Shown here piece by piece: positions 1 through 64,000 of a DNA stretch of 64,000 nt (the first letter of the stretch is position 1; the number at the start of each line of letters is the position of its first letter). Both the position numbers and the translations under genes were made by a program. The notes beneath the pieces are model-generated. The model saw only the letters and a program-made list of their open reading frames with translations. It had not been told where the DNA came from and did no database searches. Source of the stretch: Pseudomonas nitroreducens TX1 (GTDB lineage Bacteria; Pseudomonadota; Gammaproteobacteria; Pseudomonadales; Pseudomonadaceae); the NCBI RefSeq assembly GCF_000313755.1, contig NZ_AMZB01000136.1, positions 248,001-312,000 of the forward strand. Direction: 5' to 3'.

Positions 1-64
1 CCATAGCCTACCGTTCGTCTCTCCATTACTCTTGCGCATCGCTTAACCGCAACAAGGATTTCCG

Positions 65-1597
65 ATGCGCTGGATCACCCGACCCGGCCTGCCAGGCCAT
101 TTGCTCGCCCTGGCCGCCGGCGCGCTCACGCCGCTGACCCTCGCTCCGTTCGGCTACTGGCCGCTGGCGGTGCTCTCGCTGGCCCTGTTCTACCTCGGCC
201 TGCGCGGCACCCCCCCCGGCTCGTCGCTCTGGCGCGGCTGGTGGTACGGCTTCGGCGCTTTCATCGCCGGCACCAGCTGGATCTACTTCAGCATCCACAA
301 TTTCGGCGGCGCCTCCGGACCATTGGCCGGCTTCCTGGTCGGCGGCTTCAGTGCGGGCGTGGCCTTCTTCTTCGCGCTGCCCGCCTGGGTCTGGGCGAAG
401 TTCTTCCGTCGCAACAACGCCCCGGTCAGCGATGCGCTGGCCTTCGCCGCGTTGTGGGTGGTGCTGGAGCTGTTCCGCAGCTGGTTCCTCACCGGCTTCC
501 CCTGGCTCTACGCCGGCTACAGCCAGCTCGAAGGCCCGCTGGCCGGCCTCGCGCCGCTGGGCGGCGTCTGGCTGGCATCCTTCGGCATCGCCCTGACCGG
601 CGCGCTGATCATCAACCTCCCGGCCCTGGCCCGCCGCCCCGCGCGCCTGGTAATCGGGCTGATCCTGCTGATCGCCCCCTGGGCCGTCGGCCTGGGCTAC
701 AAGGGCCACGCCTGGACCACTCCGGCCGGCGCACCGCTGAAGGTCGCCGCGCTGCAGGGCAACATCGCCCAGGAAATGAAGTGGGACCCGAAGGCCATCA
801 CCCACCAGCTGGAGCTGTATCGCGACCTGACCGCCGAGCAGAAGGACATCGACCTGATTGTCTGGCCGGAAACCGCCGTCCCGGTGCTCAAGGACCAGGC
901 CACCGGCTACCTGGAGATGATCAACGGCGTCGCCACCGCCAAGAAGGCCGCGCTCATTACCGGCGTGCCGGTGCGCGAGAAAACTGCCGAAGGCATTCGC
1001 TACTACAACGGCATCACCGTGGTCGGCGAAGGCAGCGGCAACTACCTGAAGCAGAAGCTGGTTCCTTTCGGTGAATACGTCCCGCTGCAGGACCTGCTGC
1101 GCGGCCTGATCGCCTTCTTCGACCTGCCGATGTCCGACTTCGCCCGCGGCCCGGCCGACCAGCCCCTGCTCAAGGCCAAGGGCTACTCCGTGGCACCGTA
1201 CATCTGCTACGAAGTGGTCTATCCGGAGTTCGCGGCCGAACTGGCGGCGCAAAGCCAGCTGCTGCTGACCATCAGCAATGACGCCTGGTTCGGCACCTCC
1301 ATCGGCCCGCTGCAGCACCTGCAGATGGCACAGATGCGCGCCCTGGAAGCCGGCCGCTGGATGGTGCGCGGCACCAACAACGGCGTCACCGCGCTGATCG
1401 ACCCGTTCGGCAGGCTCGCAGTGCAGATCCCGCAGTTCCAGCAGGGCGTACTGCACGGCGACGTGGTGCCGATGCAGGGCCTGACACCGTACTTGAAATG
1501 GCGCGTCTGGCCGCTGGCGATCCTCAGCGCCGTGCTGCTGGTGTGGGCGCTGGTGCGCCGGCGCACGCATCCGGAAGAGCGACGGCTGTTCGGCTGA
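65..1597 (+). CDS. lnt: Apolipoprotein N-acyltransferase Lnt
   Basis: Transfers the third acyl chain to the N-terminal cysteine of apolipoproteins in the inner membrane, the last step of lipoprotein maturation before Lol sorting. The 510-residue protein has a hydrophobic N-terminal half with several membrane spans (about residues 15-215), then a periplasmic carbon-nitrogen hydrolase domain. The expected triad is visible: Glu in WPETAVP (about 269), Lys in KLVPFGEY (about 331) and Cys in YICYEVVYPEF (about 381). A last hydrophobic helix precedes a basic tail. The ATG follows an AAGGA-like site. A strong terminator follows at once, so it is probably the last gene of a unit starting upstream of the window. 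Confidence 0.97.
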   Translation: MRWITRPGLPGHLLALAAGALTPLTLAPFGYWPLAVLSLALFYLGLRGTPPGSSLWRGWWYGFGAFIAGTSWIYFSIHNFGGASGPLAGFLVGGFSAGVAFFFALPAWVWAKFFRRNNAPVSDALAFAALWVVLELFRSWFLTGFPWLYAGYSQLEGPLAGLAPLGGVWLASFGIALTGALIINLPALARRPARLVIGLILLIAPWAVGLGYKGHAWTTPAGAPLKVAALQGNIAQEMKWDPKAITHQLELYRDLTAEQKDIDLIVWPETAVPVLKDQATGYLEMINGVATAKKAALITGVPVREKTAEGIRYYNGITVVGEGSGNYLKQKLVPFGEYVPLQDLLRGLIAFFDLPMSDFARGPADQPLLKAKGYSVAPYICYEVVYPEFAAELAAQSQLLLTISNDAWFGTSIGPLQHLQMAQMRALEAGRWMVRGTNNGVTALIDPFGRLAVQIPQFQQGVLHGDVVPMQGLTPYLKWRVWPLAILSAVLLVWALVRRRTHPEERRLFG

Positions 1598-1608
1598 CGA
1601 ATGAAATG

Positions 1609-1632
1609 GGCCTCATGATGAGGCCTTTTTTC
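1609..1632 (+). terminator. Rho-independent terminator after lnt
   Basis: An inverted repeat GGCCTCAT/ATGAGGCC is followed directly by six T residues, starting 11 bases after the lnt stop codon. Confidence 0.85.
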
Positions 1633-1650
1633 TCGCTGGAAGGTGGTATT

Positions 1651-1729
1651 TCCGTAGGTGCGGACTCCGTCCGCGACAGGCCCGTAACGCGCCGGATAGC
1701 ATCACGGACGGAGTCCGCTCCTACGTAGG
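1651..1729. repeat. REP-like inverted repeat (GGACTCCGTCCG type)
   Basis: Two arms, GTAGGTGCGGACTCCGTCCG at 1654 and its near reverse complement ending CTCCTAC near 1724, flank a spacer of about 30 bases. The layout is that of a REP doublet of a different sequence family from the GAGCGAGCTTGCTCGCGAA doublets elsewhere in the window. Confidence 0.7.
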
Positions 1730-1745
1730 TTTCTGTGCGGGGCAA

Positions 1746-1862
1746 CCCTCTCCCCCGCCCTCTCCCTGAAGGGAGAGGGAGCTGCCCATACCGGCTGACG
1801 CTATGGATTCACCCTGCACCGACCGGTCCCCTCTCCCTTCAGAGAGAGGGTTAGGGAGAGGG
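1746..1862. repeat. CCCTCTCCC/GGGAGAGGG inverted repeat
   Basis: Two hairpin-forming modules rich in CTCTCCC and GGGAGAGGG, one ending TGAAGGGAGAGGGAG and the other beginning CCCTCTCCCTTCA, flank an unrelated spacer. A second copy of the same arms with a different spacer lies at 31890-32040, so this is a dispersed repeat family. Confidence 0.75.
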
Positions 1863-1915
1863 ATATTCTCGGCACGGACTTCCCAGAAGAAGACAATTGC
1901 TCCTACAGAATCCTG

Positions 1916-2677
1916 CTAGCGATAGAACAACCGATACCCGACCAACCCGATCGCCTCGTTGAGCAACTGCCCGCTCTGCCAGATCGCTCGTCCTTCGGGC
2001 AGCCAGCCGCCCAGGGGCACCTCGTCATCCGTGCCGAGATAGGCCGCCGGCGCCGGCACCACCTGCAGGCCGGCCTTCTCGAAACTCCAGATCGAACGGG
2101 GCATATGGATGGCACTGGTGACCAGCACCACCCGCTGGATACCCGCCTCGCGCAGCATCTCGGCGCTGAATTGCGCATTCTCCCAGGTCGTGCGGCTGCG
2201 GCCCTCCTCCCAGCGTACCGGCACGCCGTAATCGTCCAAGAGGCTCTGCGCCATGATCCGCGCCTCCGAGGGCGGGGTGCCGTAATGCAGGCCGCCGGAG
2301 GTCAACACCGGCAGGCCGCTGGCCTTGGCCAGGCGGGCGGCGTAGCGGATACGCTCGCGGGCCATCAGGCCGGGCTGGTCTTCGTCCCAGGCACGATCCC
2401 CGCGCACACGGCCGGCGCCCAGCACCACAATGGCGTCGGCGCGCTGCGCCAGCCCCGCCCAGTCCGCCTGCCTGAGCGGTGCCTGCTGCTCCAACTGACG
2501 CGCGCCCCACTCCACGGAGACTGGCAGGCTCATCACCAGCAGGCCGAGAAAGCCGGAAAAGAAGCAGAACGCCGAGAATCGCGGATAACGGCGGCGCAGC
2601 ACGAAGCCCAGGAGCAGCAACAGCAGCAGCAACCCAGGCGGCATGAAGATCTGTTTGAGGATGAAGCGGATAGGCAT
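1916..2677 (-). CDS. YdcF/ElyC-family (DUF218) envelope protein
   Basis: A 253-residue protein with two N-terminal hydrophobic segments (about 10-27 and 35-52) followed by a DUF218 domain facing the periplasm. Family signatures are present: VVLGAG near 85, LTSGG near 125, the SRTTWENA stretch near 162 and VTSAIHMPR near 187. ElyC/SanA-type members are linked to envelope integrity and undecaprenyl-phosphate metabolism, but the exact reaction of this protein is not known. It lies convergent to lnt and downstream of the ybeL-like gene, the usual Pseudomonas arrangement. Confidence 0.85.
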   Translation of the reverse strand: MPIRFILKQIFMPPGLLLLLLLLGFVLRRRYPRFSAFCFFSGFLGLLVMSLPVSVEWGARQLEQQAPLRQADWAGLAQRADAIVVLGAGRVRGDRAWDEDQPGLMARERIRYAARLAKASGLPVLTSGGLHYGTPPSEARIMAQSLLDDYGVPVRWEEGRSRTTWENAQFSAEMLREAGIQRVVLVTSAIHMPRSIWSFEKAGLQVVPAPAAYLGTDDEVPLGGWLPEGRAIWQSGQLLNEAIGLVGYRLFYR

Positions 2678-2723
2678 TGGCGCCTCCTTGTCGAGGCGCC
2701 AAGCCTAACGGATCGGGGAAATG

Positions 2724-3155
2724 TCAGCGTGCTTTCGCGTTGCGGAACAGCTGCGAGCCACAGGAAGTGCAGGGCAGCACGCCCTGGTTGCGACTCCAGG
2801 CCACGGGCGAGCCACACAGCGCGCATTGCAGCGATTGCGGGCGCGGCACCAGGCGCAGACGGCTGGGCGCTGCAGGTTGGCGCACATGGCGCGGCGGGCG
2901 GGCCGGGGCGCGCTCCAGCATGGCGAGTTCTTCCGCGGCGGCATGCCAGCCGCGCAGCCAGTTCACATCCTGATCCAGATAAGCCCTGATCAACTCCATC
3001 TCGGCACTGCTCAAGCCGCGCAACTCCAGTTCCACGGGGCATTCGTCACGTAGTCTCTCAGCGGTATCGGCCTCATCCAGGGCCAGCGCGAGTCGTTGCA
3101 ACAACCGTTCATACAGACCGGAACCCGAAGCACTTGCGCGATGCAGCTCAGCCAT
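2724..3155 (-). CDS. Zinc-ribbon protein, YbeL-like (DUF1451)
   Basis: A 143-residue protein with a charged helical N-terminal part (about 1-75), a proline-rich linker and a C-terminal zinc ribbon with CALC and CTSC pairs (about residues 112-133). Zinc-ribbon proteins of this kind next to leuS recall E. coli YbeL, which also sits beside leuS; that context supports the family call more than sequence similarity I can judge by eye. It is divergent from leuS across a 235-base gap. Function is unknown. Confidence 0.75.
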   Translation of the reverse strand: MAELHRASASGSGLYERLLQRLALALDEADTAERLRDECPVELELRGLSSAEMELIRAYLDQDVNWLRGWHAAAEELAMLERAPARPPRHVRQPAAPSRLRLVPRPQSLQCALCGSPVAWSRNQGVLPCTSCGSQLFRNAKAR

Positions 3156-3294
3156 CAGTCACCTCAAGACAGGCGGAAACCTCCCGCCCTCAGGCAAAGC
3201 TTAGCGGGCCACCCCGCGCCACACCGAGCGTGCGACAAACGGCGCGGGCTACCGGCTCGAGTGGGGGTCATGTATGCTACGGGGCTTTCTGTAG

Positions 3295-6012
<2,718 letters not shown>

Positions 6013-6036
6013 AGCAACGCTGGAAAAGACCCATTC

Positions 6037-6060
6037 GCCCGTGGCACCTTCGCCACGGGC
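6037..6060 (+). promoter_or_regulatory. Stable hairpin between leuS and lptE
   Basis: A perfect 9-base stem GCCCGTGGC/GCCACGGGC with a 6-base loop lies between leuS and lptE. No T-run follows, so it is more likely an mRNA processing or stabilising hairpin, or a Rho-assisted attenuator, than an intrinsic terminator. Confidence 0.5.
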
Positions 6061-6091
6061 ATACCGGATCAACAGGAGTGAGGGAAGCTTG

Positions 6092-6703
6092 ATGAAACGT
6101 ATCCTGACCAGCCTCGCGCTGATCGGCCTGGCCGGCGTGCTGAGCGCCTGCGGTTTCCAACTGCGCGGCCTGGGCGATACGAACTTTGCGCTCAAGGAAA
6201 TCGATGTGAGCGCGCGCAATGCCTACGGCGAAACCGTCACGCAGCTCAAGCAGGTGCTTCAAGGCAGCGGCGTGAAAGTCGTCTCCCGCGCGCCCTACCA
6301 CCTGATCCTTGCCCGCGAGGACGTGACCCAGCGCAGCGTCAGCTACACCAGTTCGGCGCGCAGCGCGGAAAACGAACTGACCAACACCCTGAGTTACGAG
6401 ATCCGTGGCAGCGACAACCTGCTGCTGCTCGCCAACCAGGTTCAGGTGCGCAAGGTCTACGTACAGGACGAGAACAACCTGATCGGTTCCGACCAGGAAG
6501 CCCAGCAGATCCGCAACGAAATGCGCCGCGATCTGGTCCAGCAGATGGTCACCCGCCTGCAACTCATCACCCCGGCTCAGCTCGACGACCTGCAAGCCAA
6601 GGCGGAAGCCAAGGCCAAGGCCGAAGCAGACGCGATGAAGGCCGCGGACGAGGCTGCCAAGTCTCAGCCGCAGCAGTCGCCGATCGAATTTCCGAAGCAG
6701 TAA
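6092..6703 (+). CDS. lptE: LPS-assembly lipoprotein LptE
   Basis: LptE plugs the LptD barrel in the outer membrane and helps deliver LPS to the surface. The 203-residue precursor has a lipoprotein signal with lipobox LSAC (Cys about 20), then GFQLRG, typical of the family. The C-terminal part is rich in Ala and Lys ([11 protein letters not shown]), a probable flexible helix. The ATG at 6092 is preferred over upstream in-frame starts because it has a GGAGTGAGGG ribosome site and places the signal peptide at the N terminus. It lies between leuS and holA, as in E. coli. Confidence 0.95.
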
Positions 6704-6710
6704 GCGACAA

Positions 6711-6734
6711 GGGGCCGGCCAACCGGCCCCTTTC
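6711..6734 (+). terminator. Terminator between lptE and holA
   Basis: GGGGCCGG/CCGGCCCC with a CCAA loop is followed by TTTCTC, ending only a few bases before the holA ATG. It may terminate leuS-lptE transcripts in part, or be read through into holA. Confidence 0.65.
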
Positions 6735-6739
6735 TCATC

Positions 6740-7777
6740 ATGAAGCTCAATCCCGGACAACTCGCCAAGCACCTGCAAGGCAACCTCGCGCCCGTCTACG
6801 TGGTCAGCGGCGACGAACCGTTGCTCTGCCAGGAAGCCTGCGACGCCATCCGTGCCGCCTGCCGCCAGCGTGATTTTGGTGAGCGCCAGGTGTTCAACGC
6901 CGAAGCCAACTTCGACTGGGGCCAGCTGCTTGAAGCCGGAGCCAGCCTGTCGCTGTTCGCCGAAAAGCGCCTGATCGAACTGCGCCTGCCCTCCGGCAAG
7001 CCCGGCGACAAGGGCGCGGCGATCATCCAGGAATACCTGCAACGGCCGCCGGAAGACACCGTCCTGCTGGTCAGCCTGCCCAAGCTCGACGGCAGCACGC
7101 AGAAGACCAAATGGGCCAAGGCCCTGATCGACGGCGACGCCGCACAATTCATCCAGATCTGGCCCATCGACGCGCACCAGTTGCCGCAGTGGATCCGCCA
7201 GCGCCTCTCCCAGGCCGGACTCGCTGCCAGCCAGGAAGCGGTGGACCTGATCGCCGCGCGCGTCGAAGGCAACCTGCTGGCCGCCGCCCAGGAAATCGAA
7301 AAGCTCAAGCTGCTCGCCGATGGCCAGCAGATCGATGCCGACACCGTGCAAGCCGCGGTCGCGGACAGCGCGCGATTCGATGTCTTCGGCCTGATCGATG
7401 CAGCCTTGAATGGCGAAGCCGCCCACTGCCTGCGCATGCTCGAAGGCCTGCGCGGCGAAGGCGTGGAGCCGCCGGTCATCCTCTGGGCCCTGGCCCGGGA
7501 AGTCCGCGTGCTTTCCAGCCTTGCCCAGCAGTTCAGCCAGGGCGTACCGCTGGACAAAGCCTTCAGCCAGTGTCGCCCGCCCATCTGGGACAAGCGCCGC
7601 CCGCTGATGAGCAAGGCCCTGCAGCGGCACACCGCACAGCGCTGGAACCAGATGCTGCAGGACGCCCAACTGATCGACGCGCAGATCAAGGGCCAGGCTA
7701 CCGGCAACGTCTGGAACAGCCTCGCCCGTCTCGCCCTGCTGGTCGCCGGCCAGCGCATCAACCTGCCTTCGGCCTGA
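6740..7777 (+). CDS. holA: DNA polymerase III delta subunit
   Basis: HolA is the clamp-loader subunit that opens the beta sliding clamp. The 345-residue protein begins with the family pattern MKLNPGQLAKHL...PVYVVSGDEPLL and contains the AAA+-like delta fold without a Walker A motif, as expected for delta. The conserved QWIRQRLSQAGL and ARVEGNLLAAAQEIEKL segments lie near 150-190, and the helical collar domain is at the C terminus. The start follows the lptE terminator by six bases, leaving little room for its own promoter, so it may depend on readthrough. Confidence 0.97.
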   Translation: MKLNPGQLAKHLQGNLAPVYVVSGDEPLLCQEACDAIRAACRQRDFGERQVFNAEANFDWGQLLEAGASLSLFAEKRLIELRLPSGKPGDKGAAIIQEYLQRPPEDTVLLVSLPKLDGSTQKTKWAKALIDGDAAQFIQIWPIDAHQLPQWIRQRLSQAGLAASQEAVDLIAARVEGNLLAAAQEIEKLKLLADGQQIDADTVQAAVADSARFDVFGLIDAALNGEAAHCLRMLEGLRGEGVEPPVILWALAREVRVLSSLAQQFSQGVPLDKAFSQCRPPIWDKRRPLMSKALQRHTAQRWNQMLQDAQLIDAQIKGQATGNVWNSLARLALLVAGQRINLPSA

Positions 7778-7812
7778 TTGCAGCAGCTCGCGACCTGACT
7801 ACCGGTGTGACC

Positions 7813-7842
7813 GAGAGGCCTTGCGGACGAAGTCCGCCTCTC
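7813..7842. terminator. Hairpin downstream of holA
   Basis: GAGAG...CTCTC encloses GCGGAC-GAA-GTCCGC. There is only a weak T-rich tail (CCTTGTC), so terminator function for holA or for the convergent transporter gene is a guess. Confidence 0.35.
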
Positions 7843-7913
7843 CTTGTCACCGCCTCCGCGCGGCGCCCGGCCGGAGCGACCTTGCTAGCGCACCCGCCCA
7901 ACGCTCGAGAGTT

Positions 7914-9146
7914 TCAGGGCCGCGCCGGCGCTGCCCGGTGCTCCCGCCCTTCCGACCTATCCAACGCCACCCCGCGAGTATCGCGGCCGGTACTGATCAG
8001 CACACAGATGAGCACCGCCACCACCCCGGCAACCACGGCCATCGCCGTGCCATAGCTGTAGCTCCTGGCGATCTCCGCCTGCAGCGGCGCATTGACCGAA
8101 GCGATCAGGTTGCCCAGCTGATAGACGAACCCCGGCAGCACCGCACGGGTACCCACTGGCGCCAGCTCGTTCAGATAGGCCGGAATCACACCCCAGGCGC
8201 CCTGCACCATGAACTGCATCAGGAAGGCACCGACGCCCAGCGCCACTGCGCCATGGCTGAACGCCCACAATGGCAGCACCGGTAGCGCCAGCAGCGAGCC
8301 GCAGATAATGGCCTTCTTTCGCCCGATGCGCTCGGACAGGCTGCCGAACAGGATGCCTCCCAGGATCGCCGCGATGTTATAGACCACCGCGATCAGGCTG
8401 ACCGTCTGCGTATCGAACCCGTGCTGCACTTTCAGGAAAGTCGGGTAGAGGTCCTGCGTGCCATGGCTGAAGAAATTGAAGCAGGCCATCAGCAACACCG
8501 CGTACAGGCACAGCTTCCACTGGTTGCGCAGGACCGACCACAGCGGCGTCGACTCCTTGCGCTCGCGAGACGCCTGCCAGATCGGCGATTCCGGCACCTT
8601 GAACCAGATGAACACCACCAGCACCACCGGCAGGCAACCGACGATGAACATCCCACGCCAGCCCAGCGCTTCGAAGAACAGACCATAGATGATCGACGCG
8701 ATCAGGTAGCCCGCCGGATAACCCGCCTGGAACAGCCCCGACACCATCCCCCGCGAACGCTCGGGAATGGTCTCCATCGCCAGCGAAGAAGCCACGCCCC
8801 AGATGCCCCCCATCGCCACGCCGTAGACCACGCGCAGGATCAGGAAGGTCTCGAGGTTCGGCGAAAAAGCCGAGGCCAGCTCCAGCACCGAGTAGGTCAG
8901 GATATTCACCATCAGGACCGGTCGTCGGCCGTAGCGCTCGGCTGCCCGTCCGAACAGCAGCGCGCCGATGGGCCGCACCGCCAGGGTCAGCAGGATTGCC
9001 AGCGACACCTGCGGGAGGCCCACCTGGAAGCTCTGCGCAATATCGGTGAGGACGAAGACCAGGAGAAAGAAGTCGAAGGCATCCAGCGTCCAGGCGAGCA
9101 CCGAAGCGATCACCACATTGCGCTGGGTCGGGGACCATTGCTGCAT
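7914..9146 (-). CDS. MFS transporter, possibly sialate/carboxylate:H+ symporter type
   Basis: A 410-residue major facilitator with about twelve membrane spans. The N-terminal segment ASVLAWTLDAFDFFLLVFVL and the loop-2 motif GRAAERYGRRPVL, with the second-half counterpart GSLSERIGRKKAI, resemble the sialate:H+ symporter group, whose members carry lactate, pyruvate, sialic or other organic acids; substrate is not determinable here. I chose the ATG at 9146 over the 9185 start because it has a GGAGATG site and begins at the usual cytoplasmic tail. It stands alone, with no adjacent catabolic genes. Confidence 0.85.
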   Translation of the reverse strand: MQQWSPTQRNVVIASVLAWTLDAFDFFLLVFVLTDIAQSFQVGLPQVSLAILLTLAVRPIGALLFGRAAERYGRRPVLMVNILTYSVLELASAFSPNLETFLILRVVYGVAMGGIWGVASSLAMETIPERSRGMVSGLFQAGYPAGYLIASIIYGLFFEALGWRGMFIVGCLPVVLVVFIWFKVPESPIWQASRERKESTPLWSVLRNQWKLCLYAVLLMACFNFFSHGTQDLYPTFLKVQHGFDTQTVSLIAVVYNIAAILGGILFGSLSERIGRKKAIICGSLLALPVLPLWAFSHGAVALGVGAFLMQFMVQGAWGVIPAYLNELAPVGTRAVLPGFVYQLGNLIASVNAPLQAEIARSYSYGTAMAVVAGVVAVLICVLISTGRDTRGVALDRSEGREHRAAPARP

Positions 9147-9337
9147 GACACATCTCCAGCCGGGGGCGTCGCGGTCCCTGCACACCGAGGCAATAGTTAG
9201 TCAGCTGCCAAGCTAACTGAGCCAGCGAACGAGCCACAGCCGCGCCCTTGAAAAAATCTGTTACAGAAATCGCGACAATCCGCCGCCGCCCAGGGTTCGA
9301 CGAATCCGCAAGGCGAGCGGCCATGGCCGCGAACGGT

Positions 9338-9649
9338 TCAGCGCACCGCCGTTCCGGACTCCTGCAAAGCGGGACGCCTCCTCCCCCGCTCCTCGGTCGG
9401 CCGATCCAGCGCCAGCTCGTAAAGCTGCCGAGCTTCGCTGACCAGCGGCGAGAGCGCCGCTGCCAGACGCGACGTCGCGCGGATCAAGCCAGGATCGGAG
9501 TCGTCCTCCAGCAGACAAAGCAGGTCTTCCACCGCCGTCAGGCGCCGCAGCGCGGCGTCGCGCAATGCCTCGACCGAGGCCAGGGCATTGATGAACATCA
9601 CATCTTCGTAGGGGCGGGATTCCAGCGGAACGGGGAGGAATTCAGGCAC
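9338..9649 (-). CDS. Small helical protein, DUF6124/DUF3077-like
   Basis: A 103-residue acidic, Leu/Ala-rich protein predicted to be mostly helical (about residues 20-83) with an Arg-rich tail. The pattern of an alanine-rich helix, a short break, then SEARQLYELAL recalls small DUF6124/DUF3077 proteins that are multi-copy in Pseudomonas and have no known function; this family match is by eye only. The GTG start at 9649 is chosen because it has an excellent GGAGG site six bases upstream; longer in-frame extensions would run through a highly structured leader. Confidence 0.6.
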   Translation of the reverse strand: MPEFLPVPLESRPYEDVMFINALASVEALRDAALRRLTAVEDLLCLLEDDSDPGLIRATSRLAAALSPLVSEARQLYELALDRPTEERGRRRPALQESGTAVR

Positions 9650-10202
9650 CTTGCACCTCCGGGAAAGAGAAGACTGGAAAGGTGAAACTGAGGCGGTGCG
9701 CGGGCGTAAAAACGGGATAGTGCATGATTCGGGGCTCTCGTATGCCGAAGAAGCGCCTCCGCACTCGCTGCGACGCGAGTAAGGGAGGCGGACCGTGCGG
9801 AGGTCGCAGTACCGGGAGACGAGAGCCAAGAACCGGTCAGGCGTGAGCCTGCACCGCACGATCCGCCATAGAAGCACTGCGGCCACAAGCAATTGAATAT
9901 GCCTGCACCGATAGCCATGGCGCTACGTGAACTCTCCTCTCACATTCCAGGCTGCGACACCCGGCCACGGGATTGACCGTGGCAGACGGAATCTAGCGAG
10001 CGCGCGCGTAGGCCCTCAAGGCTAAAAGAAGGTAGGAGAATTCACTGTTCCGAAGGATCTAGATTGGGATGTTTCGCCCAATAGCGTGGTCTTGTTCACC
10101 TCTCAAGAACCGACACTCGATACGTCTGAAGGGTGATTTCCTTTGTAGGAATAGGCGATGCCTGGGAGCGCGCCAACGGGAGCGAACTTGCCGGGCACCG
10201 CC
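9650..10202. other. Long intergenic region with structured leader
   Basis: Between the small helical-protein gene and the YciI-like gene. The first 85 bases and the element at 9733-9827 probably form the leader of the minus-strand small gene. The rest has short palindromes (for example CCACGGGATTGACCGTGG near 9965) but no ORF with a convincing ribosome site. It is somewhat AT-richer than its surroundings near 10020-10150. Confidence 0.5.
9733..9827 (-). ncRNA. Candidate structured leader RNA element
   Basis: In the minus-strand transcript upstream of the 9338-9649 gene, an 8-base outer stem GGCTCTCG/CGAGAGCC (9820-9827 with 9733-9740) encloses several complementary segments: CCTCCGCAC/GTGCGGAGG (9795-9803 with 9757-9765), CGCCTCC/GGAGGCG (9784-9790 with 9754-9760), ACTCGC/GCGAGT (9775-9780 with 9763-9768) and CTGCGAC/GTCGCAG (9803-9809 with 9768-9774). 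Some are mutually exclusive and one would make a pseudoknot. I do not recognise it as a known riboswitch class. Confidence 0.4.
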
Positions 10203-10553
10203 TCACTCCCACTCCCGTACCTGTCGAACCTCCACGCACCCGAGCCGCCCCGGCGGAATCTTCGCGGCGATGCGCTCGGCCTCCTCCATGCTCTGCGCCT
10301 CGATCAGGTAGAAACCACCCAACTGCTCACGCGTCTCGGCGAACGGTCCGTCGGTAACGGAGAGCTTTTCACCTTGCCCGCGCAATGTGCGGCCGGTCGG
10401 CGTCGGCAACAGCGCGTTAGCCGCGATGTAGTTACCGCTGCGGCGCAATTGTTCGCTGTAGGTCATGCACTCGTCGACGATGCCACGCAGCTCGGCTTCC
10501 GGCAGCGCGGCGGCCTTGCGCTCGTCGAAATAGATCATGCAGAGAAACTTCAT
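10203..10553 (-). CDS. YciI/DGPF-domain protein
   Basis: A 116-residue protein with the hallmark VTDGPFAETREQLGGFYLI segment (about 65-84) of the YCII-related DGPF family, which adopts a ferredoxin-like fold and is often found with ECF sigma factors. The N-terminal MKFLCMIYFDE strand and the C-terminal PPGRLGCVEVRQV strand complete the fold. The start is the ATG at 10553 just after AAGGGTG. No ECF sigma gene is adjacent here. The biochemical role is unknown. Confidence 0.88.
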   Translation of the reverse strand: MKFLCMIYFDERKAAALPEAELRGIVDECMTYSEQLRRSGNYIAANALLPTPTGRTLRGQGEKLSVTDGPFAETREQLGGFYLIEAQSMEEAERIAAKIPPGRLGCVEVRQVREWE

Positions 10554-10731
10554 CACCCTTGTCCTCGTTCTTGTCTGTTATGTCAGAAATGTCCGTCGTC
10601 CCAGCGTAACCCCGAACGCCGACGGCTTGCCTTGGCCCGCCCGCCGGTAGACCAGCGGCATGGACAAGCATCCCGGATGGGCGGAAGATGCGCGCGCCGG
10701 CAACGGCGCCGGCTCCAACGAGGAAAGTCAG

Positions 10732-10884
10732 ATGGCGAAGAAATCCAAACGGCCGAACAAGGCCAAGTCCCTGGTCGCACAACCGCTGTTCCGCAGCCGC
10801 CAGGAGCAACCGCTCAAAGGCAAAGGCAGTTACCGCCGCGAAGCCTCCCACAATTGGGAGGCTTCTTCGCTTCTGGCGGCCTGA
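10732..10884 (+). CDS. arfA: Alternative ribosome-rescue factor A (ArfA)
   Basis: A 50-residue basic protein that rescues ribosomes stalled on non-stop mRNA by recruiting RF2, backing up tmRNA. The family core is clear: AQPLFRSRQEQPLKGKGSYRRE followed by NWEAS near the C terminus, compared with E. coli PLFRQR...KGKGSYMRK...NWEAS. The ATG at 10732 follows an AGGAA site; the longer upstream reading has no family match. An 11-base-pair hairpin lies within the last codons (10840-10865), the feature expected for arfA control: truncation of the message before its stop codon makes ArfA itself a tmRNA target, so the protein accumulates only when trans-translation is overloaded. Confidence 0.92.
   Translation: MAKKSKRPNKAKSLVAQPLFRSRQEQPLKGKGSYRREASHNWEASSLLAA
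10840..10865 (+). promoter_or_regulatory. ORF-internal hairpin in arfA
   Basis: GAAGCCTCCCA/TGGGAGGCTTC, an 11-base perfect stem with a CAAT loop followed by a T-rich stretch (TTCGCTTCT), ends 16 bases before the arfA stop codon. It is a likely site of termination or RNase III cleavage producing non-stop arfA mRNA. Confidence 0.8.
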
Positions 10885-10955
10885 AACGTCAGAAAACCTG
10901 AACCACCCCCACCCTTTCGCTTTCAACCGGACAGCCAAGCCATGGAGGTCCACCC

Positions 10956-11255
10956 ATGAAAGCGCCCCTGATAGTCGCCATCCTAGCCCTTCCCTTCAGC
11001 CTGTCCGCCCACGCGTTCTGCTCCGACCAGGAAGCCGAAGCCAAGGGCAAGCAGGTCGCTGCCAAGGTCACCGAAGTCACCCGCAGCGATCCGCAGCGCG
11101 CGCAGAAGCTCAATGAAAAGCTGGTCGAATTGAACAAGGCTCGCTCCAGCAAACAGCGTCCGGATGACTGCGCCGCCTATGACGACATGCTCAAGGAACT
11201 GAACCAGAGCGCGCCGAAGGTCGACCAGGAAACCGGCAGCAAGCCAAAGCAGTAG
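10956..11255 (+). CDS. Small secreted hypothetical protein
   Basis: A 99-residue protein with a clear signal peptide (MKAPLIVAILALPFSLSAHA, cleavage after about residue 20) and a mature, charged, mostly helical region with two cysteines (about 22 and 72) that could form a periplasmic disulfide. The sequence AEAKGKQVAAKVTEVTRSDPQRAQKLNEKLVEL... suggests an amphipathic helix pair. No family is recognised. The ATG follows a GGAGG site. It sits between arfA and the lytic transglycosylase gene on the same strand. Confidence 0.75.
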   Translation: MKAPLIVAILALPFSLSAHAFCSDQEAEAKGKQVAAKVTEVTRSDPQRAQKLNEKLVELNKARSSKQRPDDCAAYDDMLKELNQSAPKVDQETGSKPKQ

Positions 11256-11523
11256 CCGCTGCGCCATGCCTCCCGCAGACTTCCGATCGCCGCCCGTGTA
11301 GGGCCGCGATAGGCCTTCCCTAGGATGCGCCTGCCGGAGGATGGCGTATAAATCGCTCCTAAAAGACCCATCAGATGCACCACTCGACGGGGCATCTATC
11401 GGGAAGGGGAATTTTCCCGCGTCCGTGTCATCGAACCTGCAGACCCACCGCTTTTGCCCAGGCAGACGCGTCACGGTGGCCATGCTAAGGTGGCCCCTCC
11501 CCTGCCAGTTCCCGAGGAGAGCA

Positions 11524-12780
11524 ATGCGCAAGCCTGTTTCACCTGTTGTCGGCCAACGCTGCCTGCTCGTCGCCGCTCTGTCCCTGGCCAGCTTCGGCCT
11601 GCTGACCTCCTGCACCGAGCCTCCACCCAAGGGCGCAGCCGTAGAGCATGTACAACCAACGCAAAGCTTCGCCCAATGGCGCGACGGCTTTCGTGCGCAA
11701 GCGCTGGCTGCCGGCATCAGCCCGCAGACCTTCGATCAGGCGTTCGAAGGCATCGAACCGGATGACTCGGTGGTGACCGCCGACCGCAGTCAGCCCGAGT
11801 TCACTCGCCCCGTCTGGCAGTACCTGGAAAGCGCCGTCTCCGCGGCGAGAGTGCGCAATGGTCAGGACCGCCTGCTACAGAATGCCGAGGTGCTGCAACG
11901 CATCGACAGCACCTACGGTGTCGACCGCGAAGCCGTGATGGCGATCTGGGGCATGGAGAGCAACTTCGGCCAACAGATGGGCAGCAAGAACGTGGTCCGC
12001 TCGCTGGCTACCCTGGCCTATGAAGGCCGCCGCCCTGACTTCGGCCGCGACCAACTGATCGCCGCGCTGCAGATCATCCAGCACGGTGACGTGCCGGTTA
12101 GCAACATGATCGGCTCCTGGGCTGGCGCCATGGGGCAGACCCAGTTCATTCCCACCACCTACAACCAGTATGCGGTGGATTTTGACGGTGACGGTCGCCG
12201 TGATATCTGGGGCTCATCTGAGGACGCCCTGGCCTCGACCGCCAACTACCTGCATGTGTCGGGCTGGCAGCCCGGCCAGGCCTGGGGATTCGAAGTGAAG
12301 CTACCGCCGGGATTCGACTATTCCCAAGCGGACATGAGCATCCGAAAACCCTTGGCAGAGTGGCAGCGGCTGGGGGTGCAGCCAATGAGCGCCAAACAGT
12401 TCGACGCCCTTAAGACCAACGCCTCGCTGCTACTACCGGCTGGCTATCGGGGTCCGGCATTCCTGATCACGGATAACTTCCGCGCCATCCTCAAGTACAA
12501 CAACTCAACCGCCTACGCCTTGGCTGTTGGGCTGCTGGCCGATAGCTTCAAGGGAGGTGGACAGTTGGTCGGACAGTGGCCGATGGATGAGAATCCGCTC
12601 AGCCGAAGCGAGCGTATTGAGCTTCAACAGAAGTTGACGGATCGCGGCTATGACCCTGGAAGTGTGGACGGCATTATCGGTGCTAATACCCGACATGCGG
12701 TCCGCTCTTTCCAGAAAACTATCAGTTGGCCAGCAGATGGTTATCCGACACAGACACTGCTGATGCGGCTGCGAAAATAA
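11524..12780 (+). CDS. Lytic murein transglycosylase, SltB/MltB family lipoprotein
   Basis: Cleaves the glycan strands of peptidoglycan to 1,6-anhydro products in the periplasm. The 418-residue precursor has a lipobox LLTSC (Cys about 30), the family-3 catalytic segment IWGMESNFG with Glu about 145, then SWAGAMGQTQFIPTTY, AVDFDGDGRRDIW and a C-terminal peptidoglycan-binding domain (about 355-418, LQQKLTDRGYDPGSVDGIIG). Position and lipobox match P. aeruginosa SltB3 as I remember it. The ATG at 11524 after GAGGAGAG is preferred over a 61-residue N-terminal extension. The final ~400 bases are noticeably less GC-rich than the rest of the gene. Confidence 0.93.
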   Translation: MRKPVSPVVGQRCLLVAALSLASFGLLTSCTEPPPKGAAVEHVQPTQSFAQWRDGFRAQALAAGISPQTFDQAFEGIEPDDSVVTADRSQPEFTRPVWQYLESAVSAARVRNGQDRLLQNAEVLQRIDSTYGVDREAVMAIWGMESNFGQQMGSKNVVRSLATLAYEGRRPDFGRDQLIAALQIIQHGDVPVSNMIGSWAGAMGQTQFIPTTYNQYAVDFDGDGRRDIWGSSEDALASTANYLHVSGWQPGQAWGFEVKLPPGFDYSQADMSIRKPLAEWQRLGVQPMSAKQFDALKTNASLLLPAGYRGPAFLITDNFRAILKYNNSTAYALAVGLLADSFKGGGQLVGQWPMDENPLSRSERIELQQKLTDRGYDPGSVDGIIGANTRHAVRSFQKTISWPADGYPTQTLLMRLRK

Positions 12781-12799
12781 ATTGGACACCCAATAAAAA

Positions 12800-12820
12800 G
12801 GGCGCCACGTTGGTGCCCTT
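12800..12820 (+). terminator. Weak terminator after the transglycosylase gene
   Basis: GGGCGCCA/TGGTGCCC stem with a 3-base loop follows an A-run and precedes TT only. The A-rich upstream flank would supply a T-run on the opposite strand, so it may serve the convergent fimbrial operon better. Confidence 0.5.
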
Positions 12821-12851
12821 CTGGCCTAACCGGACCATGCGCTCACTAGTA

Positions 12852-13373
12852 TCAATTATAGGTAAGGTAGAGGTATGTAAAGGTCGAGAGATTACCACCG
12901 GTTACTGGTAATGCCTTGGCATAGTATTTGGCCACATATGTGAAAGTCTTGTTAGTTTCAGTGAAAGTTTCACCCGGATCATTCATTAGATTGATGGCCG
13001 TCGTCCCATCACTTTTGAACAACTGAATTTGCGCGTTTGTGCCGCCTGAACTGGTGTTTTTCAGTGTACCTACGCCAGCATCGACATTCATCGCTGTATC
13101 CCAATTCATTGTCATCGTGGCAGTTGGGCAGTTGCTCAGCACAACATTGAATGATTTTTGATTTTTGCTGAGAGCTCCGATAGAGGTGAAATCACTGCTC
13201 ATAACCGAACTCAGCGGTACGTTAATCTGTGTGGGACCACTGCCGGTTCCGGCAATAGTGCAAGTTCCGTCTATGACCCTCCCTGTAATATTTATCTGCG
13301 CATCCGGGATCGCAAAACAGACATCAACAAACAAGGAGGAAAGCGCTACCGCCAGAAATATTTTCTTCATCAT
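12852..13373 (-). CDS. Minor fimbrial subunit
   Basis: A 173-residue chaperone-usher pilin. It has a signal peptide ending near CFA, an N-terminal extension for donor-strand exchange, the two conserved cysteines (CTIAG near 38 and SNCP near 82) and the C-terminal beta-zipper motif ending YLYLTYN. The gene is strongly AT-rich compared with core genes in the window. It is the last gene of the minus-strand fimbrial cluster, 43 bases after the adhesin gene. Either of two consecutive ATG codons (13373, 13370) could start it. Confidence 0.85.
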   Translation of the reverse strand: MMKKIFLAVALSSLFVDVCFAIPDAQINITGRVIDGTCTIAGTGSGPTQINVPLSSVMSSDFTSIGALSKNQKSFNVVLSNCPTATMTMNWDTAMNVDAGVGTLKNTSSGGTNAQIQLFKSDGTTAINLMNDPGETFTETNKTFTYVAKYYAKALPVTGGNLSTFTYLYLTYN

Positions 13374-13416
13374 ATAGCCTCACCCAAAATTACCCTATGA
13401 AACACCAAAGCCTTAA

Positions 13417-14475
13417 CTACAAATACAACATTGTTATTGTTAAACTTGTATTTGCCTCCCCGGGACCAACGACAGGACTAACCTGATAATATCGAGCCTT
13501 GAGATTTATAACGTACTCACCACCTGTCGAAGGATTATAAGAGCTAAAAGTATTCCAATCACCCAACACAAAAGGACGAGTTCCCGTCGAATCCAGCAAC
13601 TGAACCCCTACTCCCGATGCAGATGAAGTCCCATCCAATGAAACAACAGCCAAAGAAGTGTTCACGACCGAAGTTGTTGACTCAATCATATACCTAATAT
13701 AATTCATATTAGGAGGACAACTATTGAGCCTAACATTTACATCCCGCGCATTGCTTACATAACCAACCCCAGAGAATTCCCATTTATAGTGTTCACCTAG
13801 GTTGACCGAAACGGGTGGAACGTCGCATGCCAGTACTACAAAGGTCGCACTTCCCACAAGCGAAATGTTCTGTATATAGCTTGGGGATGTTACAGGACGG
13901 GAGTCCACTGCTGCCTGCACTGCCAATTGTCCACCATAAGTGACGGTACCACTTGTAATTGGACCAGTTTTAACGAAGGCATATCTGAACGAGTCGCCAA
14001 AGTTCCAACTGGTAGCCGCAGTATTCTTACCGGCCACCACGTTGGTCCAGTCAGCCCCTACAGAGAAAGGATTGGGGAACCAGGAAGAAGCCGTACTATA
14101 TCTTCCGCCAATTATTAGACCTACCCCTGGAACCGTCGTTGGGTAAACCGTATAGCTCACCCCATCCACACTGACAGTACCATTTGATGGCAATACCCCA
14201 CGAGAAAGGACGCCATAAAAGATATTTGCCTGTATGGCACAGTTCGTCCAAACATTGGCTGATCCTTGATAGGACGTCCATGGGGTCAACTGTGTTCCGA
14301 CAACAGCATCCCGCGGGATACTATAAGTACCCGTTGGCACAGTATTTGTACTAGCCGCAGGCGAGGGACCATCACAGGAAATAGCTGCATAACTACTTCG
14401 AGCCACACCACAAAGTAGGAAAAATAAAATGGCGAATAGATACCACCAATCCCCTTTATTTAATCTAGCGACCAT
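13417..14475 (-). CDS. Two-domain fimbrial tip adhesin
   Basis: A 352-residue secreted protein whose length and position after the usher suggest a tip adhesin: signal peptide to about AYA (30), an N-terminal receptor-binding domain (about 31-200, no family recognised, Thr/Ser/Gly-rich) and a C-terminal pilin domain (about 215-352) with cysteines in VLACDVPP and LNSCPP and a terminal beta strand ending TITMLYL. The ATG at 14475 has an AGGTGG site, better than the in-frame GTG at 14484. It is the most AT-rich gene in the window, suggesting horizontal origin or rapid exchange of binding specificity. Confidence 0.8.
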   Translation of the reverse strand: MVARLNKGDWWYLFAILFFLLCGVARSSYAAISCDGPSPAASTNTVPTGTYSIPRDAVVGTQLTPWTSYQGSANVWTNCAIQANIFYGVLSRGVLPSNGTVSVDGVSYTVYPTTVPGVGLIIGGRYSTASSWFPNPFSVGADWTNVVAGKNTAATSWNFGDSFRYAFVKTGPITSGTVTYGGQLAVQAAVDSRPVTSPSYIQNISLVGSATFVVLACDVPPVSVNLGEHYKWEFSGVGYVSNARDVNVRLNSCPPNMNYIRYMIESTTSVVNTSLAVVSLDGTSSASGVGVQLLDSTGTRPFVLGDWNTFSSYNPSTGGEYVINLKARYYQVSPVVGPGEANTSLTITMLYL

Positions 14476-14510
14476 AGTAACCACCTGAATTCCCCAACAA
14501 AATCGTCAAA

Positions 14511-17186
14511 CTACCGTCCCGCAACCTGTGGAGCATCAAGTAGAGCGTGGCAAGTAACATCTATCTTCATGAACGGAGCATCATTGGCCGTACTCGTCGG
14601 CAGTTCATAATTAATTTGGCAACCCTGCCCTGATTTACTACCCCACTTGACGATCAACCGACCTGTGTGATCCAAACCACGAAGGAATATTCGTCCCCCT
14701 TGCCCCACCATAGACAGATTGTTTCCTTTGGCATCCAGTACATCCGCACCGATCGGGATTGCCTCACCGTTATCTCGAGCTACCTGCATCAACACAGGCG
14801 CACCGGTGATGGTGGAGTACTTCAGCATCACGACGGAACCGTAACGTGGTGCGGTCTGTTGCGAGGTGACCTCAAGCTCCACGTCTTTGGAAGTGCCTTT
14901 GGGGTCAAGATCGATGTCGTTACGGCGATAAGGGGTCAGGCCGCCCACGACGGCATACCCGTTGCTAGCGACCTTGGCGCCGACGTTAGTGCTGATGGTG
15001 GCGCCTTCGGCGCCTTTGGCCTCAACCACGGCCATGGTTTCACTCTGGTTCTGCGAGAAGTTGATACCGCCGGGGTGGGCGACGACCGACCCGCGCACAC
15101 CCAATCCCACCTGCTTGTAACTATCGCCCGTACTGAAGTTGGCGTTATAGATAGCTTCCGGCGCACTATAGGAAAGGTTCGCGCCACCGTTATAGGTGCG
15201 GTCACCATCGTATTTGTTGCCCGAGCCATAGATGCCGTAGGACATCTGGTTGTTTTCACCAGCGGAGCCACTCAGGCTGGTCTGGATACTGTTGTTCTTG
15301 CCATTGGTAAAGTTGACGTTGCTGGTCAGTGACATGGGATGGCGATTCCCCATACCAATGGGGACAGTCGCACTCAGCATGTAGGTATTGTCGTACTCGC
15401 CTTTTTCATTGCTGGTTCGTGAAGCGGATAACGCCATCGAGCCCCAGGTGAAGCCAGTATTGATGCCACCCTGGAAGCTGGTATCGCTACTGTCCTTGTT
15501 CCAGTAGTTCTGCTTCGAACCACTGAAGAACAGGGAGCTGCGATCGGTCAACGGCTGGTTGATACCCAACTGATAACGATTGCGCTGCCGATAGAGGCTG
15601 TAGTTATTTTCCCGGTCAGTGCCCCAGGCTTGTGCGAAATCCTGGAAGCTCAGGTAGTTTTCGCTGTTGAAGCGATAGGCAGCAATGGTGAAGTTGGTAT
15701 TCGTCGGTTCCAGCAACTTGCTATAGGTCACGCGGTAGCTCTGACCGCTCATGTCCTTCTTCAGCCCGTATTGGCTGTCATTGAGGTTCTTGGCCTTGGA
15801 CTGCGTCACGTCCGCCGCCAAGGCACCCAGCGACGTGCTCAACGCGAGCCCCCCCTGAGCCGCCGCGTAGTCTTCGGCCACGATGCCGCCGGTATAGGCG
15901 GTCAAGTAGTTGTTGATACCGTACTGGTAGGTACCCTGGGCAAAGTTGGGCTCTCGATCCAGGTTATCGTCACGATACTTGCCCGCCGTTACGCTGTACC
16001 GGGATATGCCAGGGCGAACCAGCTGGTTGATCGACGCGAACGGCACCAGGAATGATTTCACACGGCCATCAGCTTCGGTGATTTCCACCGTCAGGTCACC
16101 GGAGTAGCCGGTGTTGTAGAGGTCGTTGATCTCGAACGGGCCAGGAGCGACGCTGGTTTCATAGATGACGTTGTCGCCCTGCTTTACTCGTACCCGCGCG
16201 TTGGTGTCCGCCACACCGCGAATGTTAGGCGCGAAGCCTCGCTGCGAGTCCGGCAGCATCCGGTCGTCACTGGCAAGCTGTACGCCCGTGTACGGCACGG
16301 AATCGAAGACGGCACTGTCGGTGTAGTACTGACCGGCGGTGAACTGCGACTTCAACGGCGTAACGTCACGTTGGACGTAGGTGCTGATGGAGTTGTAGTT
16401 GCTTGTGGACTTGCTGTTATCCGCCTCGTTACGACTGTAGCTACCGTTATAGCGGGCACGCCACTCGCCCAGGTTCACACCCGCGTTGATGCCCGCGTAA
16501 TAGTTGGTCGAATCGGAACCATGGCTATCGCTTTTGTAGACATTGGTGTCGTACATGAGGAAGCCTGCAGTCACACCGCTATCCCACTCCGATGGATCGA
16601 CGTAGCCGTGGACTTGCCGGCCCAGATACAGTTGCGGCACGGAGATGCTGGCGGAGAGTTCGGACAGGTCGATATCGAGCTTCCCCGACGGGACAACCGC
16701 GTTGAAATCCACGCAATCACCAGTTATCAGCTTCTGCTTTTCCGGGGGCAGCTTGCTGACATCGACACCCAGTTCCGCGAACTGAGAACTCTTGATGCAG
16801 TACGTCGTGCTTGCTTCCTTGCCGCTCCCTTGAGACACCGCACGAACTGGCATCCGGCCCACCCAGGACTGGTTGACGTAAACGTCCAGTCGATACACAC
16901 CTGGCTCTACGGGCGTTCCGTTCTCGAAACGGGACACGTCCACGCTGGGTACGCTACCGCCATGATCGAAGAAGCTGGGGTTGAACTCGGCGACCTCCAA
17001 GGAGCTGGAATTCCGTTTTACGGCAGGCACATCATCCGCCAGGGCAGATGTCGTGCCACAAGCCAGCAAGGCCCCATACAGCAGGCAACATCCCATGGCG
17101 ACAGGGAACCAAGTCGCCCCCATGGCGACTGCGGACGCCAATGGAGTGCGTTGCTGGGAGAGGGAGCCTTGCGTGATATCCATCAT
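14511..17186 (-). CDS. Fimbrial outer-membrane usher
   Basis: An 891-residue FimD/PapC-type usher that assembles and secretes the pilus through a 24-stranded barrel. Visible features are the N-terminal chaperone-binding domain (VAEFNPSFFDHGG near 66), the barrel with the plug domain, the family signature NIRGVADTNARVRVKQGDNVIYE-like segment and the C-terminal domains with a cysteine pair (GQGCQINYELP and DVTCHALL). The N terminus is unusually long before the signal core, so translation may start at an internal ATG such as 17123. It follows the chaperone gene after 135 noncoding bases. Confidence 0.95.
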   Translation of the reverse strand: MMDITQGSLSQQRTPLASAVAMGATWFPVAMGCCLLYGALLACGTTSALADDVPAVKRNSSSLEVAEFNPSFFDHGGSVPSVDVSRFENGTPVEPGVYRLDVYVNQSWVGRMPVRAVSQGSGKEASTTYCIKSSQFAELGVDVSKLPPEKQKLITGDCVDFNAVVPSGKLDIDLSELSASISVPQLYLGRQVHGYVDPSEWDSGVTAGFLMYDTNVYKSDSHGSDSTNYYAGINAGVNLGEWRARYNGSYSRNEADNSKSTSNYNSISTYVQRDVTPLKSQFTAGQYYTDSAVFDSVPYTGVQLASDDRMLPDSQRGFAPNIRGVADTNARVRVKQGDNVIYETSVAPGPFEINDLYNTGYSGDLTVEITEADGRVKSFLVPFASINQLVRPGISRYSVTAGKYRDDNLDREPNFAQGTYQYGINNYLTAYTGGIVAEDYAAAQGGLALSTSLGALAADVTQSKAKNLNDSQYGLKKDMSGQSYRVTYSKLLEPTNTNFTIAAYRFNSENYLSFQDFAQAWGTDRENNYSLYRQRNRYQLGINQPLTDRSSLFFSGSKQNYWNKDSSDTSFQGGINTGFTWGSMALSASRTSNEKGEYDNTYMLSATVPIGMGNRHPMSLTSNVNFTNGKNNSIQTSLSGSAGENNQMSYGIYGSGNKYDGDRTYNGGANLSYSAPEAIYNANFSTGDSYKQVGLGVRGSVVAHPGGINFSQNQSETMAVVEAKGAEGATISTNVGAKVASNGYAVVGGLTPYRRNDIDLDPKGTSKDVELEVTSQQTAPRYGSVVMLKYSTITGAPVLMQVARDNGEAIPIGADVLDAKGNNLSMVGQGGRIFLRGLDHTGRLIVKWGSKSGQGCQINYELPTSTANDAPFMKIDVTCHALLDAPQVAGR

Positions 17187-17321
17187 CGATTTCTCTGTTG
17201 ATCCGTCTTCTTGCGGACGAGCTGGTCCACACCCGAGCGAAGGCTGGGTGCGCAGGGAGGAAACGCATTTGGTTCGCTAGCGGGCCAGTTGACGCTTGGC
17301 GTTGCTGGCTGAATCAGGTGC

Positions 17322-18071
17322 TCAAAGCTTGGCTTCAAGCTTCTGCGGCGAGCCCCAGTCGTTCACCCACTGGTAGTCGACCTGGGTTCCAGGGCCAGGG
17401 GCTGTGCTCAGATCATGGAGCGGAAATACTTCGCTGGCTCCAGGGGCAACCATCTTCACTTCCTCAGGCTTGACCTGATAAGTCTTGCCATTGGTCTGGA
17501 CAGTGATAGCGGAGAGCGAGACGTGGAAGGCACCGCTGTTCGTAGCCTTCACTCCATAACCGACGCCACTCTGCACAACCGACCACTTCAGACCCTGGGC
17601 GGACTCAGCGGGAGAACCCGGCAAACCGTCAGGGCGATAGAAAATCTTGAGGCGCGAACGGACGGCCACCTGGAGGAAGTTGGCTTCCTTGTCCTTGGGC
17701 ATGGGCGGAACGTCGAGCACGTTCAGCCAGAAAACGGTTTCCTGCTTCTTGGAAGCAGCGTCATCGCCGGTATAGACAAGGCGCAGCGCCTGCCCCTTCT
17801 TTGGCTCCACCCGCGTAATGGGGGGAGTGATAAGGAACGGGCCGTCGGCCTTGTCCGGCGTCAGCTTGGCATCGCCTTTGTCGACCCAGGCTTGAACAAG
17901 CGACGGCTCTTCCGCGTTATTGGTCATCTTGACCGTCACTTCTCTGTCCTTGGCGGGGTAAACAACGCGGGAGCCAGTAATCACGATGCCAGCACTGGCC
18001 ATGCTGGACCACAGGACGACTGCACTCATGCAGCCGGCAAACCACAGAGACCTGGAAGAAAGCTTGACCAT
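17322..18071 (-). CDS. Periplasmic fimbrial chaperone
   Basis: A 249-residue PapD-like chaperone with a signal peptide ending SMASA and two immunoglobulin-like domains. The subunit-binding G1-strand region appears as NFLQVAVRSRLKIFYRP (about 140), and the domain-1 edge includes VVYPAKDREVTVKMTN and FLITPPITRVEPKKGQALRLVY with the conserved Arg/Lys pair for the pilin carboxylate. The ATG at 18071 starts at the signal peptide; an upstream extension in frame lacks support. It lies between the major pilin and usher genes and is the only chaperone in the cluster. Confidence 0.95.
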   Translation of the reverse strand: MVKLSSRSLWFAGCMSAVVLWSSMASAGIVITGSRVVYPAKDREVTVKMTNNAEEPSLVQAWVDKGDAKLTPDKADGPFLITPPITRVEPKKGQALRLVYTGDDAASKKQETVFWLNVLDVPPMPKDKEANFLQVAVRSRLKIFYRPDGLPGSPAESAQGLKWSVVQSGVGYGVKATNSGAFHVSLSAITVQTNGKTYQVKPEEVKMVAPGASEVFPLHDLSTAPGPGTQVDYQWVNDWGSPQKLEAKL

Positions 18072-18158
18072 CACGCACCAACCTTTGAGTAAGACCGCCG
18101 GGAACAAACGTCCCGGCGGGTATTGCAGTCACCCGCTGCGGCCGGAGGCCGCTCGACC

Positions 18159-18665
18159 TTAGTAGGTCAGGGTGATGTAGCCGTAGGTATTGACCAGGCC
18201 AGCGGTGGCCGACAGTACGTTGGCGTAGTACTGGCCGTAGTAGCTGACGGTGGCACTGTTGGAAGCGTCCAGCGTCACTGCGTAGCCAGCGTCGTTGTTC
18301 AGGTCGATCACCTGCTGGTTCTGGTTCAGAACCTGGACCTGCACGTTGGAGCCACCAGCGGTCAGGTTCCTCAGGGCACCAGTGGTGAGGTCGACGTTCG
18401 GCAGCGGCTCCCAACGTACGGTCGGCGCGGCGGTGCAGTCGGTCAGGCTCAGGTCGAACTTCTTGGCACCGGAAACACGGGAGTTGGTGGTGAAGGAGGT
18501 TGCGCCAACCTTCGGCAGGGTGACGGCGACGTCAACCATCGGATCGGAACCGTTGATCTTGCAGGTCTGGTCAACCACTTCACCGTCGAAGGTGACTTTG
18601 ACGTCAGCGGCGTAAGCGCTGATGGAGGCAGCAGAAACCAGGGCAGCTACGAGCAGCTTTTTCAT
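18159..18665 (-). CDS. Major fimbrial subunit
   Basis: A 168-residue pilin: signal peptide to SAYA (20), donor-strand extension ADVKVTFDGEVVDQTC, a disulfide pair (Cys in DQTCKING and in LTDCTA) and the C-terminal donor-strand acceptor motif ending YGYITLTY. As the first gene of the minus-strand cluster and preceded by a long noncoding region, it is expected to be the most expressed rod subunit. Its base composition is close to the core genome, unlike the adhesin and minor subunit genes at the cluster's other end. Confidence 0.92.
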   Translation of the reverse strand: MKKLLVAALVSAASISAYAADVKVTFDGEVVDQTCKINGSDPMVDVAVTLPKVGATSFTTNSRVSGAKKFDLSLTDCTAAPTVRWEPLPNVDLTTGALRNLTAGGSNVQVQVLNQNQQVIDLNNDAGYAVTLDASNSATVSYYGQYYANVLSATAGLVNTYGYITLTY

Positions 18666-19051
18666 TTGAATTTCTCAGCAGTGTTCTGGGAGGCCGGGGT
18701 TATCCTTCCAGGGAGTCGAGCCACATCGTTGTTCCCCCGTGGCACATGGCGCTGCCCGTTGGATGAGGGCTAGCGACGTCGACGATTTTCCAGACTGCTG
18801 GACCTGGGCGCTGTCGGCGACTCCCTCACGACCTATCAGAATTTTCTTGTTCAAAGCCGATCGAAGGGAGTTCAACGTATTCAGAACTTGCGAGGTGGTT
18901 GGGGATCAGCGACGGGCTCGCTGCGGATGACGGAGCCGGGAGAGCGACACAGCGGACATTTCAGCGATGCCGATGTTGGCGAGGTAATGCTGAGATAAAA
19001 GAAAAAGGCCGCGTCCCAGGCAGGAGGCGGCCTTGTTCAAAGCGGGCAGGA
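18666..19051. other. Intergenic: lipA terminator and fimbrial promoter region
   Basis: The right end holds the minus-strand terminator of lipA (18996-19034). The remaining ~330 bases upstream of the major pilin probably contain the fimbrial promoter and regulatory sites, with an AT-rich patch near 18835-18875, but I cannot place a convincing -35/-10 pair. No ORF with a ribosome site is seen. Confidence 0.5.
18996..19034 (-). terminator. Rho-independent terminator after lipA
   Basis: In the minus strand, AAGGCCGC pairs with GCGGCCTT around a 14-base loop and is followed by TTTTTCTTTT. Confidence 0.85.
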
Positions 19052-20047
<996 letters not shown>

Positions 20048-20052
20048 CTAGG

Positions 20053-20697
20053 TTAGATCCCGCCCGTTAGGGTCTTCTGTGCCGCGTAGCCAAGGCGTTC
20101 GACGAGTTCGCCACGCAGGCGCTCGCGCACATCGGCCAATGCGATGGGGCCCGCCAGCTCTCGCAGCTGGGTCATGGCCATGCCTGCGTAACCGCAGGGA
20201 TTGATGCGTCGAAAGGGTTCCAGATCCATGTCCACGTTCAGCGCCAGGCCATGGAAGGAGCGGCCGTTGCGGATGCGCAGGCCAAGGGATGCGATCTTCG
20301 CGCCGTCTACATAGACGCCCGGAGCGTCAGGTTTGGACACAGCGGTGACGCCGTAGCTGCTCAGCAGGCCGATAAGGCTCTGCTCGATGCGTGAGACAAG
20401 GTCACGGACGCCAATGCCGGAGCGGCGCACATCGAGCAATAGATAAGCCACAAGCTGGCCGGGGCCGTGGTAGGTCACCTGGCCGCCGCGGTCGACCTGG
20501 ACGACCGGAATGTCGCCGGGGAACAGCACGTGCTCGGCCTTGCCGGCCTGGCCCTGGGTGAATACGCGCTCGTGCTCGAGCAGCCAGACCTCATCGGGCG
20601 TAGCGGCTTCGCGCTCGGCGGTGAAGCGCTGCATGGCGTGCCAGGTCGGCTCGTAAGGGAGGATACCCAGCTCACGAAAGCCCAGCGTTTCGCCCAT
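20053..20697 (-). CDS. lipB: Octanoyl-ACP:protein octanoyltransferase
   Basis: Moves octanoate from acyl carrier protein to lipoyl domains, the substrate-making step for LipA. The 214-residue protein carries the family segment [21 protein letters not shown] (about 70-90), the catalytic Cys in NPCGYAGM (about 178) and the partnering Lys in [14 protein letters not shown] (about 143). Its ATG overlaps the ybeD stop as TGATG, implying coupled translation. Confidence 0.98.
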
Positions 20698-20996
20698 CAG
20701 AGCACCATGTGGACGCGACCGGTGGCGCGCAGGTCTTTATGGATGTTCTGCAGTTGGTCGACGCCGGTGGCGGTGATCAGCACCTGCACGGACAGGAAGC
20801 GGCCGTTGCGGCTGTCACGGGTGACCAGGGTGGTGATGTCGAGTTCCGGCGCATGGCGCTGGATGACTTCGATGACCAGATCGGAGAATCCTTCGCCGGC
20901 ATCGCCGATGACCTTGATCGGATAGCGTTCGCAGGGAAACTCGATCTTCGGCGCGGGTTGTTCTGTGGTATCGACAGAATCAGGGGTATCAGTCAT
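20697..20996 (-). CDS. ybeD: YbeD-family protein (DUF493)
   Basis: A 99-residue protein with a DUF493 domain: [18 protein letters not shown] near 20-38 and [15 protein letters not shown] near 63-77, an ACT-like ferredoxin fold. E. coli YbeD lies in the same position before lipB. It has been proposed to play a regulatory role, but this is not settled. The first ~20 residues are Asp/Thr/Glu-rich and disordered. Confidence 0.93.
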
Positions 20997-21154
20997 GGCT
21001 CTCGCGGGCGGGTGGCCCGCCTCCGCATGAGCGTCCGGGATCGGGGCGCTCCGGGTGGATCGGACGACGGCTGCCGGGCCACTGGAGGGACCGGGCAGTC
21101 GCAGGCGGGCATTTTACCCGAGTTTGCGACTGCGCGGGCGGGTCAATCCGGGCC

Positions 21155-21164
21155 TTGTATACAA
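21155..21164. promoter_or_regulatory. TTGTATACAA palindrome upstream of ybeD
   Basis: A perfect 10-base palindrome in the 190-base gap between dacC and ybeD. It resembles GntR-type half-site symmetry, but a regulator cannot be named. Confidence 0.3.
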
Positions 21165-21187
21165 AAGTGCAAGGTCGGGACGAGCGG

Positions 21188-22345
21188 TCAGTTGAACAGA
21201 CCGTAGAAGAACATGCGCAGGCTGTCCCAGATACGGCGGAAGAAGCCACCTTCTTCCACAGCGTTCAGGGCGACCAGGTCGGAGGTGCGGACGACCTTGT
21301 CACCCAGCTTGACCTCGACCTTGCCGATGACCTGGCCCTGCTGGATCGGCGCGACCAGGTTGGGCTCAACCACCATGTTGGCCTGCAGCTGCTTGAGCTG
21401 GCCGCGCGGCACGGTCATGGTCAGGTCTTCGGACAGGCCGGCTTTGACTTCGTGCTCGGAACCTTTCCAGACCATGGCCTTGGTCAGCTCGGCGCCCTTC
21501 TTGTAGAAGGTCTGCGATTCGAAGAAGCGGAAGCCGTAGGTCAGCAGCTTCTGGGTCTCGGCGGCGCGGGCCTGTTCGCTGTTGGTGCCGAACACCACGG
21601 CGATCATGCGCTGGCCGTCGCGCACGGCGGAGGCCACCAGGCAGTAGCCGGCTTCGTCGGTGTGGCCGGTCTTCAAGCCGTCGACGGTCTTGTCGCGCCA
21701 CAGCAGCAGGTTGCGGTTGGGCTGCTTGATGTTGTTCCAGAAGAACTCTTTCTGCGCGTAGATGGCGTAGTGGGTCGGCTCGCCGTAGATGATGGCGCGA
21801 GCCAGGACGGCCATGTCCTTGGCGGACGAGTAGTGGTCCGGGTTGGGCAGGCCGGTGGCATCCATGAAGTGGGAGTTGGTCATGCCCAGCTTCTGCGCGG
21901 TGGTGTTCATCATGTCGGCGAAGGCGTCTTCGCTGCCGGCGATGTGCTCGGCCAGGGCGACGGAGGCGTCGTTGCCCGACTGGATGATGATGCCGTGCAG
22001 CAGGTCGCTCACCGAGACCTGGGAGCCGACCTTGATGAACATGCGCGAGCCGCCGGTACGCCAGGCGTGTTCGCTGACGGTGACCAGGTCGGATTCGGCG
22101 ATGCGGCCGCCTTCGATTTCCTTGGTGGCGATGTAGGCGGTCATCAGCTTGGTCAGGCTGGCGGGCGGCAGGCGCTCGTCGCCGGCGTTCTCGACCAGGA
22201 TGTTGCCGCTGGCGCCGTCCATCAGCACCCAGGCCTTGGCCGCGAGCTGCGGGGCGGCGGGAACGACTTCAGCTGCCCAGCTGGCCACGGGGGCGCTGAA
22301 CAGCACGAGCAAGGACAGGCGTTTGGCGAAGTTGAAGATGTTCAT
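21188..22345 (-). CDS. dacC: D-alanyl-D-alanine carboxypeptidase (PBP5/6 type)
   Basis: Trims the terminal D-Ala from peptidoglycan stem peptides. The 385-residue precursor has a signal peptide to about SWA (23), the active-site PASLTK (Ser 63), the SGNDAS triad element near 122 and GLKTGHTDEAGYCL near 225, then the beta-rich C-terminal domain and an amphipathic membrane-anchoring helix (IWDSLRMFFYGLFN). It stands at the downstream end of the elongasome chain after rlpA and corresponds to P. aeruginosa DacC/PBP5 by position. Confidence 0.97.
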   Translation of the reverse strand: MNIFNFAKRLSLLVLFSAPVASWAAEVVPAAPQLAAKAWVLMDGASGNILVENAGDERLPPASLTKLMTAYIATKEIEGGRIAESDLVTVSEHAWRTGGSRMFIKVGSQVSVSDLLHGIIIQSGNDASVALAEHIAGSEDAFADMMNTTAQKLGMTNSHFMDATGLPNPDHYSSAKDMAVLARAIIYGEPTHYAIYAQKEFFWNNIKQPNRNLLLWRDKTVDGLKTGHTDEAGYCLVASAVRDGQRMIAVVFGTNSEQARAAETQKLLTYGFRFFESQTFYKKGAELTKAMVWKGSEHEVKAGLSEDLTMTVPRGQLKQLQANMVVEPNLVAPIQQGQVIGKVEVKLGDKVVRTSDLVALNAVEEGGFFRRIWDSLRMFFYGLFN

Positions 22346-22442
22346 CCGTCTCTCTGGGGTTCACTAATGGTCAAACAATCCCCTGGGGGGGAACTCGGTG
22401 CTGCGACCTCTGACGGGCCGCTGCAGCGCGTGCGGTGGAATC

Positions 22443-23465
22443 TCAGTCCAGGCGCACGAGCTTGGGTTGGCCAAGGTTGGCCACGCGGATGCTGTCCTGC
22501 ATCCTGCTTGCTTCATCCTGCGTTCCGATCGGCCCCAGGCGTACCCGGTACAAGGTCTGCTGGTTGACCACGACCGAGCTGATAAAGGATTTCGCCCCCG
22601 TCAGGCCGCCGACCTTCTCCTTGAGAAGCTCCGCAGCGTCCGGGTTGGCGAAGGCACCCACCTGGAGATACAGGCCATCGGCTGGTAATGAAGCGTTTTT
22701 TTTTGAGTCGATCTGCACCGGCGCCACCGGCGCGGCGTGCTGCGCCGGCGGCGGCGTGTAGGTTTCGATCGGCTGGGCCATGGCGACCGCCTGCGGCTGC
22801 GCAGCGGGCTGCGAGGCCATCTTCGGCAGCGCCATGATCATCGGCGGCTGCTTGCCCTGGGAGGCCCACCAGCGGTCGGGGTCGATACCCTCGACCTTCA
22901 CGTGGGCAGTGCCGGTCTCGGCGTAGCCGAGCTTCTTGGCGGCGGCGAAGGACAGGTCGATCACCCGGTCCGAGTAGAACGGGCCACGGTCGTTGACGCG
23001 AACGATGACGCTCTTGCCGTTGTCGAGGTTGGTCACGCGCACATAGCTGGGTAGCGGCAGGGTCTTGTGCGCGGCGGTCATGCCGTACAGATCGTACTGC
23101 TCGCCGTTGGCGGTGGCCTGGCCGTGGAACTTGGTGCCGTACCAGGAGGCGGTGCCGACAACGCTGTAGGTGTTGGCGTTGTTCAGCGGATAGTAGGTCT
23201 TGCCCAGCACGGTGTAGGGGTTGTTCTTGAACGGCCCGTTGTGCGGCATCGGCACGGCATCCGGAATGCGCGAAACGTCCACGTCCCACCAGGGCGCGCC
23301 ATCGCGGTGCGGGCGGTTGTAGTCGTAGGGCCCGGAAATGCCGCTGCTGACCTGCGGCTGGGGCTGCGGCGCGCGGTTGCCCGTACAGCTGGCGAGGAAC
23401 AGGGTGCTCAGGCCAACGCAGGCGGCCAGCGACCAGAGGCCGGGACTTGCGATTCGCTTGCTCAA
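22443..23465 (-). CDS. rlpA: Septal lytic transglycosylase RlpA, lipoprotein with SPOR domain
   Basis: Digests peptide-stripped (denuded) septal glycan strands. The 340-residue precursor has a lipobox LASC (about 27), the double-psi beta-barrel domain with SWYGTKFHGQATANGEQYD (about 107-126) and RVNDRGPF (about 157), a Pro/Ala/Gln-rich linker and a C-terminal SPOR domain (about 265-340). The start is TTG at 23465, overlapping the mltB stop (TTGA) and served by a GAGGTG site five bases upstream; no ATG fits. A run of nine A residues (22696-22704) lies in the linker coding strand just before the SPOR domain. Confidence 0.95.
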   Translation of the reverse strand: MSKRIASPGLWSLAACVGLSTLFLASCTGNRAPQPQPQVSSGISGPYDYNRPHRDGAPWWDVDVSRIPDAVPMPHNGPFKNNPYTVLGKTYYPLNNANTYSVVGTASWYGTKFHGQATANGEQYDLYGMTAAHKTLPLPSYVRVTNLDNGKSVIVRVNDRGPFYSDRVIDLSFAAAKKLGYAETGTAHVKVEGIDPDRWWASQGKQPPMIMALPKMASQPAAQPQAVAMAQPIETYTPPPAQHAAPVAPVQIDSKKNASLPADGLYLQVGAFANPDAAELLKEKVGGLTGAKSFISSVVVNQQTLYRVRLGPIGTQDEASRMQDSIRVANLGQPKLVRLD

Positions 23466-24493
23466 TGGACACCTCGCGCCTTGGCGATCTCGCCGGCCAG
23501 CTGATGCACCGCCATGGCATACATGGCGCTGCGGTTGTAACGGGTGATCACGTAGAAGTTCGGCAGGCCGACCCAGTATTCGGTGCCCTGCGCCCCCTCC
23601 AGCCGCATGGCGGTCACCATCAGGTCGTCGCGGATCACGTCATGGGTGCGCCAGCCCTGGGAGCGTAGCTGACCGAGGTTCATCTGCGGTTCCAGCCCCT
23701 GGGTGAGCGCGCCCTCGGCGGTGGAGGTGCCGATTTCCGCCTGCGACACCACCGGCTCGCCGGTGTGCCAGCCGTGCTGCTTGAAGTAGTTGGCGACACT
23801 GCCGATGGCATCGGTGGGGTCGCTCCAGATATTGATGTGGCCGTCGCCGTCGAAGTCCACGGCGTAGGCGCGGAAGCTGCTCGGCATGAACTGCGGCAGG
23901 CCCATGGCGCCGGCATAGGAGCCGGTCAGGCTGAGCGGGTCGACCTGCTGCTCGCGGGCCAGCAGCAGGAACTGCTTGAGTTCCTTGCGGAAGAAGTCGG
24001 CGCGCGGCGGGTAGTCGAAGCCCAGGGTGGACAGCGCGTCCATCACCTTGAAGTTGCCGGTGTTGCGGCCGAAGAAGGTCTCCACGCCAATGATGGAGAC
24101 GATGTACTGCGCCGGCACGCCGTATTCCTGCTCGGCGCGGGCCAGGGCCTCGGCGTTCTGGTTCCAGAAGTCCACTCCCCGGCTGATGCGCGCGTCAGTG
24201 ACGAAGATCGGACGGTATTCCTTCCAGGTCTTCACCCGTTCGGCCGGGCGGGAGATGGCATCGAGGATGGACTGCTTGCGCTCCACGTCGTGGAAGAGGC
24301 CCATGAGCTGTTCGCCGGCGAAGCCGTAGTCACGGGTCATCTCGCTGACGAACTCGGCGACCTGGGGCGAACCATCGTAGTCGCCCGCACCAGCGGCGCC
24401 GGACATGCCGATCGCCCCCGCGATTCCGACCCAATGCACCCCCCTGGCAGCCCAGGCGCGCAGTACTTGCATTCCTTTCTTCACTCTTGTCAT
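23462..24493 (-). CDS. mltB: Lytic murein transglycosylase B
   Basis: A family-3 lytic transglycosylase of 343 residues, soluble periplasmic type (SltB1-like, no lipobox). It has a signal region to about GAAGAG (36), catalytic Glu in SIIGVETFFGRNTG (about 155), then SLTGSYAGAMGLPQFMPSS and AVDFDGDGHINIW. Unlike the enzyme at 11524 it lacks a C-terminal peptidoglycan-binding domain. The ATG at 24493 overlaps the rodA stop as TGATG and is preferred to the longer start at 24511. Confidence 0.95.
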   Translation of the reverse strand: MTRVKKGMQVLRAWAARGVHWVGIAGAIGMSGAAGAGDYDGSPQVAEFVSEMTRDYGFAGEQLMGLFHDVERKQSILDAISRPAERVKTWKEYRPIFVTDARISRGVDFWNQNAEALARAEQEYGVPAQYIVSIIGVETFFGRNTGNFKVMDALSTLGFDYPPRADFFRKELKQFLLLAREQQVDPLSLTGSYAGAMGLPQFMPSSFRAYAVDFDGDGHINIWSDPTDAIGSVANYFKQHGWHTGEPVVSQAEIGTSTAEGALTQGLEPQMNLGQLRSQGWRTHDVIRDDLMVTAMRLEGAQGTEYWVGLPNFYVITRYNRSAMYAMAVHQLAGEIAKARGVH

Positions 24494-25644
24494 CAAACCT
24501 GGGCGATCCACTTCCGGTGGGTGTGGATCGACATCAAAACGCCGAACCCTGACATCAGGGTCACCAGCGAAGTTCCGCCGTAACTAATGAAGGGCAGCGG
24601 TACCCCCACCACTGGCAACAATCCGCTGACCATACCAATGTTGACGAACACATACACGAAGAAGGTCATGGTGATGCTGCCAGCGAGCAGTTTGCCGAAC
24701 AGCGTCTGCGCCTGCGCCGTGATCACCAGCCCCCGGTAGATCACCAGCAGGTACAGCACCAGCAGCAGGCACACGCCGACCAGGCCGAACTCTTCGCCGA
24801 GTACGGCAATGATAAAGTCCGTGTGGCTTTCGGGCAAAAATTCCAGATGGGACTGCGTACCCAGCAGCCAGCCCTTGCCGAACACCCCGCCCGAGCCGAT
24901 GGCGGCCTTGGACTGGATGATGTTCCAGCCGCTGCCCAGCGGGTCGCTTTCCGGGTCGAGGAAGGTCAGCACGCGTTGCTTCTGATAGTCGTGCATGACG
25001 AAGTACCACATGCCCACGGCCACCGGCACGGCAGCCGACACCGCCATGATGATCCAGCGCCAGCGCAGGCCGCCGACGAACAGTACAAAGGCGCCGGAAG
25101 CCAGTACCAGCATCGCGGTGCCCAAGTCCGGCTGCTTGAGGATCAGCACGAAGGGCACCACGATCAGCGCCAGCCCCACCACGCTGTGCTTGAAGCCGGG
25201 CGGCAGCGAACGTTTGGAGAGGTACCAGGCAATGGTCATGGGCATCAGCAGCTTCATGAATTCCGCCGGCTGGAAGCGGATCACCCCTGGAATGTTGATC
25301 CAGCGGGTCGCGCCCATGGCGTTGTGGCCCATGACGTCGACCACCACCAGAAGCGCCACGCCGATCAGGTAGCCCAGCGGCACCCAGCGAGCGAGGAAGC
25401 GCGGTTCGATCTGCGCCAGCACGAACATCGCGCCCAGGCCCATGCCAAAGGACGAAGCCTGCTTGATCAGCAGGTCCCAGCTCTTGCCGCTGGCGGAATA
25501 CAGGACGAACAGGCCGACCGAGCCTAGGGTCAGCAGCAGCAGGAGCAACAGGCCGTCGATGTGCAGGCGCTGCAGCAGGCTGGATCGCCGCTTCATCACG
25601 TCTTCGCTGGACAGCGTGCGGTCGAAATTACCGTTCATGGTCAT
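24493..25644 (-). CDS. rodA: Rod-shape glycan polymerase RodA
   Basis: A SEDS-family peptidoglycan glycosyltransferase that works with PBP2 in lateral wall synthesis. The 383-residue protein has about ten membrane spans. Family motifs include FQPAEFMKLLMPMTIAWYL (about 120), the catalytic loop Asp in KQPDLGTAM (about 165) and PFISYGGTSLVTLM near the C terminus. The ATG at 25644 overlaps the mrdA stop (ATGA); a start at 25596 (MKRRSS) would give 367 residues and is a real alternative. Cotranscribed with mrdA and mltB. Confidence 0.96.
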   Translation of the reverse strand: MTMNGNFDRTLSSEDVMKRRSSLLQRLHIDGLLLLLLLTLGSVGLFVLYSASGKSWDLLIKQASSFGMGLGAMFVLAQIEPRFLARWVPLGYLIGVALLVVVDVMGHNAMGATRWINIPGVIRFQPAEFMKLLMPMTIAWYLSKRSLPPGFKHSVVGLALIVVPFVLILKQPDLGTAMLVLASGAFVLFVGGLRWRWIIMAVSAAVPVAVGMWYFVMHDYQKQRVLTFLDPESDPLGSGWNIIQSKAAIGSGGVFGKGWLLGTQSHLEFLPESHTDFIIAVLGEEFGLVGVCLLLVLYLLVIYRGLVITAQAQTLFGKLLAGSITMTFFVYVFVNIGMVSGLLPVVGVPLPFISYGGTSLVTLMSGFGVLMSIHTHRKWIAQV

Positions 25645-27530
25645 GGCTTGGGCGCCTCCGCCGTGGCCTGCGGTGCGTATTCGGGCTTGAGCTTGCCGGT
25701 CTCGTCGAGCAGCCAGGCGTCGGTCACGGCCTTGAGCACGGGAGCGGCGACGCCGGAGCCGGACTCGCCATTCTCCACCATCACCGCCACGGCGATCTGC
25801 GGGTTGTCCGCCGGGGCGAAGCCGACGAAAAGGGCGTGGTCGCGGTGGCGTTCGAGCAGCTTGGAGCGGTTGTACTTCTCGCCCTGCTTGATCGCGACGA
25901 CCTGTGCGGTACCGGACTTGCCGGCGATGCGGTAGACGGCAGTGGCGCCGACCTTGTGCGCGGTACCGCGAGCCCCATGGACCACCTGCTGCATGCCGTA
26001 GTCCACCAGGTTCCAGTTGTTCGGGTCCTTGAGCACGATATCGGGCATCGGGTCCTCGTCGACCGGCGGCTTGCCATCGATGGTCTTGGCCAGGTGCGGA
26101 CGAATCCACTTACCCTTGTTGGCCAGCAGCGCGGTCATCTGCGCCAGTTGCAACGGCGTAGCCTGCATATAGCCCTGGCCGATACCGAGAATCAGGGTCT
26201 CGCCCGGGAACCAGGCCTGCCGGCGCAGGGCGCGCTTCCACTGGCGCGACGGCATCAAGCCTTCGGCCTCGCCGTACATGTCCAGGGCGACGCGCTGGCC
26301 GAAGCCGAATTCGCTCATGTAGTCGTGCAGGCGGTCGATCCCCAGCTTATGCGCCAGGTCGTAGAAGTAGGTGTCGTTGGAGCGCATGATCGCGGTCTCC
26401 AGGGTCACCCAGCCATCACCCGTGCGGTTCCAGTTGCGGTACTTGTGATCGTAGTTCGGCAACTGATAGAACCCGGGGTCGAACACGCGGCTGGTGGGCG
26501 TCACCACCCCGGCGTCAAGGCCGGCGATGGCCACCGCCGGCTTCACCGTCGAGCCCGGCGGGTACAAGCCGCGCAGTACACGGTTGTAAAGCGGGCGGTC
26601 CTCGGAGTCGCGCAGGGCCGCGTAGTCCCTGAAGCTGATGCCGGTGACGAACAGGTTGGGGTCGTAGCTCGGCTGGCTGACCATCGCCAGCACGTCGCCG
26701 GTGGACGGCTGGATCGCCACGATGGCGCCGCGCCGGCCCGCCAGCGCCGCTTCGGCGGCAGCCTGCAGCTTGCTGTCGATACTCAGCACGATGTCGCGGC
26801 CGGAGACCGGCTCGGTTCGCTTGAGCACGCGCAGGACGCGGCCACGGGCGTTGGTCTCGACTTCCTCGTAACCCACGGTGCCGTGAAGCGCGTCCTCGTA
26901 GAACTTCTCCACGCCGGTCTTGCCGATGTGGTGGGTGCCCGAATAGGCCACCGGATCGAGCTTCTTCAGCTCCGACTCGTTGATCCGCCCGACATAGCCG
27001 ACCGAGTGGGCGAAGTGCTCGCCCAGCGGGTAGTGCCGGACGAACTGCGCGGCCACGTCGACGCCGTTGAGGCGGTACTGGTTCACTGCGATTCGGGCGA
27101 TCTGCTCTTCCGAGAGCTCGAACATGATCGGCACCGGCTCGAACGGCCGGCGCCCCTGCTTCATGCGCTTCTCGAAGATGGCCTTGTCTTCCTCGGTGAG
27201 GCCGAGGATATCCACCAGGGTCTTGAGCGTTTCCTGCAGGTTCTCGGTGCGCTCGCGGGTGATGGTCAGGCTGAAGCTGGGACGGTTGTCGGCGATGATC
27301 ACCCCGTTGCGGTCGAAGATCAGCCCACGATTGGGCGGAATCGGCTGCACGTGGACGCGGTTGTTTTCCGACAGCGTCGAGTGGTAGTCGTACTGCGTCA
27401 CCTGCAGGTGATACATGCGCGCCACCAGCACCAGGGCGAGCAGGAAGATCGCCACCCCGCCGACGATGACGCGGGCGCGGACCTGACGGGCGTCCTTCTC
27501 ATGGTCCTTGAGCTGTATCGGCTGCGGCAT
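25641..27530 (-). CDS. mrdA: Penicillin-binding protein 2
   Basis: The elongasome DD-transpeptidase and a beta-lactam target. The 629-residue protein has one N-terminal membrane anchor (about 21-40), a pedestal domain (PIPPNRGLIFDRNG near 63) and the penicillin-binding domain with PPGSTVK (Ser about 327), SNDTYF (about 385) and AGKSGTAQVV (about 543). Known as pbpA in P. aeruginosa. It overlaps rodA by four bases and follows rlmH by 15. Confidence 0.98.
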   Translation of the reverse strand: MPQPIQLKDHEKDARQVRARVIVGGVAIFLLALVLVARMYHLQVTQYDYHSTLSENNRVHVQPIPPNRGLIFDRNGVIIADNRPSFSLTITRERTENLQETLKTLVDILGLTEEDKAIFEKRMKQGRRPFEPVPIMFELSEEQIARIAVNQYRLNGVDVAAQFVRHYPLGEHFAHSVGYVGRINESELKKLDPVAYSGTHHIGKTGVEKFYEDALHGTVGYEEVETNARGRVLRVLKRTEPVSGRDIVLSIDSKLQAAAEAALAGRRGAIVAIQPSTGDVLAMVSQPSYDPNLFVTGISFRDYAALRDSEDRPLYNRVLRGLYPPGSTVKPAVAIAGLDAGVVTPTSRVFDPGFYQLPNYDHKYRNWNRTGDGWVTLETAIMRSNDTYFYDLAHKLGIDRLHDYMSEFGFGQRVALDMYGEAEGLMPSRQWKRALRRQAWFPGETLILGIGQGYMQATPLQLAQMTALLANKGKWIRPHLAKTIDGKPPVDEDPMPDIVLKDPNNWNLVDYGMQQVVHGARGTAHKVGATAVYRIAGKSGTAQVVAIKQGEKYNRSKLLERHRDHALFVGFAPADNPQIAVAVMVENGESGSGVAAPVLKAVTDAWLLDETGKLKPEYAPQATAEAPKP

Positions 27531-27545
27531 CGAAAACGGCTACGA

Positions 27546-28013
27546 CTACTTGTGGTAGGGGTGCCCGGACAGGACCGTCCAGGCGCGGTAGATCTGCTCG
27601 CCGACCAGGATCCGCACCAGCGGGTGCGGCAGGGTCAGCGGCGACAGCGACCAGCGCTGTTCGCTGCGCGCGCAGACCTCCGGCGCCAGGCCTTCCGGCC
27701 CGCCGACCATGAGGTTCACGGTGCGCGCGTCCAGGCGCCAGCGGTCGAGTTCCTGCGCGAGCTGCGGGGTGCTCCAGGGCTTGCCTTCGACTTCCAGGGT
27801 GACGATGCGTTCCCCCGGCTGGACCTTGCCCAGCATGGCCTCGCCTTCCTGGCGGATCAGCCGCGCCACGTCGGCATTCTTGCCGCGCGTGTTCAGCGGG
27901 ATTTCCACCAGCTCCAAGGACAGCTCCGAGGGCAAGCGCTTGACGTACTCCGCCCAGGCCTCTTCCACCCAGCGCGGCATGCGCGAGCCGACCGCGATCA
28001 GACGCAGACGCAC
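27546..28013 (-). CDS. rlmH: 23S rRNA pseudouridine-1915 N3-methyltransferase
   Basis: A SPOUT-class methyltransferase that modifies helix 69 of 23S rRNA in assembled ribosomes. The 155-residue protein matches family length. It starts MRLRLIAVG, with the knot and SAM loop in [14 protein letters not shown] (about 100-113) and the C-terminal [20 protein letters not shown] end characteristic of RlmH. It sits between rsfS and mrdA, the usual order. Confidence 0.98.
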
Positions 28014-28020
28014 GGCTGGC

Positions 28021-28374
28021 TTACTCGGCGCTGTGCGAGGCGCGGCTCTGCTCGGCGCCCTGCCACAGGCGCTCCAGATCGTAGAACTGGCGGGTGGCCG
28101 GTTGCATGACGTGGACCACGACGTTGGCGAGGTCGATCAGGACCCACTCGCCGCCTTCCTGGCCTTCGCTGCCGATGGGGCGCACGCCCTGTTCCTTGAC
28201 CTTTTCCAGGACGTTGTCGGCCAGCGACTTGACCTGACGGCTGGAGGCACCGGTGGCGATGACCATGGTATCGGTGATGCTGGTCTTCTCGCGCACGTCG
28301 ATGACGACGATGTCCTGCGCCTTGAGATCTTCCAGGGCAGCGATGGTCAGTTCGACCAGTTGTTCGGTTTGCAT
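28021..28374 (-). CDS. rsfS: Ribosomal silencing factor RsfS
   Basis: Binds ribosomal protein uL14 and blocks subunit joining when nutrients are short. The 117-residue Iojap-family protein has the conserved [18 protein letters not shown] (about 18-35) and [16 protein letters not shown] (about 75-90) segments. Placed between nadD and rlmH as in many Gammaproteobacteria. Confidence 0.97.
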
Positions 28375-28393
28375 GTATGACTCTCTGACTTGT

Positions 28394-30315
<1,922 letters not shown>

Positions 30316-30625
30316 GATCAAACGCGTCTGCGTGAGGGAAATGCGCAAGTATAGCGGGAGCGCCCCCTCAGCGGCCAGCCACAGCAGCCGGCCGGTCAGC
30401 GACGCGCCGCACGTAACGCTTAGCCGCCTCCGCGCCCCGCCCCATCGGTGAAACGGTGACATCCACGGCTCCCGCCGCCCCCTCCGCCCCCCCGAAGGTT
30501 GGGTAACCAAATTCGTATCGGCTGGTTACTTTGCAAGCATGGCTAATTGCCCCCGCAGTGCTCGCATGTCAGGGACTCAGGCCAGGGAAGAACAACAAGA
30601 GGCGGCCCACCGCCGGAGAACTGCC
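30316..30625. promoter_or_regulatory. Divergent promoter region proA / hydrolase
   Basis: This 310-base gap separates two divergently transcribed genes. The proA side is GC-rich without clear features. The hydrolase side contains a 7-base inverted repeat, GTAACCA/TGGTTAC (30503-30509 and 30523-30529, 13-base spacer), followed by TTTGCAAGC, a plausible operator or promoter region. Confidence 0.45.
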
Positions 30626-31852
30626 ATGCGCTATCGCACCGATTACAGCGCCCAGTCCCTGACCGCCGCCCCGGCGGTGCTGGAACTGGACGGTTGGCAA
30701 CTGCACTACCAGGCCTTCTCCTCCCGGGAAGATGACACTCGCCCGCCCGTCCTGCTGCTGGGTGGCGCATTCCAGAGCTTCCGCTCTTTCGCCAGCGAGG
30801 TCTCGGAGCTGCTCGCCGGGCACCCGGTGATCCTGCTCGACCTGCCCAGCCAGGGCGGCAACCTGCAACTGGCGCCGCAGCTGAGCCTGGAGGACCTGGC
30901 CGACCTGATCGCCGCGTTCGCCGAAACGTTGCAACTGCCGCCGCTGATGCCCATTGGGCTGTCCTACGGCTCGGCCCTGGCCGCGCTGTTCGCCGCCCGC
31001 CATCCGGCGCGCTGCGGCCGCCTGCTGCTGGCCGGCATCACCGCCTTCGGCCGTCCCGGCGCCCGCGCGCTGCTGGTGGAAGCCCTGGCGCGCCTGGAAC
31101 TGGGCGAGCAGGCGCCTTTCGCACACGGCGTGCTGACCGGACTGATCAACCCGCTGCGGCTGGCCGACACCGGTGTTTCCCCGGTGTTCCGCAAAGCCCT
31201 GCTGCGCCAATTGCAGCGCCTGACCCCGGCGGAGATCGAACGCTACCGGCAGAACAGCCAGCGCCTGCTGGCCTTCGGCGGTTTCGACCGCCACCCGCAG
31301 TGCCCGACCCTGGTGCTGGCAGGCGAGTACGACCACTTCACCCAACCCTGGGAGCACGCCGAATTCGCCCACGCCTGCGCGGACGCCGAGTTCGCGCTGA
31401 TCCACAACGCCGATCACCTGGCCCAGTTCGAACGCCGCGACGCCTGCGCCCGCCTCTACAACCCCTTCCTGCGTGGCGAAGCGCTGCCGCGCAGCGCCGC
31501 CGGTAGCACGCGCTTCCAGCGCCAGCAACTGCTGCATCTGGAGCGCCGCTTCGAGCCGCGCCTGGCGCCGGCAGACACACGCGCCGTGCTGAGCAACGGT
31601 GAAGGTGGCGAGTGGCACTGCGAGTTGGCGGAACTGGGGTACTTTGGCGGATTGATCCGCGTCGAGTTGCCGATGGATCGCCCCGCGCGCGGCTGGAAAT
31701 TGAGCGCCGCCGGGCTGCCGGAGCTGGATATCCTGCCGCTGCGCTACGGCGACGACGGCCTGGCCTTCATCTTCGCCCACGGCGACCCACAGGCCAGCGC
31801 GGCGCTGGCGGCGCTGGTGGTGCCGATGCAGCAGGGGGCGTGTGCGGCTTGA
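30626..31852 (+). CDS. Alpha/beta hydrolase with extra C-terminal domain
   Basis: A 408-residue protein. Residues about 20-290 form an alpha/beta hydrolase fold with nucleophile motif GLSYGSA (Ser about 113), acid in AGEYDHF and His in HNADHLAQF. The remaining ~110 residues are not part of that fold: they begin ERRFEPR (about 306), continue to ELGYFGGLIRVEL and end in beta-strand-like segments, which recalls a degenerate PilZ domain (RxxxR and a D/NxSxxG-like turn). Substrate is unknown. The ATG at 30626 follows a GGAGAA site; a longer upstream start is unsupported. Confidence 0.8.
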   Translation: MRYRTDYSAQSLTAAPAVLELDGWQLHYQAFSSREDDTRPPVLLLGGAFQSFRSFASEVSELLAGHPVILLDLPSQGGNLQLAPQLSLEDLADLIAAFAETLQLPPLMPIGLSYGSALAALFAARHPARCGRLLLAGITAFGRPGARALLVEALARLELGEQAPFAHGVLTGLINPLRLADTGVSPVFRKALLRQLQRLTPAEIERYRQNSQRLLAFGGFDRHPQCPTLVLAGEYDHFTQPWEHAEFAHACADAEFALIHNADHLAQFERRDACARLYNPFLRGEALPRSAAGSTRFQRQQLLHLERRFEPRLAPADTRAVLSNGEGGEWHCELAELGYFGGLIRVELPMDRPARGWKLSAAGLPELDILPLRYGDDGLAFIFAHGDPQASAALAALVVPMQQGACAA

Positions 31853-31889
31853 TTGACTGAGCGATGATGTCCCCGCGCTCGAGCTGCTT

Positions 31890-32040
31890 CCCTCTCCCCT
31901 GCCCTCTCCCTGAAGGGAGAGGGAGCCGTTCGGCGAGGCTGGGGACTCTGGCGTCAGCCGGTTACTTCATGGGGACTCCCCTGCCACAAGCGGCTGAGGA
32001 CAGTCCCCTCTCCCTTCAGGGAGAGGGCTAGGGAGAGGGC
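31890..32040. repeat. CCCTCTCCC/GGGAGAGGG inverted repeat, second copy
   Basis: Same arms as 1746-1862 (CCCTGAAGGGAGAGGGAG on the left, CCCTCTCCCTTCAGGGAGAGGG on the right) but with a longer, unrelated spacer. It fills most of the gap between the hydrolase gene and the convergent methyltransferase gene. Confidence 0.75.
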
Positions 32041-32072
32041 AATCCCCACTCCGAACCTACAAAGATATCGAA

Positions 32073-32927
32073 TCAAACCCGCGCCTCGATCACCCGCACC
32101 AGACTCGGCATCCGCCCTTCCGGCAAGCCCAGCCCCACGCCATCCACCTGCGGATCGAGCACACCCACCCGGCCAAACCCGCAACCGATGAACGCCTCCT
32201 CGATCTCCGCCGCACTGCGGTAATGCAGTGGATAACCGCCCCGCGTCAGCCGACCGATCAACCCGACGCCCCAGCGGATCTGCCGGTAGCGTGGGTGTTC
32301 GCGCAGGTCGGGATACAGCTCGGTCAGGTAGGTCGCGTCGGGAAACGCCCGCAGCGCCGCGCACAGGCGCCGCCAGAATCCCTCGATCACCGGGCGCTGG
32401 AAGTAATTCACCAGTCCTTCGGTGATCACCGCCACAGGGCGATCCGGGTCCAGTTCGGACAGCAACGCCGCCAGGCACTGCTCGCCCTGTTCGGCGAGGA
32501 TATCCACAGCCCGGACGCGGTGCTTGCCGTCCAGCCAGCCCTGTTCCTGCAGCAGCGCGGACTTGCGCGCGGCCATTGGCGGCAAGTCGGCTTCAAGGTA
32601 GGTCAGCTGCGGATAGCGCTCGCGAAAGCGCCGGCCACGGGGCGACAACCCGCAAGCGATCTCCACCACCTGGGTCACACTGCGCAGTTCGATGGCCTGG
32701 GTCAGCCGCGCATCGATCAGCAGGTGACGTTGCAGCAGGAAGTCTTCGATATTCAGCCCGAAGCCGATCCGAGCGCCCCAGTTGATCGGCGCCACGCAGC
32801 CATGCACCCAGCGGCCGAAGGCGGTGGCGAAGGCCGGGTCGGCCAGTTGGTGCCGATACCAGACGTAACCGGTGTAGTGCGCACTGGGGGTGATGTGGGC
32901 GCTGTCGGCCCGGATCCGTTCAGCCAT
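32073..32927 (-). CDS. Class I SAM-dependent methyltransferase, LCMT-like
   Basis: A 284-residue protein resembling leucine-carboxyl-methyltransferase-like class I methyltransferases. It has a SAM motif with VVEIACGLSPRGRRF (about 86-100), an acidic strand YLEADLPPM (about 112) and AVITEGLVNYF (about 163) as the motif-IV region. Members of this group act on varied small molecules or proteins, and the substrate cannot be predicted. It is separated by 63 bases from the divergent mpg gene. Confidence 0.8.
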   Translation of the reverse strand: MAERIRADSAHITPSAHYTGYVWYRHQLADPAFATAFGRWVHGCVAPINWGARIGFGLNIEDFLLQRHLLIDARLTQAIELRSVTQVVEIACGLSPRGRRFRERYPQLTYLEADLPPMAARKSALLQEQGWLDGKHRVRAVDILAEQGEQCLAALLSELDPDRPVAVITEGLVNYFQRPVIEGFWRRLCAALRAFPDATYLTELYPDLREHPRYRQIRWGVGLIGRLTRGGYPLHYRSAAEIEEAFIGCGFGRVGVLDPQVDGVGLGLPEGRMPSLVRVIEARV

Positions 32928-32990
32928 GCTTAAGATTCTTGTTGTTATGATTCCCCAGCCTAAGACCGGCCCGAGAACCGCGACAATCCA

Positions 32991-33710
32991 ATGTCTGCCG
33001 AACCCAACCTAAGTTTGCCCTGGCCTGGCGCCAACCCGCTGCCGGACGCCTTCTTCAACCGCGACGCCCTTACTGTTGCCCGCCAACTGCTGGGCAAGGT
33101 GATCCGCCACCGGGTCGGCGACCTGTGGCTGTCCGCGCGGATCATCGAGACCGAGGCCTATTACCTGGCCGAAAAAGGCAGCCACGCCTCGCTGGGCTAT
33201 ACCGAGAAGCGCAAGGCGCTGTTCCTCGATGGCGGGCACATCTATATGTACTACGCCCGTGGCGGCGACTCGCTGAACTTCAGCGCCGGCGGCCCGGGCA
33301 ATGCGGTGCTGATCAAGTCCGGCCACCCGTGGCTGGACCGCATTTCCGGCGATGCCGCACTGGCCTGCATGCGCCAGCTCAACCCCGCCGCGGACGGCAG
33401 CGAGCGCGCACTGGGCAAGCTGTGCGCCGGCCAGACCTTGCTTTGCCGCTCGATGGGCCTGAAGGTGCCGGACTGGGACGCCCAGCGTTTCGACCCGCAG
33501 CGGCTGTTCGTCGACGACCTCGACGAGACGCCCTCGCAAATCATCCAGGCCGCGCGCCTGGGCATTCCCCACGGCCGCGACGAATACCTGCCATACCGTT
33601 TCGTCGACGCCGCCTTCGCTCCCTTCTGCACACGCAACCCCATGCGCCGCGGACAGGTCGAAGGACGTGACTACCACCTGCTAGGACCTCAGGACGACTC
33701 CATCCGATGA
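32991..33710 (+). CDS. mpg: 3-methyladenine DNA glycosylase (AAG/MPG type)
   Basis: Removes alkylated purines as the first step of base-excision repair. The 239-residue protein has the AAG pattern: ARQLLGKVIRH, IIETEAYY (catalytic Glu about 51), DGGHIYMYYARGGDSLNFS with the intercalating Tyr region, and AVLIKSGHP. The end overlaps the next gene by four bases (ATGA). Confidence 0.93.
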   Translation: MSAEPNLSLPWPGANPLPDAFFNRDALTVARQLLGKVIRHRVGDLWLSARIIETEAYYLAEKGSHASLGYTEKRKALFLDGGHIYMYYARGGDSLNFSAGGPGNAVLIKSGHPWLDRISGDAALACMRQLNPAADGSERALGKLCAGQTLLCRSMGLKVPDWDAQRFDPQRLFVDDLDETPSQIIQAARLGIPHGRDEYLPYRFVDAAFAPFCTRNPMRRGQVEGRDYHLLGPQDDSIR

Positions 33711-35023
33711 TCGATCTCGCCGCCTTCAACACCTGGATGGCCACCCACCCGCAATGGCTCGCCCTGGTCCTGTTCCTGGTCGCCTTCCTTGAATGCGCCG
33801 CCATCATCGGCATCCTCCTGCCGGGCGTCGTGATGCTCTTCGCCATTGCCGTACTCGCCGGCAGCGGTGCCCTCGGGCTCGGTGAAACCCTGGCGCTCGC
33901 ATTCTTCGGCGGGCTGCTGGGCGATCTCTCCTCATACTGGATCGGCCGTCACTTCCACCAGGACATCCGCCGCCTGCCGGTGCTGCGCCATCATCCTGAA
34001 TGGATCGCCAGCGCAGAAGGCTTCTTCCACCGCTACGGTGTCGCCAGCCTGCTGGTGGGCCGTTTCATCGGTGCACTGCGGCCCTTCCTGCCCATGGTTG
34101 CCGGCATGCTGGACATGCCCTTCGGCCGCTTCCTCGGCGTTTCAGTGATCGCCGCCGCCGGCTGGTCCGTCGCCTACCTGGTGCCGGGTTGGGCCACGGG
34201 CGCGGCGATGCGCCTGCCGTTGCCGGAAGGCTTCTGGCCCGAGGCCGGCGTCGTGGCCGCCTGTATCGCCGCGGTCTTTGCGCTGATCATTCACGCTGAG
34301 CTGCGCAAGGAGCGCAACGCCCCGCTGATCGGTGCCATTGGCTGCTTCGCCCTGCTGGCCGCCATGCTGATCGGCTGGCCCTACCTGGACGCCCTCGACA
34401 AGGGCCTGATGGCGCTGGTGCAGGAACACCGCCAAACCTGGCTGGACGACGTGATGGTGGCCGTCACCCGGGTCGGCGACTTCCGCACCCAGTTCATCGC
34501 CGGCGCGCTGCTGGCGGTGCTGCTGGCCGCGCTGCGACTGTGGCGCCACGCGCTCTTCGCCGCCGGCACCATGGTCGGCACCGCGCTGCTCAACACCACC
34601 CTCAAACACCTGTTCAGCCGCGCACGGCCGGAAGTGATCGCCGACCCGCTGTCTGCCTTCAGCATGCCCAGCGGGCACAGCTCGGCGTCCTTCGCATTCT
34701 TTTTGGTACTCGGCGTGCTGGCCAGCCGGGAGAAATCCCCGCGCGTGCGCCTGACCTGGATGCTGCTGGCGGTGATCCCCGCCGCGACCATCGCGCTGTC
34801 GCGGGTCTACCTCGGGGCGCACTGGCCCAGCGATATCGTGGCCGGCGCCCTGCTCGGCGCTTCGGTGTGCGCTGCCAGCCTGTGGATGAGCCAGCGCCGC
34901 ATCGAGCTGCCAGCCCTTGCGCCACGCATCTGGTGGAGCCTGCTGCCCACGGCGATGGTGCTGCTGGCAGTGGCCAGCGCCTGGGGCCTGTCGGCGGCGA
35001 TCCACCGCTACACGCCGCTCTGA
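33707..35023 (+). CDS. DedA-PAP2 fusion membrane protein
   Basis: A 438-residue polytopic protein joining two domains. Residues about 1-200 are a DedA/SNARE-associated domain (FLECAAIIGILLPG near 27, GDLSSYWIGRHF near 76, GRFIGALRPFLPMVAGML near 117), a family implicated in undecaprenyl-phosphate or phospholipid flipping. Residues about 230-410 are a PAP2 acid phosphatase with the KX6RP (KHLFSRARPE), PSGH (MPSGHSSASF) and SRX5H (SRVYLGAHWPSD) motifs. The fusion suggests coupled transport and dephosphorylation of a lipid carrier, which is inference. Overlaps mpg by four bases. Confidence 0.93.
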   Translation: MIDLAAFNTWMATHPQWLALVLFLVAFLECAAIIGILLPGVVMLFAIAVLAGSGALGLGETLALAFFGGLLGDLSSYWIGRHFHQDIRRLPVLRHHPEWIASAEGFFHRYGVASLLVGRFIGALRPFLPMVAGMLDMPFGRFLGVSVIAAAGWSVAYLVPGWATGAAMRLPLPEGFWPEAGVVAACIAAVFALIIHAELRKERNAPLIGAIGCFALLAAMLIGWPYLDALDKGLMALVQEHRQTWLDDVMVAVTRVGDFRTQFIAGALLAVLLAALRLWRHALFAAGTMVGTALLNTTLKHLFSRARPEVIADPLSAFSMPSGHSSASFAFFLVLGVLASREKSPRVRLTWMLLAVIPAATIALSRVYLGAHWPSDIVAGALLGASVCAASLWMSQRRIELPALAPRIWWSLLPTAMVLLAVASAWGLSAAIHRYTPL

Positions 35024-35024
35024 C

Positions 35025-35939
35025 TCAAGCCCAAGGGCGCTTGCGCATCAGTTCGGCGCAGCGCAACTGGACGAACTCGCGCAACTGGGTCACCGCCTGG
35101 CTGAGCTGGGCGCGGTGGGTGCAGAACAGGTTCATCGGCGTGGCTTCGCCCAGGTAGTCCGCCAGCGCCACTTCCAGCCGGCCGGCGCGCACGTCGGCCG
35201 CCACGTCCAGCCAGGACTTGTAGACCAGCCCCTGCCCCGCCACGGCCCAGCGCCGCACCACATCGGCATCGTCGCAAAGGCGATCGCCGCGCACCGTCAC
35301 TTCGTGCTGCTTGCGGCTATCACTGAAACGCCAGCGCTCGTGGGCGCGCCCGCCCAGCATGTACAGCAGGCAATTGTGTTTCTGCAACTCGTCCGGGTGC
35401 GCCGGCTTGCCATGGCGGGCAAAGTAGTCCGGAGCGCCACAGAGCACCCGGCGGTTATCCGGGGCCAGCGGCAGCGCCACCAGATTCGAATCGCCCGGCA
35501 GGCCGAGGCGGAAGGCGACGTCCACCGGCTGCCGGTAGAGGTCGGCCTGGCGGTCGCTGATCAGCAGGCGCAGGTTCATCCGCGGGTGCAGCATCTGGAA
35601 CTCGTCGAGCCAGGGCAACAGCACGTTGCGACCGAAGTCCGAAGGCGCCGAAACCTGGAAGTTGCCAGCGATCTCGCTCTTGCCGCCGGCCAGCAACTGG
35701 CGGCCGTCGTCCAGGCTCTGCAGCGCGGCACGGGCATGGGCCAGATACAGCTCGCCCTCGGCGGTCAGGCGCAGGCTGCGGGTAGAGCGGGCGAACAGGC
35801 GCACATCCAGCTCGCTTTCCAGGCGCTTGAGCGCCGCGCTGGCCACCGCCGGCGACAGTTCCAGCTCGCGGGCGGCGGCGGAGAGGCTGCCGCGCTCGGC
35901 GGTGCGGACGAAAATCTGCAGGTCGTCGAAACGCAGCAT
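35025..35939 (-). CDS. LysR-family transcriptional regulator
   Basis: A 304-residue LysR regulator: N-terminal winged helix-turn-helix (LQIFVRTAERGSLSAAARELELSPAVASAALKRLESEL, about 6-45) and a periplasmic-binding-fold effector domain. The ATG at 35939 is preferred to the TTG two codons upstream. It is divergent from a quinol monooxygenase-like gene and an alcohol dehydrogenase-like gene, its probable targets, and a palindrome lies right at its start. The 3' end abuts the DedA-PAP2 gene tail-to-tail with one base between. Confidence 0.93.
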   Translation of the reverse strand: MLRFDDLQIFVRTAERGSLSAAARELELSPAVASAALKRLESELDVRLFARSTRSLRLTAEGELYLAHARAALQSLDDGRQLLAGGKSEIAGNFQVSAPSDFGRNVLLPWLDEFQMLHPRMNLRLLISDRQADLYRQPVDVAFRLGLPGDSNLVALPLAPDNRRVLCGAPDYFARHGKPAHPDELQKHNCLLYMLGGRAHERWRFSDSRKQHEVTVRGDRLCDDADVVRRWAVAGQGLVYKSWLDVAADVRAGRLEVALADYLGEATPMNLFCTHRAQLSQAVTQLREFVQLRCAELMRKRPWA

Positions 35940-35958
35940 TTTCAAAATTCCTTTGAAA
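35940..35958. promoter_or_regulatory. Candidate LysR binding palindrome
   Basis: TTTCAAA-ATTCC-TTTGAAA, a perfect 7-base inverted repeat with a 5-base spacer, contains the T-N11-A pattern of LysR sites and lies immediately upstream of the LysR start in the divergent promoter region. Confidence 0.55.
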
Positions 35959-36053
35959 GAGACTCTCTACTTACGCGGTTTTTCTTCACGGCGAAAGAGA
36001 GCAGCATGCCTTCACGTTCAATGCACCTGCCCCACCAATCTGGAGATACCCGG

Positions 36054-36341
36054 ATGAGCCTGACCCTGATCGCCATCATTCGCGCCAAGCCCGGCCGCGC
36101 CGACAGCCTGCAGGAGCGCCTGCACGGCATGCTCGCGCCATCCCGTGCCGAGGCCGGCTGCCTGCAGTACGACCTGCACCGCGATATCAAGGACGCCGAG
36201 CTGATCTACATGATCGAGCAGTGGCGCGACGAGGAAGCCCTGGCCGAGCACGAGGCCAGCCCGCACTTCCAGGCCTTCGTGAAGGCCGCCGAACCTGACC
36301 TGGCGGAACTCGACATCCGCCTGATGAACCGCATCGACTGA
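36054..36341 (+). CDS. Antibiotic biosynthesis monooxygenase-type protein
   Basis: A 95-residue dimeric ferredoxin-fold protein of the ABM/YgiN group: LTLIAIIRAKPGRADSL at the N terminus, SRAEAGCLQYDLHRD in the middle and YMIEQWRDEEALAEHEASPHFQAF. Such proteins act as cofactor-free quinol monooxygenases or in related oxidations. The ATG at 36054 follows a GGAG site. It is cotranscribed with the oxidoreductase 25 bases downstream, both probably under the divergent LysR. Confidence 0.88.
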   Translation: MSLTLIAIIRAKPGRADSLQERLHGMLAPSRAEAGCLQYDLHRDIKDAELIYMIEQWRDEEALAEHEASPHFQAFVKAAEPDLAELDIRLMNRID

Positions 36342-36366
36342 TCGTTCAAAACGAATAGGACCCCCC

Positions 36367-37380
36367 ATGAAAGCCATCGGCTACACCCAGAGCCTGCCCA
36401 GCAGCGACGCCCATTCCCTGCTTGACATCCAGCTGCCCGACCCCACGCCCGGCCCGCGCGACCTGCTGGTGGAAGTGCGCGCCATTTCCGTCAACCCGGT
36501 GGACACCAAGGTGCGCCAGCGCGCCCAGCCTGCCGAAGGCCAGTACAAGGTGCTCGGCTGGGATGCCGCCGGCGTGGTCCGCGCGGTGGGCAGCGAAGTC
36601 AGCCTGTTCAAGCCGGGCGACAAGGTCTGGTACGCCGGCGACCTGACCCGCCCCGGCAGCAACGCTGAACTGCAGTTGGTGGACGAGCGCATCGTCGGCC
36701 ACATGCCGCAGAGCCTCGACTTCGCCCATGCCGCCGCCCTGCCGCTGACCACCATTACCGCCTGGGAGCTGCTGTTCGACCGCCTGCAGGTGGCCGAGGG
36801 CAACGCCAGCAAGGGCCAGAGCCTGCTGATCGTCGGCGCCGCCGGCGGCGTTGGCTCGATCCTCACCCAGCTGGCGCGCCAGCTCACCGGCATGACCGTG
36901 ATCGGCACCGCCTCGCGCCCGGAAACCCAGGAATGGGTGCGCCACCTCGGCGCGCACCATGTGATCGATCACCGCAAGCCGCTGAGCGAAGAGCTCAAAC
37001 GCATCGGCATCGGCGAAGTTACCCACGTGGCCAGCCTGAACCAGACCGAACAGCACCTGGCCGAGATCGTCGCCAGCCTGCGACCGCAAGGCCGCCTGGC
37101 GCTGATCGACGACCCGGAAAACCTCGACGTGCGCCTGCTCAAGCAGAAGAGCCTGTCGCTGCACTGGGAGTTCATGTACACCCGCTCGATGTTCCAGACC
37201 GACGACATGATCGAGCAGCACAAACTGCTGCAACGCGTGGCCGGCCTGATCGACAGCGGCGTGCTGAAGACCACCCTGGGCGAACACTTCGGCAGGATCG
37301 ACGCCGCCAACCTGCGCCGCGCCCACGCACTGCTGGAGAGCAATACGGCCAAGGGCAAGATCGTGCTGGAAGGCTTCTGA
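36367..37380 (+). CDS. Zinc-type alcohol dehydrogenase-like oxidoreductase
   Basis: A 337-residue medium-chain dehydrogenase of the quinone-oxidoreductase-like branch. The N terminus MKAIGYTQSLP and ISVNPVDTKVR are typical of that branch. The Rossmann motif is IVGAAGGVGSI (about 157), and the catalytic zinc ligands of true alcohol dehydrogenases are absent. It probably uses NADPH to reduce quinones or enones. Second gene of the pair with the ABM protein. Confidence 0.9.
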   Translation: MKAIGYTQSLPSSDAHSLLDIQLPDPTPGPRDLLVEVRAISVNPVDTKVRQRAQPAEGQYKVLGWDAAGVVRAVGSEVSLFKPGDKVWYAGDLTRPGSNAELQLVDERIVGHMPQSLDFAHAAALPLTTITAWELLFDRLQVAEGNASKGQSLLIVGAAGGVGSILTQLARQLTGMTVIGTASRPETQEWVRHLGAHHVIDHRKPLSEELKRIGIGEVTHVASLNQTEQHLAEIVASLRPQGRLALIDDPENLDVRLLKQKSLSLHWEFMYTRSMFQTDDMIEQHKLLQRVAGLIDSGVLKTTLGEHFGRIDAANLRRAHALLESNTAKGKIVLEGF

Positions 37381-37391
37381 TCCGGTAGTTC

Positions 37392-37470
37392 CCCGTAGGG
37401 CGCATAACGCCTACGGCGTTATCCGCCGCGTTGGCGGATACTCCGTTCCGGGTTGTGCGCCCTACGGGGA
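37392..37470. repeat. Inverted repeat (CCGTAGGGCGCATAACGCC type)
   Basis: CCGTAGGGCGCA at the left pairs with TGCGCCCTACGG at the right, with nested GGCGTTATCCGCC-type palindromes between. This is a third repeat family in the window, often seen between Pseudomonas genes. Confidence 0.7.
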
Positions 37471-37502
37471 TCGCGCCGTGCGGGAAGCGCCTGTGCATGG
37501 CT

Positions 37503-37580
37503 GTTCGCGAGCAAGCTCGCTCCTACGAAGAGCCACTCCGGCGTTTTCGGTTATCTGTAGGAGCGAGCTTGCTCGCGAAC
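37503..37580. repeat. REP doublet (REPIN)
   Basis: GTTCGCGAGCAAGCTCGCTCCTAC and its reverse complement flank a ~30-base spacer in head-to-head order, right after the gene 36367-37380 and the preceding repeat. Confidence 0.85.
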
Positions 37581-37590
37581 CCCGGCCAGC

Positions 37591-38397
37591 TCAGTCGTTG
37601 GCCCTGGCCCCGGCAAGCATCCGACAGAGCTTCCCGGTAGCCTCGAGCATCGCGAAGCTCGGCTTCTCCAGGTTGCGATCCGGCACCACCCAGAGCTGCT
37701 TGAGCCGCGTGGCGCTGAGTTGCTGCATGCCGGTCCAGCCATGCAGTTGGTCTTCGCTGGCCGCCAGGATCACCTGGGGATCGCGCGCCAGCACGGCCTC
37801 CTGGCCGACCTGCGGCGCGGGCAGGTCGAGATCGGCAAACAGGTTTCGCCCCCCGCAGACTTCCAGCGCCTCGCTGATGATCTGCCGGCCACCGACGGTA
37901 TACAGCGGGCGATCCCAAACCTGATAGAACACCCGCAGCGGCTGCTCGCGCCGGTACTGCGCCCGCAACTGCGCCATGCGCGTATCGAAGGCTTCCGCCA
38001 GTTCACGCCCCTTCTCGGCCCGCCCCAGGCGCTCCCCCAGCTCACGAAACTGCCGGGAGATATCCTCCAGACGGTGTGGATCGGCCACATAGACCGGCAT
38101 GCCCACGGCCTTCAGGCGCTGCAGCTGCGCTTCGGACACGGCACCGGGCCAGACCAGCAGCAGGTCGGGCTGCAGGGCGAGAATCTGTTCGAGATTGACC
38201 TGGCCGTAGCGGCCGACGGACGGCAGGCCTTGCAGCGACTGCGGACGCGGCCCGCCATCGAGCAGGCCGGCCAGCCGGTCGGCGGCGCCCAGTTCGAGGA
38301 CCATGTCGGTGAGCGAGGGCGCCAGGCTGACCACCCGCTCCGCTGCCGCGGCGGGCAGGCCGGCGAGCAGCAGGAGCAGGCAAAGAAAGCGGCGCAT
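37591..38397 (-). CDS. Cobalamin-binding periplasmic protein, BtuF-like
   Basis: A 268-residue helical-backbone (class III) substrate-binding protein: signal peptide to AAAA (about 19), ERVVSLAPSLTDMVLELGAADRLAG at the start of the N lobe, LALQPDLLLVWPG, and the C lobe with YTVGGRQIISEALEVCGGRNLF. It resembles BtuF, which delivers vitamin B12 to BtuCD, but no BtuCD genes are in the window. Its ATG overlaps the stop of the preceding membrane protein gene (TGATG), tying it to the ribA transcript. Confidence 0.88.
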   Translation of the reverse strand: MRRFLCLLLLLAGLPAAAAERVVSLAPSLTDMVLELGAADRLAGLLDGGPRPQSLQGLPSVGRYGQVNLEQILALQPDLLLVWPGAVSEAQLQRLKAVGMPVYVADPHRLEDISRQFRELGERLGRAEKGRELAEAFDTRMAQLRAQYRREQPLRVFYQVWDRPLYTVGGRQIISEALEVCGGRNLFADLDLPAPQVGQEAVLARDPQVILAASEDQLHGWTGMQQLSATRLKQLWVVPDRNLEKPSFAMLEATGKLCRMLAGARAND

Positions 38398-38813
38398 CAG
38401 GCCAGTTGGCGCGGCAGACGGTACAGCCAGAGTATGACCAGGCTGGCGAAGCCCAGCAGCAGGACCGGCACGCCATGCAGATCGACCAGCACCGCCAGGG
38501 CACCGATCCAGGCCGGAATGCTACCCACCAGCGCACCACGGCGCTGAGCGGCGCCCAGTGCCTGCCAGGCCGCAGGCTCGTCCGCGCCATCGCGAGCCTT
38601 GCCGGTAGCGATCAGCGCGTGCTTGTAGCGACGGAACAACGGCAGGGTGAGGAACATCGACAGCAACCCGACGACAAACACCGGCGTGGCCAGCGATTCG
38701 GGCCCGGGTGCCTCCCCCATCAGCGCCAGCATCAGGTGCTGCGGCGCCAGCGCGAGCGCCAGCAGCAACCACCAGAGCAGGTTCAGCCGGCGCCGGGCAG
38801 CGGCGCGATTCAC
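38397..38813 (-). CDS. Small membrane protein of unknown function
   Basis: A 138-residue protein with about four predicted membrane spans ([61 protein letters not shown]) and short basic loops. The start is GTG at 38813, overlapping the ribA stop (GTGA); the longer reading upstream lies inside ribA in another frame and is not real. Its stop overlaps the BtuF-like start. Family is not recognised. Confidence 0.8.
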
Positions 38814-39439
38814 GAAGCGGATGCCTCGGCCTCGGCTTCGCCCTGGTGCATGTTGCCCAGCATGTGGCCCAGCTTGCCTGCCTTGGTCTGCAGGTAACGC
38901 TTGTTGTGCGGGTTCAGGCCCTTGTGCAGCGGCACGCGCTCGGCAACGGTCAGGCCGTAGCCTTCCAGCGCCTTCACCTTGCGCGGGTTGTTGGTCATCA
39001 GCCGCAGCGAGCAGACGCCCAGATGCTGGAGCATCGGCAGGCACATGGCGTAGTCACGCTGGTCGGCGCCAAAGCCCAGGGCCAGGTTGGCTTCCACGGT
39101 GTCGGCGCCTTCGTCCTGCAGGGCGTAGGCGCGGATCTTGTTAAGGAGGCCGATGCCACGGCCTTCCTGACGCAGGTACAGCAGGACGCCGCGGCCTTCC
39201 TTGGCGATGGCCGACAATGCGCCCTCGAGCTGGAATCCGCAGTCGCAGCGCAAGCTGAACAGCGCGTCGCCCGTGAGGCATTCGGAATGCAGACGCCCCA
39301 GCGCCGGCTGGCCGTCGTCGAGCTTGCCCATGGTCAGGGCGACGTGTTCCTTGCCGGTTTCCTCGTCGAGGAAGCCATGCATGGTGAATTCGCCGAAGGG
39401 GGTGGGCAGCTTGGAGGCGGCGACGAAAACGACAGACAC
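38810..39439 (-). CDS. ribA: GTP cyclohydrolase II
   Basis: Opens GTP in the first committed step of riboflavin synthesis. The 209-residue protein has the zinc site [15 protein letters not shown] (three Cys, about 56-69), the catalytic [14 protein letters not shown] segment and [13 protein letters not shown]. The GTG at 39439 has an AGGAG site six bases upstream and gives the family N terminus; the in-frame extension upstream is unlikely. Unlike the RibA half of the fused RibBA at 43826, all zinc ligands are present. Confidence 0.97.
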
Positions 39440-39560
39440 CGGAAACTCCTGAAAGATTTGTCTAAGGAAGGAAGACCGGCATTGTAACAGCAGCGCCGGC
39501 CGCACCGTCATTGCGAATTCTGCAAGATAAGCATCGATGCTTTTGATAGAAACCGCACGA

Positions 39561-40205
39561 TCAGTGCTTGGCCTGGATGTACATCATGCCCTGGTCTTCC
39601 CGCCAGCCAACGCGGTTGAGATAGCTCATGCCCAGCAGGATCTCGGTGGGGAAGTCGCCTTCGAGCACCACGGCCTCGACGCCCAGCACCTCGACCCCGC
39701 CCAGCTTCACGCTGTTGAGCGTGACCCGCCAGCCCTTGGCCGTGCCACTGGCGGTGGAAGCCATCATCGGCGTGCCGCTGGCGCGGTAATCGATGCCCAG
39801 GCGACGGGCCTGGCCTTCGTTCATGGCGACCGAGGTGGCGCCGGTATCCACCAGGAACTGCGCGTTCTGGTTGTTGATGGTGCCGGCCACCCAGTAATGC
39901 CCGCCAGTACCACGGGCGATGCCCATCTCGGTACGGGCCGAGGGCGCGGCATAGCCGGCTCCGCTGTACTCGCGACTCAGCTCATAAGTCTGCTCGACGC
40001 CGCCGACGCGCAGTACCGCCTTGTGGCTGTCGGCGCTGACTACCTGCACGCCTTCGGGGCCGGTCTGGCCGACCTTCACCAGCTTGCGCTGGCCGTCGAT
40101 ATTGAGCACCGCGGCCCCCGGGAACAGGCCTACCACCCGGATCTGGGGCGCCGCCACTGCAGCGACGGAACACAGAGACAGGCAGATCAGGGCGAACAGG
40201 CGCAT
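39561..40205 (-). CDS. Periplasmic retropepsin-like aspartic protease
   Basis: A 214-residue secreted protein: signal peptide to AVAA (about 19), a beta-rich N-terminal domain (residues about 20-95) and a clan AA retropepsin-like domain with the active-site [14 protein letters not shown] (Asp about 121) and [15 protein letters not shown] flap-like region, ending [19 protein letters not shown]. This matches the bacterial single-domain aspartic protease family; substrates are unknown. Close to the substrate-binding protein gene, five bases downstream of it. Confidence 0.88.
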
Positions 40206-40210
40206 GGCGA

Positions 40211-40996
40211 TCACTCCTTGGGCGGCAACAGAGGTTTCAGCGGGGCGTAGGGCCAATTCCAGCGAGCGAAGATACGCTCCAGCTCGCCGCTGCGATACAG
40301 CGCCTGCATGCGTGAATCATAGAGCTTCGCCAACGCCCGCCCACGTTCGTTGTTGGCGAAGCCAAGATACAGAGGAATCGAGCCGACATCGGTGATGCGG
40401 TACTCGCTGGCGTCGACGCCCTGGGCCTGGATCATCTCTTCCAGCTCAGGCCGTGCATCGATGAAGTAGTCGATACGGTGGCCATCGAGCATCGGCAACG
40501 CCGAGCTGCGCCGCTGCAGTTCGTTGCGCTGTTTGAGAGGGTCCAGGTAGCGGTCGAAGGCGTATCCGCGCATCCATGCCAGGCGGTAGCGATCCAGCGT
40601 GGCGAGCGAGGGTGCGGGAGAAGTCTTCAGGCCCAGTGCGCCGATGGGGTCGACATCATACGGCCAGTGCGGATAGAGGATGTGTTCGATTTCGTTGCGG
40701 TAGGAGCCGACCCAGGCATCCGCCTCGCCGCGCTGCACCAGCCCGACCGAACGCACATAGGGCTCGCTGCGCAGGTTCAGGCGCACACCCTCCGGCTCGT
40801 AGATGGCCCGCAGCAGATCCCAGGCCAGGCCACGACCATCGGCCTGGGTGTAGTTGACCCAGACTTCGCTGACGACGCGGATGTCCCTGGGAGCCCTGGC
40901 ATACGCTTGCGCAGTCGTGTCGGCAGCCAGGGCCGACGGCAGGGATGTCGCCGGCAGCCAGCACAGGCACAAAAGCAGGCACAGCAGTGGGCGCAT
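40211..40996 (-). CDS. Periplasmic substrate-binding protein, amino-acid type
   Basis: A 261-residue protein with a signal peptide (to about ALA, 24) and a type-II periplasmic binding fold like family-3 (polar amino acid) solute receptors: VVSEVWVNYTQADGRGLAWDLLRAIYE, SVGLVQRGEADAWVGSY, and LYLGFANNERGRALAKLYDSRM. No transporter genes adjoin it, so it may act as a sensor or orphan receptor. It lies between pgpA and the retropepsin-like gene on the same strand. Confidence 0.82.
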   Translation of the reverse strand: MRPLLCLLLCLCWLPATSLPSALAADTTAQAYARAPRDIRVVSEVWVNYTQADGRGLAWDLLRAIYEPEGVRLNLRSEPYVRSVGLVQRGEADAWVGSYRNEIEHILYPHWPYDVDPIGALGLKTSPAPSLATLDRYRLAWMRGYAFDRYLDPLKQRNELQRRSSALPMLDGHRIDYFIDARPELEEMIQAQGVDASEYRITDVGSIPLYLGFANNERGRALAKLYDSRMQALYRSGELERIFARWNWPYAPLKPLLPPKE

Positions 40997-41005
40997 CGAT
41001 CTTCC

Positions 41006-41527
41006 TCAGATCAGCCAGTGAGCCCAACCCCATGTCAGGCCTTGCATGACCAGCCAGGCAAAGACGCCGGCCAGCACGTCGTCCAGCATGATGCCGACGC
41101 CGCCGTGGACGTTGCGGTCGACCCAGCTGATCGGCCAGGGCTTGGCAATGTCGACGATGCGGAACACCACGAAGCCGACCACAAGCCACCACCATCCCTC
41201 CGGCACCAGCCAGAGGGTGATCCACATGCCGACCATCTCGTCCCAGACGATGCCCTCGTGATCGTGTACACGCAGGTCGTCGGCGACCTTGCCGCAAAGC
41301 CAGAAGCCGAACAGCATGGTGACGCCCAGCATCAGCCAGTAGCCCCAGTCCGGCAGCATCTGCCAGAGCGGAATGAAGGGTAGCGCAACCAGCGAACCCC
41401 AGGTGCCCGGCGCCTTGGGCAGGGTACCCGAGCCGAAGCCGAAGGCCAGGAAGTGCCAGGGATTGCTCCACACCGAATGGGGTACGGGTTGGGCCGGGGC
41501 CTGGTTGGGGTGTTCTGTCACGGTCAC
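41006..41527 (-). CDS. pgpA: Phosphatidylglycerophosphatase A
   Basis: Dephosphorylates phosphatidylglycerol phosphate to phosphatidylglycerol in the inner membrane. The 173-residue protein has FGFGSGTLPKAPGTWGSL (about 30-47), the WDEMVGMWI segment and GVGIMLDDVLAGVFA at the C terminus, all conserved in PgpA. The start is GTG at 41527 overlapping the thiL stop (GTGA). Confidence 0.95.
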   Translation of the reverse strand: MTVTEHPNQAPAQPVPHSVWSNPWHFLAFGFGSGTLPKAPGTWGSLVALPFIPLWQMLPDWGYWLMLGVTMLFGFWLCGKVADDLRVHDHEGIVWDEMVGMWITLWLVPEGWWWLVVGFVVFRIVDIAKPWPISWVDRNVHGGVGIMLDDVLAGVFAWLVMQGLTWGWAHWLI

Positions 41528-42483
41528 TCCATGAAATGCAGGTAGCCGCCCTGACGCGGCGTGATGTCGGCGCCGGCAGCATCGAGCACGCGGACGCCGG
41601 AACCGGCTTCCACCCTACCGACCACACACAATGCTGGCCAGTTCGCGGAAAGTGCCGGCAGGTGCTCGGGCGGCAGGGTGAAGGCCAGCACATAGTCGTC
41701 GCCGGCGCCCAGTTTGAGCTGCAAAGCGCGCTGGGGCCCCAGCAGGGCTTCCAGCTCCGGGCTGGAGGGCAGTCTGTCGGCCTCGACGACGAGCGCCACG
41801 CCCGAAGCGCGGGCGATGTGTCCGCAGTCGGCAAGCAGCCCGTCGGAAATATCCAGCGCCGCCGTGGCCTTGCCACGCAGCGCCTGTCCGAAGTCCAGCT
41901 GCGGCTGCGGCGACCAGTAGCGCGCCAGCAGCGGCTCGGCAATGGCCGGCTCGGCCGAAAGCTCACCCAGCACCAGCGGCAACGCCCCGCCGGCCTCGCC
42001 CAGCGGCCCGCCGACACAGAGCAGGTCGCCCGGCCGCGCACCGGCGCGGGTCAGCGCCTGTCCGGCAGGCACGCCACCGAATACGGTGACGGTCATCGCC
42101 AGCGGCCCACGGGTGGTGTCGCCGCCGATCAGCGCCAGCGTGCATTCCTGCGCCTTCTGGTTCAAACCACGGGCGAAACCTTCCAGCCAGGCCGGGTCGG
42201 CCTCGGGCAGGGTCAGGGCAAGGGTGAAGCCGATGGGCGATGCGCCCATGGCCGCCAGATCGCTGGCAGACACCGCCAGGGCCCGCTGGCCGAGCAGGAA
42301 GGGATCGCAGACGGTAGGGAAATGCACACCGACGACGAGCGTATCGGTGGATATCGCCAGCTGTTCGCCGGCCCGGGGCGCGAGGAGCGCGCAGTCGTCG
42401 CCGATCCCCAATGCCACTGCCTCGCCGCCGGCCGCACAGGCGGCCGAGGCGAAGTAGCGACGGATCAGCTCGAACTCACCCAT
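41524..42483 (-). CDS. thiL: Thiamine-monophosphate kinase
   Basis: Makes thiamine diphosphate from thiamine monophosphate. The 319-residue protein has the AIR synthase-like fold with ALGIGDDCALL (about 24), STDTLVVGVHF (about 45), GGDTTRGPLAMTVTVFG (about 119) and ALDISDGLLADCGH (about 205). Gene order nusB-thiL-pgpA matches most Gammaproteobacteria, though a 147-base gap with a long palindrome separates nusB from thiL here. Confidence 0.97.
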   Translation of the reverse strand: MGEFELIRRYFASAACAAGGEAVALGIGDDCALLAPRAGEQLAISTDTLVVGVHFPTVCDPFLLGQRALAVSASDLAAMGASPIGFTLALTLPEADPAWLEGFARGLNQKAQECTLALIGGDTTRGPLAMTVTVFGGVPAGQALTRAGARPGDLLCVGGPLGEAGGALPLVLGELSAEPAIAEPLLARYWSPQPQLDFGQALRGKATAALDISDGLLADCGHIARASGVALVVEADRLPSSPELEALLGPQRALQLKLGAGDDYVLAFTLPPEHLPALSANWPALCVVGRVEAGSGVRVLDAAGADITPRQGGYLHFME

Positions 42484-42508
42484 GCTCAGAACCGGTCCAG
42501 GCTCTGTA

Positions 42509-42609
42509 GCGAGAGGCCGTCAGCGGAACGAAGAGCAGCGCAGGAACCGGAGTTTATGAACCATAAATGAGGATTCCGAGCAGCGCATGAGTTCCGATCA
42601 CGGTCTCGC
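42509..42609. repeat. Long imperfect palindrome, copy A
   Basis: GCGAGAGGCCGTCAGCGGAAC at the left pairs imperfectly with GTTCCGATCACGGTCTCGC at the right, and inner arms GGAACCGGAGTTTATG and CATAAATGAGGATTCC pair around the centre near 42559. A related element at 43706-43830 shares AGTTTA...TAAATGAGNATT at its centre. Confidence 0.7.
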
Positions 42610-42630
42610 AGTAGGAGCATGGACAGGGTC

Positions 42631-43122
42631 TCAGCGCTTGGCGCCGCGCAGTTCGGCTGCCCGCAGGCGCGGAGCGAGCTTGTCCAGCACGCCGTTGACG
42701 AACTTGTGTCCGTCGGTGGCGCCGAAGGTCTTGGCCAGCTCGATGCCTTCGTTGATGACGACCTTGTACGGCACGTCCAGTCGGTTACGCAGCTCGTAGG
42801 TGGCCAGGCGCAGGATGGCCAGCTCCACCGGGTCGATCTCTTCCAGCGCGCGGTCCAGGCAGGGCGTGAACTCCTCGTCCAGGTCGCTCTTCAGGCGCGG
42901 CACGCCGTGCAGGATCTCGTGGAAGTAGGCGCCATCGACATCGCTGAAATCGTTGTCGGTACGGAAGGTCGCCTCGATCTCATTGAGCGGCTGGCCAGCC
43001 ATCTGCCAGGAATACAGGGCCTGCACCGCAAGGCTGCGGGCCTTGCGACGCATGGCGATCTTGTTCGGCTTGGCAGGCTTTGCGGGCTTGTTGTCCGGAG
43101 TGTTGCCGTCCTGGGTGCTCAC
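42631..43122 (-). CDS. nusB: Transcription antitermination factor NusB
   Basis: Binds boxA RNA with NusE (S10) to support rRNA transcription antitermination. The 163-residue protein has a disordered Lys/Pro-rich N terminus, then [16 protein letters not shown] (about 25-40) and the helical-bundle C-terminal half with [25 protein letters not shown]. The GTG at 43122 overlaps the ribH stop (GTGA) and has a GGAG site, so it is preferred over longer readings inside ribH. Confidence 0.96.
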
Positions 43123-43595
43123 TTGGCCTCCAGCTGCGACAGCAGGCTCACCATTTCCAGGGCGGACAGGGCAGCCTCGGCGCCTTTGTTGCCGGCCTTG
43201 GTGCCGGAGCGCTCGATGGCTTGTTCGATGGAGTCGACCGTCAGCACGCCGAAGGCGACCGGCACGCCGAACTGCAGGGAAACCTGCGCCAGACCCTTGG
43301 TGCACTCACCGGCTACGTACTCGAAGTGCGGGGTGCCGCCGCGGATCACCGCGCCGAGGGCGATGATGGCGTCGAATTCGCCGCGCTGGGCAACTTTCTG
43401 CGCCACCAGCGGGATTTCGAAGGCGCCCGGAGCGCGGATCACGGTGATGTCGCTCTGGGCGACGCCATGGCGCACCAGCGCATCGATGGCGCCTTCCACC
43501 AGGCTTTCCACCACGAAGCTGTTGAAGCGGCCAACCACCAGGGCGAAGCGGCCTTTGGGGGCGATGAAGGTACCTTCGATGGTCTTCAGGGTCAT
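43119..43595 (-). CDS. ribH: 6,7-dimethyl-8-ribityllumazine synthase
   Basis: Condenses the butanone phosphate with ribityl-aminouracil to give lumazine. The 158-residue protein has [23 protein letters not shown] (about 22-44), [15 protein letters not shown] [15 protein letters not shown] (about 54) and [22 protein letters not shown] (about 80-100). The ATG at 43595 is chosen over a TTG two codons upstream. It is named ribE in some Pseudomonas annotations. A 224-base hairpin-rich gap separates it from ribBA. Confidence 0.97.
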
Positions 43596-43662
43596 GGGCA
43601 AGTCTCACTGTTAAAGAGCCGGAGCGTCAGCGTGACGCTCCGCAAATAGGGTAGAAGAACGG

Positions 43663-43688
43663 CGCCGCCGTGCCAGGGCACGGCGGCG
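43663..43688. promoter_or_regulatory. 12-base-pair perfect GC hairpin upstream of ribH
   Basis: CGCCGCCGTGCC-AG-GGCACGGCGGCG forms a perfect stem in the ribBA-ribH gap. Another perfect stem, GGAGCGTCA/TGACGCTCC, lies at 43621-43641. Neither is followed by a T-run on the coding (minus) strand. Confidence 0.55.
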
Positions 43689-43705
43689 AGGTTCATTCGG
43701 GTAGT

Positions 43706-43830
43706 CCTGAGCGCGTCGCGAGCGCAGGTCGGGCAAGGCGGAAGTCGCCGAAAAAGCGCAGTTTACTGAAGTAAATGAGCATTTTGAGGCGGCTTCCAAC
43801 GCGGCCTGACCAAGCGCAGCAGCGATCAGG
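43706..43830. repeat. Long imperfect palindrome, copy B
   Basis: CCTGAGCGC at the left pairs with GCGATCAGG at the right; inside, GGTCGGGC...GGAAGTCGCC...GTTTAC pairs with GTAAATGAGC...GGCGGCTTCC...GGCCTGACC around a centre near 43769. It shares the AGTTTAC...TAAATGAGCATT core with 42509-42609 and overlaps the ribBA stop codon by five bases. Confidence 0.7.
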
Positions 43831-44932
43831 GCTGCCCGTCAGCGGGCAGATATTCTACTACTTCCAGGTCGAAACCGGATATCGCGTTGAAGCGCATCGG
43901 TGCCGACATCAGGCGCATCTTGCGCACGCCCAGGTCGCGCAGGATCTGCGAACCGGCCCCCACGGTGCTGTAGGTGGTGGTCGGTTTCTGCACGGGCGCC
44001 GGGGTGTTGGTGATTTCGCGAACATGCGCCAGTAGGTCATCGCCGCCGACCTGGTGGCCCAGCAGCAGGACCACGCCGGTGCCAGCCTCGGCCACCTTGG
44101 CCATGGCCGCACGCAGGCTCCAGCGGCCCGCCTGGTTGACCATCAGCAGGTCGCGCAGCGGATCGGGATTGTGCACGCGCACCAGGGTCGGCTCTTCCGC
44201 GCAGACCTTGCCCAGGGTCAGCGCCAGGTGCACGTCGCCTTCAACGGAGTCGCGGTAGGTGATGAGGTTGAACTGGCCCAGTTCGGTGTCCAGCGGCTGT
44301 TCGGCGAGGCGCTCGACGGTGCGCTCGTGGATCAGGCGGTAGTGGATCAGGTCGGCGATGGTGCCGATCTTGATGTCGTGCTGCTTGGCGAACTCTTCCA
44401 GTTCCGGACGACGGGCCATGGTGCCGTCGTCGTTCATGATCTCGCAGATCACCCCGGACGGTTCGAAGCCGGCCATGCGCGCCAGGTCGCAGGCCGCCTC
44501 GGTGTGGCCGGCGCGCGCCAGCACGCCACCGGGCTGCGACATCAGCGGGAAGATGTGGCCGGGGCTGACGATATCGGCGGCGACGGCGTTCTTCGCGGCG
44601 GCGGCCTGCACGGTGCGGGCGCGGTCAGCGGCGGAGATGCCGGTGGTGACGCCTTCGGCGGCCTCGATGGAGACGGTGAACTTGGTGCCGAAGCCGGAGC
44701 CGTTGCGCTGCACCATCAGCGGGATGCCGAGGCGCTCGCAGCGTTCGCGGGTCATCGGCATGCAGATCAGGCCACGGGCGAAGCGGGCCATGAAGTTGAT
44801 GTCTTCGGTGCGGACACACTCGGAGGCGATGATCAGGTCGCCTTCGTTCTCGCGGTCCTCGTCATCCATGAGGATGACCATCTTGCCCTGACGCATGTCG
44901 TCGAGCAGTTCTTCAATGCTGTTGAGTGCCAT
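43826..44932 (-). CDS. ribB: 3,4-dihydroxy-2-butanone-4-phosphate synthase with degenerate GTP cyclohydrolase II domain
   Basis: A 368-residue protein. Residues about 1-200 are the RibB domain that makes the four-carbon unit of riboflavin: MRQGKMVILMDDEDRENEGDL, FMARFARGLICMPMT, GHIFPLMSQPGGVLARAGHTEAACDLARMAG. The C-terminal ~165 residues align with GTP cyclohydrolase II in pattern but lack the zinc Cys cluster (the CxTGDxxxSxRCDC position reads NPDPLRDLLMVNQAGRWSL), so that half is probably inactive and may be structural or regulatory. Lies 16 bases after ribE on the FMN-riboswitch transcript. Confidence 0.95.
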   Translation of the reverse strand: MALNSIEELLDDMRQGKMVILMDDEDRENEGDLIIASECVRTEDINFMARFARGLICMPMTRERCERLGIPLMVQRNGSGFGTKFTVSIEAAEGVTTGISAADRARTVQAAAAKNAVAADIVSPGHIFPLMSQPGGVLARAGHTEAACDLARMAGFEPSGVICEIMNDDGTMARRPELEEFAKQHDIKIGTIADLIHYRLIHERTVERLAEQPLDTELGQFNLITYRDSVEGDVHLALTLGKVCAEEPTLVRVHNPDPLRDLLMVNQAGRWSLRAAMAKVAEAGTGVVLLLGHQVGGDDLLAHVREITNTPAPVQKPTTTYSTVGAGSQILRDLGVRKMRLMSAPMRFNAISGFDLEVVEYLPADGQP

Positions 44933-44948
44933 ACGGGGACGAGCCTTA

Positions 44949-45611
44949 TCAGTGTTTCATGAAGCCGTTTTCGGCCAGGAATGCTTCGGTGATGCCGCCG
45001 GCTGCGGGGTCCGCTGCCTTGTCGCCGAGCAGCAGGCGCTCCAGGTAGCGCGCCAGCAGGTCGACTTCGAGGTTGACCAGGCGACCACCGCGGTAGTCGG
45101 CCATGATGGTCTCCTGCACGGTGTGCGGGACGATGGTCAGCTCGAATTCGGCGCCGTTGACCGCGTTCACCGTCAGGCTGGTGCCGTCTACGGTGATCGA
45201 GCCCTTGAGCGCGATGTACTTGGCCAGCTCGCGCGGCGCGCGCACGGTGAACTGGATGGCGCGGGCGTTTTCCTCGTGCTTGACGATCTCGCCGACGCCG
45301 TCGACGTGGCCGCTGACCAGGTGGCCGCCCAGGCGGGTGGTCGGGGTCAGGGCCTTTTCCAGGTTCACCCGGCTGCCGATCTTGAGTTGTGCGAAGGCGG
45401 TACGCGCCAGCGTCTCGCGGCTGACGTCGGCCCAGAAGCCGTCGCCGGGCAGTTCCACCGCCGTCAGGCAGATGCCGTTGACCGCGATGCTGTCGCCGAG
45501 TTTGACATCGGCGAGGTCGAGCTTGCCGGTCTTCACGTACAGACGCACGTCACCGCCCTTGGGGGTGATGGCCGCGATGGTGCCGATGGATTCGATTATG
45601 CCGGTGAACAT
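44949..45611 (-). CDS. ribE: Riboflavin synthase
   Basis: Dismutates two lumazines to riboflavin. The 220-residue trimeric enzyme is built of two similar lumazine-binding domains, starting MFTGIIESIGTIA, with LGDSIAVNGICLTAVEL in the first (about 38-54) and LKGSITVDGTSLTVN in the second. The ATG at 45611 has a GGGAGG site and gives the family N terminus. It is called ribC in some annotations. An FMN riboswitch lies 160 bases upstream on the same strand. Confidence 0.97.
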   Translation of the reverse strand: MFTGIIESIGTIAAITPKGGDVRLYVKTGKLDLADVKLGDSIAVNGICLTAVELPGDGFWADVSRETLARTAFAQLKIGSRVNLEKALTPTTRLGGHLVSGHVDGVGEIVKHEENARAIQFTVRAPRELAKYIALKGSITVDGTSLTVNAVNGAEFELTIVPHTVQETIMADYRGGRLVNLEVDLLARYLERLLLGDKAADPAAGGITEAFLAENGFMKH

Positions 45612-45679
45612 GTGGCCTCCCACACGGCAAGGGCCGTTAGCCGGCAAGGCCGCGTAGCCAACTGGGAAAGATGATGCAT
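45596..45679 (-). CDS. Possible leader peptide upstream of riboflavin synthase
   Basis: A 27-codon reading frame (MHHLSQLATRPCRLTALAVW...) starts at an ATG eight bases after AGGAG and ends at TAA inside ribE, overlapping its start in another frame. It lies between the FMN aptamer and ribE. It could be a translated leader affecting ribE initiation, or chance; there is no family evidence. Confidence 0.25.
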   Translation of the reverse strand: MHHLSQLATRPCRLTALAVWEATCSPA

Positions 45680-45770
45680 GTGGCGAACTCCTGTTTTGGT
45701 TAAAAAACAGGGCATATCGATCGAAGGGACTTCTCGGGCGCGCGCAGGCACGCCCCGATGGCTCATCCCG

Positions 45771-45924
45771 TTCTCTCTTCATCCGGACTATGACCGTCGG
45801 CCCCGGAATCACACCGGGTCTGCTGACCCTGGCCATCCGGCGAACCGGTCTGGACAGGCGCTCGCGGGCTAGACGCATTGCGCGTCATTACCGCCGGTGG
45901 GGACTTTCACCCCGCCCTGAGAAC
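45771..45924 (-). ncRNA. FMN riboswitch (RFN element)
   Basis: The minus-strand transcript reads GTTCTCAGGGCGGGGTGAAA, then CCCCACCGGCGGTAAT, AGCCCGCGAGCGCC, GGTCAGCAGACCCGGTGTGA, TTCCGGGGCCGACGGTCATAGT and CCGGATGAAGAGAGAAC, the conserved RFN aptamer blocks in order. Downstream, a hairpin of TCGGGGCG/CGCGCCCGA type and a CCTGTTTT/AAAACAGG stem (45690-45711) next to an AGGAG offer an expression platform. It should shut off ribE and ribBA when FMN is plentiful. Confidence 0.96.
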
Positions 45925-46050
45925 GTCAATCGCGGTCGTTACAGCGTCGACCGCGTGTGGCGTTTTACCACAGGCCGGCGCAAGTCGGAAGCTTCCTATG
46001 GATCGCTCAGCACCTGTCGACAGGCCGATGACGACAGCGCCGGCGCGCCA

Positions 46051-47151
46051 TCACAGTGGTCTGGCGGTGACCAGCCAGTCGTCACCCACGGCACGGATGT
46101 CGACGATCTTCAGCTCGCGGGATTCGCTCATGCGCTCCAGCGGCAGCTCCAGCAGCGGCCGCGCGGAGGAGCCGAGCAGCTTGGGCGCCATGAAAATGCT
46201 GTATTCGTCCACTAGGCCGAGACGGGCAAAGGCACCCGCCAGGCGCGGGCCGGCCTCCACGAGAACCTCGTTGATGCCACGGCGGCCGAGCTCACTGAGC
46301 AGTGCCAGCAGGTCGACCTGACCATCGAGGCCGGCAAGGTTCAGCAATTCATGGCCGACCACGGCGTAGTTCGGGTCGTCCTGGGTGCTCACCACCAGCG
46401 CCGGGCCGGCCTGGAAGAAGGTGGCGGTCAGCGGCACGCGCAGGCGCCCGTCGATCAGCACGCGCAGCGGCCGGCGCCGGGCGGCCAGTTCAGTCTGCTC
46501 GGCATCCAGGCCCAGCTCGTCCGGTCGCACGGTCAGGCGGGCATCGTCGGTCAGCACGGTATCCGCGCCGGACAGCACCACGCTGGACTGCGCGCGCAGC
46601 CGTTGCACGGCACGCCGCGCCGCCGGGCCGGTGATCCACTGGCTCTCGCCGCTGGCCATGGCGGTGCGGCCGTCCAGGCTCATCGCCAGCTTCACACGGA
46701 CGAACGGCAGGCCGGTTTCCATGCGCTTCAGGAAGCCGACGTTCAGTGCGCGGGCTTCGCCCTCCAGTACGCCGGAGCGCGTCTGGATGCCGGCTTCGGC
46801 AATACGCTTCATGCCGCTGCCGGCCACTTGCGGGTTCGGGTCCTGCATGGCCGCCACCACGCGGGCAAGGCCGGCGCCGATCAGCGCATCGGCGCACGGC
46901 GGCGTGCGGCCGAAGTGGCTGCAGGGCTCCAGGGTGACATAGGCGGTAGCACCACGGGCTTTGTCACCGGCCTGGCGCAGGGCGTGGACTTCCGCATGGG
47001 GCTCGCCGGCGCGCATGTGCCAGCCTTCACCGACCACCTCGCCATCGCGGACGATGACGCAGCCGACGCGCGGGTTGGGATGGGTCGTGTACCAGCCCTT
47101 GCGCGCCAGCTCAATGGCGCGGGCCATCCACTGCTCATCCATACCACTCAT
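46051..47151 (-). CDS. ribD: Bifunctional riboflavin deaminase/reductase RibD
   Basis: Deaminates and then reduces the pyrimidine intermediate of riboflavin synthesis. The 366-residue protein has a cytidine-deaminase-like zinc site, HAEVHAL (about 54) and [11 protein letters not shown] (about 78-88), in its first ~145 residues, and a dihydrofolate-reductase-like NADPH domain after that ([24 protein letters not shown]). Its ATG overlaps the nrdR stop (ATGA). The gene is upstream of, not under, the FMN riboswitch. Confidence 0.97.
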
Positions 47152-47612
47152 TCCTTGGATGGCTCGCGGGCCAAGCGCTCGATTTCCTCGCGGAACTCGT
47201 TGAGGTCCTGGAAGCGTCGGTACACCGAGGCGAAGCGGATGTAGGCGACTTCGTCGAGCTTCTGCAGTTCGGCCATCACCAGTTCGCCGAGCACCCGCGA
47301 CTTGATCTCGCGCTCGCCGGTGGCGCGCAGCTTGTGCTTGATATGCGCCATCGCCTCTTCCAACCGCTCGATGCTCACGGGGCGCTTTTCCAGAGCGCGC
47401 TGCATGCCGGCGCGCAACTTGTCCTCGTCGAAGGGCTGACGGCTGCCGTCCTGCTTGATCAGGCGCGGCATGACCAGCTCGGCGGTCTCGAAGGTGGTGA
47501 AACGCTCACCGCAGGCCAGGCACTCGCGGCGCCGGCGGACCTGGTCGCCCTCGGCGACCAGGCGCGAATCGATGACTTTGGTGTCGTGGGCGCCGCAGAA
47601 AGGACAGTGCAT
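47148..47612 (-). CDS. nrdR: Transcriptional repressor NrdR
   Basis: A nucleotide-sensing repressor of ribonucleotide reductase genes. The 154-residue protein has the N-terminal zinc ribbon ([17 protein letters not shown] and [16 protein letters not shown], about 1-46) and an ATP-cone domain (about 49-139). First gene before ribD, the standard gammaproteobacterial order, and overlapping it by four bases. Confidence 0.98.
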
Positions 47613-47761
47613 GGCGAGTATTGGGCAGTCTTGTCGGAAGAATGGGTAAGAGGCTCATGGTAGCGCATCGACTGGCCGAAGAAACCCCGCTCCCACGAGA
47701 CAAGCCGCAGGCATTAGGCTATATAGGCGCCCGCCTGGAATCTGTTGCGATGGAGCCCGCC

Positions 47762-48217
47762 ATGTTCGCCCGTCTGCTCTGCCTGTCCCTTACCATCCTG
47801 CTGGCCGCCTGCGCCAGCGAGAAGCCCGCGCCGGCCGCCCAGCCGGTCACCGTCAAAAAGCAATCGACTTCCCCGCTGAACGAGCCGCTGCCGGCCAACA
47901 TGCGCGCCCTCAGCGGCCAGCTCAGCAGCTCCCAGGGCTTCCTGCCGGCCGGCAGCGAAGTGGAGCTGGCGCTGCTGGTGATCGACCAGCGCGACCGCCC
48001 GCAACAGCTGCTCTCCAGCGAAAAAATGATCGCCACCGGCCAGGCCCTGCCATTCCGCGTGGTATTCAATCCGCAGTCCTTCCCGGCCGGCGCTCGCGTC
48101 GAACTGCACGGCCGCGTCTCGCAGTCCGGCCAGTTGGCCTGGCGCCTGCCGCCGGTGCGCATCACCCAGCCGGAAACCCGCGCCCTGGGCGAACTGCGCC
48201 TGGAGCGCGCGCCGTGA
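47762..48217 (+). CDS. YbaY-like lipoprotein
   Basis: A 151-residue lipoprotein with lipobox LAAC (Cys about 17) and a beta-sandwich domain resembling Yba[56 protein letters not shown]. Function is unknown. The ATG at 47762 has a GGAG site six bases upstream; an in-frame ATG at 47750 is a possible alternative. It overlaps the following methyltransferase gene by four bases (GTGA) and is divergent from nrdR. Confidence 0.8.
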
Positions 48218-48873
48218 CGCCGCCGCTTTCCCTGCAGAAGGCCCTCGGTGAACTGCTCGGCGACGCGCGGCTGTCCGCCGAGACGTTGCCCGGTACCGAC
48301 ATCCGTCTCTGGCTGATCGACGCGCAGAACATGGACCGCGAGTTCAGCCCCGACGAGACCCGGCGCATCCTCGAAGAACCGCCCTACTGGTGCTTCTGCT
48401 GGGCCAGCGGCCTGGTGCTCGCGCACTGGCTCGCCGAGAAGCCCGAATGGGTACGCGGCAGGCGCGTGCTGGATTTCGGCGCGGGCTCGGGCATTGCAGC
48501 CATCGCCGCGGCCAAGGCCGGCGCCGCCGAGGTGGTGGCCTGCGACCTCGACCCGCTGGCGCTGGACGCCTGCCGTGCCAACGCCGAACTGAACGGCGTA
48601 GAGCTGACCTATTCGGCGGACTTTTTCCAGGAGCAGGACCGCTACGACCTGATCATCGTCGCCGACGTGCTCTACGACCGCGCCAACCTGCCGCTGCTGG
48701 ACGAGTTCCTCAGCCGTGGCCGCGAAGCCCTGGTCGCCGATTCGCGGGTCCGCGACTTCAGCCATCCGCTGTACCAGCGCCTGGGGATTCTCGACGGCTG
48801 CACCTGGCCGGACCTGGCCGAACCGGCCGAGTTTCGCCATGTGAGCCTCTACCACGCTCGACGGGAGGCGTAG
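48214..48873 (+). CDS. Class I SAM-dependent methyltransferase
   Basis: A 219-residue methyltransferase with motif [17 protein letters not shown] (about 88), acidic loop [14 protein letters not shown] (about 107) and IIVADVLYD (about 147). The N-terminal part with [15 protein letters not shown] [16 protein letters not shown] resembles protein lysine methyltransferases related to the ETF-beta/L11 group, so a protein substrate is possible but unproven. It starts with GTG overlapping the lipoprotein stop, so translation is probably coupled. Confidence 0.82.
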
Positions 48874-48879
48874 CTTTTC

Positions 48880-48970
48880 TGTAGGAGCGAGCTTGCTCGC
48901 GAACCATGACACTACGCCGATTGATCTGGCGTGCGCGGATGGTTGTTCGCGAGCAAGCTCGCTCCTACAG
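48880..48970. repeat. REP doublet (REPIN)
   Basis: GTAGGAGCGAGCTTGCTCGCGAAC and its inverse GTTCGCGAGCAAGCTCGCTCCTAC flank a ~42-base spacer between the methyltransferase gene and ybbN. Confidence 0.85.
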
Positions 48971-49050
48971 GTCACCGGTTGTATCCGTGCAAGGGCGCCC
49001 CCACTTATAGTGGCAATCACCTCCATCGCCCCACTCGATTCGGGATTCCC

Positions 49051-49920
49051 ATGAGCGATACGCCCTACATCTTCGACGCCAGCATCGCCAACTTCGATCA
49101 GGTCGTCATCGAGAACTCCTTCCACAAGCCGGTCCTGGTGGACTTCTGGGCCGACTGGTGCGCCCCGTGCAAGGCGCTGATGCCGCTGCTGGCGCAGATC
49201 ACCGAGTCCTACCAGGGCGAACTGCTGCTGGCCAAGGTCAACTGCGATGTCGAGCAGGACATCGTGATGCGTTTCGGCATCCGCAGCCTGCCCACCGTGG
49301 TGCTGTTCAAGGACGGCCAGCCGGTGGACGGCTTCGCCGGCGCGCAGCCCGAATCGGCGATCCGCCAGATGCTCGAACAGCACGTGCAACCGCCCGCCCC
49401 GGCCGCCGGCAATCCGCTGGAGCTGGCGCAGGCCGCCTTCAACGAAGGCCGCTTCGCCGACGCCGAGGCGCAACTGAAAGTGCTGCTGGGCGAGGACAAC
49501 ACCAACGCTGCCGCGCTGATCCTCTACGCCCGCTGCCTTGCCGAACGGGGCGAGCTGGGTGAAGCCGAGACGGTGCTCGACGCCGTGAAGGGCGACGACC
49601 ACAAGCAGGCACTGGCCGCTGCCAAGGCCCAGCTGACCTTCCTGCGCCAAGCCGCCGACCTGCCCGACGCCGCCACGCTGAAAACCCGCCTGGCCGCCGA
49701 CGCCAACGACGACGAAGCCACCTACCAGTTGGCCATCCAGCAACTGGCCCGCCAACAGTACGAGGCGGCGCTGGACGCCCTGCTCAAGCTGTTCGTACGC
49801 AACCGCAGCTACGGCGAGGACCTCCCGCGCAAGACGCTGGTCCAGGTGTTCGACCTGCTGGGCAACGACCACCCGCTGGTGATCACCTACCGCCGCAAAT
49901 TGGCGAACGTACTGTACTGA
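49051..49920 (+). CDS. ybbN: Thioredoxin-like chaperedoxin YbbN/CnoX
   Basis: A 289-residue protein with an N-terminal thioredoxin domain (about 1-110) and a C-terminal TPR-like helical region. The active site is WCAPC (about 35-39), a complete CxxC, whereas E. coli CnoX has SxxC. Family members protect substrates from oxidative aggregation and pass them to GroEL and DnaK. The ATG at 49051 is chosen because the thioredoxin fold begins there; upstream in-frame sequence is a translated REP. A strong terminator follows. Confidence 0.94.
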   Translation: MSDTPYIFDASIANFDQVVIENSFHKPVLVDFWADWCAPCKALMPLLAQITESYQGELLLAKVNCDVEQDIVMRFGIRSLPTVVLFKDGQPVDGFAGAQPESAIRQMLEQHVQPPAPAAGNPLELAQAAFNEGRFADAEAQLKVLLGEDNTNAAALILYARCLAERGELGEAETVLDAVKGDDHKQALAAAKAQLTFLRQAADLPDAATLKTRLAADANDDEATYQLAIQQLARQQYEAALDALLKLFVRNRSYGEDLPRKTLVQVFDLLGNDHPLVITYRRKLANVLY

Positions 49921-49922
49921 CG

Positions 49923-49950
49923 AAAAAGGCGCCGCAAGGCGCCTTTTTTC
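49923..49950. terminator. Bidirectional terminator after ybbN
   Basis: AAAAAGGCGCC-GCAA-GGCGCCTTTTTT lies between the convergent ybbN and 49969-50322 genes and can terminate on both strands. Confidence 0.9.
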
Positions 49951-49968
49951 TTTCTGCACGTCTCCCGG

Positions 49969-50322
49969 CTACTCCTCTGCCCAAGTGAACACCTGCACAC
50001 CCTCGCGCACCTCGATCTTCACCTTCGGGCTGTGCCGCAGGCGCACCAGCAATCCCTTTGCCGCCCCGGAACTGCCCGTCAGCGCCGCCAGTTCTTCCAG
50101 CAATTGAGGTCCTTCGCTGCTGCCACTGCGCCGCAACAGGTCCTGCGCGGCCAGCCACAGCTGATCCACGGGCGCGCCGGCTGCCGGTGTCGGCACAGCA
50201 GCGGCCGCAGGCGCTGCGGCAGCAACCGGCAGGCTCTGCCCCAGCCGTGCCCAATCGGCGTCATCCATCTCCAAGGTGAGGTCCACCGGCCATTCGCCAA
50301 TGGTGCCCTTGATTCTCAGCAT
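49969..50322 (-). CDS. Conserved hypothetical protein with Ala/Pro linker
   Basis: A 117-residue protein: an N-terminal ~35-residue beta-rich segment (MLRIKGTIGEWPVDLTLEMDDADWARL), an Ala/Pro linker (about 33-52) and a C-terminal helical region that looks winged-helix-like (LWLAAQDLLRRSG...LLEELAALTGS...LLVRLRHSPKVKIEVREGVQVF). A nucleic-acid-binding role is conceivable but not shown. The ATG at 50322 with AGGAG is preferred over a longer start. Confidence 0.75.
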   Translation of the reverse strand: MLRIKGTIGEWPVDLTLEMDDADWARLGQSLPVAAAAPAAAAVPTPAAGAPVDQLWLAAQDLLRRSGSSEGPQLLEELAALTGSSGAAKGLLVRLRHSPKVKIEVREGVQVFTWAEE

Positions 50323-50404
50323 CACCCTTCTCCTCGCGCTGTTTCGCGCATGCTCCCACGGCATCGGCGCCACGCCAAACGCATGCTAAGCTGGCCTTAA
50401 TTTT

Positions 50405-50430
50405 TCATCTGTTATAACGTAACAAAATCA
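50405..50430 (+). promoter_or_regulatory. Zur box upstream of the zinc-linked ABC operon
   Basis: CTGTTATAACGTAACAAAAT, with dyad TGTTA/TAACA around TAACG, closely matches the Zur consensus (TGTTATANNATAACA). It lies 25-45 bases before the 50452 start, so the operon should be derepressed when zinc is scarce. Confidence 0.8.
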
Positions 50431-50451
50431 TTCACCGGACCGGAGTCTCCC

Positions 50452-51027
50452 ATGCGCCCCCTGCTCCTCGCTGTTGCCCTGCTGCCCTTCGCTGTACAAG
50501 CCCACGACGAACATGAACACGGCAGCCTCGGCAAGCACGAGCATGGCGTCGCCCAACTCAACGTCGCCCTCGACGGCAAGACCCTGGAACTGGAGCTGGA
50601 CAGCCCGGCGATGAACTTCGTCGGCTTCGAGCACGCCGCCGCCAGCGACGCCGACAAGGCCACGGTCGCCGCCGTGCACGCCCAGCTCAAGCAGCCGCTG
50701 CAACTGCTCGCCCTGCCCGCCTCGGCCCAATGCAGCGTAAAGTCGGTGGACCTCTCCAGCCCGTTGTTCGGCGATGCGCCCAAGGCCGAAGTTCACGATC
50801 ATGAACACGCCGATGGCGACCACGACGAGCACGAAGGCCACCAGCACGCCGACATCGATGCCCGCTATCAGCTGACCTGCGCCGAGCCTCAGCATCTGGC
50901 CGGCCTCGATTTCGCGCCGCTGTTCCAGCGATTCCCGGCGACCCAGAAGATTCAGGTACAACTGATCGGCCCCAGCGGCCAGCAAGGTGCAGAATTGACC
51001 GCTGCCAACCCGACCCTGAACTTCTGA
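50452..51027 (+). CDS. His-rich periplasmic protein (DUF2796), zinc-linked
   Basis: A 191-residue secreted protein with a signal peptide to VQA (about 16) followed by HDEHEHGSLGKHEHG and a second His/Asp cluster HDHEHADGDHDEHEGHQH (about 119-136), evident zinc ligands. The DUF2796 domain has two conserved cysteines (SAQCSV, LTCAEP). As first gene behind a Zur box and before a MacB-like ABC transporter it probably captures zinc in the periplasm. The homologous P. aeruginosa operon is known to respond to zinc limitation. Confidence 0.9.
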   Translation: MRPLLLAVALLPFAVQAHDEHEHGSLGKHEHGVAQLNVALDGKTLELELDSPAMNFVGFEHAAASDADKATVAAVHAQLKQPLQLLALPASAQCSVKSVDLSSPLFGDAPKAEVHDHEHADGDHDEHEGHQHADIDARYQLTCAEPQHLAGLDFAPLFQRFPATQKIQVQLIGPSGQQGAELTAANPTLNF

Positions 51028-51042
51028 TCACGACGCGCTGAA

Positions 51043-51750
51043 ATGACCGCACTGCTCGAACTCGACAACCTCGGTTTCGCCTGGCCCGGCCAGGCGGAGC
51101 TGCTGGACATCCCCGCCTTCGCGCTGGCCCGTGGCGAAACCCTGTTCCTCAAGGGCCCGTCGGGCAGCGGCAAGACCACCCTGCTCGGCCTGCTCGGCGG
51201 CGTACAGCGCCCGCAGCGCGGCAGCGTGAAGCTGCTCGGCGAGGACATCGCGCAGATGAAATCGGCACGCCGCGACCACTATCGCGTCGATCACACCGGC
51301 TACATCTTCCAGCAGTTCAACCTGCTGCCGTTCCTCTCGGTGCGGGAGAACGTCGAGCTGCCCTGTCATTTCTCCCACAGCCGTGCCGAGCGGGCGACCC
51401 TGCGCCACGGCAGCGTGGCCAAGGCGGCGCAAACGCTGCTCAAGCACCTGGGCCTGGGCGACCCCGCACTGATCGAACGCCGCGCCGACAGCCTGTCCAT
51501 CGGCCAGCAGCAACGGGTCGCTGCCGCCCGCGCGCTGATCGGCCAGCCGGAACTGGTGATCGCCGACGAGCCGACCTCGGCGCTGGACGCCGACGCCCGC
51601 GAAGCCTTCCTCCAGCTGCTGTTCGCCGAGTGCCGCGAGGCCGGCGCCAGCCTGCTGTTCGTCAGCCACGACCAGAGCCTGGCGCCGCTGTTCGACCGCG
51701 CCGTCTCGCTCGCCGACCTCAACCGCGCCGCCCGCGCTCCGGGAATCTGA
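51043..51750 (+). CDS. ABC transporter ATP-binding protein (LolD/MacB type)
   Basis: A 235-residue ATPase with Walker A GPSGSGKTT (about 38-46), Q-loop YIFQQFNLLPFL (about 88), signature LSIGQQQRVAAARAL (about 150) and Walker B LVIADEPTSALD (about 170). These features match the LolD/MacB family, which works with FtsX-like permeases rather than classical importers. Second gene of the Zur-box operon, two bases before the permease gene. Confidence 0.95.
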   Translation: MTALLELDNLGFAWPGQAELLDIPAFALARGETLFLKGPSGSGKTTLLGLLGGVQRPQRGSVKLLGEDIAQMKSARRDHYRVDHTGYIFQQFNLLPFLSVRENVELPCHFSHSRAERATLRHGSVAKAAQTLLKHLGLGDPALIERRADSLSIGQQQRVAAARALIGQPELVIADEPTSALDADAREAFLQLLFAECREAGASLLFVSHDQSLAPLFDRAVSLADLNRAARAPGI

Positions 51751-51752
51751 GC

Positions 51753-53018
51753 ATGTACCTGTTGCGCCTGGCGCTCGCCAGCCTGTCCAACCGCCGCTTC
51801 ACCGCCCTGCTGACCATCTTTGCCATCGCCCTCTCCGCCTGCCTGCTGCTGGCGGTGGAGCGCGTGCGCACGGAGGCCAAGGCCAGCTTCGCCAGCACCA
51901 TCTCCGGCACCGACCTGATCGTCGGCGCGCGCTCGGGGTCGGTGAACCTGTTGCTGTACTCGGTGTTCCGCATCGGCAACGCCACCAACAACATCCGCTG
52001 GGAAAGCTACGAGACGGTGACCCACAGCCCGCTGGTGAAGTGGGCGATCCCGATTTCCCTGGGCGACTCGCACCGCGGCTACCGCGTCATGGGTACCGAT
52101 ACCGGCTACTTCGACCACTACCGCTTCGGCCGCGGGCAGACGCTGGAACTCGCCGAGGGCCGTCCCTTCGGCCAGGACCTGTTCGACGTGGTACTGGGTG
52201 CGGAAGTCGCCGAAGCGCTGCACTACAAGCTCGGCGACCGGATCGTCCTGGCCCACGGCGTCAGCACCATCAGCCTGGTACAGCACGACGACAAGCCGTT
52301 CACCGTGGTCGGCATTCTCAAGCGCACCGGTACGCCGGTGGACCGCACCCTGCACATCTCGCTGCAGGGCATGGAGGCACTGCACGTCGACTGGAAGAAC
52401 GGCGTCCCCGCTCGCGGCGCCGACCGTGTCAGCGAAGACCAGGCACGCACCATGAACCTGCAGCCCAAGGCGATCACCGCCTTCCTGCTGGGCCTGAAGA
52501 GCAAGGTGGCGACCTTCAGCCTGCAGCGGCAAATCAACGAATATGACGGCGAGCCGCTGATGGCGATCCTGCCGGGGGTGGCGCTGCAGGAGCTGTGGGG
52601 CCTGATGGGCACGGCGGAAAAGGCGCTGTTCGTGGTCTCGCTGTTCGTGGTGCTGACCGGACTGATCGGCATGCTCACGGCCATCCTCACCAGCCTCAAC
52701 GAACGCCGCCGCGAAATGGCCATCCTGCGCTCGGTGGGCGCGCGGCCCTGGCATATCTTCAGCCTGCTGGTGGCGGAAGCCTTCGCCCTGGCGCTGGCGG
52801 GTGTGGCACTGGGCGTCGGGCTGCTCTATGCGGGCATCGCCGGCAGCCAGGGGTACGTGCAGGCGAACTACGGTATCTTCCTGCCATTGGCGCTGCCCAG
52901 CGCCTATGAATGGTCGCTGCTGGGCGGCATACTCCTGGCCGCGCTGCTGATCGGCTGTGTGCCGGCGTGGCGAGCCTACCGGCAATCGCTGGCCGATGGA
53001 CTGTCGATTCGCCTTTGA
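51753..53018 (+). CDS. FtsX-like ABC permease (MacB type)
   Basis: A 421-residue permease with one N-terminal span (LTIFAIALSACLLLAVE), a large periplasmic domain (about 45-275) and three C-terminal spans (FVVSLFVVLTGLIGMLTAIL, LLVAEAFALALAGVALGVGLLY, LLGGILLAALLIGCVPAW), with the NERRREMAILRSVGARPW coupling helix typical of FtsX/MacB. Its role in zinc handling is inferred from the operon. The ATG at 51753 starts at the first membrane span. Confidence 0.93.
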   Translation: MYLLRLALASLSNRRFTALLTIFAIALSACLLLAVERVRTEAKASFASTISGTDLIVGARSGSVNLLLYSVFRIGNATNNIRWESYETVTHSPLVKWAIPISLGDSHRGYRVMGTDTGYFDHYRFGRGQTLELAEGRPFGQDLFDVVLGAEVAEALHYKLGDRIVLAHGVSTISLVQHDDKPFTVVGILKRTGTPVDRTLHISLQGMEALHVDWKNGVPARGADRVSEDQARTMNLQPKAITAFLLGLKSKVATFSLQRQINEYDGEPLMAILPGVALQELWGLMGTAEKALFVVSLFVVLTGLIGMLTAILTSLNERRREMAILRSVGARPWHIFSLLVAEAFALALAGVALGVGLLYAGIAGSQGYVQANYGIFLPLALPSAYEWSLLGGILLAALLIGCVPAWRAYRQSLADGLSIRL

Positions 53019-53056
53019 GCCAGCCCCTGCGAGCCATCCCCGTGCAAGCCAGTCCG

Positions 53057-53590
53057 ATGAAAAAGAGCCCCATGCGCCGCCTGCTGTTCCTGCTGCTGCT
53101 TGCCACCAGCGCCGCCGTCTGGGCGGCGCCACGTGAGCTGACCTGGCCCGAACTGATTCCCGAAGGCGCACCACCACCGCCGCCTCCGGTGCCGCTGCAC
53201 GATATGTCCAAGCTTTCCGATGTACTCAATTCGGAGAGTGGCCCGGCGGTGAAGCAGCAGATACCCAACGCACCCGTGGTACAGCAACTGGACGGCCAGG
53301 AAGTGAAGATGCCGGGCTACATCGTGCCCCTGGAAGTGGAGGAGGACGGCCAGACCGTTCGCGACTTCCTGTTGGTGCCCTATTACGGCGCCTGCATCCA
53401 CGTGCCAGCGCCACCGTCCAACCAGATCGTCTATGTTCGAGGCGGCAAGGGCGTAAAAGTCGACGAGCTTTATCAACCCTTCTGGATCATCGGCACGATG
53501 AGCGTGAAGGCGATGGAAAGCGATCTCGCCGAGGCCGGCTACCAGATGCAGGCCAGCAGCATCGAACCCTACGAGTACACCGGCCAGTAA
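53057..53590 (+). CDS. DUF3299 periplasmic protein
   Basis: A 177-residue secreted protein with a signal peptide to VWAA (about 23), a run of prolines after PEGAPPPPPPVP and a DUF3299 domain (GYIVPLEVEEDG...VRDFLLVPYYGACIHVPAPPSNQIVYV). The conserved GACIHVP segment with Cys and His suggests metal or cofactor binding. It closes the zinc-linked operon. Start could also be the ATG at 53072, which has a closer AAGAG site. Confidence 0.87.
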   Translation: MKKSPMRRLLFLLLLATSAAVWAAPRELTWPELIPEGAPPPPPPVPLHDMSKLSDVLNSESGPAVKQQIPNAPVVQQLDGQEVKMPGYIVPLEVEEDGQTVRDFLLVPYYGACIHVPAPPSNQIVYVRGGKGVKVDELYQPFWIIGTMSVKAMESDLAEAGYQMQASSIEPYEYTGQ

Positions 53591-53641
53591 TGGTGCGGCG
53601 CTTTGCCGCACGCCTTGGCCCTCTGCGGTCTGGGGTCTTTA

Positions 53642-53655
53642 TTGAGCCAGGTCAA
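53642..53655 (+). promoter_or_regulatory. Anr/Fnr-type box upstream of oprG
   Basis: TTGAGCCAGGTCAA matches TTGAT-N4-ATCAA with one change per half. It lies about 85 bases before the oprG ATG, with a TATTCT -10 candidate at 53680, the spacing expected for an Anr-activated promoter. Confidence 0.7.
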
Positions 53656-53725
53656 AAGTGTGCTTTTAGCGCTCTCTACTATTCTGAGCACCAACACTTA
53701 TACCAAAGAGATATTGGAGCTCATC

Positions 53726-54445
53726 ATGCGTAAGTCCTGGCTCACCGCCTCGCTTCTCTCCCTCGCCGTCGCAGCGCCGATCGCAGCCCAGGCCGCCGAC
53801 ATTCGCGGCCACCAGGCTGGCGACTTCCTGGTACGCGGTGGTTTTGCAACCGTAGCCCCCAACGACAGCAGCTCCGACATCAAGCTCGACGGCGCCAAGG
53901 TCAGCGGCACCAAGGCTACCGTCGACAGCGACACCCAGCTGGGTCTGACTTTCGCGTACCTGCTCACCGACAAGATCGGTATCGAGCTGGTCGCTGCCAC
54001 CCCGTTCAACCACCAGGTCGACGTGAAGGGTCTGAACCGCGCCACCGGCCTGACCGGCCTGGACGGCAAACTGGCCGACATCAAGCAGCTGCCGCCGACC
54101 GTGCTGCTGCAGTACTACCCCATGGGTGGTACCAACTCCGCCTTCCAGCCCTACGGCGGCCTGGGTATCAACTACACCACCTTCTTCGACGAAGACCTGG
54201 CCAGCAACCGCAAGGACCAGGGCTTCAGCAACCTGAAGCTGCAGGACTCCTGGGGTCTGGCCGCCGAACTGGGCATGGACTACATGCTCAATGAACACGC
54301 CTTCGTCAACGCCGCCGTCTGGTACATGGACATCGATACCAAGGCCAGCGTCGATGGCCCGTCCGCCCTGGGCGTGCAGAAAACCAAGGTTGATGTCGAC
54401 GTCGACCCCTGGGTTTACATGGTGGGCTTCGGCTACCGTTTCTGA
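53726..54445 (+). CDS. oprG: Outer membrane protein OprG (OmpW family)
   Basis: A 239-residue precursor of an eight-stranded OmpW-type barrel that passes small hydrophobic or amino-acid solutes. Signal peptide to AAQA (about 22), then DIRGHQAGDFLVRGGFATVAP and the C-terminal barrel end VDPWVYMVGFGYRF with the terminal Phe needed for insertion. The ATG at 53726 has a GGAG site, so the upstream in-frame reading is not used. In P. aeruginosa OprG is induced under low oxygen through Anr, in agreement with the box upstream. Confidence 0.96.
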   Translation: MRKSWLTASLLSLAVAAPIAAQAADIRGHQAGDFLVRGGFATVAPNDSSSDIKLDGAKVSGTKATVDSDTQLGLTFAYLLTDKIGIELVAATPFNHQVDVKGLNRATGLTGLDGKLADIKQLPPTVLLQYYPMGGTNSAFQPYGGLGINYTTFFDEDLASNRKDQGFSNLKLQDSWGLAAELGMDYMLNEHAFVNAAVWYMDIDTKASVDGPSALGVQKTKVDVDVDPWVYMVGFGYRF

Positions 54446-54459
54446 CGGAGCAAACATGA

Positions 54460-54485
54460 AAAAGGCGCCCAAGGGCGCCTTTTTC
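54460..54485 (+). terminator. Terminator after oprG
   Basis: AAAGGCGCCC-AA-GGGCGCCTTTTT, a 7-base stem with a T-run, follows the oprG stop by 14 bases. Confidence 0.9.
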
Positions 54486-54502
54486 ACTTTCAGGGAATCG
54501 GT

Positions 54503-54859
54503 ATGTACCTCGAACTCAAAGCACTGCACGTCAGCCTGGCGATCATCAGCACCCTGCTTTTTCTCCTGCGCCTGGGCCTGAGCTGGTGGGGCAAGCGTCC
54601 TTCGGGCTGGCAGCGCGGGCTGCCCCATCTGATCGACACCCTGCTGCTGCTCAGCGCCCTGGGCCTGGTACACCTGGCGATGCCCTGGCCGCTACCCGCC
54701 TGGCTGCAGGTGAAGCTCGGCCTGCTGGTGCTCTACATCGTGCTGGCAGCCTTTGCCCTGCGCAGCGCCGCAAAGCCGCGCAAGGCGTTGTTCAGCGTGC
54801 TGGCGCTGAGCGCGCTGGCCGGCATCTTCTTCCTGGCGGTCAACAAGCCTTGGTGGTGA
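54503..54859 (+). CDS. SirB2-family small membrane protein
   Basis: A 118-residue protein with four predicted membrane helices, matching SirB2: MYLELKALHVSLAIISTLLFLLR, LPHLIDTLLLLSALGLVHLA, VKLGLLVLYIVLAAFAL, VLALSALAGIFFLAVNKPW. Histidines in the first and second helices are conserved in the family, hinting at heme or metal, though function is unsettled. Its last 20 bases overlap the 3' end of the convergent epimerase gene. Confidence 0.9.
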   Translation: MYLELKALHVSLAIISTLLFLLRLGLSWWGKRPSGWQRGLPHLIDTLLLLSALGLVHLAMPWPLPAWLQVKLGLLVLYIVLAAFALRSAAKPRKALFSVLALSALAGIFFLAVNKPWW

Positions 54860-55787
54860 TCAGCTGGGCAAGACCTTCGGCCAATGGCGTGGGCGCGTCC
54901 AGCCTGTAGCGCTGCAGCAGGCGGCGGTTGTCGGCGCGAGAGTGGCGAATGTCTCCGTGGCGCGCCGGCCGGTAGGTGATGTCCGGCAGCCCGCCGGTGA
55001 GCTTGCCGATCTCGGCCAGCAACTGGTTGAGGCTGGTGGACTGGTCGAGACCGACGTTGATCGCCGACTCTGCCACCTCATCGGCCAACAGCGCCGTGAC
55101 CAACAGCTTCACCAGATCGCCGACGTAGATGAAATCGCGGGTCTGCTCGCCGTCGCCGAACACGGTGATTGGCAGGCCCTGCTCGGCGCGCCGGGCGAAG
55201 ATGCTGATCACCCCGGAATACGGCGAGGACGGGTCCTGGCGCGGGCCATAGACGTTGAAGAAGCGGAAGATCGCCGGCTCCAGCCCGTGCTCGCGACGGT
55301 AGAAGTCCAGGTAGTACTCGCTGGCCAGCTTGTCCGCGGCGTAGGGCGTCAGGGGCGCCTTCACCACGTCCTCGTCGATGGCGGAGCCTTCGCCGTTCTG
55401 CCCGTAGACCGCCGCGCTGGAAGCGAACAGCACCCGGTGGATGCCTTCCTGGCGCATGGCCTCGCAGAGGTTCAGGGTGCCGATGAAATTGGCGCGATGG
55501 GTACCCACCGGGTCTTCCACCGAGGCCTGCACCGAGGCGATGGCGGCAAGGTGCACGACGCCCTGGCAGCCGCTGACCGCGCCACGCAGCGCCGCTTCAT
55601 CGGCAACATCGCCGACGATCAGCTCGACGCGGCCATCGAGGTTCTCGCGCTTGCCGGTGGACAGGTCGTCCAGCACGCGCACGGAGAAACCCTGCGCCAG
55701 CAGGGCGTCTGCCAGATGGGAACCGATGAACCCCGCGCCGCCGGTGATGAGGATGGGCTGCGCGGTGGGGGAAAGACGATCAGACAT
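54840..55787 (-). CDS. NAD-dependent nucleotide-sugar epimerase/dehydratase
   Basis: A 315-residue extended short-chain dehydrogenase with the Rossmann motif ITGGAGFIGSHLADAL (about 14-29), the catalytic YAADKLASEYYLDFY (YxxxK, about 150) and RFFNVYGPRQDP, typical of UDP-glucose 4-epimerase-like enzymes. The ATG at 55787 starts at the Rossmann strand and overlaps the upstream gene by eight bases. With its neighbour it may make or modify a surface sugar, but no glycosyltransferase adjoins. Confidence 0.93.
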   Translation of the reverse strand: MSDRLSPTAQPILITGGAGFIGSHLADALLAQGFSVRVLDDLSTGKRENLDGRVELIVGDVADEAALRGAVSGCQGVVHLAAIASVQASVEDPVGTHRANFIGTLNLCEAMRQEGIHRVLFASSAAVYGQNGEGSAIDEDVVKAPLTPYAADKLASEYYLDFYRREHGLEPAIFRFFNVYGPRQDPSSPYSGVISIFARRAEQGLPITVFGDGEQTRDFIYVGDLVKLLVTALLADEVAESAINVGLDQSTSLNQLLAEIGKLTGGLPDITYRPARHGDIRHSRADNRRLLQRYRLDAPTPLAEGLAQLITTKAC

Positions 55788-56664
55788 GGCGGTAGTAACG
55801 GTCCAGCAAGGCGGGCAGGCCGGCGCGCCAGGCGCGCGGCTTGATACCGAAGGTATGGAGGATTTTCTTGCAGGCGAGCACCGCATGCTGCGGTTCGTCG
55901 CCGGCGTCCGGGCGCGCGGCGTGGGCCTGCGGGCTCGGTTCCTGGACGGCCAGGGCATGGAAGGCGCGGGCCTCGCCCAGCACCACCTGGCCCAGGGACA
56001 GGGTGGTGGTGGCCTCCAGACCGCCGTAATGGTAGGTGCCCCACAGTGGCGCCTGGCAGTCGAGTTGCTTGAGCACGGAGAGGATCACGCGCGCGGCGTC
56101 ATCCACCGGAGTCGGGTTACCACGCCGATCATCGGCGAGGAACAGCACCTGCTCTTTCTCGGCACGCTCGAGGAAGCGGCCGAGCACGCCGTCGGCGCTG
56201 TCGTCGAGCAGCCAGCCGAAACGCAGCAGCACATGACGCGGACAGGTCGCCCGCACCCACTGCTCCATGCGCCAAAGCGCCTGGCCACGCGGGCCCAGGG
56301 GCAGCGGCTCGTCCTTCTCGCTGTAGGCGGTGGCGCGGGCGCCATCGAACACGCGGTAGCTGGACGGTTGGATCAGCAGGATCTCGTGGTGCTGGCACAG
56401 CTCGGCCAGACGCTCCACTGCACGTTCCTGGCTGGCCAGGCGCGCGGCGTCAACGGCCTCGGCCTGGAACCAGTCGTAGTAGTAGGCGAGGTTGATCACC
56501 GCGTCGGGGCGGGTCTCGTCCAGCAGGACGGTGAGGCTGGAAGCGTCCCAGCCCTGTTCGGGCGGCCGGGGGGCGAGGAAGCCGATGTCTTCCTCGGCGC
56601 CAAGGCGGATCAGCGCCTGTCCAAGGGCATTACCGCCACCCAACAGCATCAGGCGCATGCGCAT
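55780..56664 (-). CDS. RmlD-like sugar nucleotide reductase family protein
   Basis: A 294-residue short-chain dehydrogenase-like protein related to dTDP-4-dehydrorhamnose reductase. It has MLLGGGNALGQALIRLG (degenerate NAD motif, about 6-22), VINLAYYYDWFQAEAVDAAR (about 56), PSSYRVFDG and RFGWLLDD. The active-site YxxxK is not evident in the expected place, so catalysis is uncertain. It overlaps the next gene (epimerase) by eight bases, so the two are translated together. Confidence 0.83.
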   Translation of the reverse strand: MRMRLMLLGGGNALGQALIRLGAEEDIGFLAPRPPEQGWDASSLTVLLDETRPDAVINLAYYYDWFQAEAVDAARLASQERAVERLAELCQHHEILLIQPSSYRVFDGARATAYSEKDEPLPLGPRGQALWRMEQWVRATCPRHVLLRFGWLLDDSADGVLGRFLERAEKEQVLFLADDRRGNPTPVDDAARVILSVLKQLDCQAPLWGTYHYGGLEATTTLSLGQVVLGEARAFHALAVQEPSPQAHAARPDAGDEPQHAVLACKKILHTFGIKPRAWRAGLPALLDRYYRHV

Positions 56665-56804
56665 ATTCTGGGGGTCACTCGAATCCGTGGGTTACCGCCG
56701 GAGCGCGGGGCGCCGGGGATGATACCCGCATTTTTCCTGTGCCCCGGCACAGCGTCAAGCTTGGCCGACCCGCTGCAGACTTCAGCGCACGCGGCGGCGC
56801 CGCT

Positions 56805-57368
56805 CTAGGAGCGGCGGCGGAACAGCGGGCGCGGCTCGATCACCGAACGGCCGTAGAGCACGCTCAAGCCCGCCAACCCCTTCAGTGCGTCGTCCACGGA
56901 CTTGTCCTCGCGCACGGCAAAGGCATCGAAACCGCACTGGCGCATGTGCGCCAACTGGTCTCGCAGCACGTCACCGACAGCGCGCAATTCCCCGCGCCAG
57001 CCCAGGCGGCTGCGCAGCAGGTAGGCCAGGCTGTAGCCGCGACCGTCGCGGAAGCTGGGGAAGTCGATGGCGATGAGCGCCGGCTCCTTCAGTCGCCAGA
57101 TCAGGTCCTCGGGGTCGTCGTCCGGCGCCAGCCACACACCGTGAGGCTGTAGGAGCGAGCTTGCTCGCGAACCGACCAGCTCCGGCGCCGCCAGGAATTC
57201 CTCTTCGCGAGCAAGCTCGCTCCCACAGGTGCCCCGTGCCAGCCAGTCCTTCAGCGGCAGGATCAGGTTGCCCGCGGGCAAGTCGTCCGGCACTTCGCGC
57301 AGCAAGGTCCAGGGATCGTTCGGCGCCACTTCCGCCACACCATCACGCAGACGGATCAGATTGTTCAT
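56805..57368 (-). CDS. DUF934 oxidoreductase-associated protein with in-frame REP insertion
   Basis: A 187-residue DUF934 protein, the usual small partner gene next to sulfite reductase cysI. The family C-terminal part is clear: GVWLAPDDDPEDL, IAIDFPSFRDGRGYSLAYLLR, GELRAVGDVLRDQLAHMRQCGFDAF. Residues about 47-74 (TCGSELAREEEFLAAPELVG...) are encoded entirely by a REP doublet (57147-57228) that keeps the frame open, lengthening the loop before GVWL. Its stop region is followed by noncoding sequence; its start lies just after cysI's end with a four-base overlap. The function of DUF934 is thought to be in sulfite reduction. Confidence 0.9.
   Translation of the reverse strand: MNNLIRLRDGVAEVAPNDPWTLLREVPDDLPAGNLILPLKDWLARGTCGSELAREEEFLAAPELVGSRASSLLQPHGVWLAPDDDPEDLIWRLKEPALIAIDFPSFRDGRGYSLAYLLRSRLGWRGELRAVGDVLRDQLAHMRQCGFDAFAVREDKSVDDALKGLAGLSVLYGRSVIEPRPLFRRRS
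57147..57228. repeat. REP doublet inside the DUF934 coding sequence
   Basis: CTGTAGGAGCGAGCTTGCTCGCGAA and TTCGCGAGCAAGCTCGCTCCCACAG flank a spacer containing CCAGCTCCGGCGCCGCCAGGAA. A very similar spacer (CCAGCTCTGGCGCCCCCAGGAA) is in the doublet at 62525-62602, so both are the same REPIN type. Confidence 0.9.
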
Positions 57369-59029
57369 GCCGGCACCTCCGCCTGGCGGTAGACCCGCGC
57401 CTTGAAAGGCTCCAGGCCGATACGTTCGACCGTATCGACGAAGCGCTCGCCGACACCGCGCTGCTCCACGTAGGTCTTCACCAGCGCCTCGATCACGTCC
57501 GGCACCTCGGCGGCACTGAACGACGGGCCGATCACCTTGCCCAGCGCGCTATTCACGCCCTGTGCGCCACCCAGGGTGATCTGGTACCACTCGCTGCCGT
57601 TCTTATCGACGCCGAGGATGCCGATATTGCCGATATGGTGGTGACCGCAGGCGTTCATGCAGCCGGAGATGTTCAGGCTGAGGTCGCCCAGGTCGTGCAG
57701 GTAATCCAGGTCCTCGAAGCGCTGCTGGATGCCCTGGGCGATAGGGATCGACTTGGCGTTGGCCAGCGCGCAGAAGTCGCCGCCGGGGCAAGCGATGATG
57801 TCGGTGAGCAGGCCCTGGTTCGGCGTGCCCAGCCCGGCGTTGCAAGCCTCCTGCCAGAGCTCACGGAGATCGGACTTGCGCACGTCCGGCAGCACCAGAT
57901 TCTGTTCATGGGCCACGCGGATTTCGCCGAAACCGAAGCGCTCGGCCCAATCGGCCACCCGCTCCATCTGCTCGGCTGTCGCATCCCCCGGCGGCGCCTC
58001 GGCTCCCGGCTTGGTGGACAGCACTACGCTGGCGTAACCCGGCACGCGATGCGGGCGTACGTTGCGCGACACCCAGCGGGCGAAGTCGGCATCGGCGGCC
58101 AACGCTGTCCCGTAAGCGAGGTCGTCGGAAACTGCGTAGACCGGCGGCTCGAAGGCGGCGGCCACGCGCTCGTACTCCTCGAGGGTCAGCTGGGCCTCAC
58201 CATCGCGCAGGTGCTGCCACTCCTCCTCGACCTCTCGGGAGAACGCCTCGATGCCCAGCGCCTTCACCAGAATCTTGATCCGCGCCTTGTACTTGTTGTC
58301 ACGCCGGCCATGGCGGTTGTACACGCGCAGGATGGCCTCGACGTAGGACAGCAGGTGCCGCCACGGCAGGTCGTCGCGGATCACCTGGCCGAGCATCGGC
58401 GTGCGCCCCAGCCCGCCGCCCACCAGCACCTTCAGACGCAGCTCGCCGTCTTCGGCGCGGCGCAGGTAGAGCCCGATGTCGTGCATCATCACCGCCGCGC
58501 GGTCTTCCTCGGCGGCGCACAGGGCGATCTTGAACTTGCGCGGCAGGAACAGGAATTCGGGGTTCACCGTCGACCACTGGCGGAGGATTTCCGCCAGCGG
58601 GCGTGGGTCGAGGAACTCGTCGGCGGCGACGCCGGCAAACGCCTCGGTGGTGATGTTGCGCACACAATTGCCGGAAGTCTGGATGGCATGCATCTCGACA
58701 TCGGCGAGACGCTCGAGAATGTCCGGCACGCGCGCCAGTTCCACCCAGTTGAACTGGATATTCTGCCGCGTGGTGAAGTGGCCATAGCCGCGGTCGTGCT
58801 CGCGGGCGATCCAGGCCAGGGTGCGCATCTGCTCGCTGGACAGCGTGCCGTAGGGAATCGCCACCCGCAGCATGTAGGCATGCTTCTGCAGGTACAGGCC
58901 GTTCTGCAAGCGCAGCGGCAGGAATTCCTCTTCGCTCAGCTCATCGCTCAGGCGACGCTGCACCTGGTCACGGAACTGTGCCACCCGTTCGCGCACCAGG
59001 GCGCGGTCGTAATCGTCGTATCGGTACAT
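57365..59029 (-). CDS. cysI: Sulfite/nitrite reductase hemoprotein, CysI type
   Basis: A 554-residue siroheme/4Fe-4S reductase of assimilatory sulfur metabolism. Two ferredoxin-like and two siroheme-binding halves are present, with siroheme contacts near TSGNCVRNITT (about 125) and the cluster cysteines CPGGDFC (about 417) and CMNAC (about 460). The single-subunit form resembles Pseudomonas CysI that takes electrons from ferredoxin or a partner rather than CysJ. The DUF934 gene follows with a four-base overlap. The upstream region carries a TTCGGT/ACCGAA palindrome. Confidence 0.95.
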   Translation of the reverse strand: MYRYDDYDRALVRERVAQFRDQVQRRLSDELSEEEFLPLRLQNGLYLQKHAYMLRVAIPYGTLSSEQMRTLAWIAREHDRGYGHFTTRQNIQFNWVELARVPDILERLADVEMHAIQTSGNCVRNITTEAFAGVAADEFLDPRPLAEILRQWSTVNPEFLFLPRKFKIALCAAEEDRAAVMMHDIGLYLRRAEDGELRLKVLVGGGLGRTPMLGQVIRDDLPWRHLLSYVEAILRVYNRHGRRDNKYKARIKILVKALGIEAFSREVEEEWQHLRDGEAQLTLEEYERVAAAFEPPVYAVSDDLAYGTALAADADFARWVSRNVRPHRVPGYASVVLSTKPGAEAPPGDATAEQMERVADWAERFGFGEIRVAHEQNLVLPDVRKSDLRELWQEACNAGLGTPNQGLLTDIIACPGGDFCALANAKSIPIAQGIQQRFEDLDYLHDLGDLSLNISGCMNACGHHHIGNIGILGVDKNGSEWYQITLGGAQGVNSALGKVIGPSFSAAEVPDVIEALVKTYVEQRGVGERFVDTVERIGLEPFKARVYRQAEVPA

Positions 59030-59374
59030 CGCCAGGCCACCTTCGGATCGTTGCGTGGCGGCCTGCTTCTGTCGTCGGACGCGCCACTTTTCGGTTGACC
59101 GAACTATGGCCGGCGCCTGTTGTGCAAAACAGCGGCAGATCGCGCGCTAAAAACCGGATCAGATGCACCCTGCCTCTGCCCCGGCGGGGCTGCGACCGGT
59201 TGCCGCAACAGGCCCGATCAGCCGTTCCATCGCGCAGTACGCCAGGCCCGTGGTGCTGCGGCGCGGAGCGATTCTCGCCATCTGATATGGTTTTTTCCGG
59301 CGAACCTGAATCTGTTTCGGGTGCAGACCGATTCGTACAGTCGCGGCGCCTCTTCTGCCTGATGGGCCACGACA
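59030..59374. promoter_or_regulatory. Divergent promoter region cysI / ccoG
   Basis: 345 bases between divergent genes. A palindrome TTCGGT-TG-ACCGAA (59090-59103) lies about 65 bases upstream of cysI and is a candidate operator. Nearer ccoG there is an AT-rich patch (CTGATATGGTTTTTTCC, about 59281-59297) that could hold a -10. No TTGAT-N4-ATCAA box is seen, and no ORF with a ribosome site. Confidence 0.45.
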
Positions 59375-60784
59375 ATGAGCGAAAGAATCCCCGCGAAGGT
59401 CATCGAGATCGACGCACCGCAACGTTTTACCCCGCCGCCGAAACCGCTGTCGGCGGTGACCCCGACGGTCTACACCAAACGCTTCGCCGGACGCTTCCGC
59501 GACCTGCGCCGGCTGGGCGGCGGCCTGCTGTTCCTGCTGTTCTTCGGCACCCTGTGGCTGCAATGGAACGGCCGCCAGGCGGTGCTCTGGGACCTGCCCG
59601 AACGCAAGTTCTACATCTTCGGCGCGACCTTCTGGCCGCAGGATTTCATCCTGCTCTCGGCGATCCTGATCATCGCCGCCTTCGGCCTGTTCTTCATCAC
59701 GGTGTTCGCCGGCCGCGTCTGGTGCGGCTACACCTGCCCGCAGAGCGTGTGGACCTGGATATTCATGTGGGCCGAGCAGGTCACCGAGGGCGACCGCAAC
59801 CAGCGCATGAAGCTGGACAAGGGTCCGGCCAGCGCCGAGAAAGTCCTGCGCAAAAGTGCCAAGCACGGTCTCTGGCTGCTGATCAGCCTGGCCACGGCGG
59901 TCACCTTCATCGGCTACTTCACGCCGGTGCGGCCGCTGGTGATGGACCTGCTCACCTTCAAGCTCGACCTGGAAAGCACCTTCTGGGTCGCCTTCTTCGC
60001 CGCCGCCACCTACGCCAACGCCGGCTGGCTGCGCGAGCAGGTGTGCATCCACATGTGCCCGTATTCGCGCTTCCAGAGCGTGATGTTCGACAAGGACACG
60101 CTGATCATTTCCTACGACGCGGCGCGCGGCGAGTCCCGTGGCGCACGCAAGAAGGACGCCGATCCCAAGGCCCTGGGCCTGGGCGACTGCATCGACTGCC
60201 AGCAGTGCGTACAGGTCTGCCCTACCGGCATCGACATCCGCGACGGCCTGCAGATCGCCTGCATCGGCTGCGCCGCCTGCGTCGACGCCTGCGACTCGGT
60301 GATGGACAAGATGGGCTATGACCGCGGGCTGGTGCGCTACACCTCCGAGCGTGCGCTCGAAGGCGGCAAGACCCACCTGCTGCGCCCGCGCCTGATCGGC
60401 TACGCGGCGGTGCTGCTGGTGATGATCGGCGCCTTCGTCTGGGCATTGGAGGCGCGGCCGCTGATCAACCTTGACGTCGCCCGCGACCGTGGCCTGTTCC
60501 GCGAGAACGCCGCCGGCGAGATCGAGAACATCTACAACCTCAAGCTGATCAACAAGACCCAGCAGCCGCAGCACTATCACCTGAGCCTCGCCGACGGCGC
60601 CGGCTACCGCCTGCAGGGCGTGCCGGAACTGATGCTGCAACCAGGCGAGATCCGCGACTTCGCCATCTCGGTGGCAAGCCTGGCGCAGAGCAGCGCCGGC
60701 GGCTCGGTGCCGCTGCACTTCAAGGTCAGCGATGGCAACGAGTCCATCGACGCCGCCAGCACCTTCGTCTCGCCGAGGCGCTGA
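59375..60784 (+). CDS. ccoG: Cytochrome c oxidase accessory protein CcoG
   Basis: A 469-residue polyferredoxin (FixG/RdxA) that reduces Cu(II) for assembly of the cbb3 oxidase. About four membrane spans in the first half, a cysteine pair near GRVWCGYTCPQS (about 117), then two 4Fe-4S motifs CIDCQQCVQVCP (about 272) and CIGCAACVDAC (about 298), a further membrane span and a C-terminal immunoglobulin-like domain. The ccoNOPQ genes are not in the window. The MocR gene follows closely on the same strand. Confidence 0.96.
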   Translation: MSERIPAKVIEIDAPQRFTPPPKPLSAVTPTVYTKRFAGRFRDLRRLGGGLLFLLFFGTLWLQWNGRQAVLWDLPERKFYIFGATFWPQDFILLSAILIIAAFGLFFITVFAGRVWCGYTCPQSVWTWIFMWAEQVTEGDRNQRMKLDKGPASAEKVLRKSAKHGLWLLISLATAVTFIGYFTPVRPLVMDLLTFKLDLESTFWVAFFAAATYANAGWLREQVCIHMCPYSRFQSVMFDKDTLIISYDAARGESRGARKKDADPKALGLGDCIDCQQCVQVCPTGIDIRDGLQIACIGCAACVDACDSVMDKMGYDRGLVRYTSERALEGGKTHLLRPRLIGYAAVLLVMIGAFVWALEARPLINLDVARDRGLFRENAAGEIENIYNLKLINKTQQPQHYHLSLADGAGYRLQGVPELMLQPGEIRDFAISVASLAQSSAGGSVPLHFKVSDGNESIDAASTFVSPRR

Positions 60785-60870
60785 GCATGGCCAGGGAGCT
60801 TGGCGTGACCTCGGCGCAGCGCCTAGAGTGGGCGGACTCTTCCGCCCCCCAGGCCGCCGTGCAGGACAAG

Positions 60871-62286
60871 ATGAAGCGCTACGAGAAATTCGCCGACGAG
60901 ATCGCCGGGCTGATCCGCAGCGGCGTGCTCGCCCCCGGCCAGAAAGTCCCCTCGGTACGGCACGCCAGCCGCACCTACGGGGTCAGCGCTTCCACGGTGT
61001 TCCAGGCCTATTACCTGCTGGAGGATCGCGGCCTGATCGTCGCCCGCGCGCGCTCGGGCTACTTCGTCCGCGAGCATGTGCAGCGCGCCCTGGCCGAGCC
61101 GGAAATCGCCCGCCATGACGCGCAGACCACCGAGGTGGACGTCAGCGAACTGGTGTTCTCGGTGCTCAGCTCGATCAAGGACCCGGACACCGTGCCCTTC
61201 GGCTCGGCCTTCCCGGCGCCGGAACTCTTCCCCCTGCCTCGCCTGGCGCGCTCCATGGCGCACGCTGTGCGCGACATGGACCCGCGCTCGGTGGTGGCCG
61301 ACCTCGCGCCGGGCAGCCACGCGCTGCGCCGGCAGATCGCCCTGCGCTACATGGTCGGCGGGATGCCACTGCCGGTGGAAGAACTGGTGGTCACCAACGG
61401 CGCGCTGGAAGCGCTGAACCTGTGCCTGCAGGTGGTCACCCAGCCGGGCGACCTGGTGGCCATCGAAGCCCCCGCTTTCTATGCCAGCCTGCAGGTACTG
61501 GAGCGGTTGAAGCTCAAGGCCGTGGAAATCCCCGTCCATCCGCGCGAAGGCATCGACCTCGACGTGCTCGCCGACAGCCTGGCGCGCCTGCCGATCAAGG
61601 CCTGCTGGTTCATGAGCAACTTCCAGAACCCGTTGGGCGCCAGCATGAGCGAGGACAAGAAACGCGCCCTCGCCGCGCTGCTGAGCCAGCACCAGGTGCC
61701 GCTCATCGAGGACGACGTCTACGCCGAACTGTACTTCGCCGCGCAGGCGCCCAAGCCGGTGAAGGCGTTCGATAGCGAAGGGCTGGTGATGCACTGCAGC
61801 TCCTTCTCCAAGAGCCTGGCGCCGGGCTACCGGGTTGGTTGGGTCGCTGGCGGGCGCTACGCCGAGCAGATCGAGCGGCTCAAGCTGATGACCAGCCTGT
61901 CGGCCTCGGTGCCGGCCCAGGCGGCCATCGCCGATTACCTGCAGCACGGCGGCTACGACCGCCACCTGCGCAAGCTGCGCCATGCGCTGGAAAGCCAGCA
62001 GCACGCCATGCTCGCCGCCGTGGCCCGGCACTTCCCTGCCGCTACCCGCGTCACCCGGCCCAGCGGCGGCTACTTCCTGTGGCTTGAGCTGCCCGAGCAG
62101 ATCGACGCGCTCAAGCTGTTCCAGCTCGCCCACGCCCAAGGCATCAGCCTCGCGCCGGGCCCGATCTTCTCGGCGACGCGGCGCTTCGGCCACTGCCTGC
62201 GGCTGAACTATGGCCACCCCTGGACCACGGCCAGCGAACAGGCCATGGAAACCCTCGGGCGGATCATCCATTCGCTGCAGGGCTGA
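60871..62286 (+). CDS. MocR-type regulator (GntR domain with aminotransferase fold)
   Basis: A 471-residue regulator with an N-terminal GntR winged helix (RYEKFADEIAGLIRSGVLAPGQKVPSVRHASRTYGVS) and a fold-type I aminotransferase domain. The PLP lysine is in SSFSKSLAPGYRVGW (about 310), with SNFQNPLGAS (about 250) as the substrate Asn region. Members of the family sense PLP or amines. The ATG at 60871 begins just before the winged helix with AGGA upstream; a start at 60787 would add 28 residues. A TGCGAC/GTCGCA palindrome lies just after its stop, before a small membrane protein gene. Confidence 0.9.
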   Translation: MKRYEKFADEIAGLIRSGVLAPGQKVPSVRHASRTYGVSASTVFQAYYLLEDRGLIVARARSGYFVREHVQRALAEPEIARHDAQTTEVDVSELVFSVLSSIKDPDTVPFGSAFPAPELFPLPRLARSMAHAVRDMDPRSVVADLAPGSHALRRQIALRYMVGGMPLPVEELVVTNGALEALNLCLQVVTQPGDLVAIEAPAFYASLQVLERLKLKAVEIPVHPREGIDLDVLADSLARLPIKACWFMSNFQNPLGASMSEDKKRALAALLSQHQVPLIEDDVYAELYFAAQAPKPVKAFDSEGLVMHCSSFSKSLAPGYRVGWVAGGRYAEQIERLKLMTSLSASVPAQAAIADYLQHGGYDRHLRKLRHALESQQHAMLAAVARHFPAATRVTRPSGGYFLWLELPEQIDALKLFQLAHAQGISLAPGPIFSATRRFGHCLRLNYGHPWTTASEQAMETLGRIIHSLQG

Positions 62287-62333
62287 ACGCCTGCGTTCGA
62301 CTGATCCGCACATTCGGAAACGATCTGTATCTG

Positions 62334-62350
62334 TGCGACGTGTTGTCGCA
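62334..62350. promoter_or_regulatory. Candidate operator upstream of the small membrane protein gene
   Basis: TGCGAC-GTGTT-GTCGCA, a perfect 6-base inverted repeat with a 5-base spacer, lies 44-60 bases before the 62394 ATG and right after the MocR gene. Confidence 0.4.
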
Positions 62351-62393
62351 GACCTACCCTGTCAGGCAGGAAACCCGGACGAGGGACGCTGCC

Positions 62394-62513
62394 ATGGAAG
62401 CGGAAGGCCTGACGATCTTGCTGACAGTGTGCGCCGCACTCGGCGTACACCTGTGGGTGCGCTGGTACCTGCGCCGCGGAATGCAGCCGCGTGGAGATCA
62501 ATGGCTGGCCTGA
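62394..62513 (+). CDS. Small membrane protein of 39 residues
   Basis: An ATG preceded by GAGGGA opens a 39-codon frame: MEAEGLTILLTVCAALGVHLWVRWYLRRGMQPRGDQWLA. It has one clear hydrophobic helix (about 6-23) followed by Arg-rich residues, the layout of a type I or tail-anchored inner-membrane micropeptide. It is too short to be picked by length alone, but the good ribosome site and palindrome upstream support it. No family is recognised. Confidence 0.6.
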   Translation: MEAEGLTILLTVCAALGVHLWVRWYLRRGMQPRGDQWLA

Positions 62514-62524
62514 GCGGCTCTACG

Positions 62525-62602
62525 TAGGAGCGAGCTCGCTCGCGAACGGCCCAGCTCTGGCGCCCCCAGGAAGGTCTGTTCGCGAGCAGGCTCGCTTCTA
62601 CT
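62525..62602. repeat. REP doublet (REPIN)
   Basis: GTAGGAGCGAGCTCGCTCGCGAAC and TTCGCGAGCAGGCTCGCTTCTAC flank a spacer like that in the DUF934 copy (CCAGCTCTGGCGCCCCCAGGAA). It lies between the small membrane protein gene and the cobM 3' end. Confidence 0.85.
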
Positions 62603-62621
62603 GGAAGCAAAAGCCCGCGTT

Positions 62622-63368
62622 CTACGGCCGATACAGATGCGCATGCCCTGCGCTGTACAGCGACGAATCGGCAAACCCCTCCGCTCCCAGCACCCTGCCG
62701 ACCAGGATCAGCGCCGTGCGCCGGAAACCCTTGGCTTCGGCCTTGGGCAGGATGTCGCCAAGGGTGCCGGTGACCTGGTCCTGGTCCGGCCAGCTCGCGC
62801 GGTGGACAACGGCGATGGGGCAATCAGCGCCGTAGTACGGCAGCAGTTCTGCAACGATGTTCGGCAACTGCCCCACGCCCAGGTGAATCGCGAGGGTCGC
62901 GCGGTGCTGCGCCAGTTCGGCGAGGGATTCACCCTCGGGCATGCGCGTCCTGCTTGCGTAGCGGGTGAGAATCAGCGTCTGCGAGATGTCCGGCAGCGTC
63001 AGCTCGCAACCCAGGAGCGCCGCGCAGGCGGAAGTCGCGGTGACGCCAGGGACGATCTCGTAGGCGATACCCAACTCGCGCAGATGGCGAATCTGCTCGC
63101 CGATGGCGCCGTACAGCGACGGGTCGCCGGAGTGCACCCGCGCCACATCCTTGCCTTCGGCGTGGGCCTGCGCCAGCAGCGCGATGATCTCTTCCAGAGT
63201 CAGTTCGGCGGTGTTCACCGCGCGCTCGGCGCTGTGCCCTTCCAGCACTGTCGGCGGCACCAGCGAGCCGGCGTAGAGGATCACCGGGCAGCTGCGGATC
63301 AGCCGCTGGCCCTTGACCGTAATGAGCTCGGGGTCGCCGGGGCCGGCGCCGATGAAGTAGACCGTCAT
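62622..63368 (-). CDS. cobM: Precorrin-4 C11-methyltransferase
   Basis: Adds the C11 methyl group in the aerobic cobalamin pathway. The 248-residue tetrapyrrole methylase begins VYFIGAGPGDPELITVKGQRLI, with YAGSLVP (about 33), RVHSGDPSLYGAIGEQ (about 79) and EIVPGVTATSACAALLG (about 104), all matching CobM. The ATG at 63368 overlaps the cobE stop (ATGA). Confidence 0.96.
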   Translation of the reverse strand: MTVYFIGAGPGDPELITVKGQRLIRSCPVILYAGSLVPPTVLEGHSAERAVNTAELTLEEIIALLAQAHAEGKDVARVHSGDPSLYGAIGEQIRHLRELGIAYEIVPGVTATSACAALLGCELTLPDISQTLILTRYASRTRMPEGESLAELAQHRATLAIHLGVGQLPNIVAELLPYYGADCPIAVVHRASWPDQDQVTGTLGDILPKAEAKGFRRTALILVGRVLGAEGFADSSLYSAGHAHLYRP

Positions 63369-63781
63369 GTGGGCTCCTGTGCGGATTCGACGGGGATGAA
63401 GGCGAGCGCGCAAGTGGCTTGTTCGCTGCGGCGCTTGCCCACCAGCAGGCGTGCAGGCGCACCCGCTTGCACCTCGGCCTGCAGCAACGCGGCCGCCTCG
63501 GCCACGCTGGCGCTGCCGACAGCCGTGCGCACGGTTTCGGATGGCTCGCCCAAGCGCTTCTCGCAGGCCGCAAGCTGTTGCGGCGTGAACAGCGCCAGCG
63601 GCAGGTCGAGCGCGGCGGCCAGCGCAGCCAGCCCTTCTTCGTCGGCCTTCAGCGTGGCGCTGGCCAGCGCAGTGAGATTCGATTCGTCGAGCCCGGCCTC
63701 GGCCAGCGTTTCGCGCAGCAGGGCGCGCAGTTCGTCGAGCGGGCAACCCCGGCGGCAACCGAGGCCGGCAACCAGTGTCAT
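63365..63781 (-). CDS. cobE: Cobalamin biosynthesis protein CobE
   Basis: A 138-residue protein matching CobE (CbiG C-terminal domain-like): VAGLGCRRGCPLDELRALL at the start (about 4-22), LASATLKADEEGLAALAAALDLPL (about 40-63), and VRTAVGSASVAEAAALL (about 84). CobE is required in aerobic vitamin B12 synthesis though its precise step is unclear. It begins only 20 bases after the terminator-like hairpin at 63802-63840. Confidence 0.93.
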   Translation of the reverse strand: MTLVAGLGCRRGCPLDELRALLRETLAEAGLDESNLTALASATLKADEEGLAALAAALDLPLALFTPQQLAACEKRLGEPSETVRTAVGSASVAEAAALLQAEVQAGAPARLLVGKRRSEQATCALAFIPVESAQEPT

Positions 63782-63801
63782 GGTCGCTCTCCTGGCAGAT
63801 G

Positions 63802-63840
63802 AAAATAAAAACCCCGCAGACGGCAGTGCCGACTGCGGGG
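63802..63840 (-). terminator. Terminator between cbtA-like gene and cobE
   Basis: CCCCGCAGTCGGCA and TGCCGTCTGCGGGG form a long stem on the minus strand, followed by TTTTTATTTTC, so transcripts from the upstream gene should end here, with possible readthrough into cobE. Confidence 0.88.
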
Positions 63841-63858
63841 TCGAGCATAGCGCGTGGA

Positions 63859-64000
63859 TCAGGCCGACGGCGCGAAGCGGCGGAACAGCCAGGCGGCGAG
63901 CAGGCCGAGCGCTACCCAGAAGACCGCATTGGTGACCAGCGAGGCGAGGATGAACTCGTGGGCCAGGCTTTCCGGTGCAAGACTGGAATGCATTTCCGGC
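63859..64000 (-). CDS. Probable cobalt transporter subunit CbtA, 3' end only
   Basis: The window cuts this gene. The 46 residues before the stop read SLAPESLAHEFILASLVTNAVFWVALGLLAAWLFRRFAPSA, a hydrophobic helix with an E-F-x-x-A-S-L-V pattern that resembles the C-terminal helix of CbtA, a partner of CbtB in cobalt uptake for cobalamin synthesis. Position beside cobE-cobM supports this. The 5' portion is outside the window. Confidence 0.6.
   Translation of the reverse strand, partial: PEMHSSLAPESLAHEFILASLVTNAVFWVALGLLAAWLFRRFAPSA

Follow-up and report, generated by a model that had tools for sequence, protein, structure and literature searches.

An in-frame REPIN in a DUF934 gene of the Pseudomonas nitroreducens/citronellolis group: probably an old insertion, tolerated as a loop and occasionally lost

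How does a REPIN fare inside a reading frame, and what keeps it there? The REPINs of Pseudomonas fluorescens SBW25 are inverted REP doublets with a less conserved spacer and are described, in the parts of PMC3116915 compared here, from extragenic space, whereas the element studied here lies inside the reading frame of a DUF934 gene of Pseudomonas nitroreducens TX1 (Table 1). We analysed it within a stretch of 64,000 nucleotides, called the window. A first-pass annotation, made from the letters of the window, had recognized a REP doublet within this gene, and both arms and the spacer do lie inside the ORF, which stays open. It had put the segment at about 28 residues; the segment is indeed in frame, but from GTAG to CCAC it measures 26 codons. 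The conserved C-terminal part and the cysI overlap had been read as intact, and they are: the DUF934 match (E 5e-38) starts directly after the insert, and the cysI stop and the DUF934 gene start overlap by 4 nt. Along the gene strand, the order is linker, arm 1, 32-nt spacer, arm 2 and GVWLAPDDD.

Table 1. Features of the DUF934 locus and loci of the urea carboxylase gene. Positions are those of the window unless a contig is named.
Feature	Position	Strand	Basis or remark
DUF934 gene, 187 aa, REPIN in frame	56805..57368	-	ORF and PF06073 match, residues 77-183
REPIN, GTAG to CCAC, 78 bp = 26 codons	57149..57226	.	sequence
REP arm 1 (gene reading order)	57204..57226	-	codes ...GSELARE
Spacer, 32 nt, apparently near-neutral for the protein	57172..57203	.	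carrier comparison
REP arm 2 (gene reading order)	57149..57171	+	codes SRASSLLQ
cysI, nitrite/sulfite reductase domains	57365..59029	-	ORF and domain matches
Urea carboxylase locus L449	G000:C117:95768-96437		
Urea carboxylase loci L450, L451, L452			

The element is an ordinary REPIN; its place is unusual, and precedents exist. Its arms form an inverted repeat of 25 nt each (57147-57171 and 57204-57228), 96% complementary with 32 nt between them, and a 32-nt spacer is found in 13 of the 33 inward pairs surveyed in this genome (G000), this one included. Both arms contain, without mismatch, the 20-mer core of the main REP of the genome, which has 499 sites (at most 2 mismatches) in 6.69 Mb compared with none for the reversed pattern. 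The window holds nine core sites (at most 3 mismatches) against 0.02 expected by chance, and among its four REP pairs the DUF934 one is the pair found in frame within a coding sequence. The outer GTAG tag is present as well; across 84 surveyed arms, position -3 is always G, position -2 is T in 80 and position -1 is A in 82. One tag of the window copy reads GTGG, its outer ends being GTAG...CCAC where most other carriers have GTAG...CTAC, and this G for the usual A in the tag of arm 1 gives CGSE instead of CRSE. Arms are more conserved than the spacer (0.98-0.99 compared with 0.55 in the 10 orthologues with two short arms), and the genome has a match to a REP-associated Y1 transposase (Y1_Tnp, G000:C70:46534-46836). 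As in the REP-decorated proteins of PMC3733652, whose criteria exclude hypothetical ORFs under 120 aa, the REP lies wholly in the ORF, the frame is open and shorter REP-free homologues exist.

Two further observations concern this REP family. The Y1-transposase ORF (within locus L279, G000:C70:46379-46978) is flanked by REP sites at 46379-46441 and 46959 and is a candidate RAYT of the family. Elsewhere in the window, positions 62527-62598 hold a decayed REPIN whose arms carry 1 and 2 mismatches; it has counterparts, some with intact arms, in the corresponding neighbourhoods of G006, G009, G014, G016 and G021.

REPs inside proteins were catalogued already in 2013. The parts of PMC3733652 compared here report in-frame REPs within ORFs of several bacteria, over half of them dimers or groups coding for 20-30 aa, and propose flexible linkers or loops as their location; REPs in recB occupy about the same site in two Xanthomonas species, and the proteins affected include RNA helicases of O. 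terrae. The DUF934 case resembles these GTAG/CGTC REP-decorated proteins in having in-frame REPs in an ORF, and is a new example with an unusually informative history, whereas PMC3733652 is a species catalogue whose compared main-text parts hold no tests of DNA-level arm conservation, arm-type change or loss scars. As described in the sections of PMC3767692 consulted, Rickettsia palindromic elements are also in frame in genes, share a site among orthologues of several species and code for solvent-exposed segments; RPE-4 and RPE-6 are equated with intragenic R. conorii repeats in PMC3733652. These elements and the DUF934 REPIN are likened by description, both being palindromic, in frame and at a shared orthologue site, but the host lineage is unrelated. 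According to excerpts of PMC8049555, REPINs persist for millions of years, and the long persistence of REPIN populations is treated there as an open question. The portion of PMC12306157 searched had no match for “intragenic” or “in-frame”, and among the papers listed, titles and abstract openings yielded no report of in-gene REPs in the nitroreducens/citronellolis group.

Is the insertion peculiar to this strain? Among 25 genomes of the genus, 14 carry it, 8 have the gene without it, and in 3 the locus is absent or a remnant. Twelve carriers belong to the nitroreducens clade (G000, G006, G007, G008, G012, G014, G015, G018, G020, G021, G022 and G023); G001 and G002 are the further ones, the G002 contig stopping within arm 2. 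The gene lacks the insert in G005, G009, G010, G011, G016, G017, G019 and G024. G003 and G004 have only a second, 60%-identical cysI with its own DUF934 gene, and in G013 the cysI of this locus is gone and a shortened DUF934 remnant is left. That remnant (L200, G013:C18:668000-676000) lacks the first part of the conserved domain. The second cysI copy gives a two-piece match in G016 (G016:C1:895625-897270) and a one-piece match in the other 24 genomes.

The closest insert-free relatives encode 162 aa compared with 187 aa, a difference of 25 aa. The first-pass annotation had predicted that REP-free relatives would lack exactly this segment, and close ones do so, with a linker of 7-9 residues (G005, G009, G010, G016, G019 and G024); the linker has 10-12 residues in the outgroups G011 and G017. 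A non-REP loop of similar length, which it had named as an outcome contrary to its reading, is absent in close relatives, while linkers of up to 17 residues occur in some less closely related Pseudomonas. The insert is present in 6 of 80 named loci (L035-L038, L040 and L042), of which 24 were read as protein and the other 56 judged by match length alone (at most 516 nt, compared with 537-579 in carriers), so that a shortened insert may have escaped among the latter. Of the best 120 among 7,707 public homologues, 28 bear the peptide signature of the insert, P0043 in part only, and P0036 and P0029 look like decayed insert versions. Beyond what had been noted at first, the insertion is common to many species, seems to have been lost repeatedly and is not the only one of its kind in the genus.

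Neither REP number nor the transposase tracks the insert. REP number was rejected as the cause of presence or absence, given that the non-carriers G005, G009 and G019 have 286-380 REPs; other non-carriers have few (G024 3/3, G016 36/44) or none (G010, G011 and G017). No Y1 transposase match was found in the insert-free G009 and G016 or in the carrier G022, and therefore no link between insert and transposase is visible.

Did one REPIN enter this gene, or several? On a species tree of rpoB, alaS and glyS (8,124 nt), with the 3 genomes without the locus scored as lacking the insert, the insert label has to change 6 times, 4 of these changes being forced by well-supported branches. Both one old gain with several losses and two gains, one per clade, with fewer losses would fit this tree. 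The linker could also be a hotspot that received separate REPIN insertions, at least one each in the nitroreducens and citronellolis clades, instead of one old insertion. The patchy distribution on the species tree would agree with this, as would the insertion points of the two clades, which lie 9 nt apart (the linker of the citronellolis pair is 9 nt shorter), but the place is the same, and all 12 carriers of the nitroreducens clade have a 32-nt spacer except G023, in which it has 35 nt. Spacer likeness can be read both ways. It amounts to 0.64 among eleven orthologues and to 0.65 between G002 and these, compared with a mean of 0.48 (range 0.32-0.66, better orientation) against 12 same-length G000 paralogues; 6 of these 12, however, reach 0.53-0.66 and are nearly orthologue-like. 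Spacer similarity was accordingly discarded as proof of a single origin, since paralogues attain 0.66 against 0.64 between orthologues, and it favours one origin weakly. Moreover, scar-like proteins suggest that loss lies behind part of the patchiness. On balance, we consider repeated insertion at a hotspot unlikely and prefer one old insertion.

The arms of this REPIN also differ in type among carriers. In G008, G021 and G023, arm 1 has an 18-nt loop in place of 3 nt. This long-loop REP type (GGAGCGAGGGGGACGCCATCGTTATTGCTCGCGAA) is spread over 15 of the 25 genomes with 1 to 36 sites each (G023 36, G008 14 and G021 9), and 13 of 20 long-loop copies fetched from these three genomes are paired with a short-loop arm. 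A long arm 1 is present in 9 of 40 parsed carrier sequences, which have 33 different flanks. On the flank tree, the arm-type label has to change 5 times, with 3 changes forced by well-supported branches, which indicates repeated switches in the type of arm 1, whether in place or through recombination of alleles; the tree separates neither these routes nor the direction of change.

Several public homologues retain pieces of the insert. P0052 is identical to P. citronellolis P0038 up to residue 40 and again once the conserved domain begins, and SLLQ alone is left of its arm 2. SSLLQ or SLPLQ remains in P0013 and P0015, and TPCRS or TPCRK of arm 1 in P0030 and P0033, while P0043 has kept arm 1 and little of arm 2. 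Compared with full-length relatives, P0013 lacks 24 residues (72 bp), whereas the element measures 78 bp. Judged from their protein sequences, P0013/P0015, P0030, P0033, P0052 and P0043 look like scars of in-frame loss. Their one-sided remnants recall the excision footprints in the compared parts of PMC3116915, where roughly 6 bp from one end stay behind; doublets are reported there to be more conserved than singlets.

Is it the peptide or the DNA of the insert that is kept? Among the 12 nitroreducens-clade carriers, synonymous differences per same-residue pair are few in the arms (arm 1 0.024, arm 2 0.098) and more frequent in the spacer (0.31) and on either side (upstream 0.36, downstream 0.27), those of arm 2 coming entirely from its last two codons, the final one of which lies partly outside the element. 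Measured against cysI, the synonymous value of the arms is reached in 26 of 10,000 random 17-codon draws and in 13 of 683 contiguous windows; the contrast is strong, not absolute. In carriers, the conserved domain has a dN/dS of 0.02 (0.07 in non-carriers) and residues 1-45 one of 0.24 (0.43 in non-carriers). Within the insert, dN/dS reaches 0.72 in the spacer and 0.47 in the arms, the latter from few differences of either kind. The spacer value suggests that the spacer peptide is nearly free of constraint. Purifying selection on residues 1-45 points to continued translation of the segment ahead of the insert, and translation should therefore cross the insert. A restart downstream of the insert, also named beforehand as a contrary outcome, is disfavoured by the same upstream codons. 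The carriers read differ in length by +15, +3 and -12 nt, in each case a multiple of three, whereas the intergenic +7100 sites show spacing differences of 1-2 nt.

Two nearby intergenic REPIN places, in 6 and 7 genomes, allow a comparison outside genes. Arm identity there is 0.92-0.93 and 1.00 with flanks at 0.36-0.51, and it is 0.98-0.99 with flanks at 0.62-0.74 for the in-gene REPIN, the comparison being ungapped, so that indels lower the flank values, and the orthology of the intergenic pairs resting on position. Because intergenic arms are conserved to a similar degree, this conservation seems to be a feature of REPINs and not of the DUF934 gene.

This comparison bears on whether the RNA or the protein has found a use for the segment. 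Its RNA is predicted to fold at -65 kcal/mol (z -7.0), and such an mRNA hairpin might tune translation or decay of the cysI-DUF934 transcript, with selection on the RNA keeping the arms. The conservation of the arms as DNA would suit this role; that of intergenic arms, which is similar, and the 8 genomes that have a DUF934 gene without the element make it improbable. In the protein, the residues of the insert that vary least are SELARE and SRASSLLQ, as would be expected if the 26 residues had been recruited for a function and the arms were conserved for their peptide. However, the arms hardly change at synonymous sites either, the spacer evolves almost neutrally, close relatives lack the segment or bear scars with their other residues intact, and the frame in which arm 2 is translated is a different one in hrpA and urea carboxylase. 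An AlphaFold2 model (52 sequences, mean pLDDT 74.8) agrees with the loop that had been predicted at first: residues 48-71, between helix 39-45 and strand 77-80, have pLDDT below 50 and are nearly all coil; the C-terminal end is also of low confidence. We therefore regard recruitment of the peptide as very improbable. The probability of an assembly artefact or a broken gene, for which one could cite the G002 assembly that stops within the second arm, is negligible, since the insert has an open frame in six single-contig assemblies (G006, G008, G014, G018, G020 and G022) and the conserved domain of carriers is strongly constrained (dN/dS 0.02, as above). As to the DUF934 fold, neither a PDB sequence match nor a Foldseek match was obtained at E <= 0.001, and for its role, the name was not found in the literature among the matches listed.

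Other genes were surveyed for translated REPs. In 837 kb of G000, window included, 1 of 48 REP groups had one open coding frame on both sides, namely DUF934, with a group-scan score of 22.1 and 0.6 for the next. Of the 41 groups in 21 neighbourhoods, which comprised 20 fetched stretches plus a portion of the window, 13 passed, and each of these was the DUF934 copy. When 800 kb of G008 were scanned by group (70 groups) and arm by arm, two further genes emerged, hrpA and urea carboxylase. Urea carboxylase scored only 0.5 in the group scan, and DUF934 itself escaped the arm-by-arm scan; because of such false negatives in both scans, the counts of genes with in-gene REPs are lower bounds. Other translated-REP matches were rejected, as none of 17 loci had the same open coding frame on both sides, and an arm-by-arm match at G000 C122:68876, whose frame looks like a transporter, was taken as chance. 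A public-protein search with residues 43-82 alone returned only 4 candidates and was uninformative on other families.

In hrpA (TIGR01967; L420-L444, 25 genomes), a REPIN lies in a linker of the RNA helicase, with both arms in frame in 11 of the 25. Arm 2 of these two-armed copies is without mismatch in 11 of 11; for arm 1, 8 copies have the short type (0-1 mismatch) and 3 the long type (2-6 mismatches). G005 retains arm 1 alone, in intact form, G013 has 3 mismatches per arm, and G010, G011 and G017 have no arms. Eroded copies occur in 9 genomes (G000 included, L433), in which arm 1 has 3-8 mismatches and varies at third positions and arm 2 is missing; for the most eroded of these the claim draws on the aligned peptide (RKNEPAREQ compared with RRSELAREQ) in addition to the DNA. 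These nine copies resemble one another and might go back to a single event. In urea carboxylase (TIGR02712; five genomes), in-frame REP arms again lie in a linker: G008 has two intact arms (G008:C1:3184778-3184850), in G000, G022 and G009 arm 2 is intact whereas the long arm 1 is eroded (7-8 mismatches), and G005 has no REP arms. The G008 linker contains another inverted repeat (CCCTCTCCC / GGGAGAGGG), spotted by eye; the peptides at this second repeat appear similar in G000 and G022, and part of it is present in G005.

Place, frame, distribution, the contrast between arms and spacer, the change of arm type and the scar-like proteins are all seen in the sequences. We think it probable that together they record an old in-frame REPIN in a variable linker, tolerated as a loop, with arms kept as DNA and occasional in-frame loss. 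In this account, an ancient insertion would have brought a GTAG-class REPIN of 78 bp, in frame and as one unit, into the variable DUF934 linker, either ahead of the P. nitroreducens/citronellolis radiation or in the course of it. As codon evolution suggests, it would be translated as a floppy loop that the protein tolerates; the earlier proposal of a REPIN tolerated as a protein segment is supported as far as sequence can tell. The arms, not the peptide, would be conserved, held as DNA by whatever maintains REPINs genome-wide, and at this locus they would switch between types spread through the genome. The spacer would drift with only the reading frame guarded, and in-frame deletion would occasionally remove the element, at times leaving part of one arm as a peptide scar. 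Neutrality for the protein and the direction of the losses are, we infer, part of this history, with gene conversion or RAYT action as the presumed agent.

A wider reading, which we offer tentatively and hold to be somewhat unlikely, is that REPINs keep rewriting coding sequence of this Pseudomonas group in at least three unrelated genes, two-armed copies being near-frozen as DNA and swapping arm types with the other REPINs of the population while broken doublets drift or excise with a scar. Against its step of drift once broken stand the three genomes whose urea carboxylase gene combines an intact arm 2 with an eroded arm 1 and the intact lone arm kept in hrpA of G005; these intact single arms speak against a simple rule of immediate decay after the doublet breaks.

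The value of the DUF934 REPIN lies in the history that it records. Scar-like proteins, arm-type changes and eroded hrpA copies form a series from two-armed to eroded states. Third codon positions in the gene provide a built-in yardstick that is missing from intergenic copies, and they suggest that the arms are held as DNA and not as peptide. If the wider reading is true, in-gene REPINs would offer a codon-level assay of REPIN maintenance.
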